Shown: in pieces, positions 1 through 64,000 of the stretch
Layout: each line of letters begins with the position of its first letter
How positions within the stretch are numbered: position 1 is the first letter of the stretch
Source: Burkholderiales bacterium
GTDB taxonomy: Bacteria > Pseudomonadota > Gammaproteobacteria > Burkholderiales > Burkholderiaceae_D
NCBI GenBank assembly: GCA_016200895.1
Contig: JACQDX010000132.1
Coordinates: forward strand, 1-64,000
Reading direction: 5' to 3'
Length of the DNA: 64,000 nt
Translations under genes and position numbers: made by a program
The notes under the pieces: model-generated
Databases searched by the model: none
Seen by the model: only the letters and a program-made list of their open reading frames with translations
Told to the model about the DNA's origin: nothing

Positions 1-1745
1 CCATAAGCTTCTACATTCAATTCGGTCGCCTTCGCCTGAGCCTCACCGATTTGCTGGATTTGATAAGCCTCTGCATTAGCCAGGGTACGTTTGGCATCTG
101 CGGCACCAGAAGCAACCTGACGCGCTTCCTCGGCTGCCTTGATCGCTTTTTGTACAGCCGCACTACCCTGGTTTTCTGCAATCTTGACAGCCAATTCTGA
201 TTCAGTAATGGCTGTTTGCTGCTTTGCCCTGGCTTCTGCTTCGCGCAAGATACGCTCTTGCACTGCTGCGGTTTCCTTGGTTTTATAGGTTTCCAGTTGC
301 TCTCTGGAGACCTGGCGCTCACGTAATTGTTTCAGGATCACTTCGATCTGGGTATCACCATTCTTGGCGCGCGGTGTGCCAATCAAGACTTCATTCAGGG
401 TCAGGTTATAGCCTTCAAAATTCTTCCGCATTTCTGCTTTGGCACGCTCCTGTATGTCTGAACGCTCTTGCAGCAATTCAATAAGTGTTTTGCCCTGACC
501 TATGTTTTTAAAATAGGCTGCGACCATGGGGTCCAGTGTCTGTTCTACCAGTTTTTGGATATCGCCAAACCTTTGTATAACCAGCGGCGCCATTTTATAG
601 TCGATATTGACGACTACCGATAAAGGCAGGTCCGGTTCGAACGCATCTTTGGTGATAAGGGATACTTCGCTCAGGTGTTTGTCCAGTTCGTGCGAACCAA
701 CCTGACCCGATTGCCATTTCAAGATGAAATTGGTAGTAGGTACATCGATGACACGTTTGGCATAGGGATTCAGCGCATATTTACCAGGTAACAATGGTGT
801 TACCTGTACGCCTTTTTCATCGCTACTGACCAGTTCACCATGGCGGTAGGCATCACCTGTGACGTCATTACCTGCTTTGCCTGTATAAGACACTACAACA
901 CCGACATAGCCAACTGGCACTACACGTTTCTCAACTATTTCATAACTGGCGAAACGTGCGTTCAGGTAATAAGTACCTTCGACCAGGACTTGTAATTGAC
1001 GCCCCTTGTAACCACCGGCATCTATGAATACCTCTGGATTCTGGAAATCATGATGGTAACTACGCTCTTGATGCGGATCTGCACCAACTACCGGAGCAAC
1101 AATCGTTCCCTCAGGCAAAGACTGACCTTCATGTGTGGTAATCACCGCCAGTTTATCGTCCCGTATAACTAAGGGAAGAAAACCATTGCGCAAACGCAGT
1201 TCATCCAGCATTTCAGCCAATTGCCCGACGACGATACCATCGTTACTGATATTGCTATCACCAGGCAAAGGCAAGGCATACACGCGCTCAGCAGTCAGCA
1301 CCACGAATTGCGCAAGGTTGATGGCATATGTACCTTCACGCAGTATCTTGCGTTGCAAACCTTTTTGACCAGCATTGGTCAGGAAGCTGCGTACATCAGT
1401 AAAATCATTGGCTTCCTTATTACAAGCCAGGTTTTGAGTTGGTGCCATGGCTTGTCCATCGCGGGCAAATACATAAGCCAACGTACCTTGTTGTATCGTC
1501 ACCAGGTCATGTCTGTGGATGGAATATTGAAATGGGAAAAACATATGGAAACCACCGCGCAAAACTTCAGGCTGAAAACCAGCTTCGCCATTCAGTGCAA
1601 TAAATCCATGCTGCACAGAACCACTTGTTGACCATTTTTTTTCGACGATACCGATTTTTTCATTCGAGATATACACCAATACATTACTGCTATACAACAG
1701 CAAAATCATGACAGCAACAACGACTGCCAAAATAATTTCAAACAT
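1..1745 (-). CDS. SPFH/Band 7 domain protein, large flotillin-like (C-terminus runs off the window)
   Basis: Not in the ORF track because its stop lies outside the window. Reverse-strand translation from ATG at 1745 reads MFEIILAVVVAVMILLLYSSNVLVYISNEKIGIVEKKW..., followed by an SPFH region and an Ala/Glu-rich coiled coil (ITESELAVKIAENQGSAAVQKAIKAAEEARQVASG). Confidence 0.8.
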   Translation of the reverse strand, partial: MFEIILAVVVAVMILLLYSSNVLVYISNEKIGIVEKKWSTSGSVQHGFIALNGEAGFQPEVLRGGFHMFFPFQYSIHRHDLVTIQQGTLAYVFARDGQAMAPTQNLACNKEANDFTDVRSFLTNAGQKGLQRKILREGTYAINLAQFVVLTAERVYALPLPGDSNISNDGIVVGQLAEMLDELRLRNGFLPLVIRDDKLAVITTHEGQSLPEGTIVAPVVGADPHQERSYHHDFQNPEVFIDAGGYKGRQLQVLVEGTYYLNARFASYEIVEKRVVPVGYVGVVVSYTGKAGNDVTGDAYRHGELVSSDEKGVQVTPLLPGKYALNPYAKRVIDVPTTNFILKWQSGQVGSHELDKHLSEVSLITKDAFEPDLPLSVVVNIDYKMAPLVIQRFGDIQKLVEQTLDPMVAAYFKNIGQGKTLIELLQERSDIQERAKAEMRKNFEGYNLTLNEVLIGTPRAKNGDTQIEVILKQLRERQVSREQLETYKTKETAAVQERILREAEARAKQQTAITESELAVKIAENQGSAAVQKAIKAAEEARQVASGAADAKRTLANAEAYQIQQIGEAQAKATELNVEAY

Positions 1746-1880
1746 ACTTAGCCTCTTTTAAAGTCCCAGTTTTTCAGAAATGCAGCAGCTCTACTGGCAT
1801 CTGGGAGATGTCAGCAGTACAACGAAATTTTGTGTGAGTAGTGTTACGACAATGAGGAACCTGTCACGCCCCTCATTTTA

Positions 1881-2831
1881 TTAGACAGGTCGTCGTGGAG
1901 ATTCAATAACAGCAGGTTTCTGAGATTTAACAACTTGCATGGCTGTCGCTATCAGGCCGCTCATATCACCCAGATTGGCCGGGATGATAATCGAGTTATT
2001 GGTTTTGGCCAGATTGGCAAATGCTGCCACATATTGCTCAGCCACTTTCAGGTTAGCTGCATCAGAGCCGCCTGGTAATTGCATCGCTGCAGCAGTTTTG
2101 CGTATCGCTTCTGCGCTGGCTTCTGCAATCGATAAAATAGCAGCGGCCTGACCTTGTGCGCGGTTAATCGACGCCTGTTTTTCGCCTTCAGATTTGGCAA
2201 TCGAAGCTTCACGTTCACCAGTGGCGATATTGATCTGCTCTTGCTTGCGGCCTTCAGAAGCAGCGATCAGGGCACGTTTTTCACGCTCGGCTGTAATTTG
2301 CGCCTGCATCGCATGCAAGATTTCTTTTGGTGGGGTCAAATCCTTGATCTCATAGCGCAGGACTTTTACGCCCCAGTTAGCAGCAGACTCATCAATTGCA
2401 TTCACGATCGTGGTATTGATGTGATCGCGTTCTTCAAAGGTTTTATCCAATTCCATTTTGCCGATAACTGAACGCAAGGTGGTTTGCGCCAGTTGTGTGA
2501 TCGCTGCAATATAGTTTGAAGAACCATATGAGGCGCGCATGGCATCGGTAATCTGGAAATACAATATGCCGTCCACTTGCAACTGCGTATTGTCCCTGGT
2601 GATACAAACTTGCGGCGGCACATCCAGCGGAATTTCTTTCAATATGTGTTTATAAGCGATGCGATCAACAAAAGGCACCACGATATTTAAGCCTGGCCCC
2701 AGGGTGGCATGATATTTACCCAGGCGTTCTACCACCCAGGCATGCTGTTGTGGTACGACATTGATGGTTTTAAAAACAAATACCATGGCCAACACCAATA
2801 AAACCAGAGCGACGCTACCTATATTTTCCAT
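1881..2831 (-). CDS. SPFH domain protein, stomatin/paraslipin (QmcA-like)
   Basis: N-terminal TM, then VVPQQHAWVVERLGKYHATLGPGLNIVVPFVDRI and AQITAEREKRALIAASEG; adjacent to NfeD. Confidence 0.9.
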   Translation of the reverse strand: MENIGSVALVLLVLAMVFVFKTINVVPQQHAWVVERLGKYHATLGPGLNIVVPFVDRIAYKHILKEIPLDVPPQVCITRDNTQLQVDGILYFQITDAMRASYGSSNYIAAITQLAQTTLRSVIGKMELDKTFEERDHINTTIVNAIDESAANWGVKVLRYEIKDLTPPKEILHAMQAQITAEREKRALIAASEGRKQEQINIATGEREASIAKSEGEKQASINRAQGQAAAILSIAEASAEAIRKTAAAMQLPGGSDAANLKVAEQYVAAFANLAKTNNSIIIPANLGDMSGLIATAMQVVKSQKPAVIESPRRPV

Positions 2832-2894
2832 ATCCTTACCTTTATTGTTATTCAGACTGTTTTATATTGATTTTTATATTGATCTTAAGTACTG

Positions 2895-3329
2895 CTATGA
2901 AGGCTTTACAATCAAACGGCTACCTTGTATTTCTTCAATAATATAAGCACCGGGATAGCCTGCCGAGTGCTGCAATTCAACATCCCACATGGCACCGCGA
3001 TACATGGTTCTTGCGGCAAACTTGCCATTCCCTAATTCTTTCCACTCATTGACTTGCAAGATTTGCCCTATATCCATATTCACATTTGGGTCACGGGCAG
3101 CATTTGCATTTTCTTTCCAGCCATATTTACTCTTGTGTAAGGCTGTGGTTGCGAGCGCGCCGACAACAGCCGCAACAATCATCTGGCTCTCTGAACCCAG
3201 CTGAAATACAGCTGCCAAAGCACCTGCCACAAGTCCGATTGAAATCATCAATAAATAAAAGGTGCCTGTGAACAATTCAAATATCACGACCAGGCCCGCC
3301 AGTATCATCCACATCATCCATCCGTTCAT
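2895..3329 (-). CDS. NfeD family membrane protein
   Basis: 144 aa; TM segments followed by an OB-like C-terminus (GAMWDVELQHSAGYPGAYIIEEIQGSRLIVKPS); next to a stomatin gene. Confidence 0.85.
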   Translation of the reverse strand: MNGWMMWMILAGLVVIFELFTGTFYLLMISIGLVAGALAAVFQLGSESQMIVAAVVGALATTALHKSKYGWKENANAARDPNVNMDIGQILQVNEWKELGNGKFAARTMYRGAMWDVELQHSAGYPGAYIIEEIQGSRLIVKPS

Positions 3330-3434
3330 ATTCTTATTCTCCTTATCAATTTTTGTACTTATCTACACTGCTGCTTTTACATTTTCTACGACTTGCTTAT
3401 ATTTTTCATCGGTAATCGCCATAGAAATTTACTC

Positions 3435-3525
3435 ACAAAAAAGCCCCCGTTACCGCATGTGGTAACGAGGGCTTTTCCAAGAGTTTTGTTGAAGTATTGA
3501 TTTTCTTTTTCTTAAGTTTCGACAT
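3435..3525 (-). ncRNA. Candidate small transcript (sRNA or tiny ORF) between NfeD and the ppsA terminator
   Basis: Minus-strand -35-like TTGTAT (3552-3557), 16-bp spacer, -10-like TAGACT (3530-3535), ending at the terminator at 3437-3476; also encodes a 30-aa ORF MSKLKKKKINTSTKLLEKPSLPHAVTGAFL. Confidence 0.3.
3437..3476 (-). terminator. Rho-independent terminator (minus orientation)
   Basis: AAAAAAGCCCCCGTTACCGCATGTGGTAACGAGGGCTTTT; on the minus strand the hairpin is followed by a T-run. Confidence 0.75.
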
Positions 3526-3595
3526 CGGTAGTCTAGTCTTAATTTTAAAAAATACAAGGGGTCACATTCGATTTATGTTGCGGCGCACCAACAAG

Positions 3596-3634
3596 AAAAA
3601 ACGAGAGTCCTTTTTCAAGGAACTCTCGTTTTTA
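3596..3634 (-). terminator. Rho-independent terminator of ppsA
   Basis: ACGAGAGTCCTTTTTCAAGGAACTCTCGT flanked by A-run/T-run, just downstream of the ppsA stop. Confidence 0.85.
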
Positions 3635-3651
3635 ACTTCAATTCAAACTAC

Positions 3652-6069
3652 TTATTTTCCGACTGCTGCCAGTTTCTGCCAGGTATCAATCACAGAATCA
3701 GGGTTCAGGGAAATCGATTCTATTCCCTCCTTCATCAGCCATTCAGCAAAGTCAGGATGGTCAGATGGCCATTGGCCGCAGATGCCGACGTACTTGTCAA
3801 GTTTGCGGCAAGCAGCGATGGCGCGTGACAGCAAGGCGCGTACTGCAGGGTCGCGTTCATCGAAATCTGCTGCCAGCAATTCCATACCAGAGTCGCGATC
3901 CAGCCCCAGTGTCAACTGAGTCAAATCATTGGAGCCGATAGAGAAACCGTCAAAAAATTGCAGGAATTCTTCTGCCAGAATTGCATTCGATGGGACTTCA
4001 CACATCATGATCAAACGCAAGCCATTTTCGCCGCGCTTGAGACCATTTTTTGCCAACAGATTCACGACTTTTTCAGCCTGACCCAGGGTACGTACGAATG
4101 GCACCATGATTTCTACATTGGTCAGGCCCATTTCGTTACGTACGCGTTTCATGGCCTGGCATTCCATTTCGAATGACTCAGCAAAATCTGGTGCCAGATA
4201 GCGCGCGGCACCACGGAAGCCCAGCATAGGATTTTCTTCATCCGGTTCGTAGCGTGATCCACCTATGAGTTTCTTGTACTCATTCGATTTAAAGTCAGAC
4301 AAACGGACAATGACTTTCTTGGGCCAGAATGCAGCAGCAATGGTCGCAATACCTTCTGCCAGTTTGTCGACATAAAAGGCTCTTGGAGATGCATGTCCAC
4401 GTGCAACAGATTCCACTGCTTTTTTGAGATCAGCATCAATATTCGGGTATTCCAGAATCGCTTTTGGATGTACGCCGATGTTATTGTTGATGATGAATTC
4501 CAGACGTGCCAGACCAACGCCTTCATTCGGCACCGACTGGAAGTCAAATGCCAGTTGAGGATTGCCAACATTGAGCATGATCTTCAAAGGCAGCTTGGGC
4601 AATTCGCCACGCAATTCCTCAGTGACTTCAGTTTCCAGCAAGCCATCGTAAATCTTGCCTTCATCACCTTCAGCACAAGACACTGTTACCAAAGTGCCGT
4701 CTTTCAGCAAATCGGTCGCATCTTCGCAGCCCACTACGGCTGGCACGCCCAGTTCACGCGCGATAATCGCTGCATGGCAGGTGCGGCCACCACGATTGGT
4801 GACGATGGCTGCAGCGCGCTTCATGACGGGCTCCCAGTTGGGGTCAGTCATATCTGCAACCAGTACGTCGCCTGGCTGCACTCTTTCCATCTCGGATGGA
4901 TCATGAATCACGCGCACGCGACCCGCACCAATTTTTTGGCCAATGGCACGGCCCGATACCAGTACCGTGCCACTGCCCTTCAGTTTGAAGCGCTGTTGTG
5001 CATCAGTAGGTTTTTGTTGAGATTTGACGGTCTCTGGACGTGCTTGCAGGATATATAGTTTGCCGTCACGGCCATCCTTGCCCCATTCAATGTCCATAGG
5101 GCGACCATAATGCTTCTCGATGATGGTCGCGTATTTAGCCAGCTCCACCACTTCAGTATCATTCAGAGAATAACGGTTGCGCAATTCCACTGGCACATCT
5201 ACCGTTTTGACCGAGCGGCCAGCCTTGGCTTCGCCAGTAAATTCCATCTTGATGAGTTTGGACCCGATATTACGGCGTATGACAGGTAATTTGCCCAGTT
5301 CCAGCATAGGTTTGTGGACATAGAATTCGTCAGGATTAACCGCACCCTGTACCACGGTTTCACCGAGGCCGTAGCTGGAAGTAATGAAAACTACGTCCTT
5401 AAAACCGGATTCTGTATCTATCGTGAACATGACGCCAGCGGCACCCAGATCAGAGCGCACCATGCGCTGCACGCCAGCAGACAAGGCGACTTCGGCATGG
5501 GTAAAGCCTTTATGAACACGGTAAGAAATCGCCCTGTCGTTGTACAGTGAGGCAAATACGTGTTTCATTGCCTCCAGAATATTGTCAATTCCGACAACAT
5601 TCAAGAAAGTTTCTTGCTGACCAGCGAAAGACGCATCAGGCAAATCTTCTGCTGTAGCCGAAGAACGCACGGCAAATGACATTTCAGCCGTAGAGTCAGA
5701 AACCAGCTTGTTGTAAAACTCTTCTATCTCCGCGAGCAAGCGCGGCTGAAAAGGCGTGTCTATAATCCATTGACGGATATCGGCACCAGCTCTTGCCAGT
5801 TCCTTGACATCGTCGATATTCAGATGTTCGAGACGATCGGCAATACGTTTTTCCAGTGGCAAACCGCCGTCGATACTATGCGTCAGGAAATCACGAAAAG
5901 CATGGGCAGTGGTGGCAAAACCGCCGGGAACACGCACACCTGCTGTTGCCAGCTGGCTAATCATTTCGCCTAATGAAGCATTTTTTCCGCCGACGGATTC
6001 AACATCCGTCATGCGTAAATGCTCAAACGAGGCAACATAAGTTGCTTCAGTAATTGCTGCGTTGGACAT
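3652..6069 (-). CDS. ppsA: Phosphoenolpyruvate synthase
   Basis: 805 aa; PPDK N-terminal region, [22 protein letters not shown] phospho-His motif, C-terminal PEP-utilizing barrel; divergent from ppsR. Confidence 0.97.
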
Positions 6070-6301
6070 AACAACCTCTTTTTGATGGTAAGAAATCTTT
6101 GCTGTTTAATGTCGTGCTACTTCGTATCCCGCTGATTTTTTGTTATTCTTGAGGCGAGCTACGCGTGACATGCTGTTGCAGCATTTTACATTGTGTCCTG
6201 CAAGATTTATCTAAACGGAATAAGAATTTGCAGTCTTTTTTGTTTCTAAGAGTACAAATATATTCCGTCCAGTCTATTGCCATTATTTATATAAAATTAT
6301 C

Positions 6302-7150
6302 ATGTCAGATACTCCCCAGCAAGCACGGCCAGCAGCTAACCGTACCGTCTTTTTTGTTTCCGATGGCACTGGCATCACCGCAGAAACCTTTGGTCATTCG
6401 GTATTGACGCAATTTGACTTGAAATTCAAACAAGTCCGCCTGCCCTTTATCGATACACTGGAAAAAGCCCACGATGCCGTGCGCAAGATCAATGATGCCT
6501 ATACAGCTGAAGGCAATCGCCCTATTGTGTTTTCCACTCTGGTAAAAACTGACCTGGCTGGCGTTGTTTTTAAATCCAAAGGTTTGCACATGGATTTGAT
6601 ACAAACCTTTGTGTCTCCGTTGGAGCAAGAGCTGGGCATCAAGTCCACCCATACCATAGGGCGCAGTCACAATATTACGGATTCTGAAGAGTATAAAAAC
6701 AGGATAGAAGCTATCAATTTCTCTTTGGCGCATGATGATGGTCAGTCGAACAAGAACTTATCGACTACCGATGTGATCCTGGTAGGCGTTTCGCGTTCGG
6801 GCAAAACTCCCACTACGCTGTATCTGGCGATGCAATATGGCATCAAGGCAGCAAATTACCCATTGATCCCTGATGATTTTGAACGTGGCAGGTTGCCATC
6901 GGCATTGCCTGAATTTAAAAGCAAGATTTTTGGCCTCAGTATTGCACCTGAACGTCTGTCCGAAATTCGCAACGAACGCCGTCCAGGCAGTAAATATGCT
7001 TCACTGGAAAACTGCCGTTACGAAGTCAACGAGGCGGAACTGATGATGAAGCGCGAAGGCATACGTTGGCTGTCATCAACTGCAAAATCGATAGAAGAGA
7101 TTTCGACCACGATTTTGCAGGAAATTAAATCTGACGTACGGATTTACTGA
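6302..7150 (+). CDS. ppsR: PEP synthase regulatory protein (bifunctional kinase/pyrophosphorylase, DUF299)
   Basis: [17 protein letters not shown] and [15 protein letters not shown] motifs; divergent from ppsA. Confidence 0.95.
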
Positions 7151-7941
7151 GCTTTTGTATCCAACTGCTGCCGCACCTGCTCAAAAAAGCAGATGGCAGC
7201 ACTAGCAGCCACATTCAGTGACTCTATTGCGGCTTGCTGGGGTATGGTCACTGTACTGGTGGCCATAGAGATCAACTCAGGTGAAACACCCTGCCCCTCA
7301 TGACCAAACAGCCAGACCACTTCCTGATTCAAATTGCTTTGATAAATAGTCTGCTTAGTATGAGAGCTGGTCGCCAGCACGGGTATCGTGGCGCTGCTCA
7401 ATAAGGCAGGCAAGTCGACATTTTCAAAAATATTCAGCAAAAAATGTGCTCCCATGCCTGCACGCATAACTTTGGGGGACCACGCAAACGCAGTGCCGGG
7501 GCTGCAAAATACATTTTTTATGCCTGCTGCAGCAGCACTGCGCAGGATGGAACCAAGGTTGCCGGGGTCTTGCAAATTATCCAGTACCACTGAAGATGAA
7601 GCCAAGGTAGCTGGAAACTCAGGCGCAGGTGTAGCAATGATAAACATCACACCTACCCCATGCTCAACCTGGCTTAGTGCCTTGTACAAGGCATCTGGCA
7701 AACAGATGCACTGCGTTCTGTGTTGCTCACTTTGTGCCACCACAGCGGCTACTTCGCCATGACGCAAGCTGCTTTCTGCAACAATGCAATATTCTGGTGT
7801 GCCAAGATGCTGAAAGTAGGCTTCGCACAAATGTACGCCATCGAGCAACGTGCGCCCAATCTTGCGTCTTGCCTGCGAACTGGTTGCGAGATGTTTGAAT
7901 TCCTTGTAGAGCGGATTGTCGCGGGAAGTAATCGATTTCAT
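7144..7941 (-). CDS. TrmH/SpoU family RNA methyltransferase
   Basis: [49 protein letters not shown] motifs. Confidence 0.92.
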
Positions 7942-8547
7942 TTATTTGAGTAAGGCTTTTACAGGCGCATAAGATTTTCTGTGTATCGGTGATACTCCAT
8001 GCTCACGCAAGCGCTCCAGATGCAAGGCTGTCGGATAGCCTTTATGCTGATCGAGCGCATATTGAGGATAAGTCTCATGTAGCTGCATCAACACGTGGTC
8101 ACGTGCTGTTTTTGCGAGTATCGATGCAGCGGATATCGCTGGCACCTTGTCATCACCCTTGACGATGGCTTCCGAAGCTATGGACATGACCGGGCAACGG
8201 TTGCCATCTATCAGTGCCAGCGTAGGCTGAACCGATAAACCTTCGACCGCACGTCGCATGGCCAGCATGGTGGCTTGCAGGATATTGAGTTCATCAATCT
8301 CTTGCTCAGAACATTCCGCAATACACCATGCAAGGGCACGCTCCTTGATTTCCAACGTTAGTTGCTCACGTTTTGCTTCGCTGAGTTTTTTTGAATCGCG
8401 CAGTCCGGTGATAGGACGATTCGGATCCAGAATCACGGCTGCAGCCATGACAGGACCCGCTAATGGCCCCCTGCCCGCTTCGTCCACACCACAAATTACT
8501 TCATTTTCATAATCAAACAAAGATAAACCAGGTGTCAGATCATGCAT
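7942..8547 (-). CDS. rnhB: Ribonuclease HII
   Basis: [59 protein letters not shown]. Confidence 0.97.
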
Positions 8548-8794
8548 GGAAAAAGGCCTTTAATGCAGCAGGGTCCAGATAGTAATGACAAATTCTTTGC
8601 TGATTCTGACCTTCTTTCTGCCCCACCAGGACTGGCACCAATTCATCGTACAGCGCCAGCACTTCATCATCCTGATCAACATCGACTACCTTGACGGTAA
8701 AGCCGTATTCAGGGCTATATGCTTGCAGCTGTTCGAGCATGTCATCGCAGAGATGACAATAACTGCGTGAGTAGAGTGTAAATTGAATCATCAT
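8540..8794 (-). CDS. Glutaredoxin-family (DUF836-like) protein
   Basis: [15 protein letters not shown] (CxxC) and short thioredoxin-fold length. Confidence 0.8.
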
Positions 8795-8880
8795 TTTTGC
8801 CTAAAGTGGTGGGTACGCTCACATCATGCGCGTATTCTCCATCCCTGCATTATAAGTCGCCAATATCAGACCTACAAAAT

Positions 8881-8910
8881 AAAAAAGGCCACCTGAAAAC
8901 AGGTGGCCTT
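8881..8910 (-). terminator. Rho-independent terminator of the rpoE-degQ operon
   Basis: AAGGCCACCTGAAAACAGGTGGCCTT with flanking A-run (U-run on the minus strand). Confidence 0.85.
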
Positions 8911-8927
8911 CACATTATTTGAAAAGT

Positions 8928-10412
8928 TTATTGATTGGTCGGACGTACTGCCACGAATTTAGACACATCGCCACGCTTAACTAATAACAAAAGAGGTTTC
9001 TTTTGATCAACTTTTGCCATGACAGCGGCGAATTCCTTGGCGTCCTTGATATCTGTGTTAAAGATACGCGTGATGATGTCGCCTGCTTGCAGGCCAGCAC
9101 GAGCTGCGCCGCCTTCAGCAGTTTCCAGAATCACACCACCGCTAACATGAGCATCGCGTTTCTGCGCTTCTGTCAGGTCGGTGATAGTCAATCCAAACAC
9201 ATTGGTAGCTGGCTCAGCTTTTTGCTTGCCTGTTTTTACCGGGGTTTTTTCTGCATCGGCTTCAGCTACTGTGATGATGATATCTTTGGCTCCACCTTTG
9301 CGCCACACTGTCACCGTCGCTTTGCCGCCAGGTTTGATATCGCCAACCACGCGATTCAAATCGACTGCCCTGTCAATCGCTACACCATTCACTTTTTGAA
9401 TCACATCACCCACTTCGATCCCAGCTTTTTCTGCCGGCGAACCTGGCATGACACGCTGTATCAGTGCACCTTGAGCTTTTGCGAGACCCAAGCCTTCAGC
9501 AATGTCTTTAGGCACATCAATACGTTCCACCCCCAAATAACCACGAACCACTTTACCAGCAGATTTAAGTTGATCAACGACACGCATTGCCTCATCAATC
9601 GGGATGGCGAATGAAATGCCCATATAACCGCCAGAGCGGCTATAGATTTGCGAGTTCACACCAATCACTTCGCCACGCATATTGATCAGCGGCCCCCCAG
9701 AGTTGCCAGGGTTAACTGCCACGTCAGTTTGTATCAACGGCAGGTAATCACCCGTGTCACGTGCCTTGGCAGAAATAATGCCCGCGGTCACCGTATTGTC
9801 AAGGTCAAAAGGTGAACCGATAGCAATCACCCATTCACCCGCCTTGATCTTGTCAGAATCACCGATGGTGACGCGGGGTAATTTGCTGCTATCAATTTTC
9901 AAGACTGCCACATCAGTGCGGCGGTCTGCTCCAATGACTTTTGCCTTGAATTCACGCTTGTCTGTGAGCTTGACATAGACTTCGGATGCGCCATCGACGA
10001 CGTGTGCATTTGTTAATACATAGCCATCCTGGGAGATAATGAAACCAGAACCGACACCACGTGGTACTTCTTCCTCTTGTTGCTGAGGAGTCTGTTTACG
10101 GCCTTTTGGAGTAGGCTGTTGTTTTGGCGTTGGCATGGGAGTGCCAAAGAAGCGGCGGAAAAACTCCTGCATCTGCTCATCTTCAGCACTAGTGCCATTT
10201 TGATTTAACTGAACTTTTTCTGTTGTTCTGATATTCACGACGGCCGGACCTGATTTTTCCACCAGCTCAGTAAAATCAGGCAGGCCAGCGACGGCTGCAG
10301 CTTCCGCCACAGGATTGGCATTGATTGCGGTCGGCGCAATAAAACCCACGCAGGCACTCAAGACCAGGGTGGAAGCAATTTTTTCAATTGGAAAAAGTTT
10401 ATTCGCTTTCAT
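8928..10412 (-). CDS. DegQ/MucD-type periplasmic serine endoprotease (HtrA family)
   Basis: GSGFIISQDGYVLTNAHVVDGA, TDVAVLKID, VNPGNSGGPLINMRGEVIGVNSQIYSRSGG, two PDZ domains. Confidence 0.95.
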   Translation of the reverse strand: MKANKLFPIEKIASTLVLSACVGFIAPTAINANPVAEAAAVAGLPDFTELVEKSGPAVVNIRTTEKVQLNQNGTSAEDEQMQEFFRRFFGTPMPTPKQQPTPKGRKQTPQQQEEEVPRGVGSGFIISQDGYVLTNAHVVDGASEVYVKLTDKREFKAKVIGADRRTDVAVLKIDSSKLPRVTIGDSDKIKAGEWVIAIGSPFDLDNTVTAGIISAKARDTGDYLPLIQTDVAVNPGNSGGPLINMRGEVIGVNSQIYSRSGGYMGISFAIPIDEAMRVVDQLKSAGKVVRGYLGVERIDVPKDIAEGLGLAKAQGALIQRVMPGSPAEKAGIEVGDVIQKVNGVAIDRAVDLNRVVGDIKPGGKATVTVWRKGGAKDIIITVAEADAEKTPVKTGKQKAEPATNVFGLTITDLTEAQKRDAHVSGGVILETAEGGAARAGLQAGDIITRIFNTDIKDAKEFAAVMAKVDQKKPLLLLVKRGDVSKFVAVRPTNQ

Positions 10413-10424
10413 GGTGTCATTCGC

Positions 10425-11441
10425 TTATTTAGGTTTAAATTCAATTGAGTTCATTACTTGCCGGATTGCGCTGGCGGGCACCTCGCCCACCACGGTCAGC
10501 CAGTATTCAGCGTGACGCTTGCCCATAATGGTCATGGCACCTTGCTGCAAACTGCCTTCAGTACGGTTTTCGCTGTCCGGCTCTATAAAAACGGAAATCG
10601 CTGCCAAACCATCAGAGAAAATCATTTGTATTACCTGATGTGATTTGATCGCTGTTCCATCACTGTTTTTTGCATTTCCTGCAGCAGGGATCAAGCGTTT
10701 CATTTCACGGGTTTTCTTGAACCCAGTCGGCAGAGACTTCACAATCCATCCTGAATGAATATTGGATTGGACCGTCAAATTTTCAACCTGCCATTGTGCA
10801 GTATTTTGAAAAGTCGGCTTTACTCTCTGCTTGTCTATATCCCCAACGGTCAATTGAGTGAAAGCTATTTGTTCTATTACTTCATTTTTGGTGTTAACAG
10901 TTTGTGCACGCAATAGCAAGCCGGAATTTTTTTCTACACACAGCCGGTAGCCATAGCGAAAACCATCGCGCGGATCAAGCAAATATGTCTGGCAATCGAT
11001 ACCAGCAACACGGCTAAGTTCTGCCTTTTTTATTGCATAAGAGTCGGGGAGAGATTGCGCATTCGAGGTAAGCAGGGCGGGAAATACTTCTTGTGTTGCA
11101 TTTTTCTCTACCTGCAAGGTTTTGCTTTCAGGCAGATAGCAGGTTACTTCTTCGTTTTTTCGCAAGTACTCTCTGGGTTGACCATCAAGAATTTCCAGCT
11201 TTTCCAGCTCATTATTTCCATCGAGAACATGGGTAATTCGAGAAGTCCTGATTTGGCTGGCTTGCTGATAAACAAAGGTGCCCGAATAATTCAGCTTTTG
11301 TGCAGAAGCCTGCATTTTGCGCAGTACGCTATGCACTTCACGCTTATCGTCCACCGTGTCTTGCGCCGCTGCTGGCCCCAATAAACCCAACAAGCATGCA
11401 GTCCCAGCCAATGCGATGTTAAAACGCCATACGCACATCAT
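10425..11441 (-). CDS. rseB: Sigma-E regulatory protein, MucB/RseB family
   Basis: LRKMQASAQKLNYSGTFVYQQASQIRTSRITHV; position between rseA and degQ. Confidence 0.93.
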   Translation of the reverse strand: MMCVWRFNIALAGTACLLGLLGPAAAQDTVDDKREVHSVLRKMQASAQKLNYSGTFVYQQASQIRTSRITHVLDGNNELEKLEILDGQPREYLRKNEEVTCYLPESKTLQVEKNATQEVFPALLTSNAQSLPDSYAIKKAELSRVAGIDCQTYLLDPRDGFRYGYRLCVEKNSGLLLRAQTVNTKNEVIEQIAFTQLTVGDIDKQRVKPTFQNTAQWQVENLTVQSNIHSGWIVKSLPTGFKKTREMKRLIPAAGNAKNSDGTAIKSHQVIQMIFSDGLAAISVFIEPDSENRTEGSLQQGAMTIMGKRHAEYWLTVVGEVPASAIRQVMNSIEFKPK

Positions 11442-11443
11442 AT

Positions 11444-12115
11444 TTATTTTTCCGAAGCAGATGAAACAGCGTTAGCGTGCGTAACGTATTGTGCTCCGTT
11501 ATTGATGGCGGGAGAAAATCGTTGATGTGCCATCAGATAACTGTCAATTCGCGGATCGCGCAGCATATCGATTTCTACCGGCTTTTTATCACTGCCCGAC
11601 ATAAGCTGAGAAGCTTGCTTGGCGGGCTCATTCACTGCCAGAGTACCCGGATTCTCGGAGTGATTGGCCAACTGTACATTGCCCGAGCTTGCAGCCTTGC
11701 TGCTGATTTGATTCGTTGCATCAGGCTTAGCTTGAAATAATTGCAACTGCGGAATCATGATAAAGGCGAATACTGCTGCAGCGGCCATACTGGCTACGGC
11801 TGCGTAAGCGCCGAGGAATTTCTGTTTCCCTTGCTTGTCCTGAGCTTTGCTTTTCTGCATGGCTGCTGGTGCCAAAATGACAGGTTCAGCATTCAATTTT
11901 TCAGAAAAGCGCTGCGAAAAATCTGCGCTGAAGGGAATAGCCAATTCTTCTGAGCGAAGCACATCACCTATCTGGTGATAGATTTCCCATGCATCTTTGC
12001 TTTCTGCTTCATTTAAACTCGCAAGCAGGGAATCCAGCTGAGCGTCACTCAATTCGCCATCTGTCATGGCTGAGATGCTCTCGTGTTGATTTGTGCTTTT
12101 GTTCATAATTTTCAC
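11444..12115 (-). CDS. rseA: Anti-sigma factor RseA
   Basis: ESISAMTDGELSDAQLDSLLASL...WEIYHQIGDVLRSEE; TM segment; directly downstream of rpoE. Confidence 0.92.
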   Translation of the reverse strand: MKIMNKSTNQHESISAMTDGELSDAQLDSLLASLNEAESKDAWEIYHQIGDVLRSEELAIPFSADFSQRFSEKLNAEPVILAPAAMQKSKAQDKQGKQKFLGAYAAVASMAAAAVFAFIMIPQLQLFQAKPDATNQISSKAASSGNVQLANHSENPGTLAVNEPAKQASQLMSGSDKKPVEIDMLRDPRIDSYLMAHQRFSPAINNGAQYVTHANAVSSASEK

Positions 12116-12180
12116 CTTTTACCGCTATTTTTGAATTCGTTTGTACTGCTTTTTGTCGGATACAGACTTTGACCAGTGCT

Positions 12181-12783
12181 TCACCAGCGTTGTTCCAGTG
12201 TGGTACCCAACAAGGGTCGTAATTTCTCTGCTATCGCTTCACGCGCCCTGAATATTCTGCTTCTCACCGTCCCTATGGGACATAACATGACTTCTGCAAT
12301 TTCATCGTAGCTCAAGCCTTCTATCTCTCGCAGGGTGATTGCATTTCGCAATTCCTCGGGCAAAGTCAGCATGGCAGAATTGACTGTTTCTGCTATCTGC
12401 TTGCTCGCCAATAGAGACTCTGGCGTATTGATATCCCTTAACCCATCTGCATCCACAAAAGACTCTGCTTCATCCACGTCAGCGTCAGTTGACGTGGGAG
12501 CCCTGCGCCCTTGCGTTACCAAATGGTTTTTCGCTGTGTTTACCCCGATACGGTATAACCAGGTATAAAAAGCGGACTCACCACGAAAATTTGGTAATGC
12601 CCTGTATGCCTTGATAAATGCTTCTTGTACGACATCTTCCGCTTCTGCATGGTCATAGACGAGCCGGGACACGAGCCGCATTAATTTCCTTTGATATTTG
12701 GAAACCAGAAGCTCGAATGCTTTTTTGTCACCACGCTGGACGCGCTCAACCAATAGCTGATCAATTTCGCGTTCTGTCGTCAC
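12181..12783 (-). CDS. rpoE: RNA polymerase sigma-E factor
   Basis: DQLLVERVQRGDKKAFELLVSKYQRKLMRLVSRLV, region 4 LREIEGLSYDEIAEVMLCPIGTVRSRIFRAREA. Confidence 0.96.
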   Translation of the reverse strand: MTTEREIDQLLVERVQRGDKKAFELLVSKYQRKLMRLVSRLVYDHAEAEDVVQEAFIKAYRALPNFRGESAFYTWLYRIGVNTAKNHLVTQGRRAPTSTDADVDEAESFVDADGLRDINTPESLLASKQIAETVNSAMLTLPEELRNAITLREIEGLSYDEIAEVMLCPIGTVRSRIFRAREAIAEKLRPLLGTTLEQRW

Positions 12784-12918
12784 TCATTCATTCCTAATTT
12801 TGCATGGAAAGAGAAAAGCCCGTTCCAAATGCATGTTATTACCATCAACATACGCGATCTATATACAGTCAGAGTCCGCATGATTCCTAAAAGTTCCTTC
12901 GCAGAAGTAAATTTCATG

Positions 12919-13377
12919 TCAGGTCGTTTGATGTTGGCTAATCCATATCAAACTAACTCTCAATGCCTGGAATGCAGCAGGACTCAGTGAATCTGGCAGT
13001 ATAAGCAACTTATGTTCCTTGCCTAGTTCGTCAAGTAAAAAAATTGATAAAAAGTATGGCCAAATACGACTTTTGTGACTTAAATGCACATTCAGTCCTG
13101 CTAATTGCACCTCTTGCTGTGTTTTCAGGTACAGAATCATTTCACCTGTCGTAGAAATACTCAGTTGCCAGCTTTGCTGAATTTGCTGCCAATACCTGAA
13201 AACAAGGTAAGCGCTGCTGCAAAATGAGCTCACGATAATCAGGTAAATGAAATAAGCTGGCACCGGGCCTGGCCTCATTAGCAGCAAAATACTCAGATGC
13301 ACCAATACCTGCATGCAAAAGCATGCCATCAGCAGTATGCGTGAAGCGCGGGTAACAATATGCAGTGCTATCGTCAT
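12919..13377 (-). CDS. Small membrane protein, YgfX/CptA-like
   Basis: Two N-terminal TM helices; C-terminal ...HKLLILPDSLSPAAFQALRVSLIW resembles the YgfX pattern; lies between fabF and rpoE. Confidence 0.55.
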   Translation of the reverse strand: MTIALHIVTRASRILLMACFCMQVLVHLSILLLMRPGPVPAYFIYLIIVSSFCSSAYLVFRYWQQIQQSWQLSISTTGEMILYLKTQQEVQLAGLNVHLSHKSRIWPYFLSIFLLDELGKEHKLLILPDSLSPAAFQALRVSLIWISQHQTT

Positions 13378-13381
13378 GGTA

Positions 13382-13420
13382 AAAAAAATGGCACTTCATT
13401 TCGCTTGAAATGAAGTGCCA
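13382..13420 (-). terminator. Rho-independent terminator of the fab cluster
   Basis: TGGCACTTCATTTC-GCTT-GAAATGAAGTGCCA (14-bp stem), minus-strand U-run. Confidence 0.85.
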
Positions 13421-13438
13421 AGGCTAATTTTTTAAAAA

Positions 13439-14680
13439 TCAGACTTTTGCAAATATCAGTGTGCCATTCGTTCCGCCAAAGCCGAAGGAATTTTTCACTG
13501 CATAATCCATACGCATATCACGTGCAACATTTGCACAATAATCGAGATCACATGCTGGATCCTGATTAAAGATATTCATGGTAGGTGGTGAAACCTGATT
13601 ATGCAGGGCAAGAACCGTAAACAAGGATTCCAGACCACCCGCACCGCCCAGCAAATGTCCGGTCATCGATTTGGTCGAATTGATGGTCATCTTGTATGCA
13701 TGGTCAGCAAAAGTGGCTTTGATTGCGTCTGTTTCGTTCTGATCACCGATTGATGTAGATGTGCCATGCGCATTCAGATAACTGATTTGCTCAGGGTTAA
13801 TCTCAGCATCTTTCATGGCATTAATCATACTTCGACGCGGACCATCCATAGTAGGTGTGGTGATGTGATAAGCATCAGCGCTCATGCCAAAGCCGATGAC
13901 TTCAGCATAAATTTTTGCATCACGCGCTTTGGCATGCTCATATTCTTCCAGAACCATGACACCAGCGCCTTCACCCAGGACAAAACCATCACGGTCTTTA
14001 TCCCAAGGGCGAGAAGCAGTAGCTGGATCATCGTTTCTGGTTGAGAGTGCCCTTGCCGAAGCGAAGCCACCCAGACCCAGAGGAGAAATCGTCGATTCGG
14101 CACCGCCAGCGATCATCACATCGGCATCACCATACTCAATCATACGGGCCGCAGAACCTATGCAATGCAAGCCAGTAGTACAAGCCGTCACTATCGCAAG
14201 ATTAGGCCCTTTCAGACCATACTTGATCGACAGATTGCCAGAAATCATATTGATGATCGAGGCCGGCACAAAGAACGGGCTGATACGGCGTGGTCCACGC
14301 GCAATCAAAGTTTCCTTGGTTTCCTCTATCAACGGCAAACCGCCAATACCTGAACCTACGATGACGCCAATACGATCTGCATTTTCTTCGGTGACCGCAA
14401 GACCAGAGTCTTGAAACGCCTGCATCCCTGCGGCAATGCCGTAGTGAATAAAGGTGTCCATGTTGCGCGCTTCTTTTGCCGGAATATAATCCTCGACATT
14501 AAAGCCTTTCACCTCACCTGCAAAATGCGTGGTAAATGGTGTTGCATCAAATTTGGTAATCGTTGCAATTCCGGATTTACCTGAAGTGATGGCACTCCAG
14601 GCATCTGCAACAGTATTGCCGACTGGCGAAATACAACCGAGCCCGGTTACAACGACTCGACGTTTAAGCGAACGACTCAA
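13439..14680 (-). CDS. fabF: 3-oxoacyl-ACP synthase II
   Basis: [61 protein letters not shown]. Confidence 0.97.
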
Positions 14681-14713
14681 GCGTTTCTCCTGGATTTGAA
14701 AAAATTCGACTAA

Positions 14714-14953
14714 TTAAGCCTTCAGATGGGCTTTAGCGTAGTCAATCGCTTGTTGAACAGTAGTGATTTTCTCAGCTTGTTCGTCAGGGATTTCCATTTC
14801 GAATTCGTCTTCGAGGGCCATCACCAGTTCAACTGTGTCCAAAGAGTCTGCACCCAAATCATCTACGAAAGAAGATTCGATTTTGATGTCAGCTTCAGCG
14901 ACGCCCAGTTGTTCAGCGACGATTTTCTTAACGCGTTGTTCGATATCGGACAT
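14714..14953 (-). CDS. acpP: Acyl carrier protein (start trimmed to [10 protein letters not shown])
   Basis: [18 protein letters not shown]...[35 protein letters not shown]. Confidence 0.97.
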
Positions 14954-15105
14954 GTGTGTCTCCAGTGAAAAAATCAAAAAAATAAGGGCCTACAGAAAGG
15001 TGCGCGCATTTTAGCAGGTTTGCGGGCAAAAAAAGCAAGCCTCTGATCCTCAGCAACAACTCCTGCTATTTTCGTCGAAGTTACCTATAAAAATCAACAA
15101 AATGA

Positions 15106-15858
15106 TTAGGCCAGATACATCCCGCCATTCACATGCAGTGTCGTGCCTGTGATATACCCAGCATCTGGAGATGCTAAAAACACGGTTGCAGCTGCAACAT
15201 CTTCCGGTCTGCCGAGTTTGGCAAGGGGAATTTGCTGCAAAATTGCCGCTTTTTGCTCATCATTCAAGGCTCTGGTCATATCAGTGTCGATAAAACCCGG
15301 CGCAACACAGTTGACCGTGATATTGCGGCTACCTATTTCCCTGGCCAATGCACGGCTCATACCAGCTACACCTGCTTTCGCAGCAGCATAGTTCATTTGC
15401 CCAGGATTACCAGATGAACCAACCACCGAAGTAATATTAATGATACGGCCATGCTTGGCCTTCATCATGCCACGCAATACCGCGCGCGACAAACGCGCAA
15501 CGGACGTCAGGTTGGTAGAGATAACACTATCCCATTCCTCCTCCTTCATGCGCATGGCCAATTGGTCCTGGGTAATACCGGCGTTATTGACCAAAATAGA
15601 CAGGCTGCCAAATTCTTTCTGGATTTCATCTACCAGACTGGAGGTACGCTCTACGTCGTTGACATTGAAAGCAACGCCCTTGCCTGAGCCCGGTGCCAAC
15701 TCTTCCAGATAAGCAGTAATTGCTGCCGCACCAGATTCTGTGGTCGCAGTACCGATGACCTTAGCGCCTGCCTTGGCCAGACCAATAGCAATTGCCTTGC
15801 CGATACCGCGGGATGCGCCAGTGACCAATGCCACTTGATTTTCTAATTGTTGAGTCAT
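15106..15858 (-). CDS. fabG: 3-oxoacyl-ACP reductase
   Basis: VALVTGASRGIGKAIA, NNAGITQDQLAMRMK, YAAAKAGVAGMSRALAREIGSRNITVNCVAPGFIDTDMT. Confidence 0.97.
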   Translation of the reverse strand: MTQQLENQVALVTGASRGIGKAIAIGLAKAGAKVIGTATTESGAAAITAYLEELAPGSGKGVAFNVNDVERTSSLVDEIQKEFGSLSILVNNAGITQDQLAMRMKEEEWDSVISTNLTSVARLSRAVLRGMMKAKHGRIINITSVVGSSGNPGQMNYAAAKAGVAGMSRALAREIGSRNITVNCVAPGFIDTDMTRALNDEQKAAILQQIPLAKLGRPEDVAAATVFLASPDAGYITGTTLHVNGGMYLA

Positions 15859-16796
15859 TTCAAGAGTTCCAATACTTTTTCCAAACTTGCCTGATCAAAT
15901 ATAGTGTCGCCTGTCAATTCTGACTGAATACGCTTGGTCAGACCTGTCAATACCTTGCCTGGGCCGCATTCGACTACATGCGTAATGCCATCGGCATGCA
16001 TCTTGTTGATGGTTTCTACCCAGCGCACCGGACTTGCGGCCTGCCTGACAAGTGCATCCTTAATTGTTGCGACATCATTTACAACAGCAACATCGACGTT
16101 ATTAATCAATGGAGTTGTTGGGACAGAAAATGGAATGCTGGCCAGATATTCACGTAGCTTATCGGACGCGGGCTTGAGTAGAGAAGAGTGAAAAGGGGCA
16201 GAAACTGCTAAAGGCAATGCACGCTTGGCACCTTTTGCCTTGGCAATTTCACAGGCACGGTCCACAGCGGCTTTATTACCAGCAATGACAACTTGCGCTG
16301 GTGCATTGAAATTCACGGCCTCTACCACTTCGCCAGGCACTGCAGCCATTGCTTCAGTGCATGCGGCATGCACATCTTCATCTGACAAACCTAAAATTGC
16401 AGCCATGCCGCCCTGCCCTACAGGCACGGCATCTTGCATGGCTTGCGCGCGGAAGCGCACCATAGGCACAGCGTCCTTGAAAGCAATCACGCCAGCAGCA
16501 ACCAGGGCAGAATACTCACCCAAACTGTGACCAGCCACCAGCTTGGGTGCAGCACCACCTGCTGCGATCCAGGCACGATAGCAAGCTACGGCTGCCGTCA
16601 GCATGACTGGCTGGGTATTTGTGGTCAGATCCAATGCTTCTTTTGGACCTTCGTTAATCATCTTGCCCAAATCCAGCTGCAGCACATCAGATGCTTCAGC
16701 AATGGTTTGTTGCACGACGGGATTATCAGCAAAGCCATTCAACATACCTATCGCTTGCGAACCCTGCCCAGGAAATACAAATGCAAATTGCGTCAT
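15855..16796 (-). CDS. fabD: Malonyl-CoA:ACP transacylase
   Basis: FAFVFPGQGSQAIGM, VAGHSLGEYSALVAAG, VSAPFHSSLLKPA. Confidence 0.97.
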   Translation of the reverse strand: MTQFAFVFPGQGSQAIGMLNGFADNPVVQQTIAEASDVLQLDLGKMINEGPKEALDLTTNTQPVMLTAAVACYRAWIAAGGAAPKLVAGHSLGEYSALVAAGVIAFKDAVPMVRFRAQAMQDAVPVGQGGMAAILGLSDEDVHAACTEAMAAVPGEVVEAVNFNAPAQVVIAGNKAAVDRACEIAKAKGAKRALPLAVSAPFHSSLLKPASDKLREYLASIPFSVPTTPLINNVDVAVVNDVATIKDALVRQAASPVRWVETINKMHADGITHVVECGPGKVLTGLTKRIQSELTGDTIFDQASLEKVLELLK

Positions 16797-16870
16797 TTCT
16801 TATCTCTAATCTTATCTCTAATATTCATTATTGATGTCCAACTTGATTGCAGGCTCTTTTACCAGAATCC

Positions 16871-17857
16871 TTACATCTTGACGATGGCTGCACCCCAGGT
16901 AAAGCCACCACCCACACCTTCCAGCATCACTGTATGACCAGGCTTGACCCGACCATCACGCACCGCCAGATCCAGAGCCAGTGGTATCGAAGCTGCAGAG
17001 GTATTGCCATGCTGATCAACCGTGACGACTACCCTGTCCATAGGCATGCGCATTTTTTTTGCAGTGCTTTGCATGATGCGTATATTTGCCTGATGCGGTA
17101 TCAGCCAGTCGATCTGATCTGTAGTCAGCCCAGCGATTTCCAGCGCCTCGTTGGCAACCTTCTCCAGCAAATTAACAGCAAGCTTGAAGACAGCCTGACC
17201 ATCCATATACAAAAATGCGCTACCTTCAACTACGCCACCCTGGACATTGCCTGGCACGCATAAAATATTGGCATAGCTGCCATCGGCATGCAATTTGGTG
17301 GCCAGCACACCGGGCTCGTCCGAGCGTGACATGACGATTGCACCAGCGCCATCACCAAACAGTACGCAGGTAGTGCGGTCTTCAAAGTTCAGAATGCGGG
17401 AAAATACCTCAGCACCAATTACCAGCACGTTTTTATGATTGCCTGCCTTGATCATGCTGTCAGCAATGGACATGGCATACATGAAGCCACTGCATACCGC
17501 TTGCACATCAACTGCTGCTGCACCATTTGTAATACCTAGCTTGTTTTGCACTACGCAGGCAGTACTGGGGAAGCCACCGAGAAAATCAGGTGTTGAGGTT
17601 GCCAGCACGATCAAATCAATATCGTTGGCCTGCATTTTAGCGGCATCCAGTGCAAGCTTTGCAGCTTCCACCGCCATATCACTGGTCGAAACAGAAGGCT
17701 CAGCATAGTGGCGGAAAGAAATCCCGCTACGGGAAAATATCCACTCGTCCGAAGTTTCTATGCCCTTCGCCGCCAGTTGATCGGTCAATTCCTGATTGCT
17801 TACTTTTTTGGGAGGCAAATAGCTGCCTGTACCTATAATTTTGCTATAGAAAGTCAT
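16871..17857 (-). CDS. fabH: 3-oxoacyl-ACP synthase III
   Basis: [54 protein letters not shown]. Confidence 0.97.
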
Positions 17858-18990
17858 GCGGTTTTCTGTACCAAGAGTTCATTATTGTCTGGAGCAACTA
17901 CTTCAGCAACGGCCTCAGCATCTGCCATTGGCATCAATTTTGCCATTGAAGTTGCAATGCGTGACAATACATCATTTTTAGCGGCATCGAATGCGCGCTG
18001 TATTGCCCACTCATAACTATATTTATCTGCACTACCATGGCTTTTAAATACCAGACCACGCAAGCCCAGCAAACTGCCGCCATTGTAGTTGGAAGGATTC
18101 ATGGTACGTGAGATGGATTTCAGAGCACCACGCGCAAAAATCGCGCCCAACATATTCAGGGGATTACTCTTGAAGGCTGCTGTCAGTGTTATTTTTACAA
18201 AGCGCCCCATGCCTTCAGCCGCTTTCAGGGTGACATTGCCGACAAAGCCATCACAAACGACGATATCTGTCGTGCCTTCAAAAATATCATTTCCTTCGAC
18301 ATTGCCATAAAAATTCAAAAGGCCACGTTCATGATCGGCACGCAGTAATTGTGCTGTTTTTTTGACGACATCATTACCCTTGATATCTTCTTCACCTACA
18401 TTCAATAAGCCTATGCTTGGCTTATCTTTGCCCTCCAGTGCAGACACCAGGGCAGAACCCATGATGGCAAACTGATGCAGGTGCAGAGGCTCGCAATCTA
18501 CATTCGCTCCCAGATCCAGCATATAGGTAGGAAGATTTTTTTGATTTGGCAAGATGCTGCAAATTGCCGGGCGGTCAACGCCCTGCATGGTTTTCAACAC
18601 ATAGCGTGACACTGCCATCAGCGCGCCGGTGTTACCCGCAGAAACGCAGGCCTGGGCGGTGCCTTCTTTAACCTGGTTGATGGCGACACGCATGGAAGAA
18701 TCTTTCTTGCGGCGCAAGGCAACTTCTATCGGGTCATCCATCTCTACCACTTCTGTGGCATTGATAATTTTCAAGCGTGTGTGTGCACTGGCATGTAGCT
18801 TCTTCAGCTCGGCCTGAATGATTGATTCAGAACCCACCAGGAGAAATTCAACATCAGGTTCGCGATTGGCAAAAGCAACAGCTGCTGCCACTGTAACTGC
18901 CGGGCCATGATCTCCGCCCATGCAGTCTATGGAAATTTTAATTGTCATGTAGTGATACGAAACTTCAATCCGAAACAGCGAGTGTATCAA
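17854..18990 (-). CDS. plsX: Phosphate acyltransferase PlsX (start probably internal, [15 protein letters not shown])
   Basis: [46 protein letters not shown]. Confidence 0.95.
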
Positions 18991-19145
18991 ACCGGGACAG
19001 ACATCATCCCGAATTAATTTTTCAAAAGCAGGATTATCTCAAAAATTCAAAGACTCACCGACAACAATTCAATCAAAAAAGTAAATTAAGTCCCCACTCA
19101 ACTCTGCAAGCATGCGGTATGCAAGTAATTCCAGAAGGTTAACGC

Positions 19146-19188
19146 AAAAAAGCGGCGCCAAGTCAGAGACTCGTCACGCCGCTTCTTT
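19146..19188 (-). terminator. Rho-independent terminator downstream of rpmF
   Basis: AAAAAAGCGGCG...CGCCGCTTCTTT. Confidence 0.6.
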
Positions 19189-19202
19189 ACCAGGAACAGA
19201 GA

Positions 19203-19385
19203 TTACTCGTCGTTCTTGGTTTTCAATACTTTACGGCCACGGTAAAAGCCGTTAGGGCTGATGTGGTGACGCAGATGTGTTTCACCAGTTGTTGGCTCGA
19301 TACCCAGTTGCGGTGCAACCAGGAAATCGTGGGAACGGTGCATGCCACGCTTGGATGGGGATTTTTTATTTTGCTGAACTGCCAT
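19203..19385 (-). CDS. rpmF: 50S ribosomal protein L32
   Basis: [22 protein letters not shown]...[21 protein letters not shown]. Confidence 0.98.
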
Positions 19386-19509
19386 GATAACTCCTAATAC
19401 TTCAAAAAATGTTTCTAAAATTTAACACGCCTGGTTGAAGAATGCGAACATCAGCAACCAAGAATCCCTAACAATACTTCGACCTGAGTGTTTTTTCAGA
19501 ATAATGCCA

Positions 19510-20034
19510 CTAGGTACGCCCATTAATTTTCTTCAGCACGGCAAAAGGTGAAACTTTTTTACCGACTTCCGCGTCAATCGCTGCAGTAGTATCTGCTGAA
19601 GCCAACGGTAGATCCGGGCATACTGCATGTTTGGGCGATTGGGGTATTGCCAGTAGCGCCTCATCTTCTATCAAATCCATGACATTGAATGTTTTGCTAC
19701 CTACTACAACATCGATCTCGTCATCCTCGAGCAATGCATCAATTTCATCTGCATTTTCTTCGTTTTTGGCGAGTATCAATTTGGATTCAGAGTCAATATC
19801 AAATGCAAACGGTGTCAAACAACGCTGACACATCAACTGCACTGAACCATTCACAGACAATTTCAACTGCGCATGGCCCAGCTTGTCATTTCCACCCTGC
19901 AGAGACCAGTTCAACGCACCTTCAGTGTTTGCACTTTCTTCTGACAGGCGAGGTAAATCTGCGACTAAAATGCTTCCCGAACGCTGCTCTTCGAGCCGGG
20001 AGAACGTGAAAGCGTCAATCACAAATGCTTGCAT
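19510..20034 (-). CDS. YceD family (DUF177) protein
   Basis: LMCQRCLTPFAFDID motif; immediately upstream of rpmF. Confidence 0.92.
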   Translation of the reverse strand: MQAFVIDAFTFSRLEEQRSGSILVADLPRLSEESANTEGALNWSLQGGNDKLGHAQLKLSVNGSVQLMCQRCLTPFAFDIDSESKLILAKNEENADEIDALLEDDEIDVVVGSKTFNVMDLIEDEALLAIPQSPKHAVCPDLPLASADTTAAIDAEVGKKVSPFAVLKKINGRT

Positions 20035-20123
20035 AGGATTATTTGAACCCAGAAAACCTGCGATAATAACAGGATTACACCTAAGTAGTCAAAGAATTGG
20101 CATGATTTTTTCACGCCACAGCT

Positions 20124-20762
20124 ATGAAAATCACAGGAAATGTTTTCACAATGCAAACAAATAAGCAGCAAAGCAGGCTGATACTGGCATCGTGCTCAGT
20201 TTACCGCCGTGAATTGCTGGCAAGATTGCAATTCAATTTCGAAAGTATAGCACCTGAACTTGATGAAAGCCCCAGGACAGGCGAAAGCCCCAAACAAACC
20301 GCCTTGCGCCTGGCGCATGAAAAAGCGAAAGCGATAGCAAAAAATCACCCTGAAGCCATCATCATAGGTTCAGACCAGGTTGCTACGCTGGACGGCCTGC
20401 AAATTGGCAAGCCAGGTAATCATGCAGCAGCTTTAAAGCAATTGCAGCTCATGCGTGGACGCGAAGTGGCATTTCATACGGCTTTATGCGTTTTGGACAG
20501 CCGTCAACACGCGCCCTCTCCTGTACAAATTCAAGATATCTGCACGATGGTCAGGTTCAGGGACTTAAGCGATGCAGAACTGGATGCTTATTTACGCATA
20601 GAGCAACCGTATGATTGCGCAGGCAGCGCCAAGAATGAAGGCCTGGGCATCGCCATCATACAAAGTATCAAAAGTGATGACCCAACCGCATTAACCGGCC
20701 TGCCACTTATTGCACTGACCAGCATGTTGCGCAATACCGGCCTGAGTTTCTTCCATCTTTGA
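20124..20762 (+). CDS. Maf-like nucleotide pyrophosphatase
   Basis: RLILASCSVYRRELLARLQFNFESIAPELDES, IIGSDQVA, CAGSAKNEGLGI. Confidence 0.93.
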   Translation: MKITGNVFTMQTNKQQSRLILASCSVYRRELLARLQFNFESIAPELDESPRTGESPKQTALRLAHEKAKAIAKNHPEAIIIGSDQVATLDGLQIGKPGNHAAALKQLQLMRGREVAFHTALCVLDSRQHAPSPVQIQDICTMVRFRDLSDAELDAYLRIEQPYDCAGSAKNEGLGIAIIQSIKSDDPTALTGLPLIALTSMLRNTGLSFFHL

Positions 20763-20804
20763 ATTTATCGTTTTATCCATTTCATAAAATAAAAAATCAT
20801 ACCC

Positions 20805-21557
20805 ATGACAGGCACGCTTTATTTAATCCCCAATACCCTGGGTCTGAACGATGATCAACAAGTTAATTTACTTGCCAGCATCATCCCTGACACCGTACAA
20901 AAAATGACGGCAGAACTCAGCCATTTTGTCGCTGAAAATGCCAAAACCACGCGCGCTTATTTGAAATACCTGTCGCAGGCACACCCCCTGCAAAAAACCA
21001 TGCAGGAAATCCAGATCAGCGAGTTGAATATCAACACACCTGCGCAAGCACTGGAAGGCCTGTTGTTGCCCTTGTTGCAAGGCCATGATGTAGGTTTGAT
21101 ATCTGAAGCTGGCGTGCCCGCTGTTGCCGACCCGGGTGCCGATCTGGTCAGACTTGCTCATCACCGCAATATCAAGGTGCGCCCTTTGGTTGGCCCCTCC
21201 TCGCTGTTGCTGGCTTTGATGGGCAGTGGGCTGAACGGGCAAAGTTTCGCCTTCCATGGCTACTTGCCAACAGATGCCGCTCTACGGGCAAAACGCATCA
21301 AAGAACTCGAAGAGAGATCAAAAAAAGAGAAGCAGACACAGCTACTCATAGAAACCCCTTACCGCAATGCAGCCATGCTGGAAGCACTGAGTAATCACTG
21401 CAATCCAGGTACACTGATATGCGTGGCAACAGATTTGAGCCTGGACACCGAATCCTTGCAAACAAAACCTGCTGCCGAATGGAAAAGCAGTTTGAGTAAG
21501 CAACAAGGCCCTGATTTTCATAAAAAACCGACAGTTTTTTTATTCTTGAGCAATTAA
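20805..21557 (+). CDS. SAM-dependent tetrapyrrole methylase-family protein (RsmI-related)
   Basis: LISEAGVPAVADPGADLVRLAHHRNIKVRPLVGPSSLLLALMGSGLNGQSFAFHGYLP, LIETPYRN. Confidence 0.88.
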   Translation: MTGTLYLIPNTLGLNDDQQVNLLASIIPDTVQKMTAELSHFVAENAKTTRAYLKYLSQAHPLQKTMQEIQISELNINTPAQALEGLLLPLLQGHDVGLISEAGVPAVADPGADLVRLAHHRNIKVRPLVGPSSLLLALMGSGLNGQSFAFHGYLPTDAALRAKRIKELEERSKKEKQTQLLIETPYRNAAMLEALSNHCNPGTLICVATDLSLDTESLQTKPAAEWKSSLSKQQGPDFHKKPTVFLFLSN

Positions 21558-21565
21558 AAAGTGTA

Positions 21566-21575
21566 CGACCGGTCG
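21566..21575. promoter_or_regulatory. Possible operator palindrome upstream of yqhD
   Basis: CGACCGGTCG perfect 10-bp palindrome 47 bp before the ATG at 21623. Confidence 0.35.
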
Positions 21576-21616
21576 ATTTTTTTCTATTTGCGCTAAGATG
21601 TCTTTTTTCTGGAGGA

Positions 21617-22783
21617 ATGCATATGCTGAATTTTGATTTTTACAACCCTACACAAATCCTGTTTGGCAAAGGACGCATAGCCGATCTGAATAAAGTCATC
21701 CCAGCCGAAGCCCATGTGCTGATGCTTTATGGCGGTGGCAGCATCAAACAAAATGGCGTTTACAATGAAGTCATCACCGCACTTGGAACACGCAAAGTGA
21801 CAGAATTTACTGGCATAGAACCAAATCCCAGCTATGAAACCCTGATGAAGGCAGTCGAACTCATCAAGCAAAACAAGATAGACTTTTTGCTCGCAGTTGG
21901 CGGCGGCTCTGTCATCGACGGCACCAAATTCATCGCCGCTGCAGCTTTGTTTGAAGGCGATGATCCCTGGGTCATCATGGAAAAACGCGGCGGCAATGTG
22001 ACCAAGGCCATGCCATTTGGCAGCGTACTGACCTTGCCAGCCACCGGCTCTGAAATGAATAATGGCGGGGTCGTTACCCGCAAATCCATCAAGGCAAAAA
22101 TGGCGTTTTCCAGCCGCCATTGCTTCCCGCAATTCTCGGTGCTGGATCCGACCAAGACCTTTACCCTGCCAGTACGCCAGATAGGTAATGGCGCAGTCGA
22201 TGCCTTTGTCCACATCATGGAACAGTACCTGACCTACCCGGTGAATTCACCAGTGCAAGACAGATTTGCCGAAGGCTTGTTGCTGACACTGATAGAAGAA
22301 GGCCCGAAAGCTCTGGCCAACCCAGAAGATTACGACGTGCGCGCCAATCTGATGTGGTGCGCTACCATGGCACTGAACGGCCTGATCTCGACCGGCGTAC
22401 CGCAAGACTGGGCAACGCATATGATAGGTCATGAACTGACAGCCTTGCATAACATAGACCATGCACAAACCCTGGCCATCGTGCTGCCCAGCATGCTGCG
22501 CGTACGCAAGGAAGGCAAACGGGCAAAGTTACTGCAATTTGCCGAACGCGTCTGGGGCTTGCACGAAGGTGATGAAGACAGCCGCATAGAAACAGCCATC
22601 AGCCGTATGCAAGATTATTTTGAACAAATGGGCGTTAAAACCCGCCTCAGCGACTATCAACTTGGCAGCAATGATATTGCACCGATCTTGTCAGCACTGG
22701 AAACCCATCGCATGGTGAGTCTCGGTGAAAAGCGTAATGTGACGCTGGATGTCAGCCGCCAGGTATTGGAATTGAGCTTGTAA
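21617..22783 (+). CDS. yqhD: NADPH-dependent aldehyde/alcohol dehydrogenase, YqhD family
   Basis: FYNPTQILFGKGRIADL, EPNPSYETLMKAV, AVGGGSVIDGTKFIAAA, PQDWATHMIGHELTALHNIDHAQTLAIVLPS: close match to recalled E. coli YqhD. Confidence 0.92.
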   Translation: MHMLNFDFYNPTQILFGKGRIADLNKVIPAEAHVLMLYGGGSIKQNGVYNEVITALGTRKVTEFTGIEPNPSYETLMKAVELIKQNKIDFLLAVGGGSVIDGTKFIAAAALFEGDDPWVIMEKRGGNVTKAMPFGSVLTLPATGSEMNNGGVVTRKSIKAKMAFSSRHCFPQFSVLDPTKTFTLPVRQIGNGAVDAFVHIMEQYLTYPVNSPVQDRFAEGLLLTLIEEGPKALANPEDYDVRANLMWCATMALNGLISTGVPQDWATHMIGHELTALHNIDHAQTLAIVLPSMLRVRKEGKRAKLLQFAERVWGLHEGDEDSRIETAISRMQDYFEQMGVKTRLSDYQLGSNDIAPILSALETHRMVSLGEKRNVTLDVSRQVLELSL

Positions 22784-22789
22784 TTAAAC

Positions 22790-22835
22790 TGCGGCCATTT
22801 ATTCCAAGAGAATTAATGGCCGCACATTTATTTTT
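22790..22835 (+). terminator. Rho-independent terminator of yqhD
   Basis: TGCGGCCATT...AATGGCCGCA followed by TTTATTTTTTT. Confidence 0.8.
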
Positions 22836-24051
22836 TTGACGGTTTTTGAATATGGCAATTCATATCCAGAAAACGCATGGCCCCTGTGTAATTGGTATCC
22901 CAGTCATCCATTAGATAATTACCAGCTTCTTCCACGAAATTATTCCAGTCTTCCAGCAAACCTTCCTGCTTTTCGTGCGGTGCTGCCGTCTTTATCCAGT
23001 CTGTCGCCAACTCTGGGTTAAACCCTTCATCGCGGAATTTTTTTACCAGGCTTTTTGCGGTTTTTTCTGGCAAAGTCGTTTTAGGTGTTATGCCACCAAC
23101 GATACAGACAAACAGGGTCAGCAGTGAATCAATATCGGTTTTACCCTTGGTCAGTTTCGTCCATTCCTTGGATACCAGGGCATCGTATTCAGAAGTGTCT
23201 TCGACTTCATGGTCGCGCAGGTAGTATCGATCCTTGAGTTCATACACCAGCTTGTCGAGAGATGCAGATTTATCCTGCAAGCGTAGCAGATCATGGGATT
23301 TGATTTCACCCAGTACGCGCTCAACGATGGCATGAAATTTCTCGGGGATATCGGCCAGATCAATCGCGGATAAAGCTTTTTTCAACTTTGCCGCAGTATA
23401 CGTGCGAATAGCGTCGATCAGGCTGGCGAACTCCACCTGGTTTTGCAGAGTTGCCGCAGGCTTGCCGAACATTTGCAGTAACAAGGCGGTGCGAACTACC
23501 GATACAGCCTCTACATCCTCTTCTTTGAGGTAGCTGGCAGATAAGCCCAGCTCTTCGCCAAACCAATAACCAGCTTCGATTTCCAGTGCATTCATTTGCC
23601 TGTGTTCGAGGGTATTCCTGTACTCAATTGGCTTTTCCTTGAGTGACCATGCCTCCAGAAAATCCTCGACTTTGCCTTTGGCCTCATGACCCAGCAAGGC
23701 ATATTCCGGCATGGCGAACAAGGCTTTCAACAAACCTGAGCCGCCGCGCGACAAAGTCAAAAAGGTATTGTCGCGTATCATCTTGGCGGCCAGTTCCAGG
23801 TCACCCTTGGTGGTCTCGATCAGATACAGACTGGCGAGGTTAACGATACGCTTGCGTGCCGCTTCAATTTCAGGACGCAGGTATTTACTGCCGAAAGCAT
23901 CCGCTATCTGCACCATGCCTTTTGGTGCCTCCGCCTCAATTGCAGCAATCCTGGCGGTAGGAATAATTGCCTTTTGCACACCATAACGCAGCGCCGATTC
24001 AAAGTAGGGGCGATTATCAAGCAGGGCAATTTCAAAAGTATTTTCAGGCAT
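22828..24051 (-). CDS. Conserved hypothetical protein (407 aa), last gene of the J-domain operon
   Basis: Long ORF in the same orientation as the J-domain operon; no family recognised. Confidence 0.8.
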   Translation of the reverse strand: MPENTFEIALLDNRPYFESALRYGVQKAIIPTARIAAIEAEAPKGMVQIADAFGSKYLRPEIEAARKRIVNLASLYLIETTKGDLELAAKMIRDNTFLTLSRGGSGLLKALFAMPEYALLGHEAKGKVEDFLEAWSLKEKPIEYRNTLEHRQMNALEIEAGYWFGEELGLSASYLKEEDVEAVSVVRTALLLQMFGKPAATLQNQVEFASLIDAIRTYTAAKLKKALSAIDLADIPEKFHAIVERVLGEIKSHDLLRLQDKSASLDKLVYELKDRYYLRDHEVEDTSEYDALVSKEWTKLTKGKTDIDSLLTLFVCIVGGITPKTTLPEKTAKSLVKKFRDEGFNPELATDWIKTAAPHEKQEGLLEDWNNFVEEAGNYLMDDWDTNYTGAMRFLDMNCHIQKPSKK

Positions 24052-24138
24052 AAATACCAGAACAGAAGCAGGCTATGGAAAGTGGAAGGCAGGCAGAAAA
24101 ACTCCTGCCTGCCACGCGTATCAAAATAACATCAACAA

Positions 24139-24909
24139 CTACAAGGCAGACTCTTCGTCATCATCCTTGTCGTCGCCATCGTCATTATTTTTAGGACGTT
24201 CTTCCTGCTCTTCCTCAGCACCGCCCTCGCCGCCCTCCAATAATTCATCTTGTGCCAGGCTTGCCTGATAAGCTTTATAACGTGCGCGCAATTTCATCAA
24301 AACTTCGCGGAAAATTTCTGGCAATTCATAGCGCAGGATGTACGTCACCTGCATCCAGTCATGATCTTCCAGATTGGCCATGTCCAAAGGTGATGCCAGG
24401 CTCTCAGTGTCGCGGGTCAGGTTCAGCAAATCATCATCCAGTGCCTGAGTTTTGTTGTCGTCGCCGTACTCATACAAATCGAAGGTTGCATAGCGGTAGA
24501 AATGCTCTACCATTTGCGCCCTGTCGAGCAGGTAATCGACGAGGGCATCATAGCCGCCATCTACTTCAGCGATTTCATACAAGAATTCCGCCGGATCAGC
24601 GCCTTCACGAAAAATAACGGAATTGACCATGCCACGCAATTGCTCATGGGTCTGGTCGCCGTAACGACGCTCCAGCACAACAGCCTGCGCAAATTGCTCT
24701 GGCGTGACCAGCAGGTTGACCAAAGACTCTTTGGATGCATCATATTCACGGATAATCGCTAGCAAATCCTTGGCTGGAAATTCATCCAGGGCTGCGACCA
24801 GTGCTTTGTCGCCTTCGGTTTCGGCCAGATTGGCCAGTGCATGTTCAGCACCGGCGATATCACCCGCCTTGACCAGGCTTTGGGCTTCGATTAATGCAGG
24901 ATAATTCAT
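24139..24909 (-). CDS. Hypothetical protein with acidic C-terminal tail
   Basis: Helical 256-aa protein ending ELLEGGEGGAEEEQEERPKNNDDGDDKDDDEESAL; 9 nt from the upstream gene. Confidence 0.8.
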   Translation of the reverse strand: MNYPALIEAQSLVKAGDIAGAEHALANLAETEGDKALVAALDEFPAKDLLAIIREYDASKESLVNLLVTPEQFAQAVVLERRYGDQTHEQLRGMVNSVIFREGADPAEFLYEIAEVDGGYDALVDYLLDRAQMVEHFYRYATFDLYEYGDDNKTQALDDDLLNLTRDTESLASPLDMANLEDHDWMQVTYILRYELPEIFREVLMKLRARYKAYQASLAQDELLEGGEGGAEEEQEERPKNNDDGDDKDDDEESAL

Positions 24910-24918
24910 CTGTACTCC

Positions 24919-25521
24919 TTATTCTTTACGGTCAAAACCTTGCTCAGCCAACCAGTCTGCACCGGCTTCGCCCAGATCATAATCATCACCATCATCACCG
25001 TCATCGCGTCCATGCCTGCCGTACCGGCCATCAAGATCGCCATGTTCTTTCAGCTCTTCATTTTCCTCGTTGGCTTCTTTATCCTCATCCTCGTCAGCAC
25101 CAGCAGCATCGCTGGTGCCAGCCTTGCGTGTGGTATTGCTACGGTTCAGATATTCCAGCGCCGCAGCCGTCACCAGGAAAGTTTCACCATCAGGGTCTTT
25201 CAAGACGATGCGGCTCAAGGGTTCCGCCCATGGTTCCAGCTTGACTGCGGATGATATAGTTTTCCATGAAGGAAAGTTGCCTGCTTCTTTGGTAATCAAG
25301 GATTCCATCGTCAGCGGGCTCATGAAAATAAAGCCCTCATGAAAAGCCACCGCCAACATCTCAGGGTTGCTCGCCATCATGGGCAACAGCATAGGCAGTT
25401 GTTCAGCCTTTTCGCGCAATCTGGCCTTGAGCACATTCTTGCCCTCGGAGTCGGATTTCAAATCCTCCAATTCAGCCTTATAGAGCGGAATAATATCTTC
25501 AAAAAAACGCGACAATTTCAC
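24919..25521 (-). CDS. Hypothetical protein with low-complexity acidic C-terminus
   Basis: AGADEDEDKEANEENEELKEHGDLDGRYGRHGRDDGDDGDDYDLGEAG; overlaps the J-domain gene by 4 nt. Confidence 0.8.
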   Translation of the reverse strand: MKLSRFFEDIIPLYKAELEDLKSDSEGKNVLKARLREKAEQLPMLLPMMASNPEMLAVAFHEGFIFMSPLTMESLITKEAGNFPSWKTISSAVKLEPWAEPLSRIVLKDPDGETFLVTAAALEYLNRSNTTRKAGTSDAAGADEDEDKEANEENEELKEHGDLDGRYGRHGRDDGDDGDDYDLGEAGADWLAEQGFDRKE

Positions 25522-25796
25522 TGCAATACTCCTGATAAATAATTTTTCCAGATTTCGGTCGCTGTCTCTATAGGAGAATCCAGCAAATTGCGTCTGCGAT
25601 TTTCGTCATAGGCAGTACGCGCTGTCTCATCCGACAAAATATCGTAAGCTTCTTTGACCGCATGGAATTTTTCCGGCGCCAGTTCAGAATCATTCCTGTC
25701 AGGATGAAACTCTGCAGCCTTTTGACGAAACGCTTTCTTGACGTCTGCCAGACTCGCATTGGTGGCGATACCGAGAATAAAATAATAGTCTTTCAT
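25518..25796 (-). CDS. Small J-domain (DnaJ-like) protein, start trimmed to MKDYYFILG
   Basis: MKDYYFILGIATNASLADVKKAFRQKAAEFHPDRNDSELAPEKFHAVKEAYDILSDETARTAYDENRR with intact HPD; no G/F, zinc or C-terminal domains. Confidence 0.92.
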   Translation of the reverse strand: MKDYYFILGIATNASLADVKKAFRQKAAEFHPDRNDSELAPEKFHAVKEAYDILSDETARTAYDENRRRNLLDSPIETATEIWKNYLSGVLQ

Positions 25797-25925
25797 ACAC
25801 ACCTTTGGCTTGCACTTGGACTTGAATTGACACTGCAGATTAGCAGCGAAGAGCAAAGGGAACCATTTGCATGGATTCCCCTATGCAGGAATAAGCCAGA
25901 ATCCGGCTATTCCTGTGTATGCATA

Positions 25926-26405
25926 TTAATGGTGATGACCGTGTTCACCATGCACGTGACCGTGCACAACTTCCTCATCAGTGGCTTCACGTACTTCCAG
26001 CACTTCTGCATCAAAACGTATAGTCATGCCAGCCAGAGGATGGTTGCCATCTACAGTGACCACGCCAGCATCGATAGCAGTAACGCGGAACTGCATGGTT
26101 TCGCCAGTTTCTGGCTCACGTGTTTCAAACATCATGCCAACATCGATATCAGGTGGGAAAGCGCTGATATCTTCTTCGCGTACGAACTCTGGGTCAAATT
26201 CACCAAAGCCATCTTCTGGTGCCAACGTCACTGAGACTTTGTCGCCTACGGTTTTGCCATCCAATGCAGCTTCAACTGCTGGCAAAATATTATCATACCC
26301 ACCATGCAAATAAACGATGGGCTGCTGATTCTGGTCTATGACCTCGCCCTCAGCACTGAACATGGTGTAATTCAAAGTGACAGCGGTATTTTGTGTGATT
26401 TGCAT
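25926..26405 (-). CDS. slyD: FKBP-type peptidyl-prolyl isomerase, SlyD-like
   Basis: AVTLNYTMFSAEGEVIDQN...YLHGGYDNILPAVEAALDGKTVGDKVSVTLAPEDGFGE; His-rich tail HVHGEHGHHH. Confidence 0.93.
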   Translation of the reverse strand: MQITQNTAVTLNYTMFSAEGEVIDQNQQPIVYLHGGYDNILPAVEAALDGKTVGDKVSVTLAPEDGFGEFDPEFVREEDISAFPPDIDVGMMFETREPETGETMQFRVTAIDAGVVTVDGNHPLAGMTIRFDAEVLEVREATDEEVVHGHVHGEHGHHH

Positions 26406-26474
26406 GACAAATAAATAGAATAATTGCGCATTATTGCGACAGGATTGAAATGAGTAACACTGATATGTAACTAT

Positions 26475-26496
26475 GGCTATATAAGCATATATAGCC
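26475..26496. repeat. Perfect inverted repeat between cydX and slyD
   Basis: GGCTATATA-AGCA-TATATAGCC. Confidence 0.6.
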
Positions 26497-26547
26497 TATA
26501 AACACCCATTTCAATAGGCTAACCGCGTATTGTAGCAGAGCTGCCCC

Positions 26548-26718
26548 CTATTTACTGTGTTTGCTGTCTTTGTAGTCCTGTCTTGCCTGTTCGAAACGTT
26601 CTTTTGTCAATGCCTCGTCACGCTCACCAAAAGCATAATTTGCTTCCAGCCACATGACATTGATAATGCCAAAAGCCAACGCCAAGCCTATGCCCAGTAT
26701 CCAGTTGAAATACCACAT
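26548..26718 (-). CDS. cydX: Cytochrome bd oxidase small subunit CydX (missed by the ORF track)
   Basis: 56-aa translation MWYFNWILGIGLALAFGIINVMWLEANYAFGERDEALTKERFEQARQDYKDSKHSK; immediately downstream of cydB. Confidence 0.92.
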   Translation of the reverse strand: MWYFNWILGIGLALAFGIINVMWLEANYAFGERDEALTKERFEQARQDYKDSKHSK

Positions 26719-26748
26719 GTTTTACCCCTTTAGTCATATTTTGTCAGT

Positions 26749-27888
26749 TCAGTATGCTGAATGCTCGTTCGCATTGATATGTGCTTCACCCACTTTGCCC
26801 CGCAAGACACGATAAATCCATGCGGTATAGACGATAATGATGGGTAAGAAGATCACGACCACCCAGAACATCACTCCCAGGCTTTTATGGCTGGCGACCA
26901 CGTCCCAAGCCGTCAAACTACTGGATGGGTGCAGTGATGATGGCATGACAAACGGGAACATGGATGCGCCAGTTGTCAAAATCACCATGGCAACTGTAGT
27001 GCCACTGCATAAAAATGCCGCGACATCCTTGTTCTTGTACGCAAATATTGGGCTGAATATACTGGTCAGCAAACCTATTGCCGGCAAGCACCAGAGCATG
27101 GGAATACGCGAGTAGTTATCCAGCCAGGCTCCGGTGGCGAGCTCTACGGTTTTCATAGTCGGCATGAAAGAGGTATTCACATCAGGCATACTGACGATGC
27201 GATAGCCATCTATAACCAGCACTATCCAGATACCTGCGATAAGAAAACTCAGGAAAGTCACAATGGCTGCGACCAATAAAATTACTTTTGCCCTGTCCCT
27301 GACTATGCCTTCAGCCTTGCAACGTAAAAAAGCAGCTCCGTGCATGACCAGCATGGCAACACTTAATACTCCAGCCAGCAAACCGAAAGGATTCAGCAAA
27401 CCAAGGATGCCACCTATGTATTCCAGGCGCATGGTGTCATCATAATGAAAAGGCACGCCCAGTAACAAGTTGCCAAAGGCAATGCCAAAGATCAGCGGTG
27501 GCACAAAGCCGCCAACAAACAAGGCCCAGTCCCAGGCTGATCGCCAGCGTGGGTCTTGTACCTTGCTGCGATAATCAAAGCCCACCGGACGGAAGAACAG
27601 AGAAAACAGCAACAGCATCAGAGCCACATAAAAACCAGAAAACGCTGCTGCATATGCCAGTGGCCAGGCAGCAAACAGAGCGCCGCCCGCAGCAATGAAC
27701 CAGGTTTGATTGCCTTCCCAGGTTGGGCCTATGGAATTAATGACGATACGTCTTTCCATATCGGTTTTAGCAACGAATGGCAGCAACATGCCCACGCCAA
27801 AATCAAACCCGTCCATCAGGGCAAAACCGATAATCAGGACACCGACGAAAGCCCACCAGATGATCTTTAATGTTTCATAGTCAAACAT
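26749..27888 (-). CDS. cydB: Cytochrome bd ubiquinol oxidase subunit II
   Basis: MFDYETLKIIWWAFVGVLIIGFALMDGFDFGVGMLLPFV, RRIVINSIGPTWEGNQTWFI. Confidence 0.97.
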   Translation of the reverse strand: MFDYETLKIIWWAFVGVLIIGFALMDGFDFGVGMLLPFVAKTDMERRIVINSIGPTWEGNQTWFIAAGGALFAAWPLAYAAAFSGFYVALMLLLFSLFFRPVGFDYRSKVQDPRWRSAWDWALFVGGFVPPLIFGIAFGNLLLGVPFHYDDTMRLEYIGGILGLLNPFGLLAGVLSVAMLVMHGAAFLRCKAEGIVRDRAKVILLVAAIVTFLSFLIAGIWIVLVIDGYRIVSMPDVNTSFMPTMKTVELATGAWLDNYSRIPMLWCLPAIGLLTSIFSPIFAYKNKDVAAFLCSGTTVAMVILTTGASMFPFVMPSSLHPSSSLTAWDVVASHKSLGVMFWVVVIFLPIIIVYTAWIYRVLRGKVGEAHINANEHSAY

Positions 27889-27897
27889 AATGCTTCC

Positions 27898-29490
27898 TTA
27901 TGCCTTTGAAGGCTCATTAGGTAGAGCTATATTAGCCAGATCATTCTCAAAATGGTATTTGCCAGTATGAAGTGCACTAGGCCCCAATCTGGCGTACTTG
28001 AACATCAAATACAGTTCCAGCACCAGCAGTAGGGTATAAAAGCCCATAAACCCGGCCAGGCTGAAATACAGATCATTTACCTGCAAAGTGGAGGCAGACA
28101 AGTGCGTAGGCAAAATGCCCGAGATAGTCCAGGGTTGGCGCCCATATTCAGCGACAATCCAGCCAGTCTCGATTGCCACCCAGGGCAAGGGTATGCTGTA
28201 CAGCGCCAGCTTCAATAACCATCTTTGCTTTGCCAGTCTACGGCGTATCAAAAAATAGAAGGATGTGGAGAAGATAAATAGAAACAAGATACCCAATCCC
28301 ACCATCAGCCGGAAACCCAGGAACATGGGCGCTACCTTGGGGATGGAATCGTGGCTGGCCTTATCAATTTGTTCTGGCGTTGCATCAACCACATTCGCCG
28401 TATATTTTTTCAGCAGCAAGCCATAACCCAGGTCTTTTTTCAAACGCTCAAAATCTGCCCGCGCTTCTGGGGATTTATCGCCGCCTTTCAGGCGTGTCAG
28501 TGAGGCATAAGCAGCCATGCCATTGATAATGCGAGCCTTATGCTCCTGTTTCAAATCCTTGATACCTGTCACTTGCGTGTCCAGTGAGCGGGTGGCAATC
28601 AAGCCCATCAGGTAGGGTATCTTGATGGCATAGTCGGTTCGCTCCTCTTTGTCATTCGGTAAGCCTATGACAGTGAAAGGTGCGGGTGCAGGCACTGTTT
28701 CCCACTCGGCCTCTATGGTTGCCAGCTTGACCTTATTGACTTCGCCAGCGGTATAACCGGATTCATCACCCAGCACTATCACTGACAAGGTCGATGCCAG
28801 GCCAAAGGCAGATGCCACCGCAAATGAGCGGATTGCGAATGCCGTATCCCTGGCCTTGAGTAAGTAATAGGAAGACACGCCCAGTACAAACATGGATGCA
28901 GCGACATAACCGGCAGCTACGGTATGCACGAATTTAACTTGCGCAACCGGGTTAAAGAACACGTCTTTCAAACTGACCAACTCCATACGCATGGTCTCGA
29001 AATTGAAATCGGCACCAACGGGATTATTCATCCAGCCATTGGCAATCAAGATCCACAAGGCTGAGAGGTTGGAACCAAAAGCAACCAAAAAAGTGACTCC
29101 CAGATGAGCTGGTTTGGATAAACGGTTCCAGCCAAAGAACATCAGACCAACAAAGCTGGATTCGAGAAAGAAGGCCATCATGCCCTCGATCGCCAGCGGC
29201 GTACCAAAGATATCACCAACATAATGTGAGTAATACGACCAGTTGGTACCAAACTGAAATTCCAGGGTAATGCCAGTCGTGATCCCCATGGCAAAATTAA
29301 TCGCAAACAGCTTGCCCCAAAACTTGGTCATGTCCCTGTATATCTCGCGGCCAGTCATGACATAGACGGCCTCCATGATGAACAATATCCAGGACAAACC
29401 CAACGTCAAGGGAACAAACAGAAAGTGATACATTGCCGTCGCAGCAAACTGCAGACGCGACAGGTTAACGACTTCTTCAATGGGAGCCAT
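27898..29490 (-). CDS. cydA: Cytochrome bd ubiquinol oxidase subunit I
   Basis: LSRLQFAATAMYHFLFVPLTLGLSW, FGKLFAINFAMGITTGITLEFQFGTNWSYYSHYVGDIFG, GWIVAEYGRQPWTISGILPT. Confidence 0.97.
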   Translation of the reverse strand: MAPIEEVVNLSRLQFAATAMYHFLFVPLTLGLSWILFIMEAVYVMTGREIYRDMTKFWGKLFAINFAMGITTGITLEFQFGTNWSYYSHYVGDIFGTPLAIEGMMAFFLESSFVGLMFFGWNRLSKPAHLGVTFLVAFGSNLSALWILIANGWMNNPVGADFNFETMRMELVSLKDVFFNPVAQVKFVHTVAAGYVAASMFVLGVSSYYLLKARDTAFAIRSFAVASAFGLASTLSVIVLGDESGYTAGEVNKVKLATIEAEWETVPAPAPFTVIGLPNDKEERTDYAIKIPYLMGLIATRSLDTQVTGIKDLKQEHKARIINGMAAYASLTRLKGGDKSPEARADFERLKKDLGYGLLLKKYTANVVDATPEQIDKASHDSIPKVAPMFLGFRLMVGLGILFLFIFSTSFYFLIRRRLAKQRWLLKLALYSIPLPWVAIETGWIVAEYGRQPWTISGILPTHLSASTLQVNDLYFSLAGFMGFYTLLLVLELYLMFKYARLGPSALHTGKYHFENDLANIALPNEPSKA

Positions 29491-29758
29491 TTTCTTCTTT
29501 CAATTCGAGTTGATTTTCTAACTTGTCTTTGTTTTGCGTAGCTGCCCCTGGCAATTCTTTAGAATTATTCGAGTCAGTTTTGCTCAAGAGTTGCTGCTCG
29601 ACTTTTTCTGTGGGCAGGCGCATGTGTTTTGTTTGCGGTTTGGAAAAGAAGGCATTCCACAGTAGAGTAAGGATGGCGACCTTCACCAGTAAGACCAGCG
29701 TGATTTCTGCCCACAAAGGCAAACGCCAGGCAGCCCTGGGTTTATCGGTCACCAGCAT
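29477..29758 (-). CDS. cydP: Cytochrome bd oxidase putative small subunit CydP
   Basis: RLPLWAEITLVLLVKVAILTLLWNAFFSKPQTKHMRLPTEKVEQQLL; overlaps the 5' end of cydA. Confidence 0.75.
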   Translation of the reverse strand: MLVTDKPRAAWRLPLWAEITLVLLVKVAILTLLWNAFFSKPQTKHMRLPTEKVEQQLLSKTDSNNSKELPGAATQNKDKLENQLELKEENGSH

Positions 29759-30366
29759 TATTCGCCCCGCTTCACTGCAAGCTCTTCTGCCACATGTTCG
29801 GCCTCGGCCTGGCTACCGCCGCCAAAGCGGAACTTGTCGCGGATATCGAGTATGGTTTTGACCTTGGAACCCATTTTCATCAGAGAAGCCAGGGTTTCTG
29901 GCGACAGGCGCTGCACATCGTCAAACCAGGAAGTGGATAGCTCAATAAGTTGATACATTTCCCGCATGCGTTCTTGCGCCTGCTTGTCGGCCTCGCTGGC
30001 CGGACTTTCAAGCAAGGCATCGCGCAGCATGGACAAGGTCGGTTCTATTTCACGGCGACGGCGCTCTTCCAGCAAGGCTTTGAAAATATCCCAGATATCT
30101 TTTGGCGGCTCAAAATATTCACGCCTGTCGCCCTGCTTATGCAAGAGCTTGACCAGACGCCAGGCTTGCAACTCTTTCAAGCCCATGCTGACATTGGAGC
30201 GTGAAAAACTCAACGCCTCGGCAATATCATCCGCATTCAATGCTCGGCCTTGCACATATAGCAAGGCATAGATTTGGCCAACTGTGCGGTTAATGCCCCA
30301 ACGGCTACCCATTTCGCCAAAGTGCAAGATGAATTTTTGCGTTAGCGGACTTAGCGTTTCCATCAT
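29758..30366 (-). CDS. GbsR/MarR family transcriptional regulator
   Basis: FGEMGSRWGINRTVGQIYALLYVQGRALNADDIAEALSFSRSNVSMGLKELQAWRLVKLLHKQGDRREYFE; GGAGA 6-10 nt before ATGATG. Confidence 0.88.
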   Translation of the reverse strand: MMETLSPLTQKFILHFGEMGSRWGINRTVGQIYALLYVQGRALNADDIAEALSFSRSNVSMGLKELQAWRLVKLLHKQGDRREYFEPPKDIWDIFKALLEERRRREIEPTLSMLRDALLESPASEADKQAQERMREMYQLIELSTSWFDDVQRLSPETLASLMKMGSKVKTILDIRDKFRFGGGSQAEAEHVAEELAVKRGE

Positions 30367-30382
30367 CAATTTCTCCAATTTT

Positions 30383-30436
30383 CTGAATTTTCAAGAATTA
30401 CTGAAATTATAGAATATGCTGAAATTTCTTGCTGAG
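30383..30436. promoter_or_regulatory. Three 18-bp-period direct repeats over the GbsR/MarR promoter
   Basis: CTGAATTTTCAAGAATTA / CTGAAATTATAGAATATG / CTGAAATTTCTTGCTGAG; minus-strand TATAAT at 30406-30411. Confidence 0.5.
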
Positions 30437-30497
30437 CACCATCAAAAGAGTAGCATTAAGATAATTTATTGCAAGGCTTTATTATTGAACAGGAAAT

Positions 30498-30523
30498 AAA
30501 AAAACCGCCGTAGCGGTTTTTTC
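30498..30523 (-). terminator. Rho-independent terminator
   Basis: AAAAAACCGCCGTAGCGGTTTTTT downstream of the DUF4404-like gene. Confidence 0.75.
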
Positions 30524-30552
30524 AGAGTCAAGGGGATATGAAGCTTGATGGA

Positions 30553-30825
30553 TTAAACACCAATTTTTTCAAGCATGGTGCCTAGCTCACGCAAAGCCGG
30601 TTCCAGTTTGGGATGTTGTGCTGCGAATTTCGCTGACAGAGCCTGCGAACGCTCACTCAAGGCAGCGAATACAGGATCATCATGATTCTGTGTGGTCGCC
30701 AGAACATGGTGAATATCCTCGTTCAATTTCTCCAGCAAGGATTTCAACTCATCATCAACAACTTCAGTACTTGCCAGCTCTTGATGCAACAAACCCAGCA
30801 GATGTTTTAATTGCTCTTGTTTCAT
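30553..30825 (-). CDS. DUF4404 family small protein
   Basis: 90-aa helical MKQEQLKHLLGLLHQELASTEVVDDELKSLLEKLNEDI; family call from memory. Confidence 0.6.
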   Translation of the reverse strand: MKQEQLKHLLGLLHQELASTEVVDDELKSLLEKLNEDIHHVLATTQNHDDPVFAALSERSQALSAKFAAQHPKLEPALRELGTMLEKIGV

Positions 30826-30877
30826 ATCATATCTCCTTGATGGAACATTTTTTGTTTAGTTGCAGCTTAGTTGGAGT

Positions 30878-31384
30878 TTAGTTGCTAATTCGCGGAAAAA
30901 CCAGCACCACGGCTTCGGCAGCTATACCCTCTTCCCTACCCAGATAACCAAGACGTTCATTGGTTTTTGCCTTGATATTGACCTGGCTGATATCGACCTG
31001 CATATCTTCAGCAATATTTGCCACCATGCCTGCAATATGCGCTGCCATCTTGGGAGCCTGGGCAATGATAGTGGCATCCAGATTACCCACTTCATAACCT
31101 GCATCGTGGATACGCTTGACCGCTTCACGCAATAAAACACGCGAATCTGCACCGGCAAAACGGGTATCGGTATCCGGGAAGTGCCTGCCTATATCACCCA
31201 AGGCCACTGAACCAAACAGTGCATCAGTAATTGCATGCAATAACACATCCGCATCTGAATGCCCAAGCAAGCCAGTGGTATGAGGGATAGTCTCCCCACC
31301 AATAATCAATTTGCGACCAGGCACCAGCGCGTGGCAGTCATAACCCTGACCTATTCTGAAAGGTAACATCTTATTTTGCATCAA
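30878..31384 (-). CDS. ispF: 2-C-methyl-D-erythritol 2,4-cyclodiphosphate synthase
   Basis: [49 protein letters not shown]. Confidence 0.97.
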
Positions 31385-31391
31385 GCTTCCT

Positions 31392-32150
31392 TTATTCTTT
31401 CTGGCTATTCAAATACTGGGCGATCAATGCCATATCGCTAGGCAAAGTCAGCTTCATGTTTCGCACATGGCCTTCAACAAGTATGGGGACATGGCCAGCC
31501 GCTTCAATAGCACTGGCTTCATCGGTGACCTGATCTGCCGCATCCAGAGCGTCGCACAATAGCTGATAGCGGAACATTTGCGGGGTTTGTGCCAGCCACA
31601 GTCCATCACGGGATATGGTTTGTACTTTGCCGTTTTCTACCCGTTTGACAGTATCAACCACTGACAAGGCCAGCAAGCCGCCGACTGCATCATCACCAAC
31701 CTGATCAATTAAATGTTGCAGCAAGCCAGATGTCAAACCCGGCCTGGCGGCATCGTGTACGAGTACCCAGTCCTTGCCTGTTAGCTCGCCAGCTATTTTA
31801 CTCAAGCCATTTCTGACTGTATCTCTGCGGCTCGCACCACCACAACGCAAGACGGTCAAGTTTTCTGCATTTGCGAGGTATTCATCGACATAAGCATCAT
31901 CCGGGCCGACGACGACATAAGTGTGCTGTATTTTAGAGAATTTAAGGAAAGCATCGACAGTGTGCTGCAGAACTGATTTACTACCTATAGGCATATATTG
32001 CTTCGGTGTCGCTGCACCCATGCGCGAACCCACGCCCGCAGCGGGAATCAGCGCAACATAGTGAGATGTATCTATCACCTTTTCAGCTTCAAAATGAAGT
32101 TCTTGCAATTGTTTTTCCATGAATGTCACAAGCTCTTGAAGCTGCTCCAA
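31392..32150 (-). CDS. ispD: 2-C-methyl-D-erythritol 4-phosphate cytidylyltransferase
   Basis: [48 protein letters not shown]. Confidence 0.96.
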
Positions 32151-32276
32151 TATGAAAGAGCCCCTTCGTTTATAATTAGGCGCTCATTTTAACCGCGTAT
32201 CTTGTTCCGTAAGCAGCTTTTACGGCACTCACTTAGCATTCACCTAATTCACTTATATAGCCGCAATATCGCCGCA

Positions 32277-35200
32277 ATGTCATTTGATTTCAGCAAATCC
32301 TTAGCAAAACCCGGCCATAAACTGGCACTCCCCAATTTGCATGGTTCTTCCGATGCTTATGCCCTGGCGCAAGCAGCGACGGCGCTCAAGGCAGACAAGC
32401 GCATGCTGACCATTTTTGTTGCCAACCCGGGAGATGCCCAGCGCCTGCTGGATGAAATCCCCTGGTTTAATGCAGAACTGCGCTGCCATTTGCTGCCAGA
32501 CTGGGAGACCCTGCCTTACGACGCCTTTTCACCGCATCAGGATCTGGTGTCTGAGCGTCTGGCCAGCTTGCATGAAATCCAGAATGGCAATTGCGATGTC
32601 TTGCTGGCTCCGGCAACTACGGCTTTGTTGCGCATGGCCCCGCCCTCTTTCCTGGCAGCCTACACCTTCTTTTTCAAAAAAGGTGACCGTCTTGATGAGG
32701 CCAAGCTAAAAACCCAGCTGACACTAGCAGGTTATAGCCATGTCAACCAGGTCATGTCGCCGGGCGAATATTCTGTGCGCGGTGGTTTGATAGACCTGTT
32801 CCCCATGGGTTCGGCTCTGCCTTACCGTCTGGATCTGTTTGGCGACACCATAGAAACCATACGCACCTTTGATGCGGATACCCAGCGTTCGCTCTACCCT
32901 GTACCGGAAGTGCGCTTGCTGCCAGGGCGTGAATTCCCTATGGATGAACCAGCACGCACCGCCTTCCGCAGTCGCTGGCGTGAGACCTTTGAGGGTGATC
33001 CTTCGCGTTCGAGCATCTACAAGGACATAGGCAATGGCATACCCTCAGCCGGTATAGAATATTATCTGCCGCTGTTCTTTGAGCAAACGGCCACCCTGTT
33101 TGATTATCTGCCTGAAGCACCACATTTTGCATTGATAGGCGACATCGACGATGCCATCCGACGTTTCTGGAACGACACCCGTTCACGCTACCAGTTTTTA
33201 AAGTCTGACCGCGAACGCCCGGTACTTGCACCAGAAACCGTGTTTTTACGCGATGAAGACTTCTTCGCCGCCATGAAACCACTGGCACGCTGGACCATTG
33301 CAGAAGCAGACAAGACTGCTGCCGCGTCCGAAGTATCCAGTTTTTTACCAGATATCGCCGTCAATCGTCGCGCCGACGACCCATTGACGAACTTGCGCTC
33401 CTTCCTGCTGCAAACAGATAAGCGCGTAATGATCTGCGCCGAGACGCTGGGCCGACGCGAAACCTTGCAGCAGTATTTCACTGAATACGATATACGCCTG
33501 AGCCTGTGCGAAGGCTATACCGACTTTGCCACAGCAGATGCCAAGCTGATGCTGGGTGTTGCACCCCTGCACGCCGGTTTTGTGCTGGCTGAAGGCCTGG
33601 CCTTTATTACCGAAGCCGAGTTGTATGCTGGTAGCGGCAAGCGCATAGGCCGCAAAAAGCAGGAAGCTGTTACCCAGGTCGAGCACATGGTGCGCGATCT
33701 GTCAGAACTGAAAATTGGTGATCCAGTTGTCCACAGCAACCATGGCATAGGCCGTTACATGGGTCTGATCAGCATGGACCTGGGTGAAGGCGAAACAGAA
33801 TTCCTGCATCTGGAATACGCCAAAGATACCAAGTTGTATGTGCCAGTATCGCAATTGCATGTCATTTCGCGCTATTCTGGTGCCTCGCCTGATGATGCGC
33901 CCTTGCATAGCCTGGGTTCAGGTCAATGGGAAAAAGCCAAGAAAAAAGCTGCACAGCAAATTCGCGATACTGCCGCCGAACTGCTTAACCTGTATGCCCG
34001 CCGTGCGGCACGTCAAGGCCATGCCTTTGAATATTCTACACGTGACTATGAGGCCTTTGCCGACAGTTTTGGCTTTGATGAAACACCAGACCAGGCCGCC
34101 GCTATCACCGCCGTCATTGGCGACATGACCTCAGGCAAGCCCATGGATAGGTTGATCTGCGGCGACGTTGGCTTTGGCAAGACAGAAGTGGCCTTGCGTG
34201 CCGCCTTTGTTGCAGTCATGGGTGGCAAGCAAGTCGCCATCCTGGCACCTACCACTCTGTTGGCAGAGCAACATGCCCAGACTTTTGCTGACCGCTTTGC
34301 CGCCTGGCCAGTGAAAATTGCTGAATTATCGCGCTTCCGTTCCGGCAAGGAAATCAGTCTGGCCATGAAAGGCATGGGCGACGGCACTATTGATATCGTC
34401 ATTGGCACGCATAAATTGCTGTCCGCTGATGTCAAATTCTCTCGCCTTGGCTTGGTCATCATTGATGAAGAACATCGCTTTGGTGTACGCCAGAAAGAAG
34501 CTTTAAAAGCCTTGCGCGCAGAGGTCGATGTATTGACGCTGACTGCAACACCGATACCACGCACCCTAGGCATGGCACTGGAAGGCTTGCGTGATTTTTC
34601 TGTCATTGCTACCGCGCCGCAAAAACGTCTGGCGATCAAGACCTTTGTACGTGGCGAAGATGATTCTGTTATCCGTGAAGCCTGCTTGCGTGAACTGAAG
34701 CGTGGTGGGCAAGTGTATTTCCTGCACAATGAAGTTGAAACCATAGAAAACCGCAAGGCCATGCTGGAAGCCCTGCTGCCAGAGGCGCGCGTAGTCGTGG
34801 CACATGGTCAGATGCATGAACGCGACCTGGAAAAAGTCATGCGGGACTTTGTGGCCCAGCGCCATAATGTTTTGCTGTGTACGACAATTATCGAAACTGG
34901 TATCGACGTACCAACCGCCAACACCATCATCATGCACAGGGCCGACAAATTCGGCCTGGCACAACTTCATCAGTTGCGTGGCCGTGTAGGCCGCTCTCAC
35001 CACCAGGCTTATGCCTATTTGCTGGTACATGATGTACAAAGCCTGACCAAGCAGGCGAATCGCCGTCTTGAAGCCATTCAGCAAATGGAAGAACTGGGTA
35101 GCGGCTTTTACCTGGCCATGCATGATCTGGAAATTCGTGGCGCTGGTGAAGTGCTGGGCGATAACCAGTCTGGCGAAATGCATGAGATAGGTTTCCAGAT

Positions 35201-35708
35201 GTATTCCGACATGCTCAGTGAAGCAGTACGCTCACTGAAGAATGGCAAAGAGCCCGATCTGGCCGCACCGCTGTCTACCACAACAGAAATCAACCTGCAC
35301 ATCCCTGCCCTGCTACCGAATGAATTCTGCGGTGACGTACATGAACGCCTGTCCATCTACAAGCGCCTGGCCAATTGCAACAGCGCCAATGGCATTGATG
35401 ACATGCAGGAAGAAATGATAGACCGTTTTGGCAAACTGCCAGAACCCGTGAAGTCATTACTGGAAACACATAGACTGCGTGTTGCTGCAAAACCTCTGGG
35501 CATCATCAAGATCGACGCACATAGCGAAGCCGCTACGCTACAGTTTGAACCCAAGCCTCCAATTGACGGCATGCGCATCATAGAATTGGTGCAAAAGAAC
35601 AAGCACATCAAACTTAATGGTCAGGACAAACTCCGCATCACTGCGGCCATGCCCGACCTCGCCAGCCGTGTGGCCCAGATCAAGGCCACCATCAAGGCAC
35701 TGCACTAA
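32277..35708 (+). CDS. mfd: Transcription-repair coupling factor
   Basis: RLICGDVGFGKTEVALRAAFVA, DEEHRFGVRQKEALK, LTLTATPIPRTLGMAL, RGRVGRSHHQAYAYLL; start trimmed to MSFDFSKS. Confidence 0.97.
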   Translation: MSFDFSKSLAKPGHKLALPNLHGSSDAYALAQAATALKADKRMLTIFVANPGDAQRLLDEIPWFNAELRCHLLPDWETLPYDAFSPHQDLVSERLASLHEIQNGNCDVLLAPATTALLRMAPPSFLAAYTFFFKKGDRLDEAKLKTQLTLAGYSHVNQVMSPGEYSVRGGLIDLFPMGSALPYRLDLFGDTIETIRTFDADTQRSLYPVPEVRLLPGREFPMDEPARTAFRSRWRETFEGDPSRSSIYKDIGNGIPSAGIEYYLPLFFEQTATLFDYLPEAPHFALIGDIDDAIRRFWNDTRSRYQFLKSDRERPVLAPETVFLRDEDFFAAMKPLARWTIAEADKTAAASEVSSFLPDIAVNRRADDPLTNLRSFLLQTDKRVMICAETLGRRETLQQYFTEYDIRLSLCEGYTDFATADAKLMLGVAPLHAGFVLAEGLAFITEAELYAGSGKRIGRKKQEAVTQVEHMVRDLSELKIGDPVVHSNHGIGRYMGLISMDLGEGETEFLHLEYAKDTKLYVPVSQLHVISRYSGASPDDAPLHSLGSGQWEKAKKKAAQQIRDTAAELLNLYARRAARQGHAFEYSTRDYEAFADSFGFDETPDQAAAITAVIGDMTSGKPMDRLICGDVGFGKTEVALRAAFVAVMGGKQVAILAPTTLLAEQHAQTFADRFAAWPVKIAELSRFRSGKEISLAMKGMGDGTIDIVIGTHKLLSADVKFSRLGLVIIDEEHRFGVRQKEALKALRAEVDVLTLTATPIPRTLGMALEGLRDFSVIATAPQKRLAIKTFVRGEDDSVIREACLRELKRGGQVYFLHNEVETIENRKAMLEALLPEARVVVAHGQMHERDLEKVMRDFVAQRHNVLLCTTIIETGIDVPTANTIIMHRADKFGLAQLHQLRGRVGRSHHQAYAYLLVHDVQSLTKQANRRLEAIQQMEELGSGFYLAMHDLEIRGAGEVLGDNQSGEMHEIGFQMYSDMLSEAVRSLKNGKEPDLAAPLSTTTEINLHIPALLPNEFCGDVHERLSIYKRLANCNSANGIDDMQEEMIDRFGKLPEPVKSLLETHRLRVAAKPLGIIKIDAHSEAATLQFEPKPPIDGMRIIELVQKNKHIKLNGQDKLRITAAMPDLASRVAQIKATIKALH

Positions 35709-35746
35709 TTAATTGAATAAAATAATTGAATAAAAAAGAGACGATC

Positions 35747-36595
35747 ATGCATTTGACCATACAAGGCTTGAACAACACACTCAGCAATAACATTGCGCTC
35801 GTTCAGGATATCGCCAGCCAGACCAAGGCAAAACTGATACAACTGAATACCCAGGCAGTGCGCCTCGACGATGCAGAATGTGATGAACAGACTTTGAATG
35901 CGATACGCGAACGCTGCTTCGCTGCCCAACTCGATGTTACGGCTCTCAACAAGCAATTTGCCCTGGTTGATTTCAAACTGGTTGCCATGGACATGGATTC
36001 AACCCTGATCACCATCGAATGCATCGATGAAATCGCTGACATGCAGGGCCTGAAACCGCAAGTGGCAGAAATCACCGAAGCTGCCATGCGCGGCGAACTG
36101 GAATTCCAGGAAAGCCTGATCCGTCGCGTTGCCCTGCTAAAAGGACTGGACGCCAGTGCCCTGCAACGCGTATATGACGAACGCCTGCAATTGTCCCTGG
36201 GGGCAGATCAGATGCTGAAGACCATACAGCAAGCCGGTCTCAAAACTTTGCTGGTATCCGGTGGTTTTACTTTCTTCACCGACCGCATGAAATCACGCCT
36301 GAATCTGGACTATACCCACTCCAACGTACTTGAAATCCAGGACGGTAAACTGACCGGCAAAGTCATAGGCACCATCGTTGATGCGGATGAAAAACAGAGA
36401 ACCGTGGAACGCATCTGTGCCGAAATGGGTATTCCCACCAGCCTGGCCATCGTCATGGGTGACGGCGCGAATGACTTGAAGATGATGAAAATTTCTGGAC
36501 TGTCAGTCGCATTCAGGGCCAAACCTGTGGTGCGTGCACAGGCAAATGTGGCACTGAATTTTGTGGGGTTGGATGGGGTGTTAAATCTGCTGTAA
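35747..36595 (+). CDS. serB: Phosphoserine phosphatase
   Basis: LVAMDMDSTLITIECIDEIAD, LLVSGGFTFFTDRMKSRLNLDYTHSN, MGDGANDLKMM. Confidence 0.95.
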   Translation: MHLTIQGLNNTLSNNIALVQDIASQTKAKLIQLNTQAVRLDDAECDEQTLNAIRERCFAAQLDVTALNKQFALVDFKLVAMDMDSTLITIECIDEIADMQGLKPQVAEITEAAMRGELEFQESLIRRVALLKGLDASALQRVYDERLQLSLGADQMLKTIQQAGLKTLLVSGGFTFFTDRMKSRLNLDYTHSNVLEIQDGKLTGKVIGTIVDADEKQRTVERICAEMGIPTSLAIVMGDGANDLKMMKISGLSVAFRAKPVVRAQANVALNFVGLDGVLNLL

Positions 36596-36643
36596 GCAGC
36601 CGTCCATCAAAAACACGCAACACATCACAAGCAGGTTTTCCTA

Positions 36644-36683
36644 TAACTCAAATAATAGTACGAACGTTCTATTATTTGAGTTA
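36644..36683. promoter_or_regulatory. Large operator-like palindrome upstream of the phosphotransferase/acyl-CoA dehydrogenase operon
   Basis: TAACTCAAATAATAG-TACGAACGTT-CTATTATTTGAGTTA, 15-bp perfect arms; nested GAACGTTC with an offset centre. Confidence 0.65.
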
Positions 36684-36763
36684 GAATAGTTTCAGCTCAT
36701 CCAGCACATCCACCTGTGCCAGGAGTAAGATCATACAAAAACTGAAACAATTGGGAGACACCG

Positions 36764-37831
36764 ATGTTTGAAGAATTCATGGGCACCATGCCAGTGGCCG
36801 AACGCCAGAAATTTGATGTGGCGGCATTGGCAGACTATATGCGTCAGCATGTGGAAGGTTTCGACGCTGGGCTGGCAGACAAGCTGGTGGTTGAGCAATT
36901 CAAGGGGGGCCAGTCCAATCCCACTTTCAAACTCAGTGTGGGCGACCAGCGCTACGTCTTGCGTGCCAAACCTGGTCCAGTCGCAAAATTACTGCCTTCT
37001 GCCCATGCCATAGAACGTGAATTCAAGGTCATGAATGCCTTGAACAAAGCAGGTTTCCCGGCAGCACGCCAATATGCATTATGCACCGATGAAGATGTCA
37101 TAGGCCGCGCCTTCTACGTCATGGAATTTGTCGATGGCCGCGTGCTGTGGGATCAATCATTGCCCGGCATGACACCAGCTCAGCGCGGCGAAATCTACGA
37201 TGAAATGAACCGCGTCATCGCGCAATTGCATACTATTGATTATGCCGCCATCGGTCTGGCCGACTATGGCAAGCCTGGCAATTATTTTGCCCGCCAGATA
37301 GACCGCTGGACCAAGCAATATCGCGCTTCCGAGACTGAAAAAATCGAAGCCATGGATAGTCTTATTGAATGGCTGCCGCACAATATCCCGCAAGGTGACG
37401 ACACCAGTATCGTGCATGGCGATTACCGCCTCGACAATATGATGTTCCACCCGACCGAGCCGCGCATCATGGCGATACTGGATTGGGAACTGTCGACACT
37501 GGGGCATCCCCTGGCGGATTTTTCATATCACTGCATGAGCTGGCATGTCACGCCTGGCCAGTTCCGTGGCATTGCCGGTCTTGATCACAAGGAATTGGGC
37601 ATCCCAAATGAGCAGGAATACATTGCCAAATACTGTGAGCGCACAGGTAAAACCATACGCCAGGAAGATTTCAATTTTTATCTGGCTTACAACCTCTTCC
37701 GCATGGCGGGAATTTTGCAAGGCATCATGAAACGCTATGTTGATGGCACGGCATCCAGCGCCCAGGCCAAGAAATCTGGCGAAGCAGCACGCCCCATGGC
37801 CGAACTGGGCTGGAGCTACGCTAAAAAGTAA
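36764..37831 (+). CDS. APH-fold phosphotransferase family protein (ACAD10/LvaA-like)
   Basis: QFKGGQSNPTFKLSVGDQRYVLRAKPGPV, IVHGDYRLDNMMFHPTEPRIMAILDWELSTLGHPLADFSYHCM; precedes an acyl-CoA dehydrogenase. Confidence 0.9.
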   Translation: MFEEFMGTMPVAERQKFDVAALADYMRQHVEGFDAGLADKLVVEQFKGGQSNPTFKLSVGDQRYVLRAKPGPVAKLLPSAHAIEREFKVMNALNKAGFPAARQYALCTDEDVIGRAFYVMEFVDGRVLWDQSLPGMTPAQRGEIYDEMNRVIAQLHTIDYAAIGLADYGKPGNYFARQIDRWTKQYRASETEKIEAMDSLIEWLPHNIPQGDDTSIVHGDYRLDNMMFHPTEPRIMAILDWELSTLGHPLADFSYHCMSWHVTPGQFRGIAGLDHKELGIPNEQEYIAKYCERTGKTIRQEDFNFYLAYNLFRMAGILQGIMKRYVDGTASSAQAKKSGEAARPMAELGWSYAKK

Positions 37832-37900
37832 TCATCTATTCAGACAGCACATTCTCTCACTTCCAAAGCAGCGCAAAACGACAATATCATTGGAGACAAC

Positions 37901-39160
37901 ATGGAATTCGAATACTCAAATCGCTGTAAAGACTTGCAAGGCAGACTCTTGCGTTTCATGGATGAGCATATTTATCCCAATGAAAAAGCTTATAAAGAAG
38001 AAATCGACCGCAATGGCCTGGAAAAAGGCAATCGCTGGATCGCAACTCAAATCATTGAAGATTTAAAACCAAAAGCACGTGCGCAGGGTTTATGGAATTT
38101 ATTCCTGCCAAAATCAGTACGAGCGCCAGAAGGTTTGTCGAATCTGGATTACGCGCCACTATGCGAAATCATGGGTCGTGTAAGCTGGGCACCGGAAGTA
38201 TTCAACTGCTCGGCACCTGACACCGGCAATATGGAGACCATAGAGCGCTATGGCAGCGAAGAGCACAAGAAGCAATGGCTGGAACCACTGTTGCGTGGCG
38301 AAATCCGCTCTGCCTTTGCCATGACAGAACCTGGGGTTGCCTCATCGGACGCCACCAATATAGAAACCCGTATAGATCGCGATGGTGATGACTATGTCAT
38401 CAATGGCCACAAGTGGTGGATATCCGGTGCCGGTGACCCACGTTGTGCCGTGTATATCCTGATGGGCAAGACTGATTTCAACGCTGCGCGCCACTCACAA
38501 CAATCGATGATACTGGTGGATGCCAAAACCCCTGGCATTACGGTAGTCCGCCCTCTTCCCGTGTTTGGTTACGATGATGCACCACATGGTCATTGCGAAA
38601 TCCTGTTTGAGAACGTGCGCGTGCCCGCATCGAATATACTTTTAGGTGAAGGCCGTGGTTTTGAAATTGCTCAAGGCCGTCTTGGCCCTGGCCGCATCCA
38701 TCACTGCATGCGTGCCATAGGTGTGGCAGAACGCGCACTGGAATTGATGTGCAAACGCCTGAACAGCCGCACTGCCTTTGGCAAGAAAATTTCCGAACAA
38801 AGCATCTGGCGTGAACGCATTGCCGAATCACGCATACAAATCGACACAACGCGCCTGTTGACGCTGAAGGCTGCGTACATGATGGACACAGTCGGCAACA
38901 AGCATGCCCAGGCAGAAATTGCCATGATCAAGGTATTGGCACCGAATGTCACCCAGCAAGTGCTGGACTGGGCCATACAGGCCCATGGTGCTGGCGGTGT
39001 TTCTGGCGACTTCCCGCTGGCGGCGCAATGGGCAGGCAACCGTACTTTGCGCCTGGCAGATGGCCCGGATGAAGTGCACAGAAATGCGATCGCCAAACTG
39101 GAACTGGCCAAGTACATCAGCCTGACTGAAGATTTGGGATTGCCAATCACCCGTTCCTAA
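37901..39160 (+). CDS. Acyl-CoA dehydrogenase family protein (ACAD10/11-like)
   Basis: [87 protein letters not shown]. Confidence 0.94.
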
Positions 39161-39233
39161 GTAAATAAATACGGATGGAGTCCGTGCGCAATTCGATAGC
39201 AGCACGAATTGCGCACTGGACCATCACCTGATT

Positions 39234-39968
39234 TTATTTGGTACGGAAAATCACATTAACGGTTTTTTTGTACATCAATGCACCAGGCAAAGACAGGTCA
39301 CTCATGGTAGGTTTGTCGCCCGCATTGACACTTGGCCCAGCGTTATTTTGCACGAGCCTGGCTCCATCCAACCCTAGTTCACTGTCTATCCGGCTCAAAG
39401 CCTGCTCTGAAACTGCCGTTGCCCCTAACAGTTTTACAGCGAAGTCAGCAGCCAATTCCCTCGCTCTATCCCTGGCATTTTCTGCCGCTTTGGATGTCAA
39501 TTGATGCTCAATTTGCGCATAGTCTGTACGCCCAAACCGTACTGAGAAATTACCCAGATAAGGCCTGGAAAGCAGGTATTGCGTTAATGTGTTCCAGTGA
39601 TCCAAGTTTCTGACATAGATATGGAATGTTCTGATCAGGCGATGACGTTGCAGGCGCTGGTCGTTTGTCTGCATTTCGTTCGCGCTGACTAATTTCCTGG
39701 TGTCATGCGCTTCAATATCCGCAGCAACAATCTGATGACCCGACAAAAACTCCAGCACTTCACTGGATTGTGCATTTAACAGTGTCAGCGTTTCATCTGC
39801 ACTGGCCTCGAAAGATGTCAGTTCAAAATCCATTTCTGCAATATTTGCAGATAAAGTGATCGTGGCACTTCCATTGACGTGGATGAAGGGATACGTTGGC
39901 AACGTACCCGCATGAACACCTGCAGAAACAAGTGCAACAATAAAAAATATGAAATAGCGTAAATTCAT
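39234..39968 (-). CDS. SIMPL domain (DUF541-like) periplasmic protein
   Basis: Signal peptide; FIHVNGSATITLSANIAEMDFELTSFEASADETLTLLNAQS...ARDRARELAADFAVKLLG. Confidence 0.8.
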   Translation of the reverse strand: MNLRYFIFFIVALVSAGVHAGTLPTYPFIHVNGSATITLSANIAEMDFELTSFEASADETLTLLNAQSSEVLEFLSGHQIVAADIEAHDTRKLVSANEMQTNDQRLQRHRLIRTFHIYVRNLDHWNTLTQYLLSRPYLGNFSVRFGRTDYAQIEHQLTSKAAENARDRARELAADFAVKLLGATAVSEQALSRIDSELGLDGARLVQNNAGPSVNAGDKPTMSDLSLPGALMYKKTVNVIFRTK

Positions 39969-40004
39969 CGATACTCACTGTTATATTCATTATCCTGGGT
40001 AAAA

Positions 40005-40031
40005 GCCAGTGGCAGACAAGCTACCACTGGC
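40005..40031 (-). terminator. Hairpin between the M56 peptidase and SIMPL genes (weak terminator/attenuator)
   Basis: GCCAGTGG...CCACTGGC; minus strand continues CTTTTAC. Confidence 0.35.
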
Positions 40032-40040
40032 AAAGCATGC

Positions 40041-41390
40041 TTACTCCAATTTCCAGACAAACTGCACTTTTGTCCAAATTTGTGCATACTCACCATTAAT
40101 CTTGCCTGGTATCGCTTTCTCCTTGCAGGTTTTCAACGCATCTACTACCGCATTGTCCAACATACGATGACCAGTGGAACGTTCTACTTTGGCATTCAGA
40201 ATTTCGCCATCTGCTCCAATAAGCACTGCTAATTGCACTCGTCCGGTTTCTTTTTTATTCAGAGATTCTCTCGGATACATGGGACGGCATTGGGCAAAAT
40301 CGATGACGGGTTTTTTATCACCTTTCTTTTCATCATCTCTGTAAAGCTGTTTTGCAGCGCTGGTATCTTTTGCAGTGCCAGTTTCTTTTGTAGCATTTGC
40401 AGATGAGACATTGGCATGGGCAAACAAGGTCAAGGAACTTGATACCAGACCAAGGATAAGGAATGTCGCCTTCCAGTTCACGGTTCTTACTTCAGATTTG
40501 ACGAGACGTTTGATACGGGACATAAGATTTCCTCCATGGGCCGCCTGGGCTAGTTGAGGTGTTGTGAATTGGAAGTTGGCCAACTCAGAAAGTGCAAGAG
40601 CGAGTCGTCGTGGTTCACCTGTCACTCTTGCGGCTATTTCATCCGCAATTTCTTCTCTCTCAATACGAATTTGCTTTGATATCCACCACACTGCCGGGTG
40701 GTAAAACAGCAGAGTTTCTATCGCTGTCTGGATCAGATTCAATAAATAATCGTGACGCTTGATGTGACCCATTTCATGCGCCACCAGCATTTCCAGCAAA
40801 TCAACTGGCATGCCAGTCAGCATTGCGCCAGGCAACAAAATCATTGGCCGAACTACACCTACTGTCACGGGTCCGCTTAAATCATCGACCACTCTGAATA
40901 TCACCCTGCTACGAATATGAAATTGTTGACTCATTTGATTAATACGCGTTTGCCAGAACAGATTAGGTTTGCTGCGCTTTGGGTGCGTATAAACAGCTAT
41001 CCAAAGCAGCCCTATACACATGCGCATAACAAGAACGGCGACACATATCATCCATACCATCACGACATCACTCAAATGCATTTCCAGCCACACTGAAAAA
41101 TCGATCCAGACCGGTGAGGAATCGAGTCCAAGTTGAATGGGAATTTCACTCAATGCCGAACCATCATTACTAGTGTATTTTTCACTCATTCTCATGAAAA
41201 ATTCCCGGACCGGAAGGCAGATACAGGCAATCAAAGCAATATATGCAGTTGCATAACGCGCTCTTGCCTGCGCAGAACCTATAAAATTCAACACCACAGC
41301 CAGTAGCAGCGCGGTCAGCAAGCCTTGCCAGACAAAATGCAATAATGCCCAGCCAAGCGCATTGACAGCTTGTTGAAAAAATTGGCTCAT
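40041..41390 (-). CDS. M56 (BlaR1-like) membrane metallopeptidase fused to a TonB C-terminal domain
   Basis: LVAHEMGHIKRHDYLLNLIQTAIETLLFYHPAVWWISKQIRIEREEIAD; C-term RPMYPRESLNKKETGRVQLAVLIGADGEILNAKVERSTGHRMLDNAVVDALK. Confidence 0.9.
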   Translation of the reverse strand: MSQFFQQAVNALGWALLHFVWQGLLTALLLAVVLNFIGSAQARARYATAYIALIACICLPVREFFMRMSEKYTSNDGSALSEIPIQLGLDSSPVWIDFSVWLEMHLSDVVMVWMICVAVLVMRMCIGLLWIAVYTHPKRSKPNLFWQTRINQMSQQFHIRSRVIFRVVDDLSGPVTVGVVRPMILLPGAMLTGMPVDLLEMLVAHEMGHIKRHDYLLNLIQTAIETLLFYHPAVWWISKQIRIEREEIADEIAARVTGEPRRLALALSELANFQFTTPQLAQAAHGGNLMSRIKRLVKSEVRTVNWKATFLILGLVSSSLTLFAHANVSSANATKETGTAKDTSAAKQLYRDDEKKGDKKPVIDFAQCRPMYPRESLNKKETGRVQLAVLIGADGEILNAKVERSTGHRMLDNAVVDALKTCKEKAIPGKINGEYAQIWTKVQFVWKLE

Positions 41391-41767
41391 TTTTTGTCCT
41401 CATTCAGCAATTTTTGAATTTCTTCCCGTTCTTCTTTACTGACATGGCCGCGCAAAGCTGCCATTACAAGATCTTTGGCCGACCCTGAAAAAGCCTTGTG
41501 GATCAAATCTTTCAGCAGATTGGTTTGCAAGGAATCTTGTGCCTGTGCTGCGGCATATACATGGGAGCGCTGGGACTCGTCCCTGCTGAGCAGACCTTTG
41601 GCATGCATGACCTGCATGAGCCGCAATACGGTTGCATACAACAGTTCTGGCCTGTCCTGCAGCGCGGCCTGATGTACATCCTTGACAGTTGATGGCCCCA
41701 AATGCCACATCAGGCGCAGCAAATCCAATTCTGCTGTCGTCGGTTTACGTGAAATGATTTTGCCCAT
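41387..41767 (-). CDS. BlaI/MecI/CopY family transcriptional regulator
   Basis: KPTTAELDLLRLMWHLGPSTVKDVHQA...YATVLRLMQVMHAKGLLSRDESQRSHVYAAA. Confidence 0.92.
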   Translation of the reverse strand: MGKIISRKPTTAELDLLRLMWHLGPSTVKDVHQAALQDRPELLYATVLRLMQVMHAKGLLSRDESQRSHVYAAAQAQDSLQTNLLKDLIHKAFSGSAKDLVMAALRGHVSKEEREEIQKLLNEDKK

Positions 41768-41795
41768 ATCTTGCTCTTGTAGATAATTGATTAAG

Positions 41796-41851
41796 ATGTA
41801 GATTATATGGTCTAGATAGTTTTGTCTAGATTATTTTGTCTACTTCTTGCC
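41796..41851. promoter_or_regulatory. 14-bp-period tandem repeats over the BlaI-family gene promoter
   Basis: ATGTAGATTATATG / GTCTAGATAGTTTT / GTCTAGATTATTTT / GTCTAC..; minus-strand TATAAT at 41802-41807. Confidence 0.7.
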
Positions 41852-41917
41852 GCAATTAAAATAAGTGCTAAAAAGATACAAACGGAAGGTTGAATGGAAG
41901 GCAGTAGCAAGAATAAG

Positions 41918-42775
41918 TTAGTGCGGTCGATGCTGATAACTACCGTAAGCAGCAGCCACGAGTATGATGAAAGCACCGGTCAATTCACGCATGCCAGGTG
42001 TTTCTTGCAAAAATAGGAATGCCAGCAGCATGCCGTACACTGGCTCCAGCGAAGTTATGGTGCTGGCAAAACTGGTGGATAAATGACGCAGGCTGAACAT
42101 GAACAAACCATGGGAGAAGGCTGTAAACACCGCACCCAGCAAGATCAATCCCGACCAGGTTTGTGCGCTGTTGCCTGCCAGGTCACCTGTCACTAATATC
42201 AAAGGTAAAAGAAAAATAGCTGCCACACCATTTTGAAAAAACGCCAGTTTAAATGGGGGCGTATGCCCACCCTGCCAGCGATTCACCATTGCCAACAAGG
42301 CGAAACTGAAGCCGGATAATATACCCAAACCTAAAGCATAAACAGCCCCATCGCCCCATGATGTGGCGCTGACCATCACTACCATCCCAACGACTACAAA
42401 TATGGTGGCCCAGGCATCATGTGCCCGTCTTGATTCTTTAAAAAACCAGGGTTCCAGCAATGCCACAAATAAAGGAAAGCTGGCAAAACCCATCAAGCCA
42501 AAAGCAACTGGCGCAAAATTGAGCGAGGCAAAAAAAGTCAGCCAATGTATGGCTAGTAAAAAACCACAAGCGATAGTGCTTTTAGATACATCGCGAAAAT
42601 GCAGTTGCCGCTGATATGCCAGCACTGGCAGCAGGCACAAGGCCGCAAACAAGGTGCGCCCAAATACTAGCAATAATGCACTGACAGTCAGTAGCTTCCC
42701 CAATACACCTGCCGCACCAAATAAAAACACGGCAATATGCAAAGCAAGCAAAGAAGGCAACGCAGTTTTTTTCAT
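41918..42775 (-). CDS. EamA/DMT family transporter
   Basis: Multi-TM protein; LHIAVFLFGAAGVLGKLLTVSALLLVFGRTLFAAL...STSFASTITSLEPVYGMLLAFLFLQE. Confidence 0.9.
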   Translation of the reverse strand: MKKTALPSLLALHIAVFLFGAAGVLGKLLTVSALLLVFGRTLFAALCLLPVLAYQRQLHFRDVSKSTIACGFLLAIHWLTFFASLNFAPVAFGLMGFASFPLFVALLEPWFFKESRRAHDAWATIFVVVGMVVMVSATSWGDGAVYALGLGILSGFSFALLAMVNRWQGGHTPPFKLAFFQNGVAAIFLLPLILVTGDLAGNSAQTWSGLILLGAVFTAFSHGLFMFSLRHLSTSFASTITSLEPVYGMLLAFLFLQETPGMRELTGAFIILVAAAYGSYQHRPH

Positions 42776-42956
42776 ATTTTCTATGTGCTCGACGAGCGCC
42801 AAGTATAAAGCCGAAATATAAAGTTGAAATATAAAACCGTTCATGCAACATGTCAGATGAAGGTTTTGCACTTTTATTTTGGATTAAAGCGCAAACGCAT
42901 GAATCTATGCATAATGGATACTTGCTGTTTTCATCAACCCATTAAAGAGGGAAGCA

Positions 42957-43649
42957 ATGATAGACGTTTATTCCTGGCCGACACCAAACGGACACAAAGT
43001 ACACATCATGCTGGAAGAATGCGGCTTGCCATACCGCGCCATTCCAGTTGATATTGGCGCTGGCGATCAATTCAAAGCTGATTTCCTGGCGATTTCACCA
43101 AATAACAAGATACCTGCCATCGTCGATGCCGACGGCCCCGATGGCAAGCCTATCGCCCTGTTTGAATCTGGCGCAATCCTGATTTATCTTGCTGGCAAAA
43201 CTGGCTTATTTCTTGGAAAATCCGACAGGGAAAAATATGAAGCACTGCAATGGCTGATGTTCCAGATGGGCAGTGTTGGCCCTATGCTGGGTCAGGCCCA
43301 TCATTTCCGGATGTATGCTCCCGAAAAGATAGCGTATGCCGTTGACCGCTATACCAACGAAACCAAGCGCATCTACGGTGTCATCGATAAACAATTGGAA
43401 AAGACTAGTTATCTGGCGGGTGAAGAATATGGCATCGCTGATATCGCCACCTTTCCCTGGACACGTTCATTCGCCAATCAAGGTGTAGACTGGGCAGAAT
43501 TCCCGAATGCCAAACGCTGGTTTGATACCATTAGCCAACGTCCTGCGGTACAGCGCGGCGTGCAAGTGTTAGCAGACTTGCGCAAGCCACTCGACAATGA
43601 CAAGGCAAGAGAAGTTTTGTTTGGAAAAACACAGTACGCAAAGAAATAA
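42957..43649 (+). CDS. Glutathione S-transferase family protein (YfcG/Ure2-like)
   Basis: MIDVYSWPTPNGHKVHIMLEECGLPYRAIPVDIGAGDQFKADFLAISPNNKIPAIVD, ALFESGAILIYLA. Confidence 0.94.
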   Translation: MIDVYSWPTPNGHKVHIMLEECGLPYRAIPVDIGAGDQFKADFLAISPNNKIPAIVDADGPDGKPIALFESGAILIYLAGKTGLFLGKSDREKYEALQWLMFQMGSVGPMLGQAHHFRMYAPEKIAYAVDRYTNETKRIYGVIDKQLEKTSYLAGEEYGIADIATFPWTRSFANQGVDWAEFPNAKRWFDTISQRPAVQRGVQVLADLRKPLDNDKAREVLFGKTQYAKK

Positions 43650-43715
43650 ACCCATTCACCGGGGTAAAGCCAATTGCCGTTACAATGGGCTTCACCCCCT
43701 CAACACTATTTCAGT

Positions 43716-44942
43716 ATGCGTCGCCCTATAAAAAGAAACCGCCTTAAACTCGCCGCTGAAAGCCAGCGCGTCGCCAATCTGGCGCTTGCAGTTGCACAAT
43801 CTGCCAGCCGGGTGGAAGACCTGGACTGGCAAGCCAAACTGGACGCACTAGTGACAAAAAGCCTCAGGCAATATCACCAGGATATGCTGGAGGCAGCGAC
43901 TGAACATTTGTTCCAGACCCACCCTAATGGTTATGAGGTACTCACTGAAACACTGGAATCAGTCAGCACTTGCGCCCAGTTTGAACATGATGGGCAGACT
44001 TATACCAGCTTGCTGATTGCCGCCCCCATATTGGCATGGACGCGCTTTGAAATTGCCTCGGGCAGTGTACCCACAGAAGCACTAAGCATACTGCACACGC
44101 AATTGAATGCCCATTTGTTGGCAGATGAGGCTCAACTGCGCCTTCTGCCCAGTCTGTACTCAATAGATCAATTGCCGCGTAGCCATGTAGAAACCTATGC
44201 CTTGCTGGAGCGTCACACTCTTGCTTTGTTAAAAAATACGCCTGCACCAGCAGAAGCCGAACGTGCGCCCACCATCCCTTTTCTGGCTGACATACGTTAT
44301 GTACTTGGGGTCCTTGTAGTCAAAAAAGGAGCCCCACTCTTCAAGTGGCAAACCATAGACGCACCTTATGATTGCGCACAAGCCAAAAGTGATGCCTTAC
44401 TGCAATGGCAGTTGCAGACAGATGCGAGCATTAAACGCCTGTTACCCGGATGTGGCATAGAACTTTTATTACCCGAAGCCTATTACACGGCTTGCCGTGA
44501 AGCAGATATCAAGATACGCCCTGCGACCATACGTTCCGCCATGTTTTATCTGACCCAAACCCTTGGTAAAGAGGCAGATCAGTTCACAGTCATCATTGCA
44601 TCTTTTGGAGAGCAGGAAAATCCAGGGCAAATCGATGAATACCGCATTAGTTTTTGCCTGCGTGACGCACCTGAAGTGATATACGGTGTAGTCTGGCCAC
44701 TGTACCAGGCTGAGGACCAGATCATTGCCGTCAATCTGGATGAAAACGAACAGCTTGCAGGTGAAATCCCAGGCATTTTGCAAGAATGCGGTGTCACTGA
44801 CATCATACAATTGGAAGAAATTTTTGCCATGGAATTCTGCGATGATTGCGGCACACCGCTATTTGCAGACAGGGACAGCGATCTCGTTCATACAGAAATG
44901 CCAGATGATGCGCCGACACCAGGTGCAACTCACTTCCACTAA
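43716..44942 (+). CDS. Conserved hypothetical protein (DUF2863-like)
   Basis: 408 aa; C-terminal MEFCDDCGTPLFADRDSDLVHTEMPDD zinc-ribbon-like CxxC; family assignment from memory. Confidence 0.65.
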   Translation: MRRPIKRNRLKLAAESQRVANLALAVAQSASRVEDLDWQAKLDALVTKSLRQYHQDMLEAATEHLFQTHPNGYEVLTETLESVSTCAQFEHDGQTYTSLLIAAPILAWTRFEIASGSVPTEALSILHTQLNAHLLADEAQLRLLPSLYSIDQLPRSHVETYALLERHTLALLKNTPAPAEAERAPTIPFLADIRYVLGVLVVKKGAPLFKWQTIDAPYDCAQAKSDALLQWQLQTDASIKRLLPGCGIELLLPEAYYTACREADIKIRPATIRSAMFYLTQTLGKEADQFTVIIASFGEQENPGQIDEYRISFCLRDAPEVIYGVVWPLYQAEDQIIAVNLDENEQLAGEIPGILQECGVTDIIQLEEIFAMEFCDDCGTPLFADRDSDLVHTEMPDDAPTPGATHFH

Positions 44943-44974
44943 GCATCGAAATTTGTTTGGTTTGGTGGTGATAG

Positions 44975-45502
44975 ATGATGACAACAGGCAGCCCAGCACA
45001 TAAAAGCGAGCAAACCATCTCTGAAACAGACTCTGATTTTCATTTCAGAGATGGTTTGACCACTGACGCACTAGCCATTAGCCAATTGATCTCCCAGTTT
45101 GCTCCGGATTTTTGTGTCAATCCAGATGGGAGCGGTGCAGATTTATTTCTGCAATCAGTATCAGAATCTGCAGAATTTTCTTATCTCTCTGATGCCCGCC
45201 ATCACTTCATTCTTGCATGGCACGGTGAAACGCTGGCTGGCTTCATCGCCATGCGTGACGTCAGTCACCTGTTCCATCTGTTCATCAATCCATCATTTCA
45301 GAGAAAAAAACTGGCGAGCACCCTATGGCAGCGCGCCCGTCAATACGCTTCAGCACGAGGGCATACGGGCAGTTTCACTGTCAATTCTTCCTTGAATGCT
45401 ATTCCCGTATATGAGCGTTTTGGTTTCCAGACCAAAGGTGAGGTAGTAGAAATGCATGGCATTGCCTTCTTGCCTATGCAAATCCCCGTAGTCCATCCAT
45501 GA
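44975..45502 (+). CDS. GNAT family N-acetyltransferase
   Basis: LFINPSFQRKKLASTLWQRARQYASARGHTGSFTVNSSLNAIPVYERFGF. Confidence 0.88.
   Translation: MMTTGSPAHKSEQTISETDSDFHFRDGLTTDALAISQLISQFAPDFCVNPDGSGADLFLQSVSESAEFSYLSDARHHFILAWHGETLAGFIAMRDVSHLFHLFINPSFQRKKLASTLWQRARQYASARGHTGSFTVNSSLNAIPVYERFGFQTKGEVVEMHGIAFLPMQIPVVHP
45011..45058. repeat. 16-bp perfect inverted repeat in the 5' end of the GNAT ORF
   Basis: CAAACCATCTCTGAAA-(16 nt)-TTTCAGAGATGGTTTG. Confidence 0.85.
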
Positions 45503-45647
45503 CAAGTTTTTACTACTCAAACACCGCCTGCCAATTTTGCTTGGCACATTTGTGAAAATCCGTTGTACAATTAGTTTTGAACGGTCGTGCTTTTTTCTGC
45601 TTTTTTTCTTTAATTGCTTGCTGCGGCCATTATAAACAGGAGACAAC

Positions 45648-46838
45648 ATGGATTTGAACTATACGGCAGAAGACCTTGCCTTCCGGGATGAGGTACGCAC
45701 CTATCTGGAAGCCAATCTTCCACAAGACCTGCAGCAAAAAGTATTGAATCATAAACGCCTGTCCAGAGAAGACTTTGTTCGCTGGCACAAGATATTGGCT
45801 AAAAAGGGTTGGGTAGCCACAGGCTGGCCAGCAGAATACGGCGGCACAGGCTGGACAGCGACCCAGCGCCATATCTTTGAAGAAGAATGCGCACGCGCTG
45901 GCACGCCAGCCATCTTGCCCTTTGGCGTGAATATGGTGGCACCTGTCATCATGGCCTTTGGCAACCAGGCACAAAAAGCCTATTACTTGCCGCGCATACT
46001 GAGTTGTGAAGACTGGTGGTGCCAGGGCTACTCAGAACCAGGCTCAGGATCAGACCTTGCATCCCTGAAAACCCGCGCCGAGCGCGAAGGCGACCACTAC
46101 ATCGTCAACGGCCAGAAAACCTGGACTACTCTGGCCCAGCATGCAGACATGATTTTTTGTCTGGTCCGCACCGACACTGGTGTACGCAAGCAGGAAGGCA
46201 TCTCTTTCCTGCTCATCGATATGAAGACGCCGGGCATTACAGTGCGCCCGATTATCATGCTCGACGAAGAACATGAAGTAAATGAAGTCTTCTTCGACAA
46301 TGTCAAAGTTCCTGTAGAGAATCTGATAGGTGAAGAAAACAAGGGCTGGACGTATGCCAAATACCTGCTCGGCCATGAGCGCACGAATATCGCTGCCGTA
46401 GGCCGTGCCAAACGTGAATTGCAATTCCTCAAGCGCATAGCTGCCAAACATCAAAAGAATGGCTTGCCGCTGATTGATGATGCTGTCTACGCGAACAAGG
46501 TCGCCAGCCTGGAAGTGGAGTTGATGGCGCTGGAAATTACTGTGCTGCGCGTCATTTCGCAAGATAGTGGTCGCCCGGGCCCTGAAGCATCACTGCTCAA
46601 GATCAAGGGGACAGAAATCCAGCAAAGGCTGACGGAGTTGATGGTCGAAGCAGTTGGCCCTTACGGACTGCCATTTGACCCAGCCTTCCTCGAAGGTGAG
46701 ACTGAACATAGCATAGTCGGCGACGATGATGCTGCACCTTTGGCACCGTACTACTTCAATTTCCGCAAGACTTCCATCTATGGCGGTTCCAACGAAATTC
46801 AAAAAAATATCATCACCCAGATGATCCTGGGTCTGTGA
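45648..46838 (+). CDS. Acyl-CoA dehydrogenase family protein
   Basis: MDLNYTAEDLAFRDEVRTYLEANLP, WWCQGYSEPGSGSDLASLKTRAEREGDHYIVNGQKTWTT. Confidence 0.94.
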   Translation: MDLNYTAEDLAFRDEVRTYLEANLPQDLQQKVLNHKRLSREDFVRWHKILAKKGWVATGWPAEYGGTGWTATQRHIFEEECARAGTPAILPFGVNMVAPVIMAFGNQAQKAYYLPRILSCEDWWCQGYSEPGSGSDLASLKTRAEREGDHYIVNGQKTWTTLAQHADMIFCLVRTDTGVRKQEGISFLLIDMKTPGITVRPIIMLDEEHEVNEVFFDNVKVPVENLIGEENKGWTYAKYLLGHERTNIAAVGRAKRELQFLKRIAAKHQKNGLPLIDDAVYANKVASLEVELMALEITVLRVISQDSGRPGPEASLLKIKGTEIQQRLTELMVEAVGPYGLPFDPAFLEGETEHSIVGDDDAAPLAPYYFNFRKTSIYGGSNEIQKNIITQMILGL

Positions 46839-46848
46839 GGAGAGCACA

Positions 46849-47988
46849 ATGGATTTCAACTTAACACAAGAACAAACACAGTTTGCTGATGCCTTGCGTC
46901 GCTGGGTAGAAAAAGACTATGGCTTTGAACAGCGTAAGCAAATCATAGAATCGGCTGAAGGCATATCTGCAAAAGCTTGGGCTGGCCTGGCAGAACTGGG
47001 GGCGCTGGCTTTGCCTGTACCTGAAGAGCAAGGTGGCTTCAATGGCTCAGCCATAGATATGCTGGTCATCATGCAGGAACTGGGGCGCGGCATTGTTATC
47101 GAGCCCTACTTTGCTACTGTCATGGGTGCAGAGTTCTTGAAAAAATCCGGCGAACATGCGGATGTATTGGAGCAAATTGCTACTGGTGAAGTCAAGCTGG
47201 CGAATGCACTGGGCGAAAGACAGTCGCGTCATGACCTGTTTGACATTGCCACCACTGCCAGCAAAACTGCAGACGGTTTTGTCATCAATGGCAGTAAGAC
47301 TGTGGTTCTGCACGGTGCCCAGGCAGACAAACTGATCGTCTCTGCACGCAGCAATGGTACACAGCGCGATACAAATGGCATCAGCCTGTTTATCGTTGAT
47401 GCCAATGCAGAAGGCGTTAGCCGTCGCGATTACCGCACCATCGATGGTTATCGTGCAGCTGATATTACTTTCAGTAATGTGCAGGTCAGCCAAAATGTAC
47501 TGTTAAGCGACGTTGATGGTGGCTGGGAATTGTTGGATGCGGTGGCCGACTACGGTGTTACCCTGCTCTGTGCTGAATCGATAGGCATCATGGAAGCGAT
47601 TACCGCAGCTACCCTGGATTACCTGAAAACTCGCCAGCAATTTGGCGTGCCTATCGGCAAATTCCAGGTATTGCAGCATCGCATGGCTGAAATGTTCATG
47701 GAAATGGAACAAGCCCGTTCCATGGCGACACTGGCTGCAGTCAAGATAGCCTCTGATGATGTGGAAGAACGCCGCCGCACGGTATCCGCCGCCAAGGCTA
47801 GGATAGGCCAGGCCGCCAAGTACATAGGCCAGCAAGCCGTGCAACTGCATGGTGGTATGGGTGTCACAAATGAGCTACCAGTTGCCCACATGTTCAAGCG
47901 CCTGACCACAATAGAATTATCATTGGGTGACACTGATCATCACCTGGCCAGATTCGTGGCACAACCCGGCTTTAAAAACGCAGCCTGA
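46849..47988 (+). CDS. Acyl-CoA dehydrogenase family protein (partner of the preceding gene)
   Basis: MDFNLTQEQTQFADALRRWVEKDYGFEQR...YIGQQAVQLHGGMGVTNELPVAHMFKRLTTIELSLGDTDHHLARF. Confidence 0.94.
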   Translation: MDFNLTQEQTQFADALRRWVEKDYGFEQRKQIIESAEGISAKAWAGLAELGALALPVPEEQGGFNGSAIDMLVIMQELGRGIVIEPYFATVMGAEFLKKSGEHADVLEQIATGEVKLANALGERQSRHDLFDIATTASKTADGFVINGSKTVVLHGAQADKLIVSARSNGTQRDTNGISLFIVDANAEGVSRRDYRTIDGYRAADITFSNVQVSQNVLLSDVDGGWELLDAVADYGVTLLCAESIGIMEAITAATLDYLKTRQQFGVPIGKFQVLQHRMAEMFMEMEQARSMATLAAVKIASDDVEERRRTVSAAKARIGQAAKYIGQQAVQLHGGMGVTNELPVAHMFKRLTTIELSLGDTDHHLARFVAQPGFKNAA

Positions 47989-48000
47989 TTGCTGTAGAAA

Positions 48001-48028
48001 AATCCCGACTGTGTTCGGGATTTTTTTT
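48001..48028 (+). terminator. Rho-independent terminator
   Basis: AATCCCGACTGTGTTCGGGATTTTTTTT. Confidence 0.85.
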
Positions 48029-48065
48029 GCGCTTTAAAACAATAGGGAAACAACGAGGACACACC

Positions 48066-48527
48066 ATGAGCATCAAAACAGATCGCTGGTATTTTGAAGA
48101 CTTTGTTCCCGGCACAGTCATAGAACTGGGACAGCGTGTAGTAACTGAAGAAGAAATCATCAGCTTTGCAAAGCAATTCGACCCGCAATCTTTCCATGTC
48201 GATAAAGAAGCAGCAAGTCACTCCATCTTTGGCGGTGTCATTGCCAGCGGCTGGCATACCTGCGGCATGATCATGCGTATGGTGGTGGATGGTTTCCTGG
48301 CCAATTCAAGCAGCATGGGCTCACCTGGCGTGGATGAAATACGCTGGATATTACCGGTGCGCCCTGGCGACACCCTGACTGTCACAGCCGAAACTACTGG
48401 CAGCAAACTGTCTACCTCAAAGCCGGACCGTGGTGTCATCAATACCTTGTGGAAAGCCTATAACCAGGAAGGTAAGCTGGTTTGCACGATTACCGGTATG
48501 GGCATGTTTGGTCGCCGTCCAGATTAA
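48066..48527 (+). CDS. MaoC family dehydratase
   Basis: DRWYFEDFVPGTVIELGQRVVTEEEIISFAKQFDPQSFHVD...GGVIASGWHTCGMIMRMVVDGFL; start trimmed. Confidence 0.92.
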   Translation: MSIKTDRWYFEDFVPGTVIELGQRVVTEEEIISFAKQFDPQSFHVDKEAASHSIFGGVIASGWHTCGMIMRMVVDGFLANSSSMGSPGVDEIRWILPVRPGDTLTVTAETTGSKLSTSKPDRGVINTLWKAYNQEGKLVCTITGMGMFGRRPD

Positions 48528-48541
48528 AAATTCAAGGAGAC

Positions 48542-48997
48542 ATGATGAGAGAATTTAATAGCCTTGCTGAATTAAAAGAATTGACAGGTCAGGAAGTCGC
48601 CCAGTCTGAATGGGTAGAGATCAGCCAGGAAAGGGTGAACACTTTTGCTGATGCCACGGGCGATCATCAATGGATACATATCGATGTAGAAAGAGCCAAA
48701 CGTGAATCTCCTTTTGGTGGGCCGATTGCACATGGCTTTTTGACTTTATCCTTGCTGCCAATGCTGGTTGCCAATGCCATCAAGCTCACTTACGTCAAAA
48801 TGGGCGTGAACTATGGGCTTAACAAGGTGCGTTTCCCCTCACCTGTTCCTGTTGGTAGCCGGGTACGCGCTCGTTTGAAATTACTGGAAATTGAAGACAT
48901 CAAGGACGGTGCGCAATTCACCTGGGAAGTTACGATAGAACGTGAAGGTCAGGGTAAACCGGTATGCGTGGCAGAATCAATTTCACGCTGCTATTAG
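48542..48997 (+). CDS. MaoC family dehydratase
   Basis: LKELTGQEVAQSEWVEISQERVNTFADATGDHQWIHIDVERAKRESPFGGPIAHGFLTLSLLP; AAGGAGA before ATGATG. Confidence 0.93.
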   Translation: MMREFNSLAELKELTGQEVAQSEWVEISQERVNTFADATGDHQWIHIDVERAKRESPFGGPIAHGFLTLSLLPMLVANAIKLTYVKMGVNYGLNKVRFPSPVPVGSRVRARLKLLEIEDIKDGAQFTWEVTIEREGQGKPVCVAESISRCY

Positions 48998-49030
48998 GCC
49001 AATAAGCTGTATTTTTCTGAAAATGAACCC

Positions 49031-49426
49031 ATGCCCAATCCAGACACCTTACAACGCTTCATCGCCAAAGTAGAAGAAAACCAGCATGCTGCAGCGTGCG
49101 AAGAATTTTATACCGAAAATTCCAGCATGCAAGAAAACCAGGCAAAACCCCGGATAGGTCGTGCAGCCCACGTAGCCGCTGAACATGCAGTCATGTCGCG
49201 TGCCAGGTCGGTAACATCTACCTGTGTGCATCCGGTATTGGTTAATGGCGACCATGTCGTCATACGCTGGATTTTCAAGTTTGAGTGGTTAGACGGCAGC
49301 GTCACTCAGATGGAAGAACTTGCCTACCAGCGCTGGGAAGGTGAATGCATTGCTGAAGAAACTTTCTTCTATGATCCGGCGCAGCGTATTCCCCAAAAAG
49401 CGAGCGCCCAAACTGATTTGAGGTGA
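49031..49426 (+). CDS. SnoaL-like/nuclear transport factor 2 family protein
   Basis: Short alpha+beta ORF, VVIRWIFKFEWLDGSVTQMEELAYQRWEGECIAEETFFYDPAQ. Confidence 0.75.
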   Translation: MPNPDTLQRFIAKVEENQHAAACEEFYTENSSMQENQAKPRIGRAAHVAAEHAVMSRARSVTSTCVHPVLVNGDHVVIRWIFKFEWLDGSVTQMEELAYQRWEGECIAEETFFYDPAQRIPQKASAQTDLR

Positions 49427-49465
49427 TGCATGACCTAAAAACCTATTGGGAGAAATATCAATGAC

Positions 49466-50245
49466 TCAATTTGCTCCGCAAACCTGCCTGACGACATCAA
49501 TATAGCGCTGACTGACGTCCACCAACATATCATTTTTTAACTGTAGTTGATAACGACCATCACCGATAATGTGAAGGCCGCTAATTTCTTTGATATTGAC
49601 GATATTTCGCCGGTGGCAACGTAAAAACTTCTCTGGATTGAGGTGGTTTTCTAATTGCTGCATGGTTAATCGCTGCAGCACTGTCTGCGTTGATAAATGG
49701 TATTCGATATAGTTTCCTGCGGAGCTAATCCACAATATCTTATCGAGAGGATAGGTGTCGATTCTTCCTATTGAACGTATGCTGATCTGGTGCCAGTATC
49801 GCGGTGCGTTGCTCGATAGCGTGGCGCTTTCGAGCAGCGCATGCATTGCTTGTTGATAGCTGGCGCGCTTGCGTTGATTCAATAGTAGCTCAGCTCTTTT
49901 TACGGCAACTTGCAACCTGCTTTCATCAATCGGTTTGAGTAAATAATCAAGTGCGTGAACCTCGAATGCATCCAGGGCGAAAGCGTGGTGAGCGCTGACA
50001 AAAATCACTATTGGTGGATCTTTGCGCTGACAAATTGAAGCTGCCAGACTTAAGCCCGTTTCATTGGGCATATGTATATCCAAAAATATGACATCAATCG
50101 TTTTTTCTGCCAACTGTATACGTGCACTCTCAGCATCTGCACATGTACCATTATCCACTAATTGCCAATGTGGATACGCGGACATGGAATAACGCAGATT
50201 GACACGGCCATGCGCTTCATCATCGACGATCAGGTAATTCACCAT
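49466..50245 (-). CDS. LytTR-family response regulator (AlgR/LytR type)
   Basis: YLIVDDEAHGRVNLRY...VIFLDIHMPNETGLSLA; LytTR C-term HLNPEKFLRCHRRNIVNIKEI. Confidence 0.92.
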   Translation of the reverse strand: MVNYLIVDDEAHGRVNLRYSMSAYPHWQLVDNGTCADAESARIQLAEKTIDVIFLDIHMPNETGLSLAASICQRKDPPIVIFVSAHHAFALDAFEVHALDYLLKPIDESRLQVAVKRAELLLNQRKRASYQQAMHALLESATLSSNAPRYWHQISIRSIGRIDTYPLDKILWISSAGNYIEYHLSTQTVLQRLTMQQLENHLNPEKFLRCHRRNIVNIKEISGLHIIGDGRYQLQLKNDMLVDVSQRYIDVVRQVCGAN

Positions 50246-51388
50246 TCAGGCACCATACATGGGCTGTATAATTTCAACGCTAAAGTGATCTTCATGCATA
50301 GCGCTATGTACGTTCGCTTTACTTCCATAGGCAAGCAGTAAACGTTCCCTGGTATGCGCCAGACCCATACCAAAACCAGGTCTTTTCGTGAAACTATTTT
50401 TGACGGAATTGCAAAGTAGGATACGTATCTGATCTGCCTCCCGTGAAAATTCAAGATGAATACGGCTTATGTCCTGATGACAATCCAGATCATGTCGGAG
50501 CGCATTTTCGATCAATGGTTGCAGTAACAAAGGTATACATTCACACTGCAAAATAGTTGCGTCATTTCCTGTAATTTCAAACACTAAACGCTCGCCATAT
50601 CTCAAACTTTGCAATGCCAAGTAATCTTGAATAAATTGAAGTTCTTCATCGAAATTTACCCAGTCCCGACTAGAAGCGTCCAAAGTATATCGTAATAAAT
50701 TACTAAGGCGATTAATGCCGCCAATTGCAGTCGACGTGTCGCTACTACGCACCAAGGCGCTGATGGCACTTAGTGCATTGAAAACAAAATGCGGTTCCAA
50801 CTGCGCCCTTAGGCTTGCAAGACGTTGCTGCTCCAAAGCCAATTGCAAATTCAAGTTGTCGGTTTGAGATTTCTGCCATGCACGTTCATGGCGGCGATTT
50901 TGCTGCCAGATACTAAACGCGATCGACGCCAAATAAACCATTGAGATCAGCGTTACATCAGTGAACCAGCGAAACTTGTGGATCGATACTATGTATCGTT
51001 GAATGGTTTCAAAATTGACTGGGCTGTGCATAGTCACTATATCTGTCCAAGCGCAATAGATAATTTCAAGAGGAAGAAAGATAGCGGTCAATAACAAAAA
51101 TCCCAGCGCAATGGGTTTAGCTTTCGTTGCGAAATCAGGTTTGTATTGATAAGTCAGTTGTAAAACCGTACTCAAGACAATAAATCCCGGAACGGCCAAC
51201 CACCATTTGATCGCCAGATATGCGAATTCTATCGATTTACCCTGTTGTTGCAGCTCACTGTATTTGGCGAACGCGACCAATTGGCACAACACGCTCCACA
51301 GCAGACCATGAACAAATAGCAGCTTGAAAACCGTTGGTGTTCTTTGCCAAAATGAAGAGAAAAAAATCGATATAGATGAATTTTGCAT
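50246..51388 (-). CDS. LytS/YehU-type sensor histidine kinase (His_kinase family)
   Basis: LRAQLEPHFVFNALSAISALVRSSDTSTAIGGINRLSNLLRYTLDASSRDWVNFDEEL; adjacent to the LytTR regulator. Confidence 0.9.
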   Translation of the reverse strand: MQNSSISIFFSSFWQRTPTVFKLLFVHGLLWSVLCQLVAFAKYSELQQQGKSIEFAYLAIKWWLAVPGFIVLSTVLQLTYQYKPDFATKAKPIALGFLLLTAIFLPLEIIYCAWTDIVTMHSPVNFETIQRYIVSIHKFRWFTDVTLISMVYLASIAFSIWQQNRRHERAWQKSQTDNLNLQLALEQQRLASLRAQLEPHFVFNALSAISALVRSSDTSTAIGGINRLSNLLRYTLDASSRDWVNFDEELQFIQDYLALQSLRYGERLVFEITGNDATILQCECIPLLLQPLIENALRHDLDCHQDISRIHLEFSREADQIRILLCNSVKNSFTKRPGFGMGLAHTRERLLLAYGSKANVHSAMHEDHFSVEIIQPMYGA

Positions 51389-51684
51389 TTAAAAAAGTAT
51401 AACGGCGCAATGCTGAGGCGGATGATTTTAACTTCCCATGTTTGCGGGAGTTCATCACAATTCATTCAGCTTTGCAAATGCCTTATTGAATACTACGCAC
51501 AACTTGGAAAATTCACGTTCCTCGTGCACTTTGAACGGTTTTTGATCACCGTTTTTTCTTTATCAATATTTTCCTTTAATTTACAGTTTTTCCATATGCC
51601 AGGTACAACGTTGTGCCGGACTCAAAACAAGTTTGGCACGAACAAGCTGGAGTAAATTTTTATCATTCAAACGTCGGAGTGTCC

Positions 51685-52377
51685 ATGAATGTAGTCGAAT
51701 TAGGCTTTGCCTTTTTAGCAGGTTTGGCAATGATTGCCAGTCCTTGCGTTTTAATGTTGTTACCGATCTTGCTTAGCACCAGCTTAGAGCAGCGCAGCCG
51801 CCCGGTCTTTATCATTCTTGGTTTTGTTACCGCTTTCAGCACCGTTGCATTATTCTTTGCGAAAGGTGTGAGTATCGCTGGAAGTTCCCCAGCAGTCTTG
51901 CGCCAGGTTGCCATTATATTACTGGCGATATTTGCAGTGCTGATGCTATCTCCAAAGTTGTATGCACGCATGAGTACTAGGTTGCAAGGCGTTTCCGATT
52001 TTGGCATAAAACTCAGCCCCAACCCCAGTGCTGGTAAAGTCGGCGGCTTTGTCATTGGCTTAAGTTTGGGCGCAGTTTGGACACCATGTTCGGGGCCAAT
52101 CCTAGCTTCCATTATTACGCTGATTGCTGGTTCCAGCAACATTACATGGGGCCTCAGTTTACTAGTGGCATTTGGACTTGGAACAGGCTTGCCCATGTTA
52201 TTAGTGGCCTATGGCGGTAAAACAATTAGTAACCGCCTGGCTATCATAGCCCGTAATGGCAATGCTGTACGACGTGCACTTGGTGTGGTGATGCTGATTC
52301 TGGTCGCCTATATGCAGTGGCAACAAATTGACGAACTCCCTGGATGGCTCGCGAATCGGTATCAAGGCTGGCTATGA
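51685..52377 (+). CDS. Cytochrome c biogenesis protein, CcdA/DsbD TM-domain family
   Basis: LGFAFLAGLAMIASPCVLMLLPILLS...KVGGFVIGLSLGAVWTPCSGPILASIITLIAGS; paired Cys in TM segments. Confidence 0.9.
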   Translation: MNVVELGFAFLAGLAMIASPCVLMLLPILLSTSLEQRSRPVFIILGFVTAFSTVALFFAKGVSIAGSSPAVLRQVAIILLAIFAVLMLSPKLYARMSTRLQGVSDFGIKLSPNPSAGKVGGFVIGLSLGAVWTPCSGPILASIITLIAGSSNITWGLSLLVAFGLGTGLPMLLVAYGGKTISNRLAIIARNGNAVRRALGVVMLILVAYMQWQQIDELPGWLANRYQGWL

Positions 52378-52423
52378 AATTTGATGCGAAGCTCAGATCT
52401 TGACCTGTCGCATCAAATCGCGA

Positions 52424-53509
52424 TTACATAAACCTGACAGCGTAGACTGGTGGCAAATTGCCTGATATTTGATACCAGTCATCACCCTCGTTCTCACTCG
52501 CCCATAAATTGCCGGTAGTCGATGCCATCAGCAGATTTTTGCCATTTTCTGAAGCAGCAAGGCCATGGCGATAAACCAGATCATAGCAATCTTGCTGCGG
52601 CAAGCCATTTCGCAATGACTCAAAAGTCTTGCCGCCATCCCTGGTACGCGTAACACTCATGGCACCATGCAAAGGCACCCGTTTTTGATCAGCCACGGCA
52701 GGTACAAACCAAGCGGTATTGGGGTCACGCGGATGTGCAGCCACTGCGAAGCCAAAATCTGGAATACCTTCAGGCAAATGCAACTGCTGCCAGCTCACCG
52801 CATCATCTTCACTGCGCCAGATGCCATTGTGATGCTGGCACCATAAAACATGGCTGGCGAATTTGCTGCGTGCGATCAGGTGAGGGTCCTGGATATTTTG
52901 CTTGTCTGCCAGATCAGGCGGCATATAAGCGGCATGCATACCGGAAGCGGATAATACCCAGTTCTTACCACCATCTTCAGTTTTCCAGGCACCACCACAG
53001 GAGATGCCAAGTAAAATATGCTGAGGATTGCGCGGGTTGACACAGATCGAATGTATGCCAGGCGTATCATAACCACCACCCATCCATTCCTTGCGCTCTT
53101 CCCTGTCCCACAGACTGCGCACCAACTCCCAGCTATTGCCACGATCAGTTGAACGGAACAAGCCACCTGGCAAGGTACCGGCCCATAACACACCTGGCTC
53201 TTCACTGCCACCCGTTTCCAGCGACCAGATTGCCTTCAGCTTCCATTCGACATCGTCGTCTGTCCTGGCATGTTCAGGGTAGGCAGGCACGGCTACCTCC
53301 GTCCAATCATCACGACCTTCATCGCGCCTGTGCAGCTTGACTCCAAAGTGCCCGAGGTTCAATGCCGCATACACAGCGCCATCGCGTTTGTCGTGCAGGC
53401 ACATGCTCAGGGGTTCACCCAGAAAACTGATCTGATCCAGTTTCCAGCCATCAGGCATATGGATCAGTTCAAACAAACCCTTACGGGTCGCTACCATTGC
53501 TTTCATCAT
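52424..53509 (-). CDS. BNR/VPS10-type beta-propeller (glycosyl-hydrolase-like) protein
   Basis: Repeats such as GLFRSTDRGNSWELVRSL, GAWKTEDGGKNWVLSASG, GIWRSEDDAVSWQQLHLPEG, LWASENEGDDWYQISG. Confidence 0.9.
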   Translation of the reverse strand: MMKAMVATRKGLFELIHMPDGWKLDQISFLGEPLSMCLHDKRDGAVYAALNLGHFGVKLHRRDEGRDDWTEVAVPAYPEHARTDDDVEWKLKAIWSLETGGSEEPGVLWAGTLPGGLFRSTDRGNSWELVRSLWDREERKEWMGGGYDTPGIHSICVNPRNPQHILLGISCGGAWKTEDGGKNWVLSASGMHAAYMPPDLADKQNIQDPHLIARSKFASHVLWCQHHNGIWRSEDDAVSWQQLHLPEGIPDFGFAVAAHPRDPNTAWFVPAVADQKRVPLHGAMSVTRTRDGGKTFESLRNGLPQQDCYDLVYRHGLAASENGKNLLMASTTGNLWASENEGDDWYQISGNLPPVYAVRFM

Positions 53510-53778
53510 TAACCTCCTGAAAGAGCCTGCAAGATATAGACCTGACTATTTGAACCTAAAGGGTCGCGCAAGCCACTGCGCTGCATGATACGCTTGCCAT
53601 CGATAAAAACCACTACATGAAAACGCAGGTCACCTTGTTCATCAAGAATATAGCTGCGTAAAGTAGGGTTGGCCTGAAATGCTGCTTCCAATGCATCACG
53701 CAAATTATTGGCCACAGTTTCCACCTCAGGAACTTCAGTAAAGCGACTGAGTTGCTGGGTGAAAATCAGTCTGGCCAT
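53509..53778 (-). CDS. MoaD/ThiS-family (ubiquitin-like beta-grasp) protein with C-terminal Gly-Gly
   Basis: 89 aa; RLIFTQQLSRFTEVPEVETVANNLRDALEAAFQANPTLRSYILDEQGDLRFHVVVFIDGKRI...VYILQALSGG. Confidence 0.88.
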   Translation of the reverse strand: MARLIFTQQLSRFTEVPEVETVANNLRDALEAAFQANPTLRSYILDEQGDLRFHVVVFIDGKRIMQRSGLRDPLGSNSQVYILQALSGG

Positions 53779-53780
53779 GA

Positions 53781-54248
53781 TTATGCCCAGTCCTTATAAG
53801 GATGTTTAAGCAAATTTGCATTTGCGTAACGCCTGTCGTGACTGACTTCTTCACCCAGCCAGCCCGGACGTTCAAATTGCTGCAACTCGGATTCAAGCTC
53901 GACCTCGGCCACGATAAGGCCAAGATTATCACCGATGAATTCATCCACTTCCCAGATCAAACCAGCAAGAGGAATGCGATAGCGTGTTTTTTCTATGAGA
54001 GGTTGCTGGCAGACTGTGTCCAGCAAGATTTGCGCATCAGCCAGTGGGATAGGATATTCCCATTCTCCACAGCTAATGCCGGTTGACATACCCTTGATGG
54101 TCAGCATCGCACGCTCAGCTTCTATGCGTACCCGCACGATACGACCGGGGTCAGAACAAATATAACCCTGGCGCAGAAATGTGCCCTGCCCTTGCTGCTT
54201 GAAATCCTGATTCATGACAAGGAATTTGCGTTCAATTTCTACGCCCAT
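53781..54248 (-). CDS. CYTH domain protein
   Basis: MGVEIERKFLV (ExExK), RVRIEAERAMLTIKG, EVDEFIGDNLGLIVAEVELESE; start trimmed. Confidence 0.92.
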   Translation of the reverse strand: MGVEIERKFLVMNQDFKQQGQGTFLRQGYICSDPGRIVRVRIEAERAMLTIKGMSTGISCGEWEYPIPLADAQILLDTVCQQPLIEKTRYRIPLAGLIWEVDEFIGDNLGLIVAEVELESELQQFERPGWLGEEVSHDRRYANANLLKHPYKDWA

Positions 54249-54275
54249 TACTACTCCGATCAATAAATACCGGAA

Positions 54276-55400
54276 TTATGCACTCAATGTAGCCAAAATC
54301 GGTTGCAACATCGCTTCACCCAGCTTGATACTGCGGGAACCATCCCAACCCACGTCAGCATCCGGCAAATTGGCATTATCCTTGAATGGCAATTCCAGCG
54401 TCAGTGATACACACTTGAAAGTGTGACCAATATACTTGGACGCCAGCTTCAGCACATCTTCATTATATTTCGATGCTTCGTAGCCATATTTCGTCTGGAA
54501 GTCAGGGCTTGCCAGACAAAAGCTGTCAACAAAATGCTGTTGTTCTTGCATCTGTTTTTCACTGAAACCTGCCAGCATTTCGCTACCGGCAACAAAGATG
54601 TAAGGCAAAGCTTCATCACCATGGATATCAAGGAAAAGATCGCAGCCAGTTTCATGGATCTTATTCTTGACATAATACACTTCCGGGCTGGTTTCCAGCG
54701 ATGGTGCCATCCATTCACGGTTCAGGTTGGCGCCAGCGGCATTAGTACGCAGGTTGCCACGCACAGAACCATCCGGGTTCATGTTCGGGACAATATACAC
54801 TACCGCTTTTTCCAGTATGCTGCGTGCAATTGGGTTGGATGGGTCTAGCAAGGCATTCAAAGTGCCTTCTACCAGCCATTCAGCCATAGTCTCACCTGGA
54901 TGCTGACGCGCTATGATCCAGACTTTCTTTTCAGCTGCAGGGTCACCAACGACGATCAGGTTCAGATCGCGTTCATCGACGGTATTACCGAGATCTTCAA
55001 CACGGGCGACAGAAGAATTCTCTACCCCACCCAGCAAGGCCAGGTGGCGCTCCCATGTGTAAGGCTCAAAATAAGCGTAGTACACGCTGTCACGCTCAGG
55101 CGTATGGCGTATGGTCAGAACCTTGCCATCAAACTCGGTATCTACGCGAAACCAGTTGGCTCTGTCATAACTTGCTACTGCGCGATAGCCTTCCCAGCCC
55201 TTGGCATAGGTAGCATCTCCTGCATTGAGAATACGCATGATAGTCTCTTGCCCACGTGCGCCCTGCAAGCGAAAATGAAACCATTGCCAGATATCAGCAT
55301 GTGAATCCTTGCGCAAATTTAAATCGATAGCCTCCGCCTGTTCCGCCTTGACGACTTCGATCGCTCCCGCGTCGAAATTCTGACTGATTTTAATTGTCAT
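54276..55400 (-). CDS. M14 zinc carboxypeptidase, cytosolic-carboxypeptidase type
   Basis: WQWFHFRLQGARG; WIIARQHPGETMAEWLVEG (HxxE), NMNPDGSVRGNLRTNAAGANLNREW, DLFLDIHGDEALPYIFVAG. Confidence 0.92.
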   Translation of the reverse strand: MTIKISQNFDAGAIEVVKAEQAEAIDLNLRKDSHADIWQWFHFRLQGARGQETIMRILNAGDATYAKGWEGYRAVASYDRANWFRVDTEFDGKVLTIRHTPERDSVYYAYFEPYTWERHLALLGGVENSSVARVEDLGNTVDERDLNLIVVGDPAAEKKVWIIARQHPGETMAEWLVEGTLNALLDPSNPIARSILEKAVVYIVPNMNPDGSVRGNLRTNAAGANLNREWMAPSLETSPEVYYVKNKIHETGCDLFLDIHGDEALPYIFVAGSEMLAGFSEKQMQEQQHFVDSFCLASPDFQTKYGYEASKYNEDVLKLASKYIGHTFKCVSLTLELPFKDNANLPDADVGWDGSRSIKLGEAMLQPILATLSA

Positions 55401-55609
55401 GTTGTATTTATTCAGAAATGTTTTTAAGCACCATATTAATACGGCGACCTAGGACGAGTATTTTCACAGTTTTTCCTGAATTATGAAAATATTTCAGTCA
55501 AATTATGAATAAAATCGGACAAATATTTTCACCAAGGCAAGCAATTAAGAAGTTTCTGGCCAAACATAGCAAAATTCGCCACGATATACTATAATCTTTC
55601 GCTCAGAGT

Positions 55610-55686
<77 letters not shown>

Positions 55687-55693
55687 AAAATAC

Positions 55694-55729
55694 AAAAAAG
55701 CTTACAAATTCCGGTTTGTAAGCTTTTTT
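55694..55729 (+). terminator. Rho-independent terminator after tRNA-Pro
   Basis: AAAAAAGCTTACAAATTCCGGTTTGTAAGCTTTTTT. Confidence 0.9.
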
Positions 55730-55813
55730 CTTTGGGTTTAACTTATCAATAGTACAAGTTCACCAGCCATATTGCCTTCAACTTTCAGCATTTTCCGTGC
55801 AATATTCAGGGTA

Positions 55814-56652
55814 TGTTGACATATTATTTTAGCCACTCGATAAAAATGACGGGGGCAAAAAAAGATTTAATCTGAGGAGCCAATTTGTCATATTGCGTTG
55901 CAATGCATCTAAACTGTTTGATTCTGGAAAAAAACGTCCGATGACATTGCGATTCCGATACTGCTGCTTATCAAACTCTCTTTGAACTATACGATTCGAT
56001 TTCGGCGGAATGACAACCTTTGCATTTTTCTCCGTAATTCTAAAAATGAGTCCTTCCGCGTCATAGGCTTTATCTGCTAAAACAGCTTCTGGATAAATGT
56101 CCCGAATTAGCGCTTTGGCTTGCGTAGCATCACGGCATTGCCCACCAGTTAGATTAAGCGAAATGCTTGACCCGGACCTTCAACACGAATGTGAATCTTG
56201 GTAGTTAGCCCACCACGAGAGCGTCCCAGCGCTTGTTCCACTTTTTTTTGACAGCTCCCGAAGCGTGCTGGTGTACACGCACCACCGTACTGTCCAAATA
56301 CACTTATTCAAAGTCCGCATCTTCTCGAAGCACTGCAATGTTGTTGTGCCAGACCTTCTTGCCTGACCAACGGGCAAATCGGATATAGACTTTATGCCAC
56401 GGACCAAACTCAACTGGCAAATCTCGCCAAAGACTTCCTGTGCACGCTATTCAGATTACCGCTTCAACAAACCGACGATGGTTGGGCACAGACCTGCCAG
56501 GTTCGCTCTTTTCCAGGAGTAAGCTTTTCAATTTCTCTCCGCTGATCGTCTCATAGCATCATTCTTAGCATCCTTGATTCGCCCAAATTTAAGGATGTAA
56601 GCACACTTTCAGCAAAAGTTAGCAGCCATATTGATAAATATATATGTCAACA
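55814..56652 (-). mobile_element. Degenerate IS5-family-like insertion sequence (839 bp)
   Basis: 11-bp terminal inverted repeats TGTTGACATAT (55814-55824) / ATATGTCAACA (56642-56652); internal broken transposase. Confidence 0.75.
55840..56570 (-). pseudogene. IS5-like (DDE) transposase remnant
   Basis: Minus-strand pieces such as RSRGGLTTKIHIRVEGPGQ and GGQCRDATQAKALIRDIYPEAVLADKAYDAEGLIFRITEKNAKVVIPPKSNR lie in different frames; no intact ORF. Confidence 0.8.
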
Positions 56653-56656
56653 GACT

Positions 56657-57598
56657 CTAGTAGAGCTCTTTAGCCATATCGCGTACCGTGCGTAATAACA
56701 GATCTGCGCCTGGAGACAATAAATGTTCACTCTGGCGAATTATGCCAAAAGCATCCATTTTACAAGGTAATTCTATTGGCAAAATGCTTAACACCTTCAA
56801 CGATGCATAGTAGCGCGCCACATCCTGTGGCATAACATGCAGCGAATCTGTCTCTTGCAATAATGCAGTTATCAAGAGCAATGCTGTAGTGTCCACTACA
56901 TTCACAGGCGGCTCCAACCCTGCCCGCCTGAACATCATGTCAAACCTGTGGCGTAATACACTGCCGCGCTGGGGCAATATCCAGGGACAGGTATTGATGT
57001 CCTGTAATTGCAGATTCCTGTGTTCCAGTAAAGGATGGCCTATGCGTGCCACGGCACAAGCTGGTTCTTCAGTCAACTCTTCATAGCTGAGGCTGGAACT
57101 GTTTTCCTTGTCCAGAATACGGCCTATCATGAAATCCAGAGTCCCGCGCTGTAGCTGTTCCAGCAAAATATTGCTTTGTTCCATATGCACACCTATGCGC
57201 AATAAAGGTGCCTGCTGCTTTACACGGGCAATCGCTTTGGGGAGCAAAGCCATGCCTGGTGTCATGATGACGCCAACTTCTACCTGACCAACCAGACCAG
57301 AGCGCAGAGCCACAATATCGTCATGAGCCAGCGCCAGGCTGGTCAAAGCCATACGCGCATGGCGTATCATGGTTTCGCCAAAGATGGTGGGTTCCATCCC
57401 GCGGGGCTGGCGATCAAACAATTGCACGTCCAGCATTTCTTCCAGATCTTTCAATTGTTTGGAAGCTGCCGGTTGGGTCATGTGCAAGGCTTCGGACGCA
57501 CGATGGATATTACGATGTTCGTCGAGGGCGATCAAAAGCAAGAGCTGCCTGGTTTTCAGACGTGCACGTAAAAACCAGTTGGGGTTGGGTGTATCCAT
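56657..57598 (-). CDS. LysR family transcriptional regulator
   Basis: LKTRQLLLLIALDEHRNIHRASEALHMTQPAASKQLKDLEEMLDVQLFDRQPRGMEPT. Confidence 0.95.
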   Translation of the reverse strand: MDTPNPNWFLRARLKTRQLLLLIALDEHRNIHRASEALHMTQPAASKQLKDLEEMLDVQLFDRQPRGMEPTIFGETMIRHARMALTSLALAHDDIVALRSGLVGQVEVGVIMTPGMALLPKAIARVKQQAPLLRIGVHMEQSNILLEQLQRGTLDFMIGRILDKENSSSLSYEELTEEPACAVARIGHPLLEHRNLQLQDINTCPWILPQRGSVLRHRFDMMFRRAGLEPPVNVVDTTALLLITALLQETDSLHVMPQDVARYYASLKVLSILPIELPCKMDAFGIIRQSEHLLSPGADLLLRTVRDMAKELY

Positions 57599-57716
57599 AA
57601 TGAGCAGGGTCGTAATCCATATTAAATTCTTTTAATCGATTTTATCGACATTTCACAGGACCGTATGCTGTTGTTTCGACTTGTCACGTTTGTATGCGAC
57701 AGGTGTAGCACTCTAT

Positions 57717-58727
57717 TCAAGATTTGGCGACCATACCCGATGGTCTTCTGGCAACACTGATTGCCATGATTCTTTGCACCAGGCAAAAGACAAATAGCAA
57801 ACCACCGATAACGATCTTGGTCCACCAAGAGCTTAGCGTACCATCAAAGGCAATCAGGGTTTGTATGGTGCCCAGTACCAGCACGCCAGTCAGCGCACCA
57901 GCCACATAACCGACACCACCAGTCAACAATGTACCACCGATGACAACGGCAGCGATGGCATCCAGTTCTGTGCCCTGCGCATGCAGACCATAGCCGGACA
58001 GCATGTAAAACGAAAACAATAAACCAGCCAGCGCGGCACAAAAACCACTGAATGCATAAATCATGATCTTGGTCCGGGCGACTGGCAAGCCCATCATCAG
58101 GGCGCTTTGTTCATTCCCGCCTATGGCATATGCCGCACGCCCAAATTCACTATAGTGCGCGAGGTAAATGGCCAGACCCAGCATCAGCAGGGCAATCACC
58201 ACGCCCGGTGAAACAAATACATCGAGAAACGCCAACTGGCTTTGCGACATGCTGACAAACCACGGATCATCAATGGTGATGGAGTTGATACTGATCAAAT
58301 AACACAGGCCACGCGCCAGAAACATGCCTGCCAGGGTAACGATAAATGCCTGCAATTTAAAGAAATGTATCATGGCTCCCATGGCAGCACCAAACAGGCT
58401 GCCCAGCACCAGTACCAGCGGCACTACCACGACGGGCGGCCAGTGCCACATCTGTAGCATCCAGGCAGTAATCATGATACTCAGGGCCAGTACCGATCCG
58501 ACCGACAGATCAATGCCGCCCGACAGGATGACAAAACTCATGCCAATGGCAATCACCAGCAAGAAGGCATTATCAATGAGCAGGTTGCAAATCACTTGCA
58601 AGGACAAGAAACCTGGATAAACCATCCCCCCCAGCACCAACATCAGCAACAACAAGCCCACTGTCACTAGCGAAATAAAATACGCGCTATGTGTAAGCTT
58701 GCGCAAAGTAAGAAAAAAAGGATTCAT
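57717..58727 (-). CDS. yjfF: Sugar ABC transporter permease, YjfF-like
   Basis: LLLVIAIGMSFVILSGGIDLSVGSVLALSIMITAWML...AIAAVVIGGTLLTGGVGYVAGALTGVLVLG; start trimmed to MNPFFLTLRKL. Confidence 0.88.
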   Translation of the reverse strand: MNPFFLTLRKLTHSAYFISLVTVGLLLLMLVLGGMVYPGFLSLQVICNLLIDNAFLLVIAIGMSFVILSGGIDLSVGSVLALSIMITAWMLQMWHWPPVVVVPLVLVLGSLFGAAMGAMIHFFKLQAFIVTLAGMFLARGLCYLISINSITIDDPWFVSMSQSQLAFLDVFVSPGVVIALLMLGLAIYLAHYSEFGRAAYAIGGNEQSALMMGLPVARTKIMIYAFSGFCAALAGLLFSFYMLSGYGLHAQGTELDAIAAVVIGGTLLTGGVGYVAGALTGVLVLGTIQTLIAFDGTLSSWWTKIVIGGLLFVFCLVQRIMAISVARRPSGMVAKS

Positions 58728-58747
58728 GTCGAAGAAGTCTTCGTAAG

Positions 58748-59869
58748 CTAGGAAGGACGTTTGACACGTGCCACGGCACGTTGCCAAATGCCTTTGAATT
58801 CGGCGGATTGCGACAGACACACCACAAATACGACGATGGATTTGACCACCATATTCACCTCTGGCGGCACACCCATGGCATAAATCGTATACGTCAGCGT
58901 CTGTATGATGAGTGCACCTATCACGCTGCCTATCAGGCTGAACTTGCCGCCATTCAGCGATGTGCCACCCAGGGTCACCGCCAGGATGGCATCCAGTTCC
59001 AGCAAGAGTCCGGCATTATTGGCATCAGCGCTTTTGATATTGGCACTGATCATCAGACCGGCTACACCAGCGCACAGGCTGCAAAACACATAGACGAAAA
59101 ATATCAGGGCAGCGGTTCTGATGCCAGCCAGTCTGGCTGCCACAGGGTTGATGCCGATCGCCTGTATAAACAGGCCCAATGCCGTTTTGCGCATGATCAG
59201 CGCGGTCAGCAAAAACACCACCGCGACTATCGTCAATGAAAACGGCAAGCCAAACAAATAGCCACTACCTATGAAAAAATAAGGTTGGTAATACACGGTG
59301 ACGATTTGCCCATCTGTCAGCAGTTGCGCCAACCCACGCCCTGCCACCATCAGTATCAGCGTCGCCACGATAGGTTGCAGGCCCAGCAAGGCCACCAGCG
59401 CGCCATTCCACACACCACATAACAGTGCCGCACCCAGCGCTGCACACAATGCCCATACCATGGGAGTGTTGCTGACATATTCAGGCGTGCCGTGTTTCAT
59501 GCTCAACGTGCCGTCTATCAGCATGGCAGCGACAGTGCCAGACAGGGCCACTACAGCGCCGACAGAAATATCAATGCCACGGGTGGCAATCACCAGTGTC
59601 ATACCCACTGCCGTCAACATCAGCGGTGCTGCACGGTTCAGGATATCAATCACGCTGCCATACAGATGGCCATCCTGCAATCGCAAATGAAAGAAACCGG
59701 GAATCAACAGCAAATCAATAACGCACAGCACCAGCAATGCCAGTATCGGCCGGGACATGGGATGCTGCAGCAAGATGAATATTCTGTTTTTCATGGACAA
59801 GGTCGGTACAGGACTGGATGGCATTGACGGCGCAGATGATGTATCGGCTTTTACTGACATGGTCATCAC
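58748..59869 (-). CDS. ytfT: Sugar ABC transporter permease, YtfT-like
   Basis: PLMLTAVGMTLVIATRGIDISVGAVVALSGTVAAMLI...LDAILAVTLGGTSLNGGKFSLIGSVIGALIIQTL. Confidence 0.88.
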   Translation of the reverse strand: MMTMSVKADTSSAPSMPSSPVPTLSMKNRIFILLQHPMSRPILALLVLCVIDLLLIPGFFHLRLQDGHLYGSVIDILNRAAPLMLTAVGMTLVIATRGIDISVGAVVALSGTVAAMLIDGTLSMKHGTPEYVSNTPMVWALCAALGAALLCGVWNGALVALLGLQPIVATLILMVAGRGLAQLLTDGQIVTVYYQPYFFIGSGYLFGLPFSLTIVAVVFLLTALIMRKTALGLFIQAIGINPVAARLAGIRTAALIFFVYVFCSLCAGVAGLMISANIKSADANNAGLLLELDAILAVTLGGTSLNGGKFSLIGSVIGALIIQTLTYTIYAMGVPPEVNMVVKSIVVFVVCLSQSAEFKGIWQRAVARVKRPS

Positions 59870-61407
59870 GCGCCCCCTGCTATGACTTCCAGGACGGATG
59901 TTTCATCCAGTTCGCCTTTTGCATATTCGCCGCAAATCTTGCGGTCACGCAGGACCAGTATGCGATCGCTACAGCGCAAGACCTCTGGCAACTCGGATGA
60001 GATGAACAAGACTGCCAGTCCCTTGCGGCACAGGGTGGAAACAAAATCCATGATTTCTTGCTTGGCTTTCACGTCGATGCCACGGGTAGGTTCATCCAGT
60101 ATCAGCAAGCCTGGCGAAGTCAGCAGCCAGCGCGCCAGCAGCACCTTTTGCTGGTTACCACCAGACAGCGTGCCTATGGGCGTATCGATATCGGCGGTTT
60201 TAATGCCCAGGCTTTGTACATATTCCAGTGCCAGCGCCTGCTGCTCTTTCATGGGCATGGCACGCAAGATACCGGTCCTGGCCTGCAAGGCCAGCATCAT
60301 GTTTTCACGCACAGACAAAGACAATATCGCACCTTCATGTTTGCGATCTTCAGAACAGAAAGCTATACCGGCAGCAATGGCATCCCTGGGAGATGAAAAA
60401 TGCCGGTCTCTGCCGCCTATACGAATATGGCCAGTATCAGCCTTGTCGGCACCAAACAACAGGCGCGCCGCTTCGGTACGACCGGCACCCAATAATCCAC
60501 AAAAACCCAATATCTGACCGGCATTAATTTTCAAATCCATGGGCAAGATAGCACCCTTGCGTCCCAGGTCATGCGCTTCCAGAAAAGTGACGACTTCATT
60601 GCCTGTCGATGTGGCAGCGTTTGCATCATTCATACTGGATTGCAACTGCTCGGCCTCGTCTGGCGCGCCTATCATTTTATTCACCAGTGCCAGTCGCGGC
60701 AGATCCGGACACAGGTATTCACCTTCCTGCATGCCATTGCGCAGTACGGTAATGCGATCAGAAATCGCATAGGTCTGCTCTAAAAAGTGGGTAACGAACA
60801 AGATGGCCATCCCCTGTTCGCGCAAGCGTTTCAACACGCTGAACAGCAACTGCACTTCGGCCTCATCCAGGCTGGAAGTCGGTTCATCCAGTATCAATAC
60901 CCTGGCTGACACACTGATAGCCCGCGATATTGCCACCATTTGCTGTATCGCCAGGGAATAATGCGCCAGCGGCACCCTCACATCGATATCGATATGCAAT
61001 TGCGCCAGTATGGCTGCTGCCTGCTGGCGCATGCTGCGCCAGTCTATGCGACCAAAACGTTTTGGGTAACGACCGATGAAAATATTTTCAGCGACCGACA
61101 AATTGGTACACAAATTCACTTCCTGATAGACGGTACTGATACCCAGGTCTTGCGCATCTGAAGTGGATTGCGGCTGTACTTCCTTACCATCCAGAAAAAT
61201 GCTCCCGCCATCCGGCGTATAGACGCCAGTTAGCACTTTGATCAGGCTGGATTTTCCGGCACCGTTCTGTCCCATCAGGGTATGCACTTCACCGGCAAAC
61301 AGGCGCAAGCCAGCCCGGCTCAACGCTTTTACGCCAGGGAAACTCTTGTCTATGCCACGTAGTTCCAGCACAGGCGTGGCAGATACGCCTTTATCGGATA
61401 CGCTCAT
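59866..61407 (-). CDS. ytfR: Sugar ABC transporter ATP-binding protein (two ABC domains), YtfR-like
   Basis: GQNGAGKSSLIKVLTGVYTPDGG, RVLILDEPTSSLDEAEV, GTLSGGNQQKVLLARWLLTSPGLLILDEPTRGIDVKAKQEI. Confidence 0.92.
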   Translation of the reverse strand: MSVSDKGVSATPVLELRGIDKSFPGVKALSRAGLRLFAGEVHTLMGQNGAGKSSLIKVLTGVYTPDGGSIFLDGKEVQPQSTSDAQDLGISTVYQEVNLCTNLSVAENIFIGRYPKRFGRIDWRSMRQQAAAILAQLHIDIDVRVPLAHYSLAIQQMVAISRAISVSARVLILDEPTSSLDEAEVQLLFSVLKRLREQGMAILFVTHFLEQTYAISDRITVLRNGMQEGEYLCPDLPRLALVNKMIGAPDEAEQLQSSMNDANAATSTGNEVVTFLEAHDLGRKGAILPMDLKINAGQILGFCGLLGAGRTEAARLLFGADKADTGHIRIGGRDRHFSSPRDAIAAGIAFCSEDRKHEGAILSLSVRENMMLALQARTGILRAMPMKEQQALALEYVQSLGIKTADIDTPIGTLSGGNQQKVLLARWLLTSPGLLILDEPTRGIDVKAKQEIMDFVSTLCRKGLAVLFISSELPEVLRCSDRILVLRDRKICGEYAKGELDETSVLEVIAGGA

Positions 61408-61515
61408 AATCATTATTGGATTGAATTTGCGGCAAAGGTATTCCGCTGGCAGGCGACGCTGAAAGTGGATATACCTCCCTCTCCCCCCGCGCATTTCAGC
61501 AACTACCTGCAGACT

Positions 61516-62493
61516 TCAGTATTTGCGATTCGGGAATTCTTTGGCAGCAACTTCAGCCGGGAACACGCCTTCTTCTGTGGTAATCCGCTTGGGAACAGGC
61601 TTACCCGCGAGCACATCACGTGCCACCTGCATCAGTTGCGGACCCAACAAAGGGCTGCATTCCACCGTGACATTAAGCTTACCAGCGATCATGGCTTCGA
61701 AAGCGCCTTTCACACCATCAATCGAAATGATGATTATGTCGGTACCCGGCTTGAGGCCTGCTTCTTCTATCGCCTGTATCGCACCGATCGCCATATCGTC
61801 ATTGTGAGCGTATACCACATTGATGTTTTTACCTTGCGCCTTGAGAAAGGCTTCCATGACTTCCTTACCCTTGGCGCGGGTAAAGTCACCAGTCTGTGAG
61901 CGAATAACTTTCAGTTTGGGATTGCCTGCAATAGCTTGTTCAAAACCATTCTTACGATCAATTGCCGGTGCCGAACCTACCGTGCCCTGAAGTTCAACGA
62001 TATTCAGGGTGCGATCAGGCGTTTTCTTGGCGCGCTCAATCAGCCAACGCCCGGCGCGACGTCCCTCTTCAACAAAATCAGAACCGATAAAGGTCACATA
62101 TAAGGATGTGTCGGTGACATTGACCGCACGGTCAGTCAGAATAACCGGTATTTTGGCAGCCTTGGCTTCACGCAAAACGGTGTCCCAACCGGTTTCCACA
62201 ACTGGTGAAAACGCGATTACATCCACTTTTTGTGCGATGAAGGAGCGTATCGCCTTGACCTGGTTTTCCTGCTTTTGCTGGGCGTCAGCAAATTTCAGGT
62301 TAACGCCGTCTTTCTTGGCAGCATCCTTGATGGACAGTGTATTGGCTGTACGCCATTCGCTCTCGGCCCCCACTTGCGAAAAACCCATGACGACAGGTTT
62401 GACTGCCAGGACAGATGTGCTACCCAATCCTACTATGGTGATAATGGCAAGCTGAATTGCATTGCCCAAGAACGATCTACGGCTGAATGTCAT
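61516..62493 (-). CDS. ytfQ: Periplasmic sugar-binding protein, YtfQ-like
   Basis: Signal peptide; MGFSQVGAESEWRTANTLSIKDAAKKDGVNLKFADAQQKQENQVKAIRSFIAQKVDVIAFSPVVETGWDTVLREAKAAKIPVILTDRAV. Confidence 0.9.
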   Translation of the reverse strand: MTFSRRSFLGNAIQLAIITIVGLGSTSVLAVKPVVMGFSQVGAESEWRTANTLSIKDAAKKDGVNLKFADAQQKQENQVKAIRSFIAQKVDVIAFSPVVETGWDTVLREAKAAKIPVILTDRAVNVTDTSLYVTFIGSDFVEEGRRAGRWLIERAKKTPDRTLNIVELQGTVGSAPAIDRKNGFEQAIAGNPKLKVIRSQTGDFTRAKGKEVMEAFLKAQGKNINVVYAHNDDMAIGAIQAIEEAGLKPGTDIIIISIDGVKGAFEAMIAGKLNVTVECSPLLGPQLMQVARDVLAGKPVPKRITTEEGVFPAEVAAKEFPNRKY

Positions 62494-62760
62494 GCTGGTC
62501 TCCTGAGTATTTGTTGCACCCTGCTATGCGCCCTATTCCTGAATGCAAAACGACACATTCAGCAGCGCTATTTTATTAACACAGTGTAAAAGAAACAGGC
62601 ATAGCCATCCAATGACTTATTTTCAGCTTACGATACCATTTTTGATATCTCAACAATAAAATATATGACTTAAGGCATTTCAAAAATGACATGAATCTAT
62701 CGTACACGGCGCATTAACATTAAATACAGGTGTATTGACTGTTCTATTCAACACTCATCC

Positions 62761-63504
62761 TTACAGCACACCCAACTCACCCAGAATTTTCTCTTTTAAT
62801 TCTTGCAAGGCAGGGTTCGAGAGTTTGCGAGGATGCGGGAATGGCACGTCGAAACTCGCTTGTATCAGGGTCGGACGTGGAGACAGCACCAGTACCCGGT
62901 CGGCCATGAACAGGGCTTCTTCCACATCATGGGTGATCAGCAACACCGTATGGCGCTCTTCAGTCAGGATACGTAATAACTCAGTACGCATACGCAGATT
63001 CATTAAAGCATCGAGCGCTGAAAATGGTTCATCCATGTACAGAATTTCTGGCTTGACTACCAAAGCACGCGCTAACTCTACGCGCTTGAGCATGCCACCA
63101 GAAAGTTCGTGCGGATAACTCTTTTCAAAACCTTTCAAGCCAACCATCGCGGTATAGTGATCGGCCAATGCGGCCTTATCACCAAAGTCATTCCCGTTTA
63201 AGCCAAACATCAGGTTTTGTTGCACCGTCATCCATGGGAACACCGAGCCATGCTGCGAAATAACAATACCTTTTGCGCTTGGGCCGTGGCGTACTGCGCC
63301 ATCTATACTGACGCGGCCGGAATCAGGTTTTTCGAAACCTGAAATGATTTTCATCAGCGTCGATTTGCCGCAACCAGACGGCCCGACGATGGCGACAAAT
63401 TCACCATCGGCGACGTTCAAGCTGACACCACCCACCACAGCCAAATTGATTTTCCCCGATGTGAAACTTTTCTTGACATCCTTAACGACGATCTTACCGT
63501 CCAT
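62761..63504 (-). CDS. ABC transporter ATP-binding protein, nitrate/sulfonate/taurine type
   Basis: VAIVGPSGCGKSTLMKIISGFEKPDSG, LSGGMLKRVELARALVVKPEILYMDEPFSALDALMNLRMRTELLRI. Confidence 0.93.
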   Translation of the reverse strand: MDGKIVVKDVKKSFTSGKINLAVVGGVSLNVADGEFVAIVGPSGCGKSTLMKIISGFEKPDSGRVSIDGAVRHGPSAKGIVISQHGSVFPWMTVQQNLMFGLNGNDFGDKAALADHYTAMVGLKGFEKSYPHELSGGMLKRVELARALVVKPEILYMDEPFSALDALMNLRMRTELLRILTEERHTVLLITHDVEEALFMADRVLVLSPRPTLIQASFDVPFPHPRKLSNPALQELKEKILGELGVL

Positions 63505-64000
63505 AACGCCACCTGACTGATTTAAGGCTTTCCAGAAAACGCATCAAGCCATCCAGCACCAGGCTGATAACACCAATAATCAACATGCCCGCGATCACCA
63601 GATCGTAGCGATTGCCTGCATTGCGCGAATCCATAATCAGATAACCAAGGCCCGAGCGCAAAGCGATCATTTCTGCTGCAACTACCACCAACCAGGCAAC
63701 ACCCAGACCAATCCGCATACCAACGATAATTTCTGGCAACACTGCGGGAATGATGACTTGACGGAATAGCGTAGACCGCGATACGCCAAAATTTTCGGCT
63801 GCGCGCAGGTAGCGCTTTTCTATGGTGTGTACACCTGAAGCGGTCTGCACTATCATGGGAAATACCGAAGCAAGAAAGATCAGGAAAATCGGTGATACAT
63901 TACCCACGCCAAACCAGAGTATCGCCAGCGGTATCCAGGCTATCGGCGAGATTGGACGCAATATCTGAAACAAGGGGTTGAGGGTGCGATAAGCGCCTTC
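63494..64000 (-). CDS. ABC transporter permease, NitT/TauT type (5' end outside the window)
   Basis: RPISPIAWIPLAILWFGVGNVSPIFLIFLASVFPMIVQTASGV...GLGVAWLVVVAAEMIALRSGLGYLIMD; reading frame open to the window edge. Confidence 0.9.
   Translation of the reverse strand, partial: EGAYRTLNPLFQILRPISPIAWIPLAILWFGVGNVSPIFLIFLASVFPMIVQTASGVHTIEKRYLRAAENFGVSRSTLFRQVIIPAVLPEIIVGMRIGLGVAWLVVVAAEMIALRSGLGYLIMDSRNAGNRYDLVIAGMLIIGVISLVLDGLMRFLESLKSVRWRYGR

Follow-up and report, generated by a model that had tools for sequence, protein, structure and literature searches.

Sulfur carriers and ubiquitin-like proteins (Ubls) are usually understood through the partners that they serve, namely MoaE, ThiG, CysM, BexX, or the tRNA-thiolation ATPases, and to our knowledge no propeller has so far been described as the partner of a sulfur carrier. 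In BexX-CysO from the 2-thiosugar biosynthesis of Amycolatopsis orientalis (4n6e), a CysO-type carrier drawn from primary metabolism works with an unrelated partner enzyme. The system whose carrier is closest by profile to the Ubl described here is CysO-CysM-Mec of Mycobacterium tuberculosis (3dwg), in which the carrier ends in Gly-Gly and its partner is the PLP enzyme CysM. Its E1 is shared and encoded separately: in mycobacteria, a common MoeZR activates both MoaD and CysO, whereas a second MoeB homologue, MoeBR, does not activate CysO (PMC3227635). Here, we describe a Ubl that resembles CysO by profile and predicted fold, likewise carries the Gly-Gly end, and may likewise depend on a shared E1 encoded elsewhere, but whose partner is a beta-propeller. 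Unlike in BexX-CysO, the genes of the carrier and its partner are coupled as a dedicated pair, and the partner fold also differs.

The window, a stretch of 64,000 nucleotides, comes from a genome of 5.9 Mb whose genus, judged by named relatives with the same locus, is Undibacterium. All four minus-strand open reading frames reported in the initial annotation are present. The first gene of the cluster encodes a 374-residue M14D cytosolic-type metallocarboxypeptidase (M14; 54276-55400; PF18027 at 139 bits and PF00246 at 67 bits), followed by a NeuTTM-like CYTH protein (53781-54263; PF01928 at 56 bits, with NE1496, 2fbl/3typ, as the nearest PDB match at E 3e-15). The third is an 89-residue beta-grasp Ubl (53509-53778) with profile and fold matches to CysO and SAMP1, which ends, as first described, in ...LQALSGG, and the last is a 361-residue BNR/Asp-box beta-propeller (BNR; 52424-53509; PF15902 at 40 bits) homologous to Reut_B4987 (3b7f) by profile and fold. 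The previously listed spacings were also reproduced from the sequence: the M14-CYTH gap is 12 nt when measured from a TTG at 54263 and 27 nt from an ATG at 54248, the ATG, which has GGAG ahead of it, being the likely start; CYTH and Ubl are separated by 2 nt; and Ubl and BNR overlap by 1 nt in TAATG, with ATG 53509 or 53506 as candidate starts for BNR. Upstream of M14, a bidirectional terminator-like hairpin (55694-55729), recognized by consensus match only, possibly marks the upstream limit of the operon. About 10 more Undibacterium-like genomes or MAGs have these four genes in this order, so that the arrangement is not due to chance, though all of these loci descend from one event. Because order and tight spacing are kept in the Undibacterium-like genomes that have Ubl and BNR, co-transcription of the four genes is likely.

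On a broader scale, the unit that recurs is the Ubl-BNR pair. The initial annotation had suggested the propeller as the partner of the Ubl, and the survey bears this out: Ubl adjoins BNR in all 80 of the 80 named propeller loci, and in a phylum sample of 399 Pseudomonadota genomes, 28 encode the propeller, and 17 of these have Ubl as its same-strand neighbor, with both gene orders represented. The pair is also found in Actinobacteria and on plasmids of Pseudomonas aeruginosa, Roseateles (Mitsuaria), and Burkholderia, the plasmid copies being annotated as 'MoaD/ThiS family protein' together with 'exo-alpha-sialidase' or a hypothetical protein. Propellers without an adjacent Ubl occur in 10 genomes of one family (f73) of the phylum sample, on Rhodobacterales plasmids, and on one Streptomyces plasmid. 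Ubl matches in about 60 genomes of a separate family (f57) were rejected as a different Ubl, which ends in GG plus one residue and, where its loci were examined, has no propeller in the vicinity. A phage origin was rejected, as the propeller is in no phage record. After setting aside the pair itself, antisense frames, and synteny shared by near relatives, we found no recurrent third gene beside the pair in 36 diverse loci; specifically, no sulfur gene recurs there, nor does a CysM or other cysteine gene or a Mec/JAMM protease gene, in which the pair differs from CysO-CysM-Mec.

By profile and predicted structure, the Ubl belongs with the CysO-type beta-grasp carriers at the superfamily level. 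Its profile matches include CysO (3dwg, E 4e-9), BexX-bound CysO (4n6e, E 7e-9), and SAMP1, and with its AlphaFold2 model (pLDDT 90) Foldseek recovers SAMP1 (3po0, TM 0.80) as the best fold match and CysO at TM 0.84. The earlier label 'ThiS-like' is therefore apt for the fold and at the level of profile similarity, though not as curated membership, since PF02597 (ThiS) scores 17.0 bits, under its cut-off of 22.5. With the SAMP1/Urm1 modifiers the protein has the structural match and the Gly-Gly tail in common; it differs in scoring 39.1 bits against NCBIfam SAMP1 (NF041918), under the curated cut-off of 60, and in having no linked deconjugating enzyme. The Gly-Gly ending to which attention had first been drawn is kept in orthologues, closing the protein exactly in 105 of 107 distinct Ubl-BNR pairs; the two exceptions are a frameshifted copy (L108) and the Ubl of Nonomuraea (L143), which ends in PALA. 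A dedicated E1 near the cluster was sought and rejected. In a whole-genome search, the host's one MoeB-type E1 (contig C81) and a second ThiF-family gene (C42) both lie off the window contig (C49), and the host has MoaD (C116) and ThiS (C67) genes separate from the Ubl, likewise on contigs other than that of the window. By analogy with the shared mycobacterial E1, activation of the Ubl by the host MoeB is plausible; it is not certain, because an E1 can be specific, as the inactivity of MoeBR on CysO illustrates.

The codons of the Gly-Gly tail bear on the neighboring gene as well. In the window, the tail is encoded by TCA GGA GGT (TAATGATG), and the motif AGGAGGT (53512-53518, minus strand; TCAGGAGGTTAATGATG), which includes the Gly-Gly codons GGA GGT, stands directly ahead of the BNR start in the Shine-Dalgarno position. 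Where the BNR start lies no more than 15 nt from the Ubl end, 81 of 83 distinct loci use GGA for the first Gly, against none of 10 where the start lies farther away and none of 12 in the BNR-first gene order; the loci in these counts are related, and the Fisher value overstates how independent they are, but the split is still almost complete. At other positions in these Ubl genes, 19 of 377 Gly codons are GGA, and the tails of the host's MoaD and ThiS are encoded by GGG GGC and GGT GGT, respectively. At the sequence level, the Gly-Gly codons usually double as the ribosome-binding site of BNR. That the two residues are kept merely as a Shine-Dalgarno sequence was nevertheless ruled out. Gly-Gly is present in 12 of 13 BNR-first pairs, whose codons cannot be the propeller's Shine-Dalgarno sequence, and with 22 Gly-Gly loci lacking that role, the residues are under protein-level selection as well.

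The propeller itself is, by profile and predicted fold, a member of the 3b7f-type family: the profile match to 3b7f extends over the full length (E 4e-136, 33% identity), and the AlphaFold2 model (pLDDT 90) has 3b7f as its best Foldseek match over the whole length (TM 0.90). The structure of Reut_B4987 was determined by structural genomics, without a function, which is listed as not known (PMC2716378). Across the family, H153, H210, Q225, H227, R277, and R314 are retained by almost every full-length homologue, also where no Ubl is adjacent, whereas several lineages have Trp or Phe in place of H54, and Cys frequently replaces D208. When the geometry of the pocket is read off the strand order of the predicted model, H153 and H210 stand at the start of inner strands, with H54 and H227 in B-C turns, which would place them on one face. 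Since solitary propellers keep the pocket residues, the pocket would not need a linked Ubl to work, in those lineages at any rate.

We tentatively read the Ubl as a carrier, probably for sulfur, that serves the propeller through its tail, with M14 and CYTH as bystanders, a reading to which we give somewhat less than an even chance. The host's general MoeB-type E1 would convert the Gly-Gly end into an activated form, most likely a thiocarboxylate. The Ubl would then dock on the cytosolic propeller, and its tail would pass the activated group on to the pocket of conserved His/Gln/Arg residues, comparable to the transfers from MoaD to MoaE and from CysO to CysM. Because the Gly-Gly codons form the propeller gene's ribosome-binding site, we propose that the two proteins would be made together. 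The fuller claim, that this is a new carrier system in which the activated tail of a CysO-like Ubl feeds a His-rich propeller enzyme while its Gly-Gly codons provide the partner's ribosome-binding site, is possible, and we put it forward with greater reserve.

Some of the same observations would also fit a Ubl that associates non-covalently with the propeller as a structural or regulatory subunit, its tail plugging or positioning the pocket and never being adenylated or thiocarboxylated. The loci compared have no linked E1 or sulfur gene, solitary propellers retain the pocket, and the Nonomuraea Ubl remains paired without a Gly-Gly end. We nevertheless consider a non-covalent subunit doubtful: the exact Gly-Gly end of nearly all distinct pairs, kept even in the BNR-first pairs where no Shine-Dalgarno role can be involved, is a hallmark of E1-activated carriers. 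It is unlikely that the Ubl is instead a SAMP/Urm1-like modifier conjugated to targets, with the propeller recruiting the targets or binding the Ubl. Propellers often act as platforms for protein binding, and SAMP1 is both the best fold match and an NCBIfam near-match (39 of 60 bits); however, the pair comes without an E2, a JAMM protease, or any recurring third gene, and the invariant His/Gln/Arg set looks more like a site of chemistry than like a simple scaffold. PADLOC returned no match for any of the four genes, on which a known Ubl defense system (Bil, CBASS cap2/3) was rejected, and which likewise argues against a modifier.

The initial annotation had tentatively joined all four genes into a single pathway. 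In such a scheme, M14 would trim either the Ubl or adducts of it, and CYTH would supply a triphosphate-linked step. The gene order and tight spacing kept in Undibacterium-like genomes with Ubl-BNR are in its favor, as is the cleavage of CysO-Cys adducts by a peptidase in Mycobacterium (PMC3227635). However, within the host's family, M14 and CYTH are both present in 77 of 146 genomes and adjacent, in that order, in 71 of these 77, with a median gap of 10 nt (no more than 40 nt in 66 genomes, and an overlap of 4 or 1 nt in 12), whereas BNR is present in 42 of the 146 and stands next to M14-CYTH only in the two Undibacterium (2 of 42). Conversely, 70 of the 80 named Ubl-BNR loci have neither M14 nor CYTH within 6 kb, and the 10 loci with both genes beside the pair are all Undibacterium-like. 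Among 60 relatives, M14 and CYTH are found side by side in most Undibacterium, while Ubl and BNR occur in only nine, always both and always in the same place; within the genus, they are present or absent jointly while M14-CYTH stays. The cluster thus consists of two independent two-gene modules, M14-CYTH and Ubl-BNR. In the BNR tree, every four-gene locus falls in one clade (support 97/94), whereas the M14 tree scatters the four-gene state and requires 4 changes, for which the simplest history is one joining followed by losses of Ubl-BNR: the modules would have come together as one transcription unit a single time, in the Undibacterium ancestor, with Ubl-BNR later lost as a unit. The set is therefore not one conserved neighborhood, as outside Undibacterium only Ubl-BNR is kept and M14 and CYTH vary, and CYTH belongs to a separate family-wide pair conserved without Ubl-BNR rather than to a Ubl pathway. 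On these neighborhood counts and the single-clade BNR tree, which places a single event behind all four-gene loci, the four-component pathway was rejected as highly improbable, while its Ubl-BNR core stands.

The predicted properties of M14 point in the same direction. It matches 3k2k/4b6z over its full length (E ~1e-153) and, in the alignment, retains BcCCP His171, Glu174, His268, Tyr315, and Lys330, so that with its CCP N-domain, Zn ligands, and catalytic site it classifies by sequence as an M14D cytosolic carboxypeptidase. As a full-length homologue of BcCCP/PaCCP (M14D; 4b6z, 4a37), it keeps all compared BcCCP active-site residues and differs in that, in the host's family, its gene is coupled to a CYTH gene. 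The basic Lys330 pocket of BcCCP was proposed to bind glutamate (PMC3940198), and the corresponding basic S1' lysine of M14 would suit an acidic C-terminal residue, not Gly. Because this S1' pocket is basic and the Ubl tail is already mature as encoded, M14 is a poor candidate for acting on Gly-Gly, and the processing role first assigned to it was rejected. CYTH shares its domain, the EIERK motif, and the residues aligned to the Tyr/Lys dyad with the tripolyphosphatase NeuTTM (NE1496, 2fbl; alignment to 2fbl/3typ). Profile, ExExK motif, and dyad together place it, as a predicted triphosphatase, with the NeuTTM type, the difference being that it is here coupled to M14. As far as homology allows, M14-CYTH can accordingly be described as pairing, across the family, a cytosolic metallocarboxypeptidase with a CYTH protein of tripolyphosphatase-like type. 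Equally improbable is that BNR is an ordinary glycoside hydrolase, as the database names exo-alpha-sialidase and glycosyl hydrolase imply, for despite a distant profile and fold likeness to GH74 xyloglucanases it reaches no GH-family profile cut-off (glycosyl_F510_1955 is far below, and only Sortilin-Vps10, PF15902, passes the Pfam cut-off), its N-terminus MMKAMVATRKG is unlike a signal peptide, its invariant His/Gln/Arg set differs from the Arg triad of sialidases and the Asp pair of GH74, and its structural homologue 3b7f is itself listed without a known function.

No publication on either the Ubl-propeller or the M14-CYTH pairing was found in the open-licence literature. The M14-CYTH pairing offers a new lead on the substrates of bacterial cytosolic carboxypeptidases. 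The reuse of the Gly-Gly codons as a Shine-Dalgarno sequence provides a countable case of one sequence under both protein and translation constraint, and if the carrier reading is true, the same six bases would specify both the tail's chemistry and the partner's translation. More broadly, the presence of a Ubl with a dedicated propeller in Proteobacteria and Actinobacteria, and also on a plasmid of Pseudomonas aeruginosa, suggests a reaction or a form of regulation that has yet to be described, and the pair gives a testable lead on the orphan structure 3b7f, whose relatives are misnamed sialidases in databases.

Within the minus-strand cluster, the codons for the C-terminal Gly-Gly of Ubl, the ubiquitin-like protein, double as a perfect predicted Shine-Dalgarno sequence for the next gene, that of the BNR propeller (window 53512-53518). 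Counting GGA as the first Gly codon, we recovered this pattern near-absolutely where BNR begins no more than 15 nt from the Ubl end (81 of 83 closely spaced loci), in contrast to none of the 22 others. In Janthinobacterium psychrotolerans (L108), the Ubl reading frame is interrupted.

The M14D carboxypeptidase and CYTH genes were neighbors in 71 of the 77 family genomes encoding both, with a 4-nt overlap in some of them. This coupling, at 53781-55400 in the window, also appears in genomes G529, G460, and G488 and in about 70 family genomes, spanning much of the family; in a Betaproteobacteria MAG (L040), CYTH is split into two frames. Upstream of M14 lies a hairpin (window 55694-55729) that is strong and symmetric and carries T-runs on each strand. 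At the opposite end, 46 nt from the BNR end, a DsbD-like thiol-disulfide membrane protein is encoded convergently with the cluster (window 51613-52377); no such gene was found near the Ubl-BNR pair in the related loci searched. In six loci (L028:10483-11727, L018, L022, L036, L041, and L161), an acyl-CoA dehydrogenase-like frame lies no more than 6 kb from the pair, a recurrence possibly reflecting chance or shared ancestry.

Solitary BNR propellers, with no adjoining Ubl (L127, L129, L131-L139, L142, L144, and L145), were found in family f73, on Rhodobacterales plasmids, and on one Streptomyces plasmid, and mostly retain the pocket residues of paired propellers, except H54. A propeller-adjoining Nonomuraea Ubl (L143:6105-6389) terminates in PALA, without Gly-Gly. 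A second Ubl family, spanning about 60 genomes (family f57 and its neighbors; L149-L154), had no propeller nearby at these loci, and its tail carries one residue after GG (C, R, S, or G among the sequences read), as if C-terminal processing were needed.
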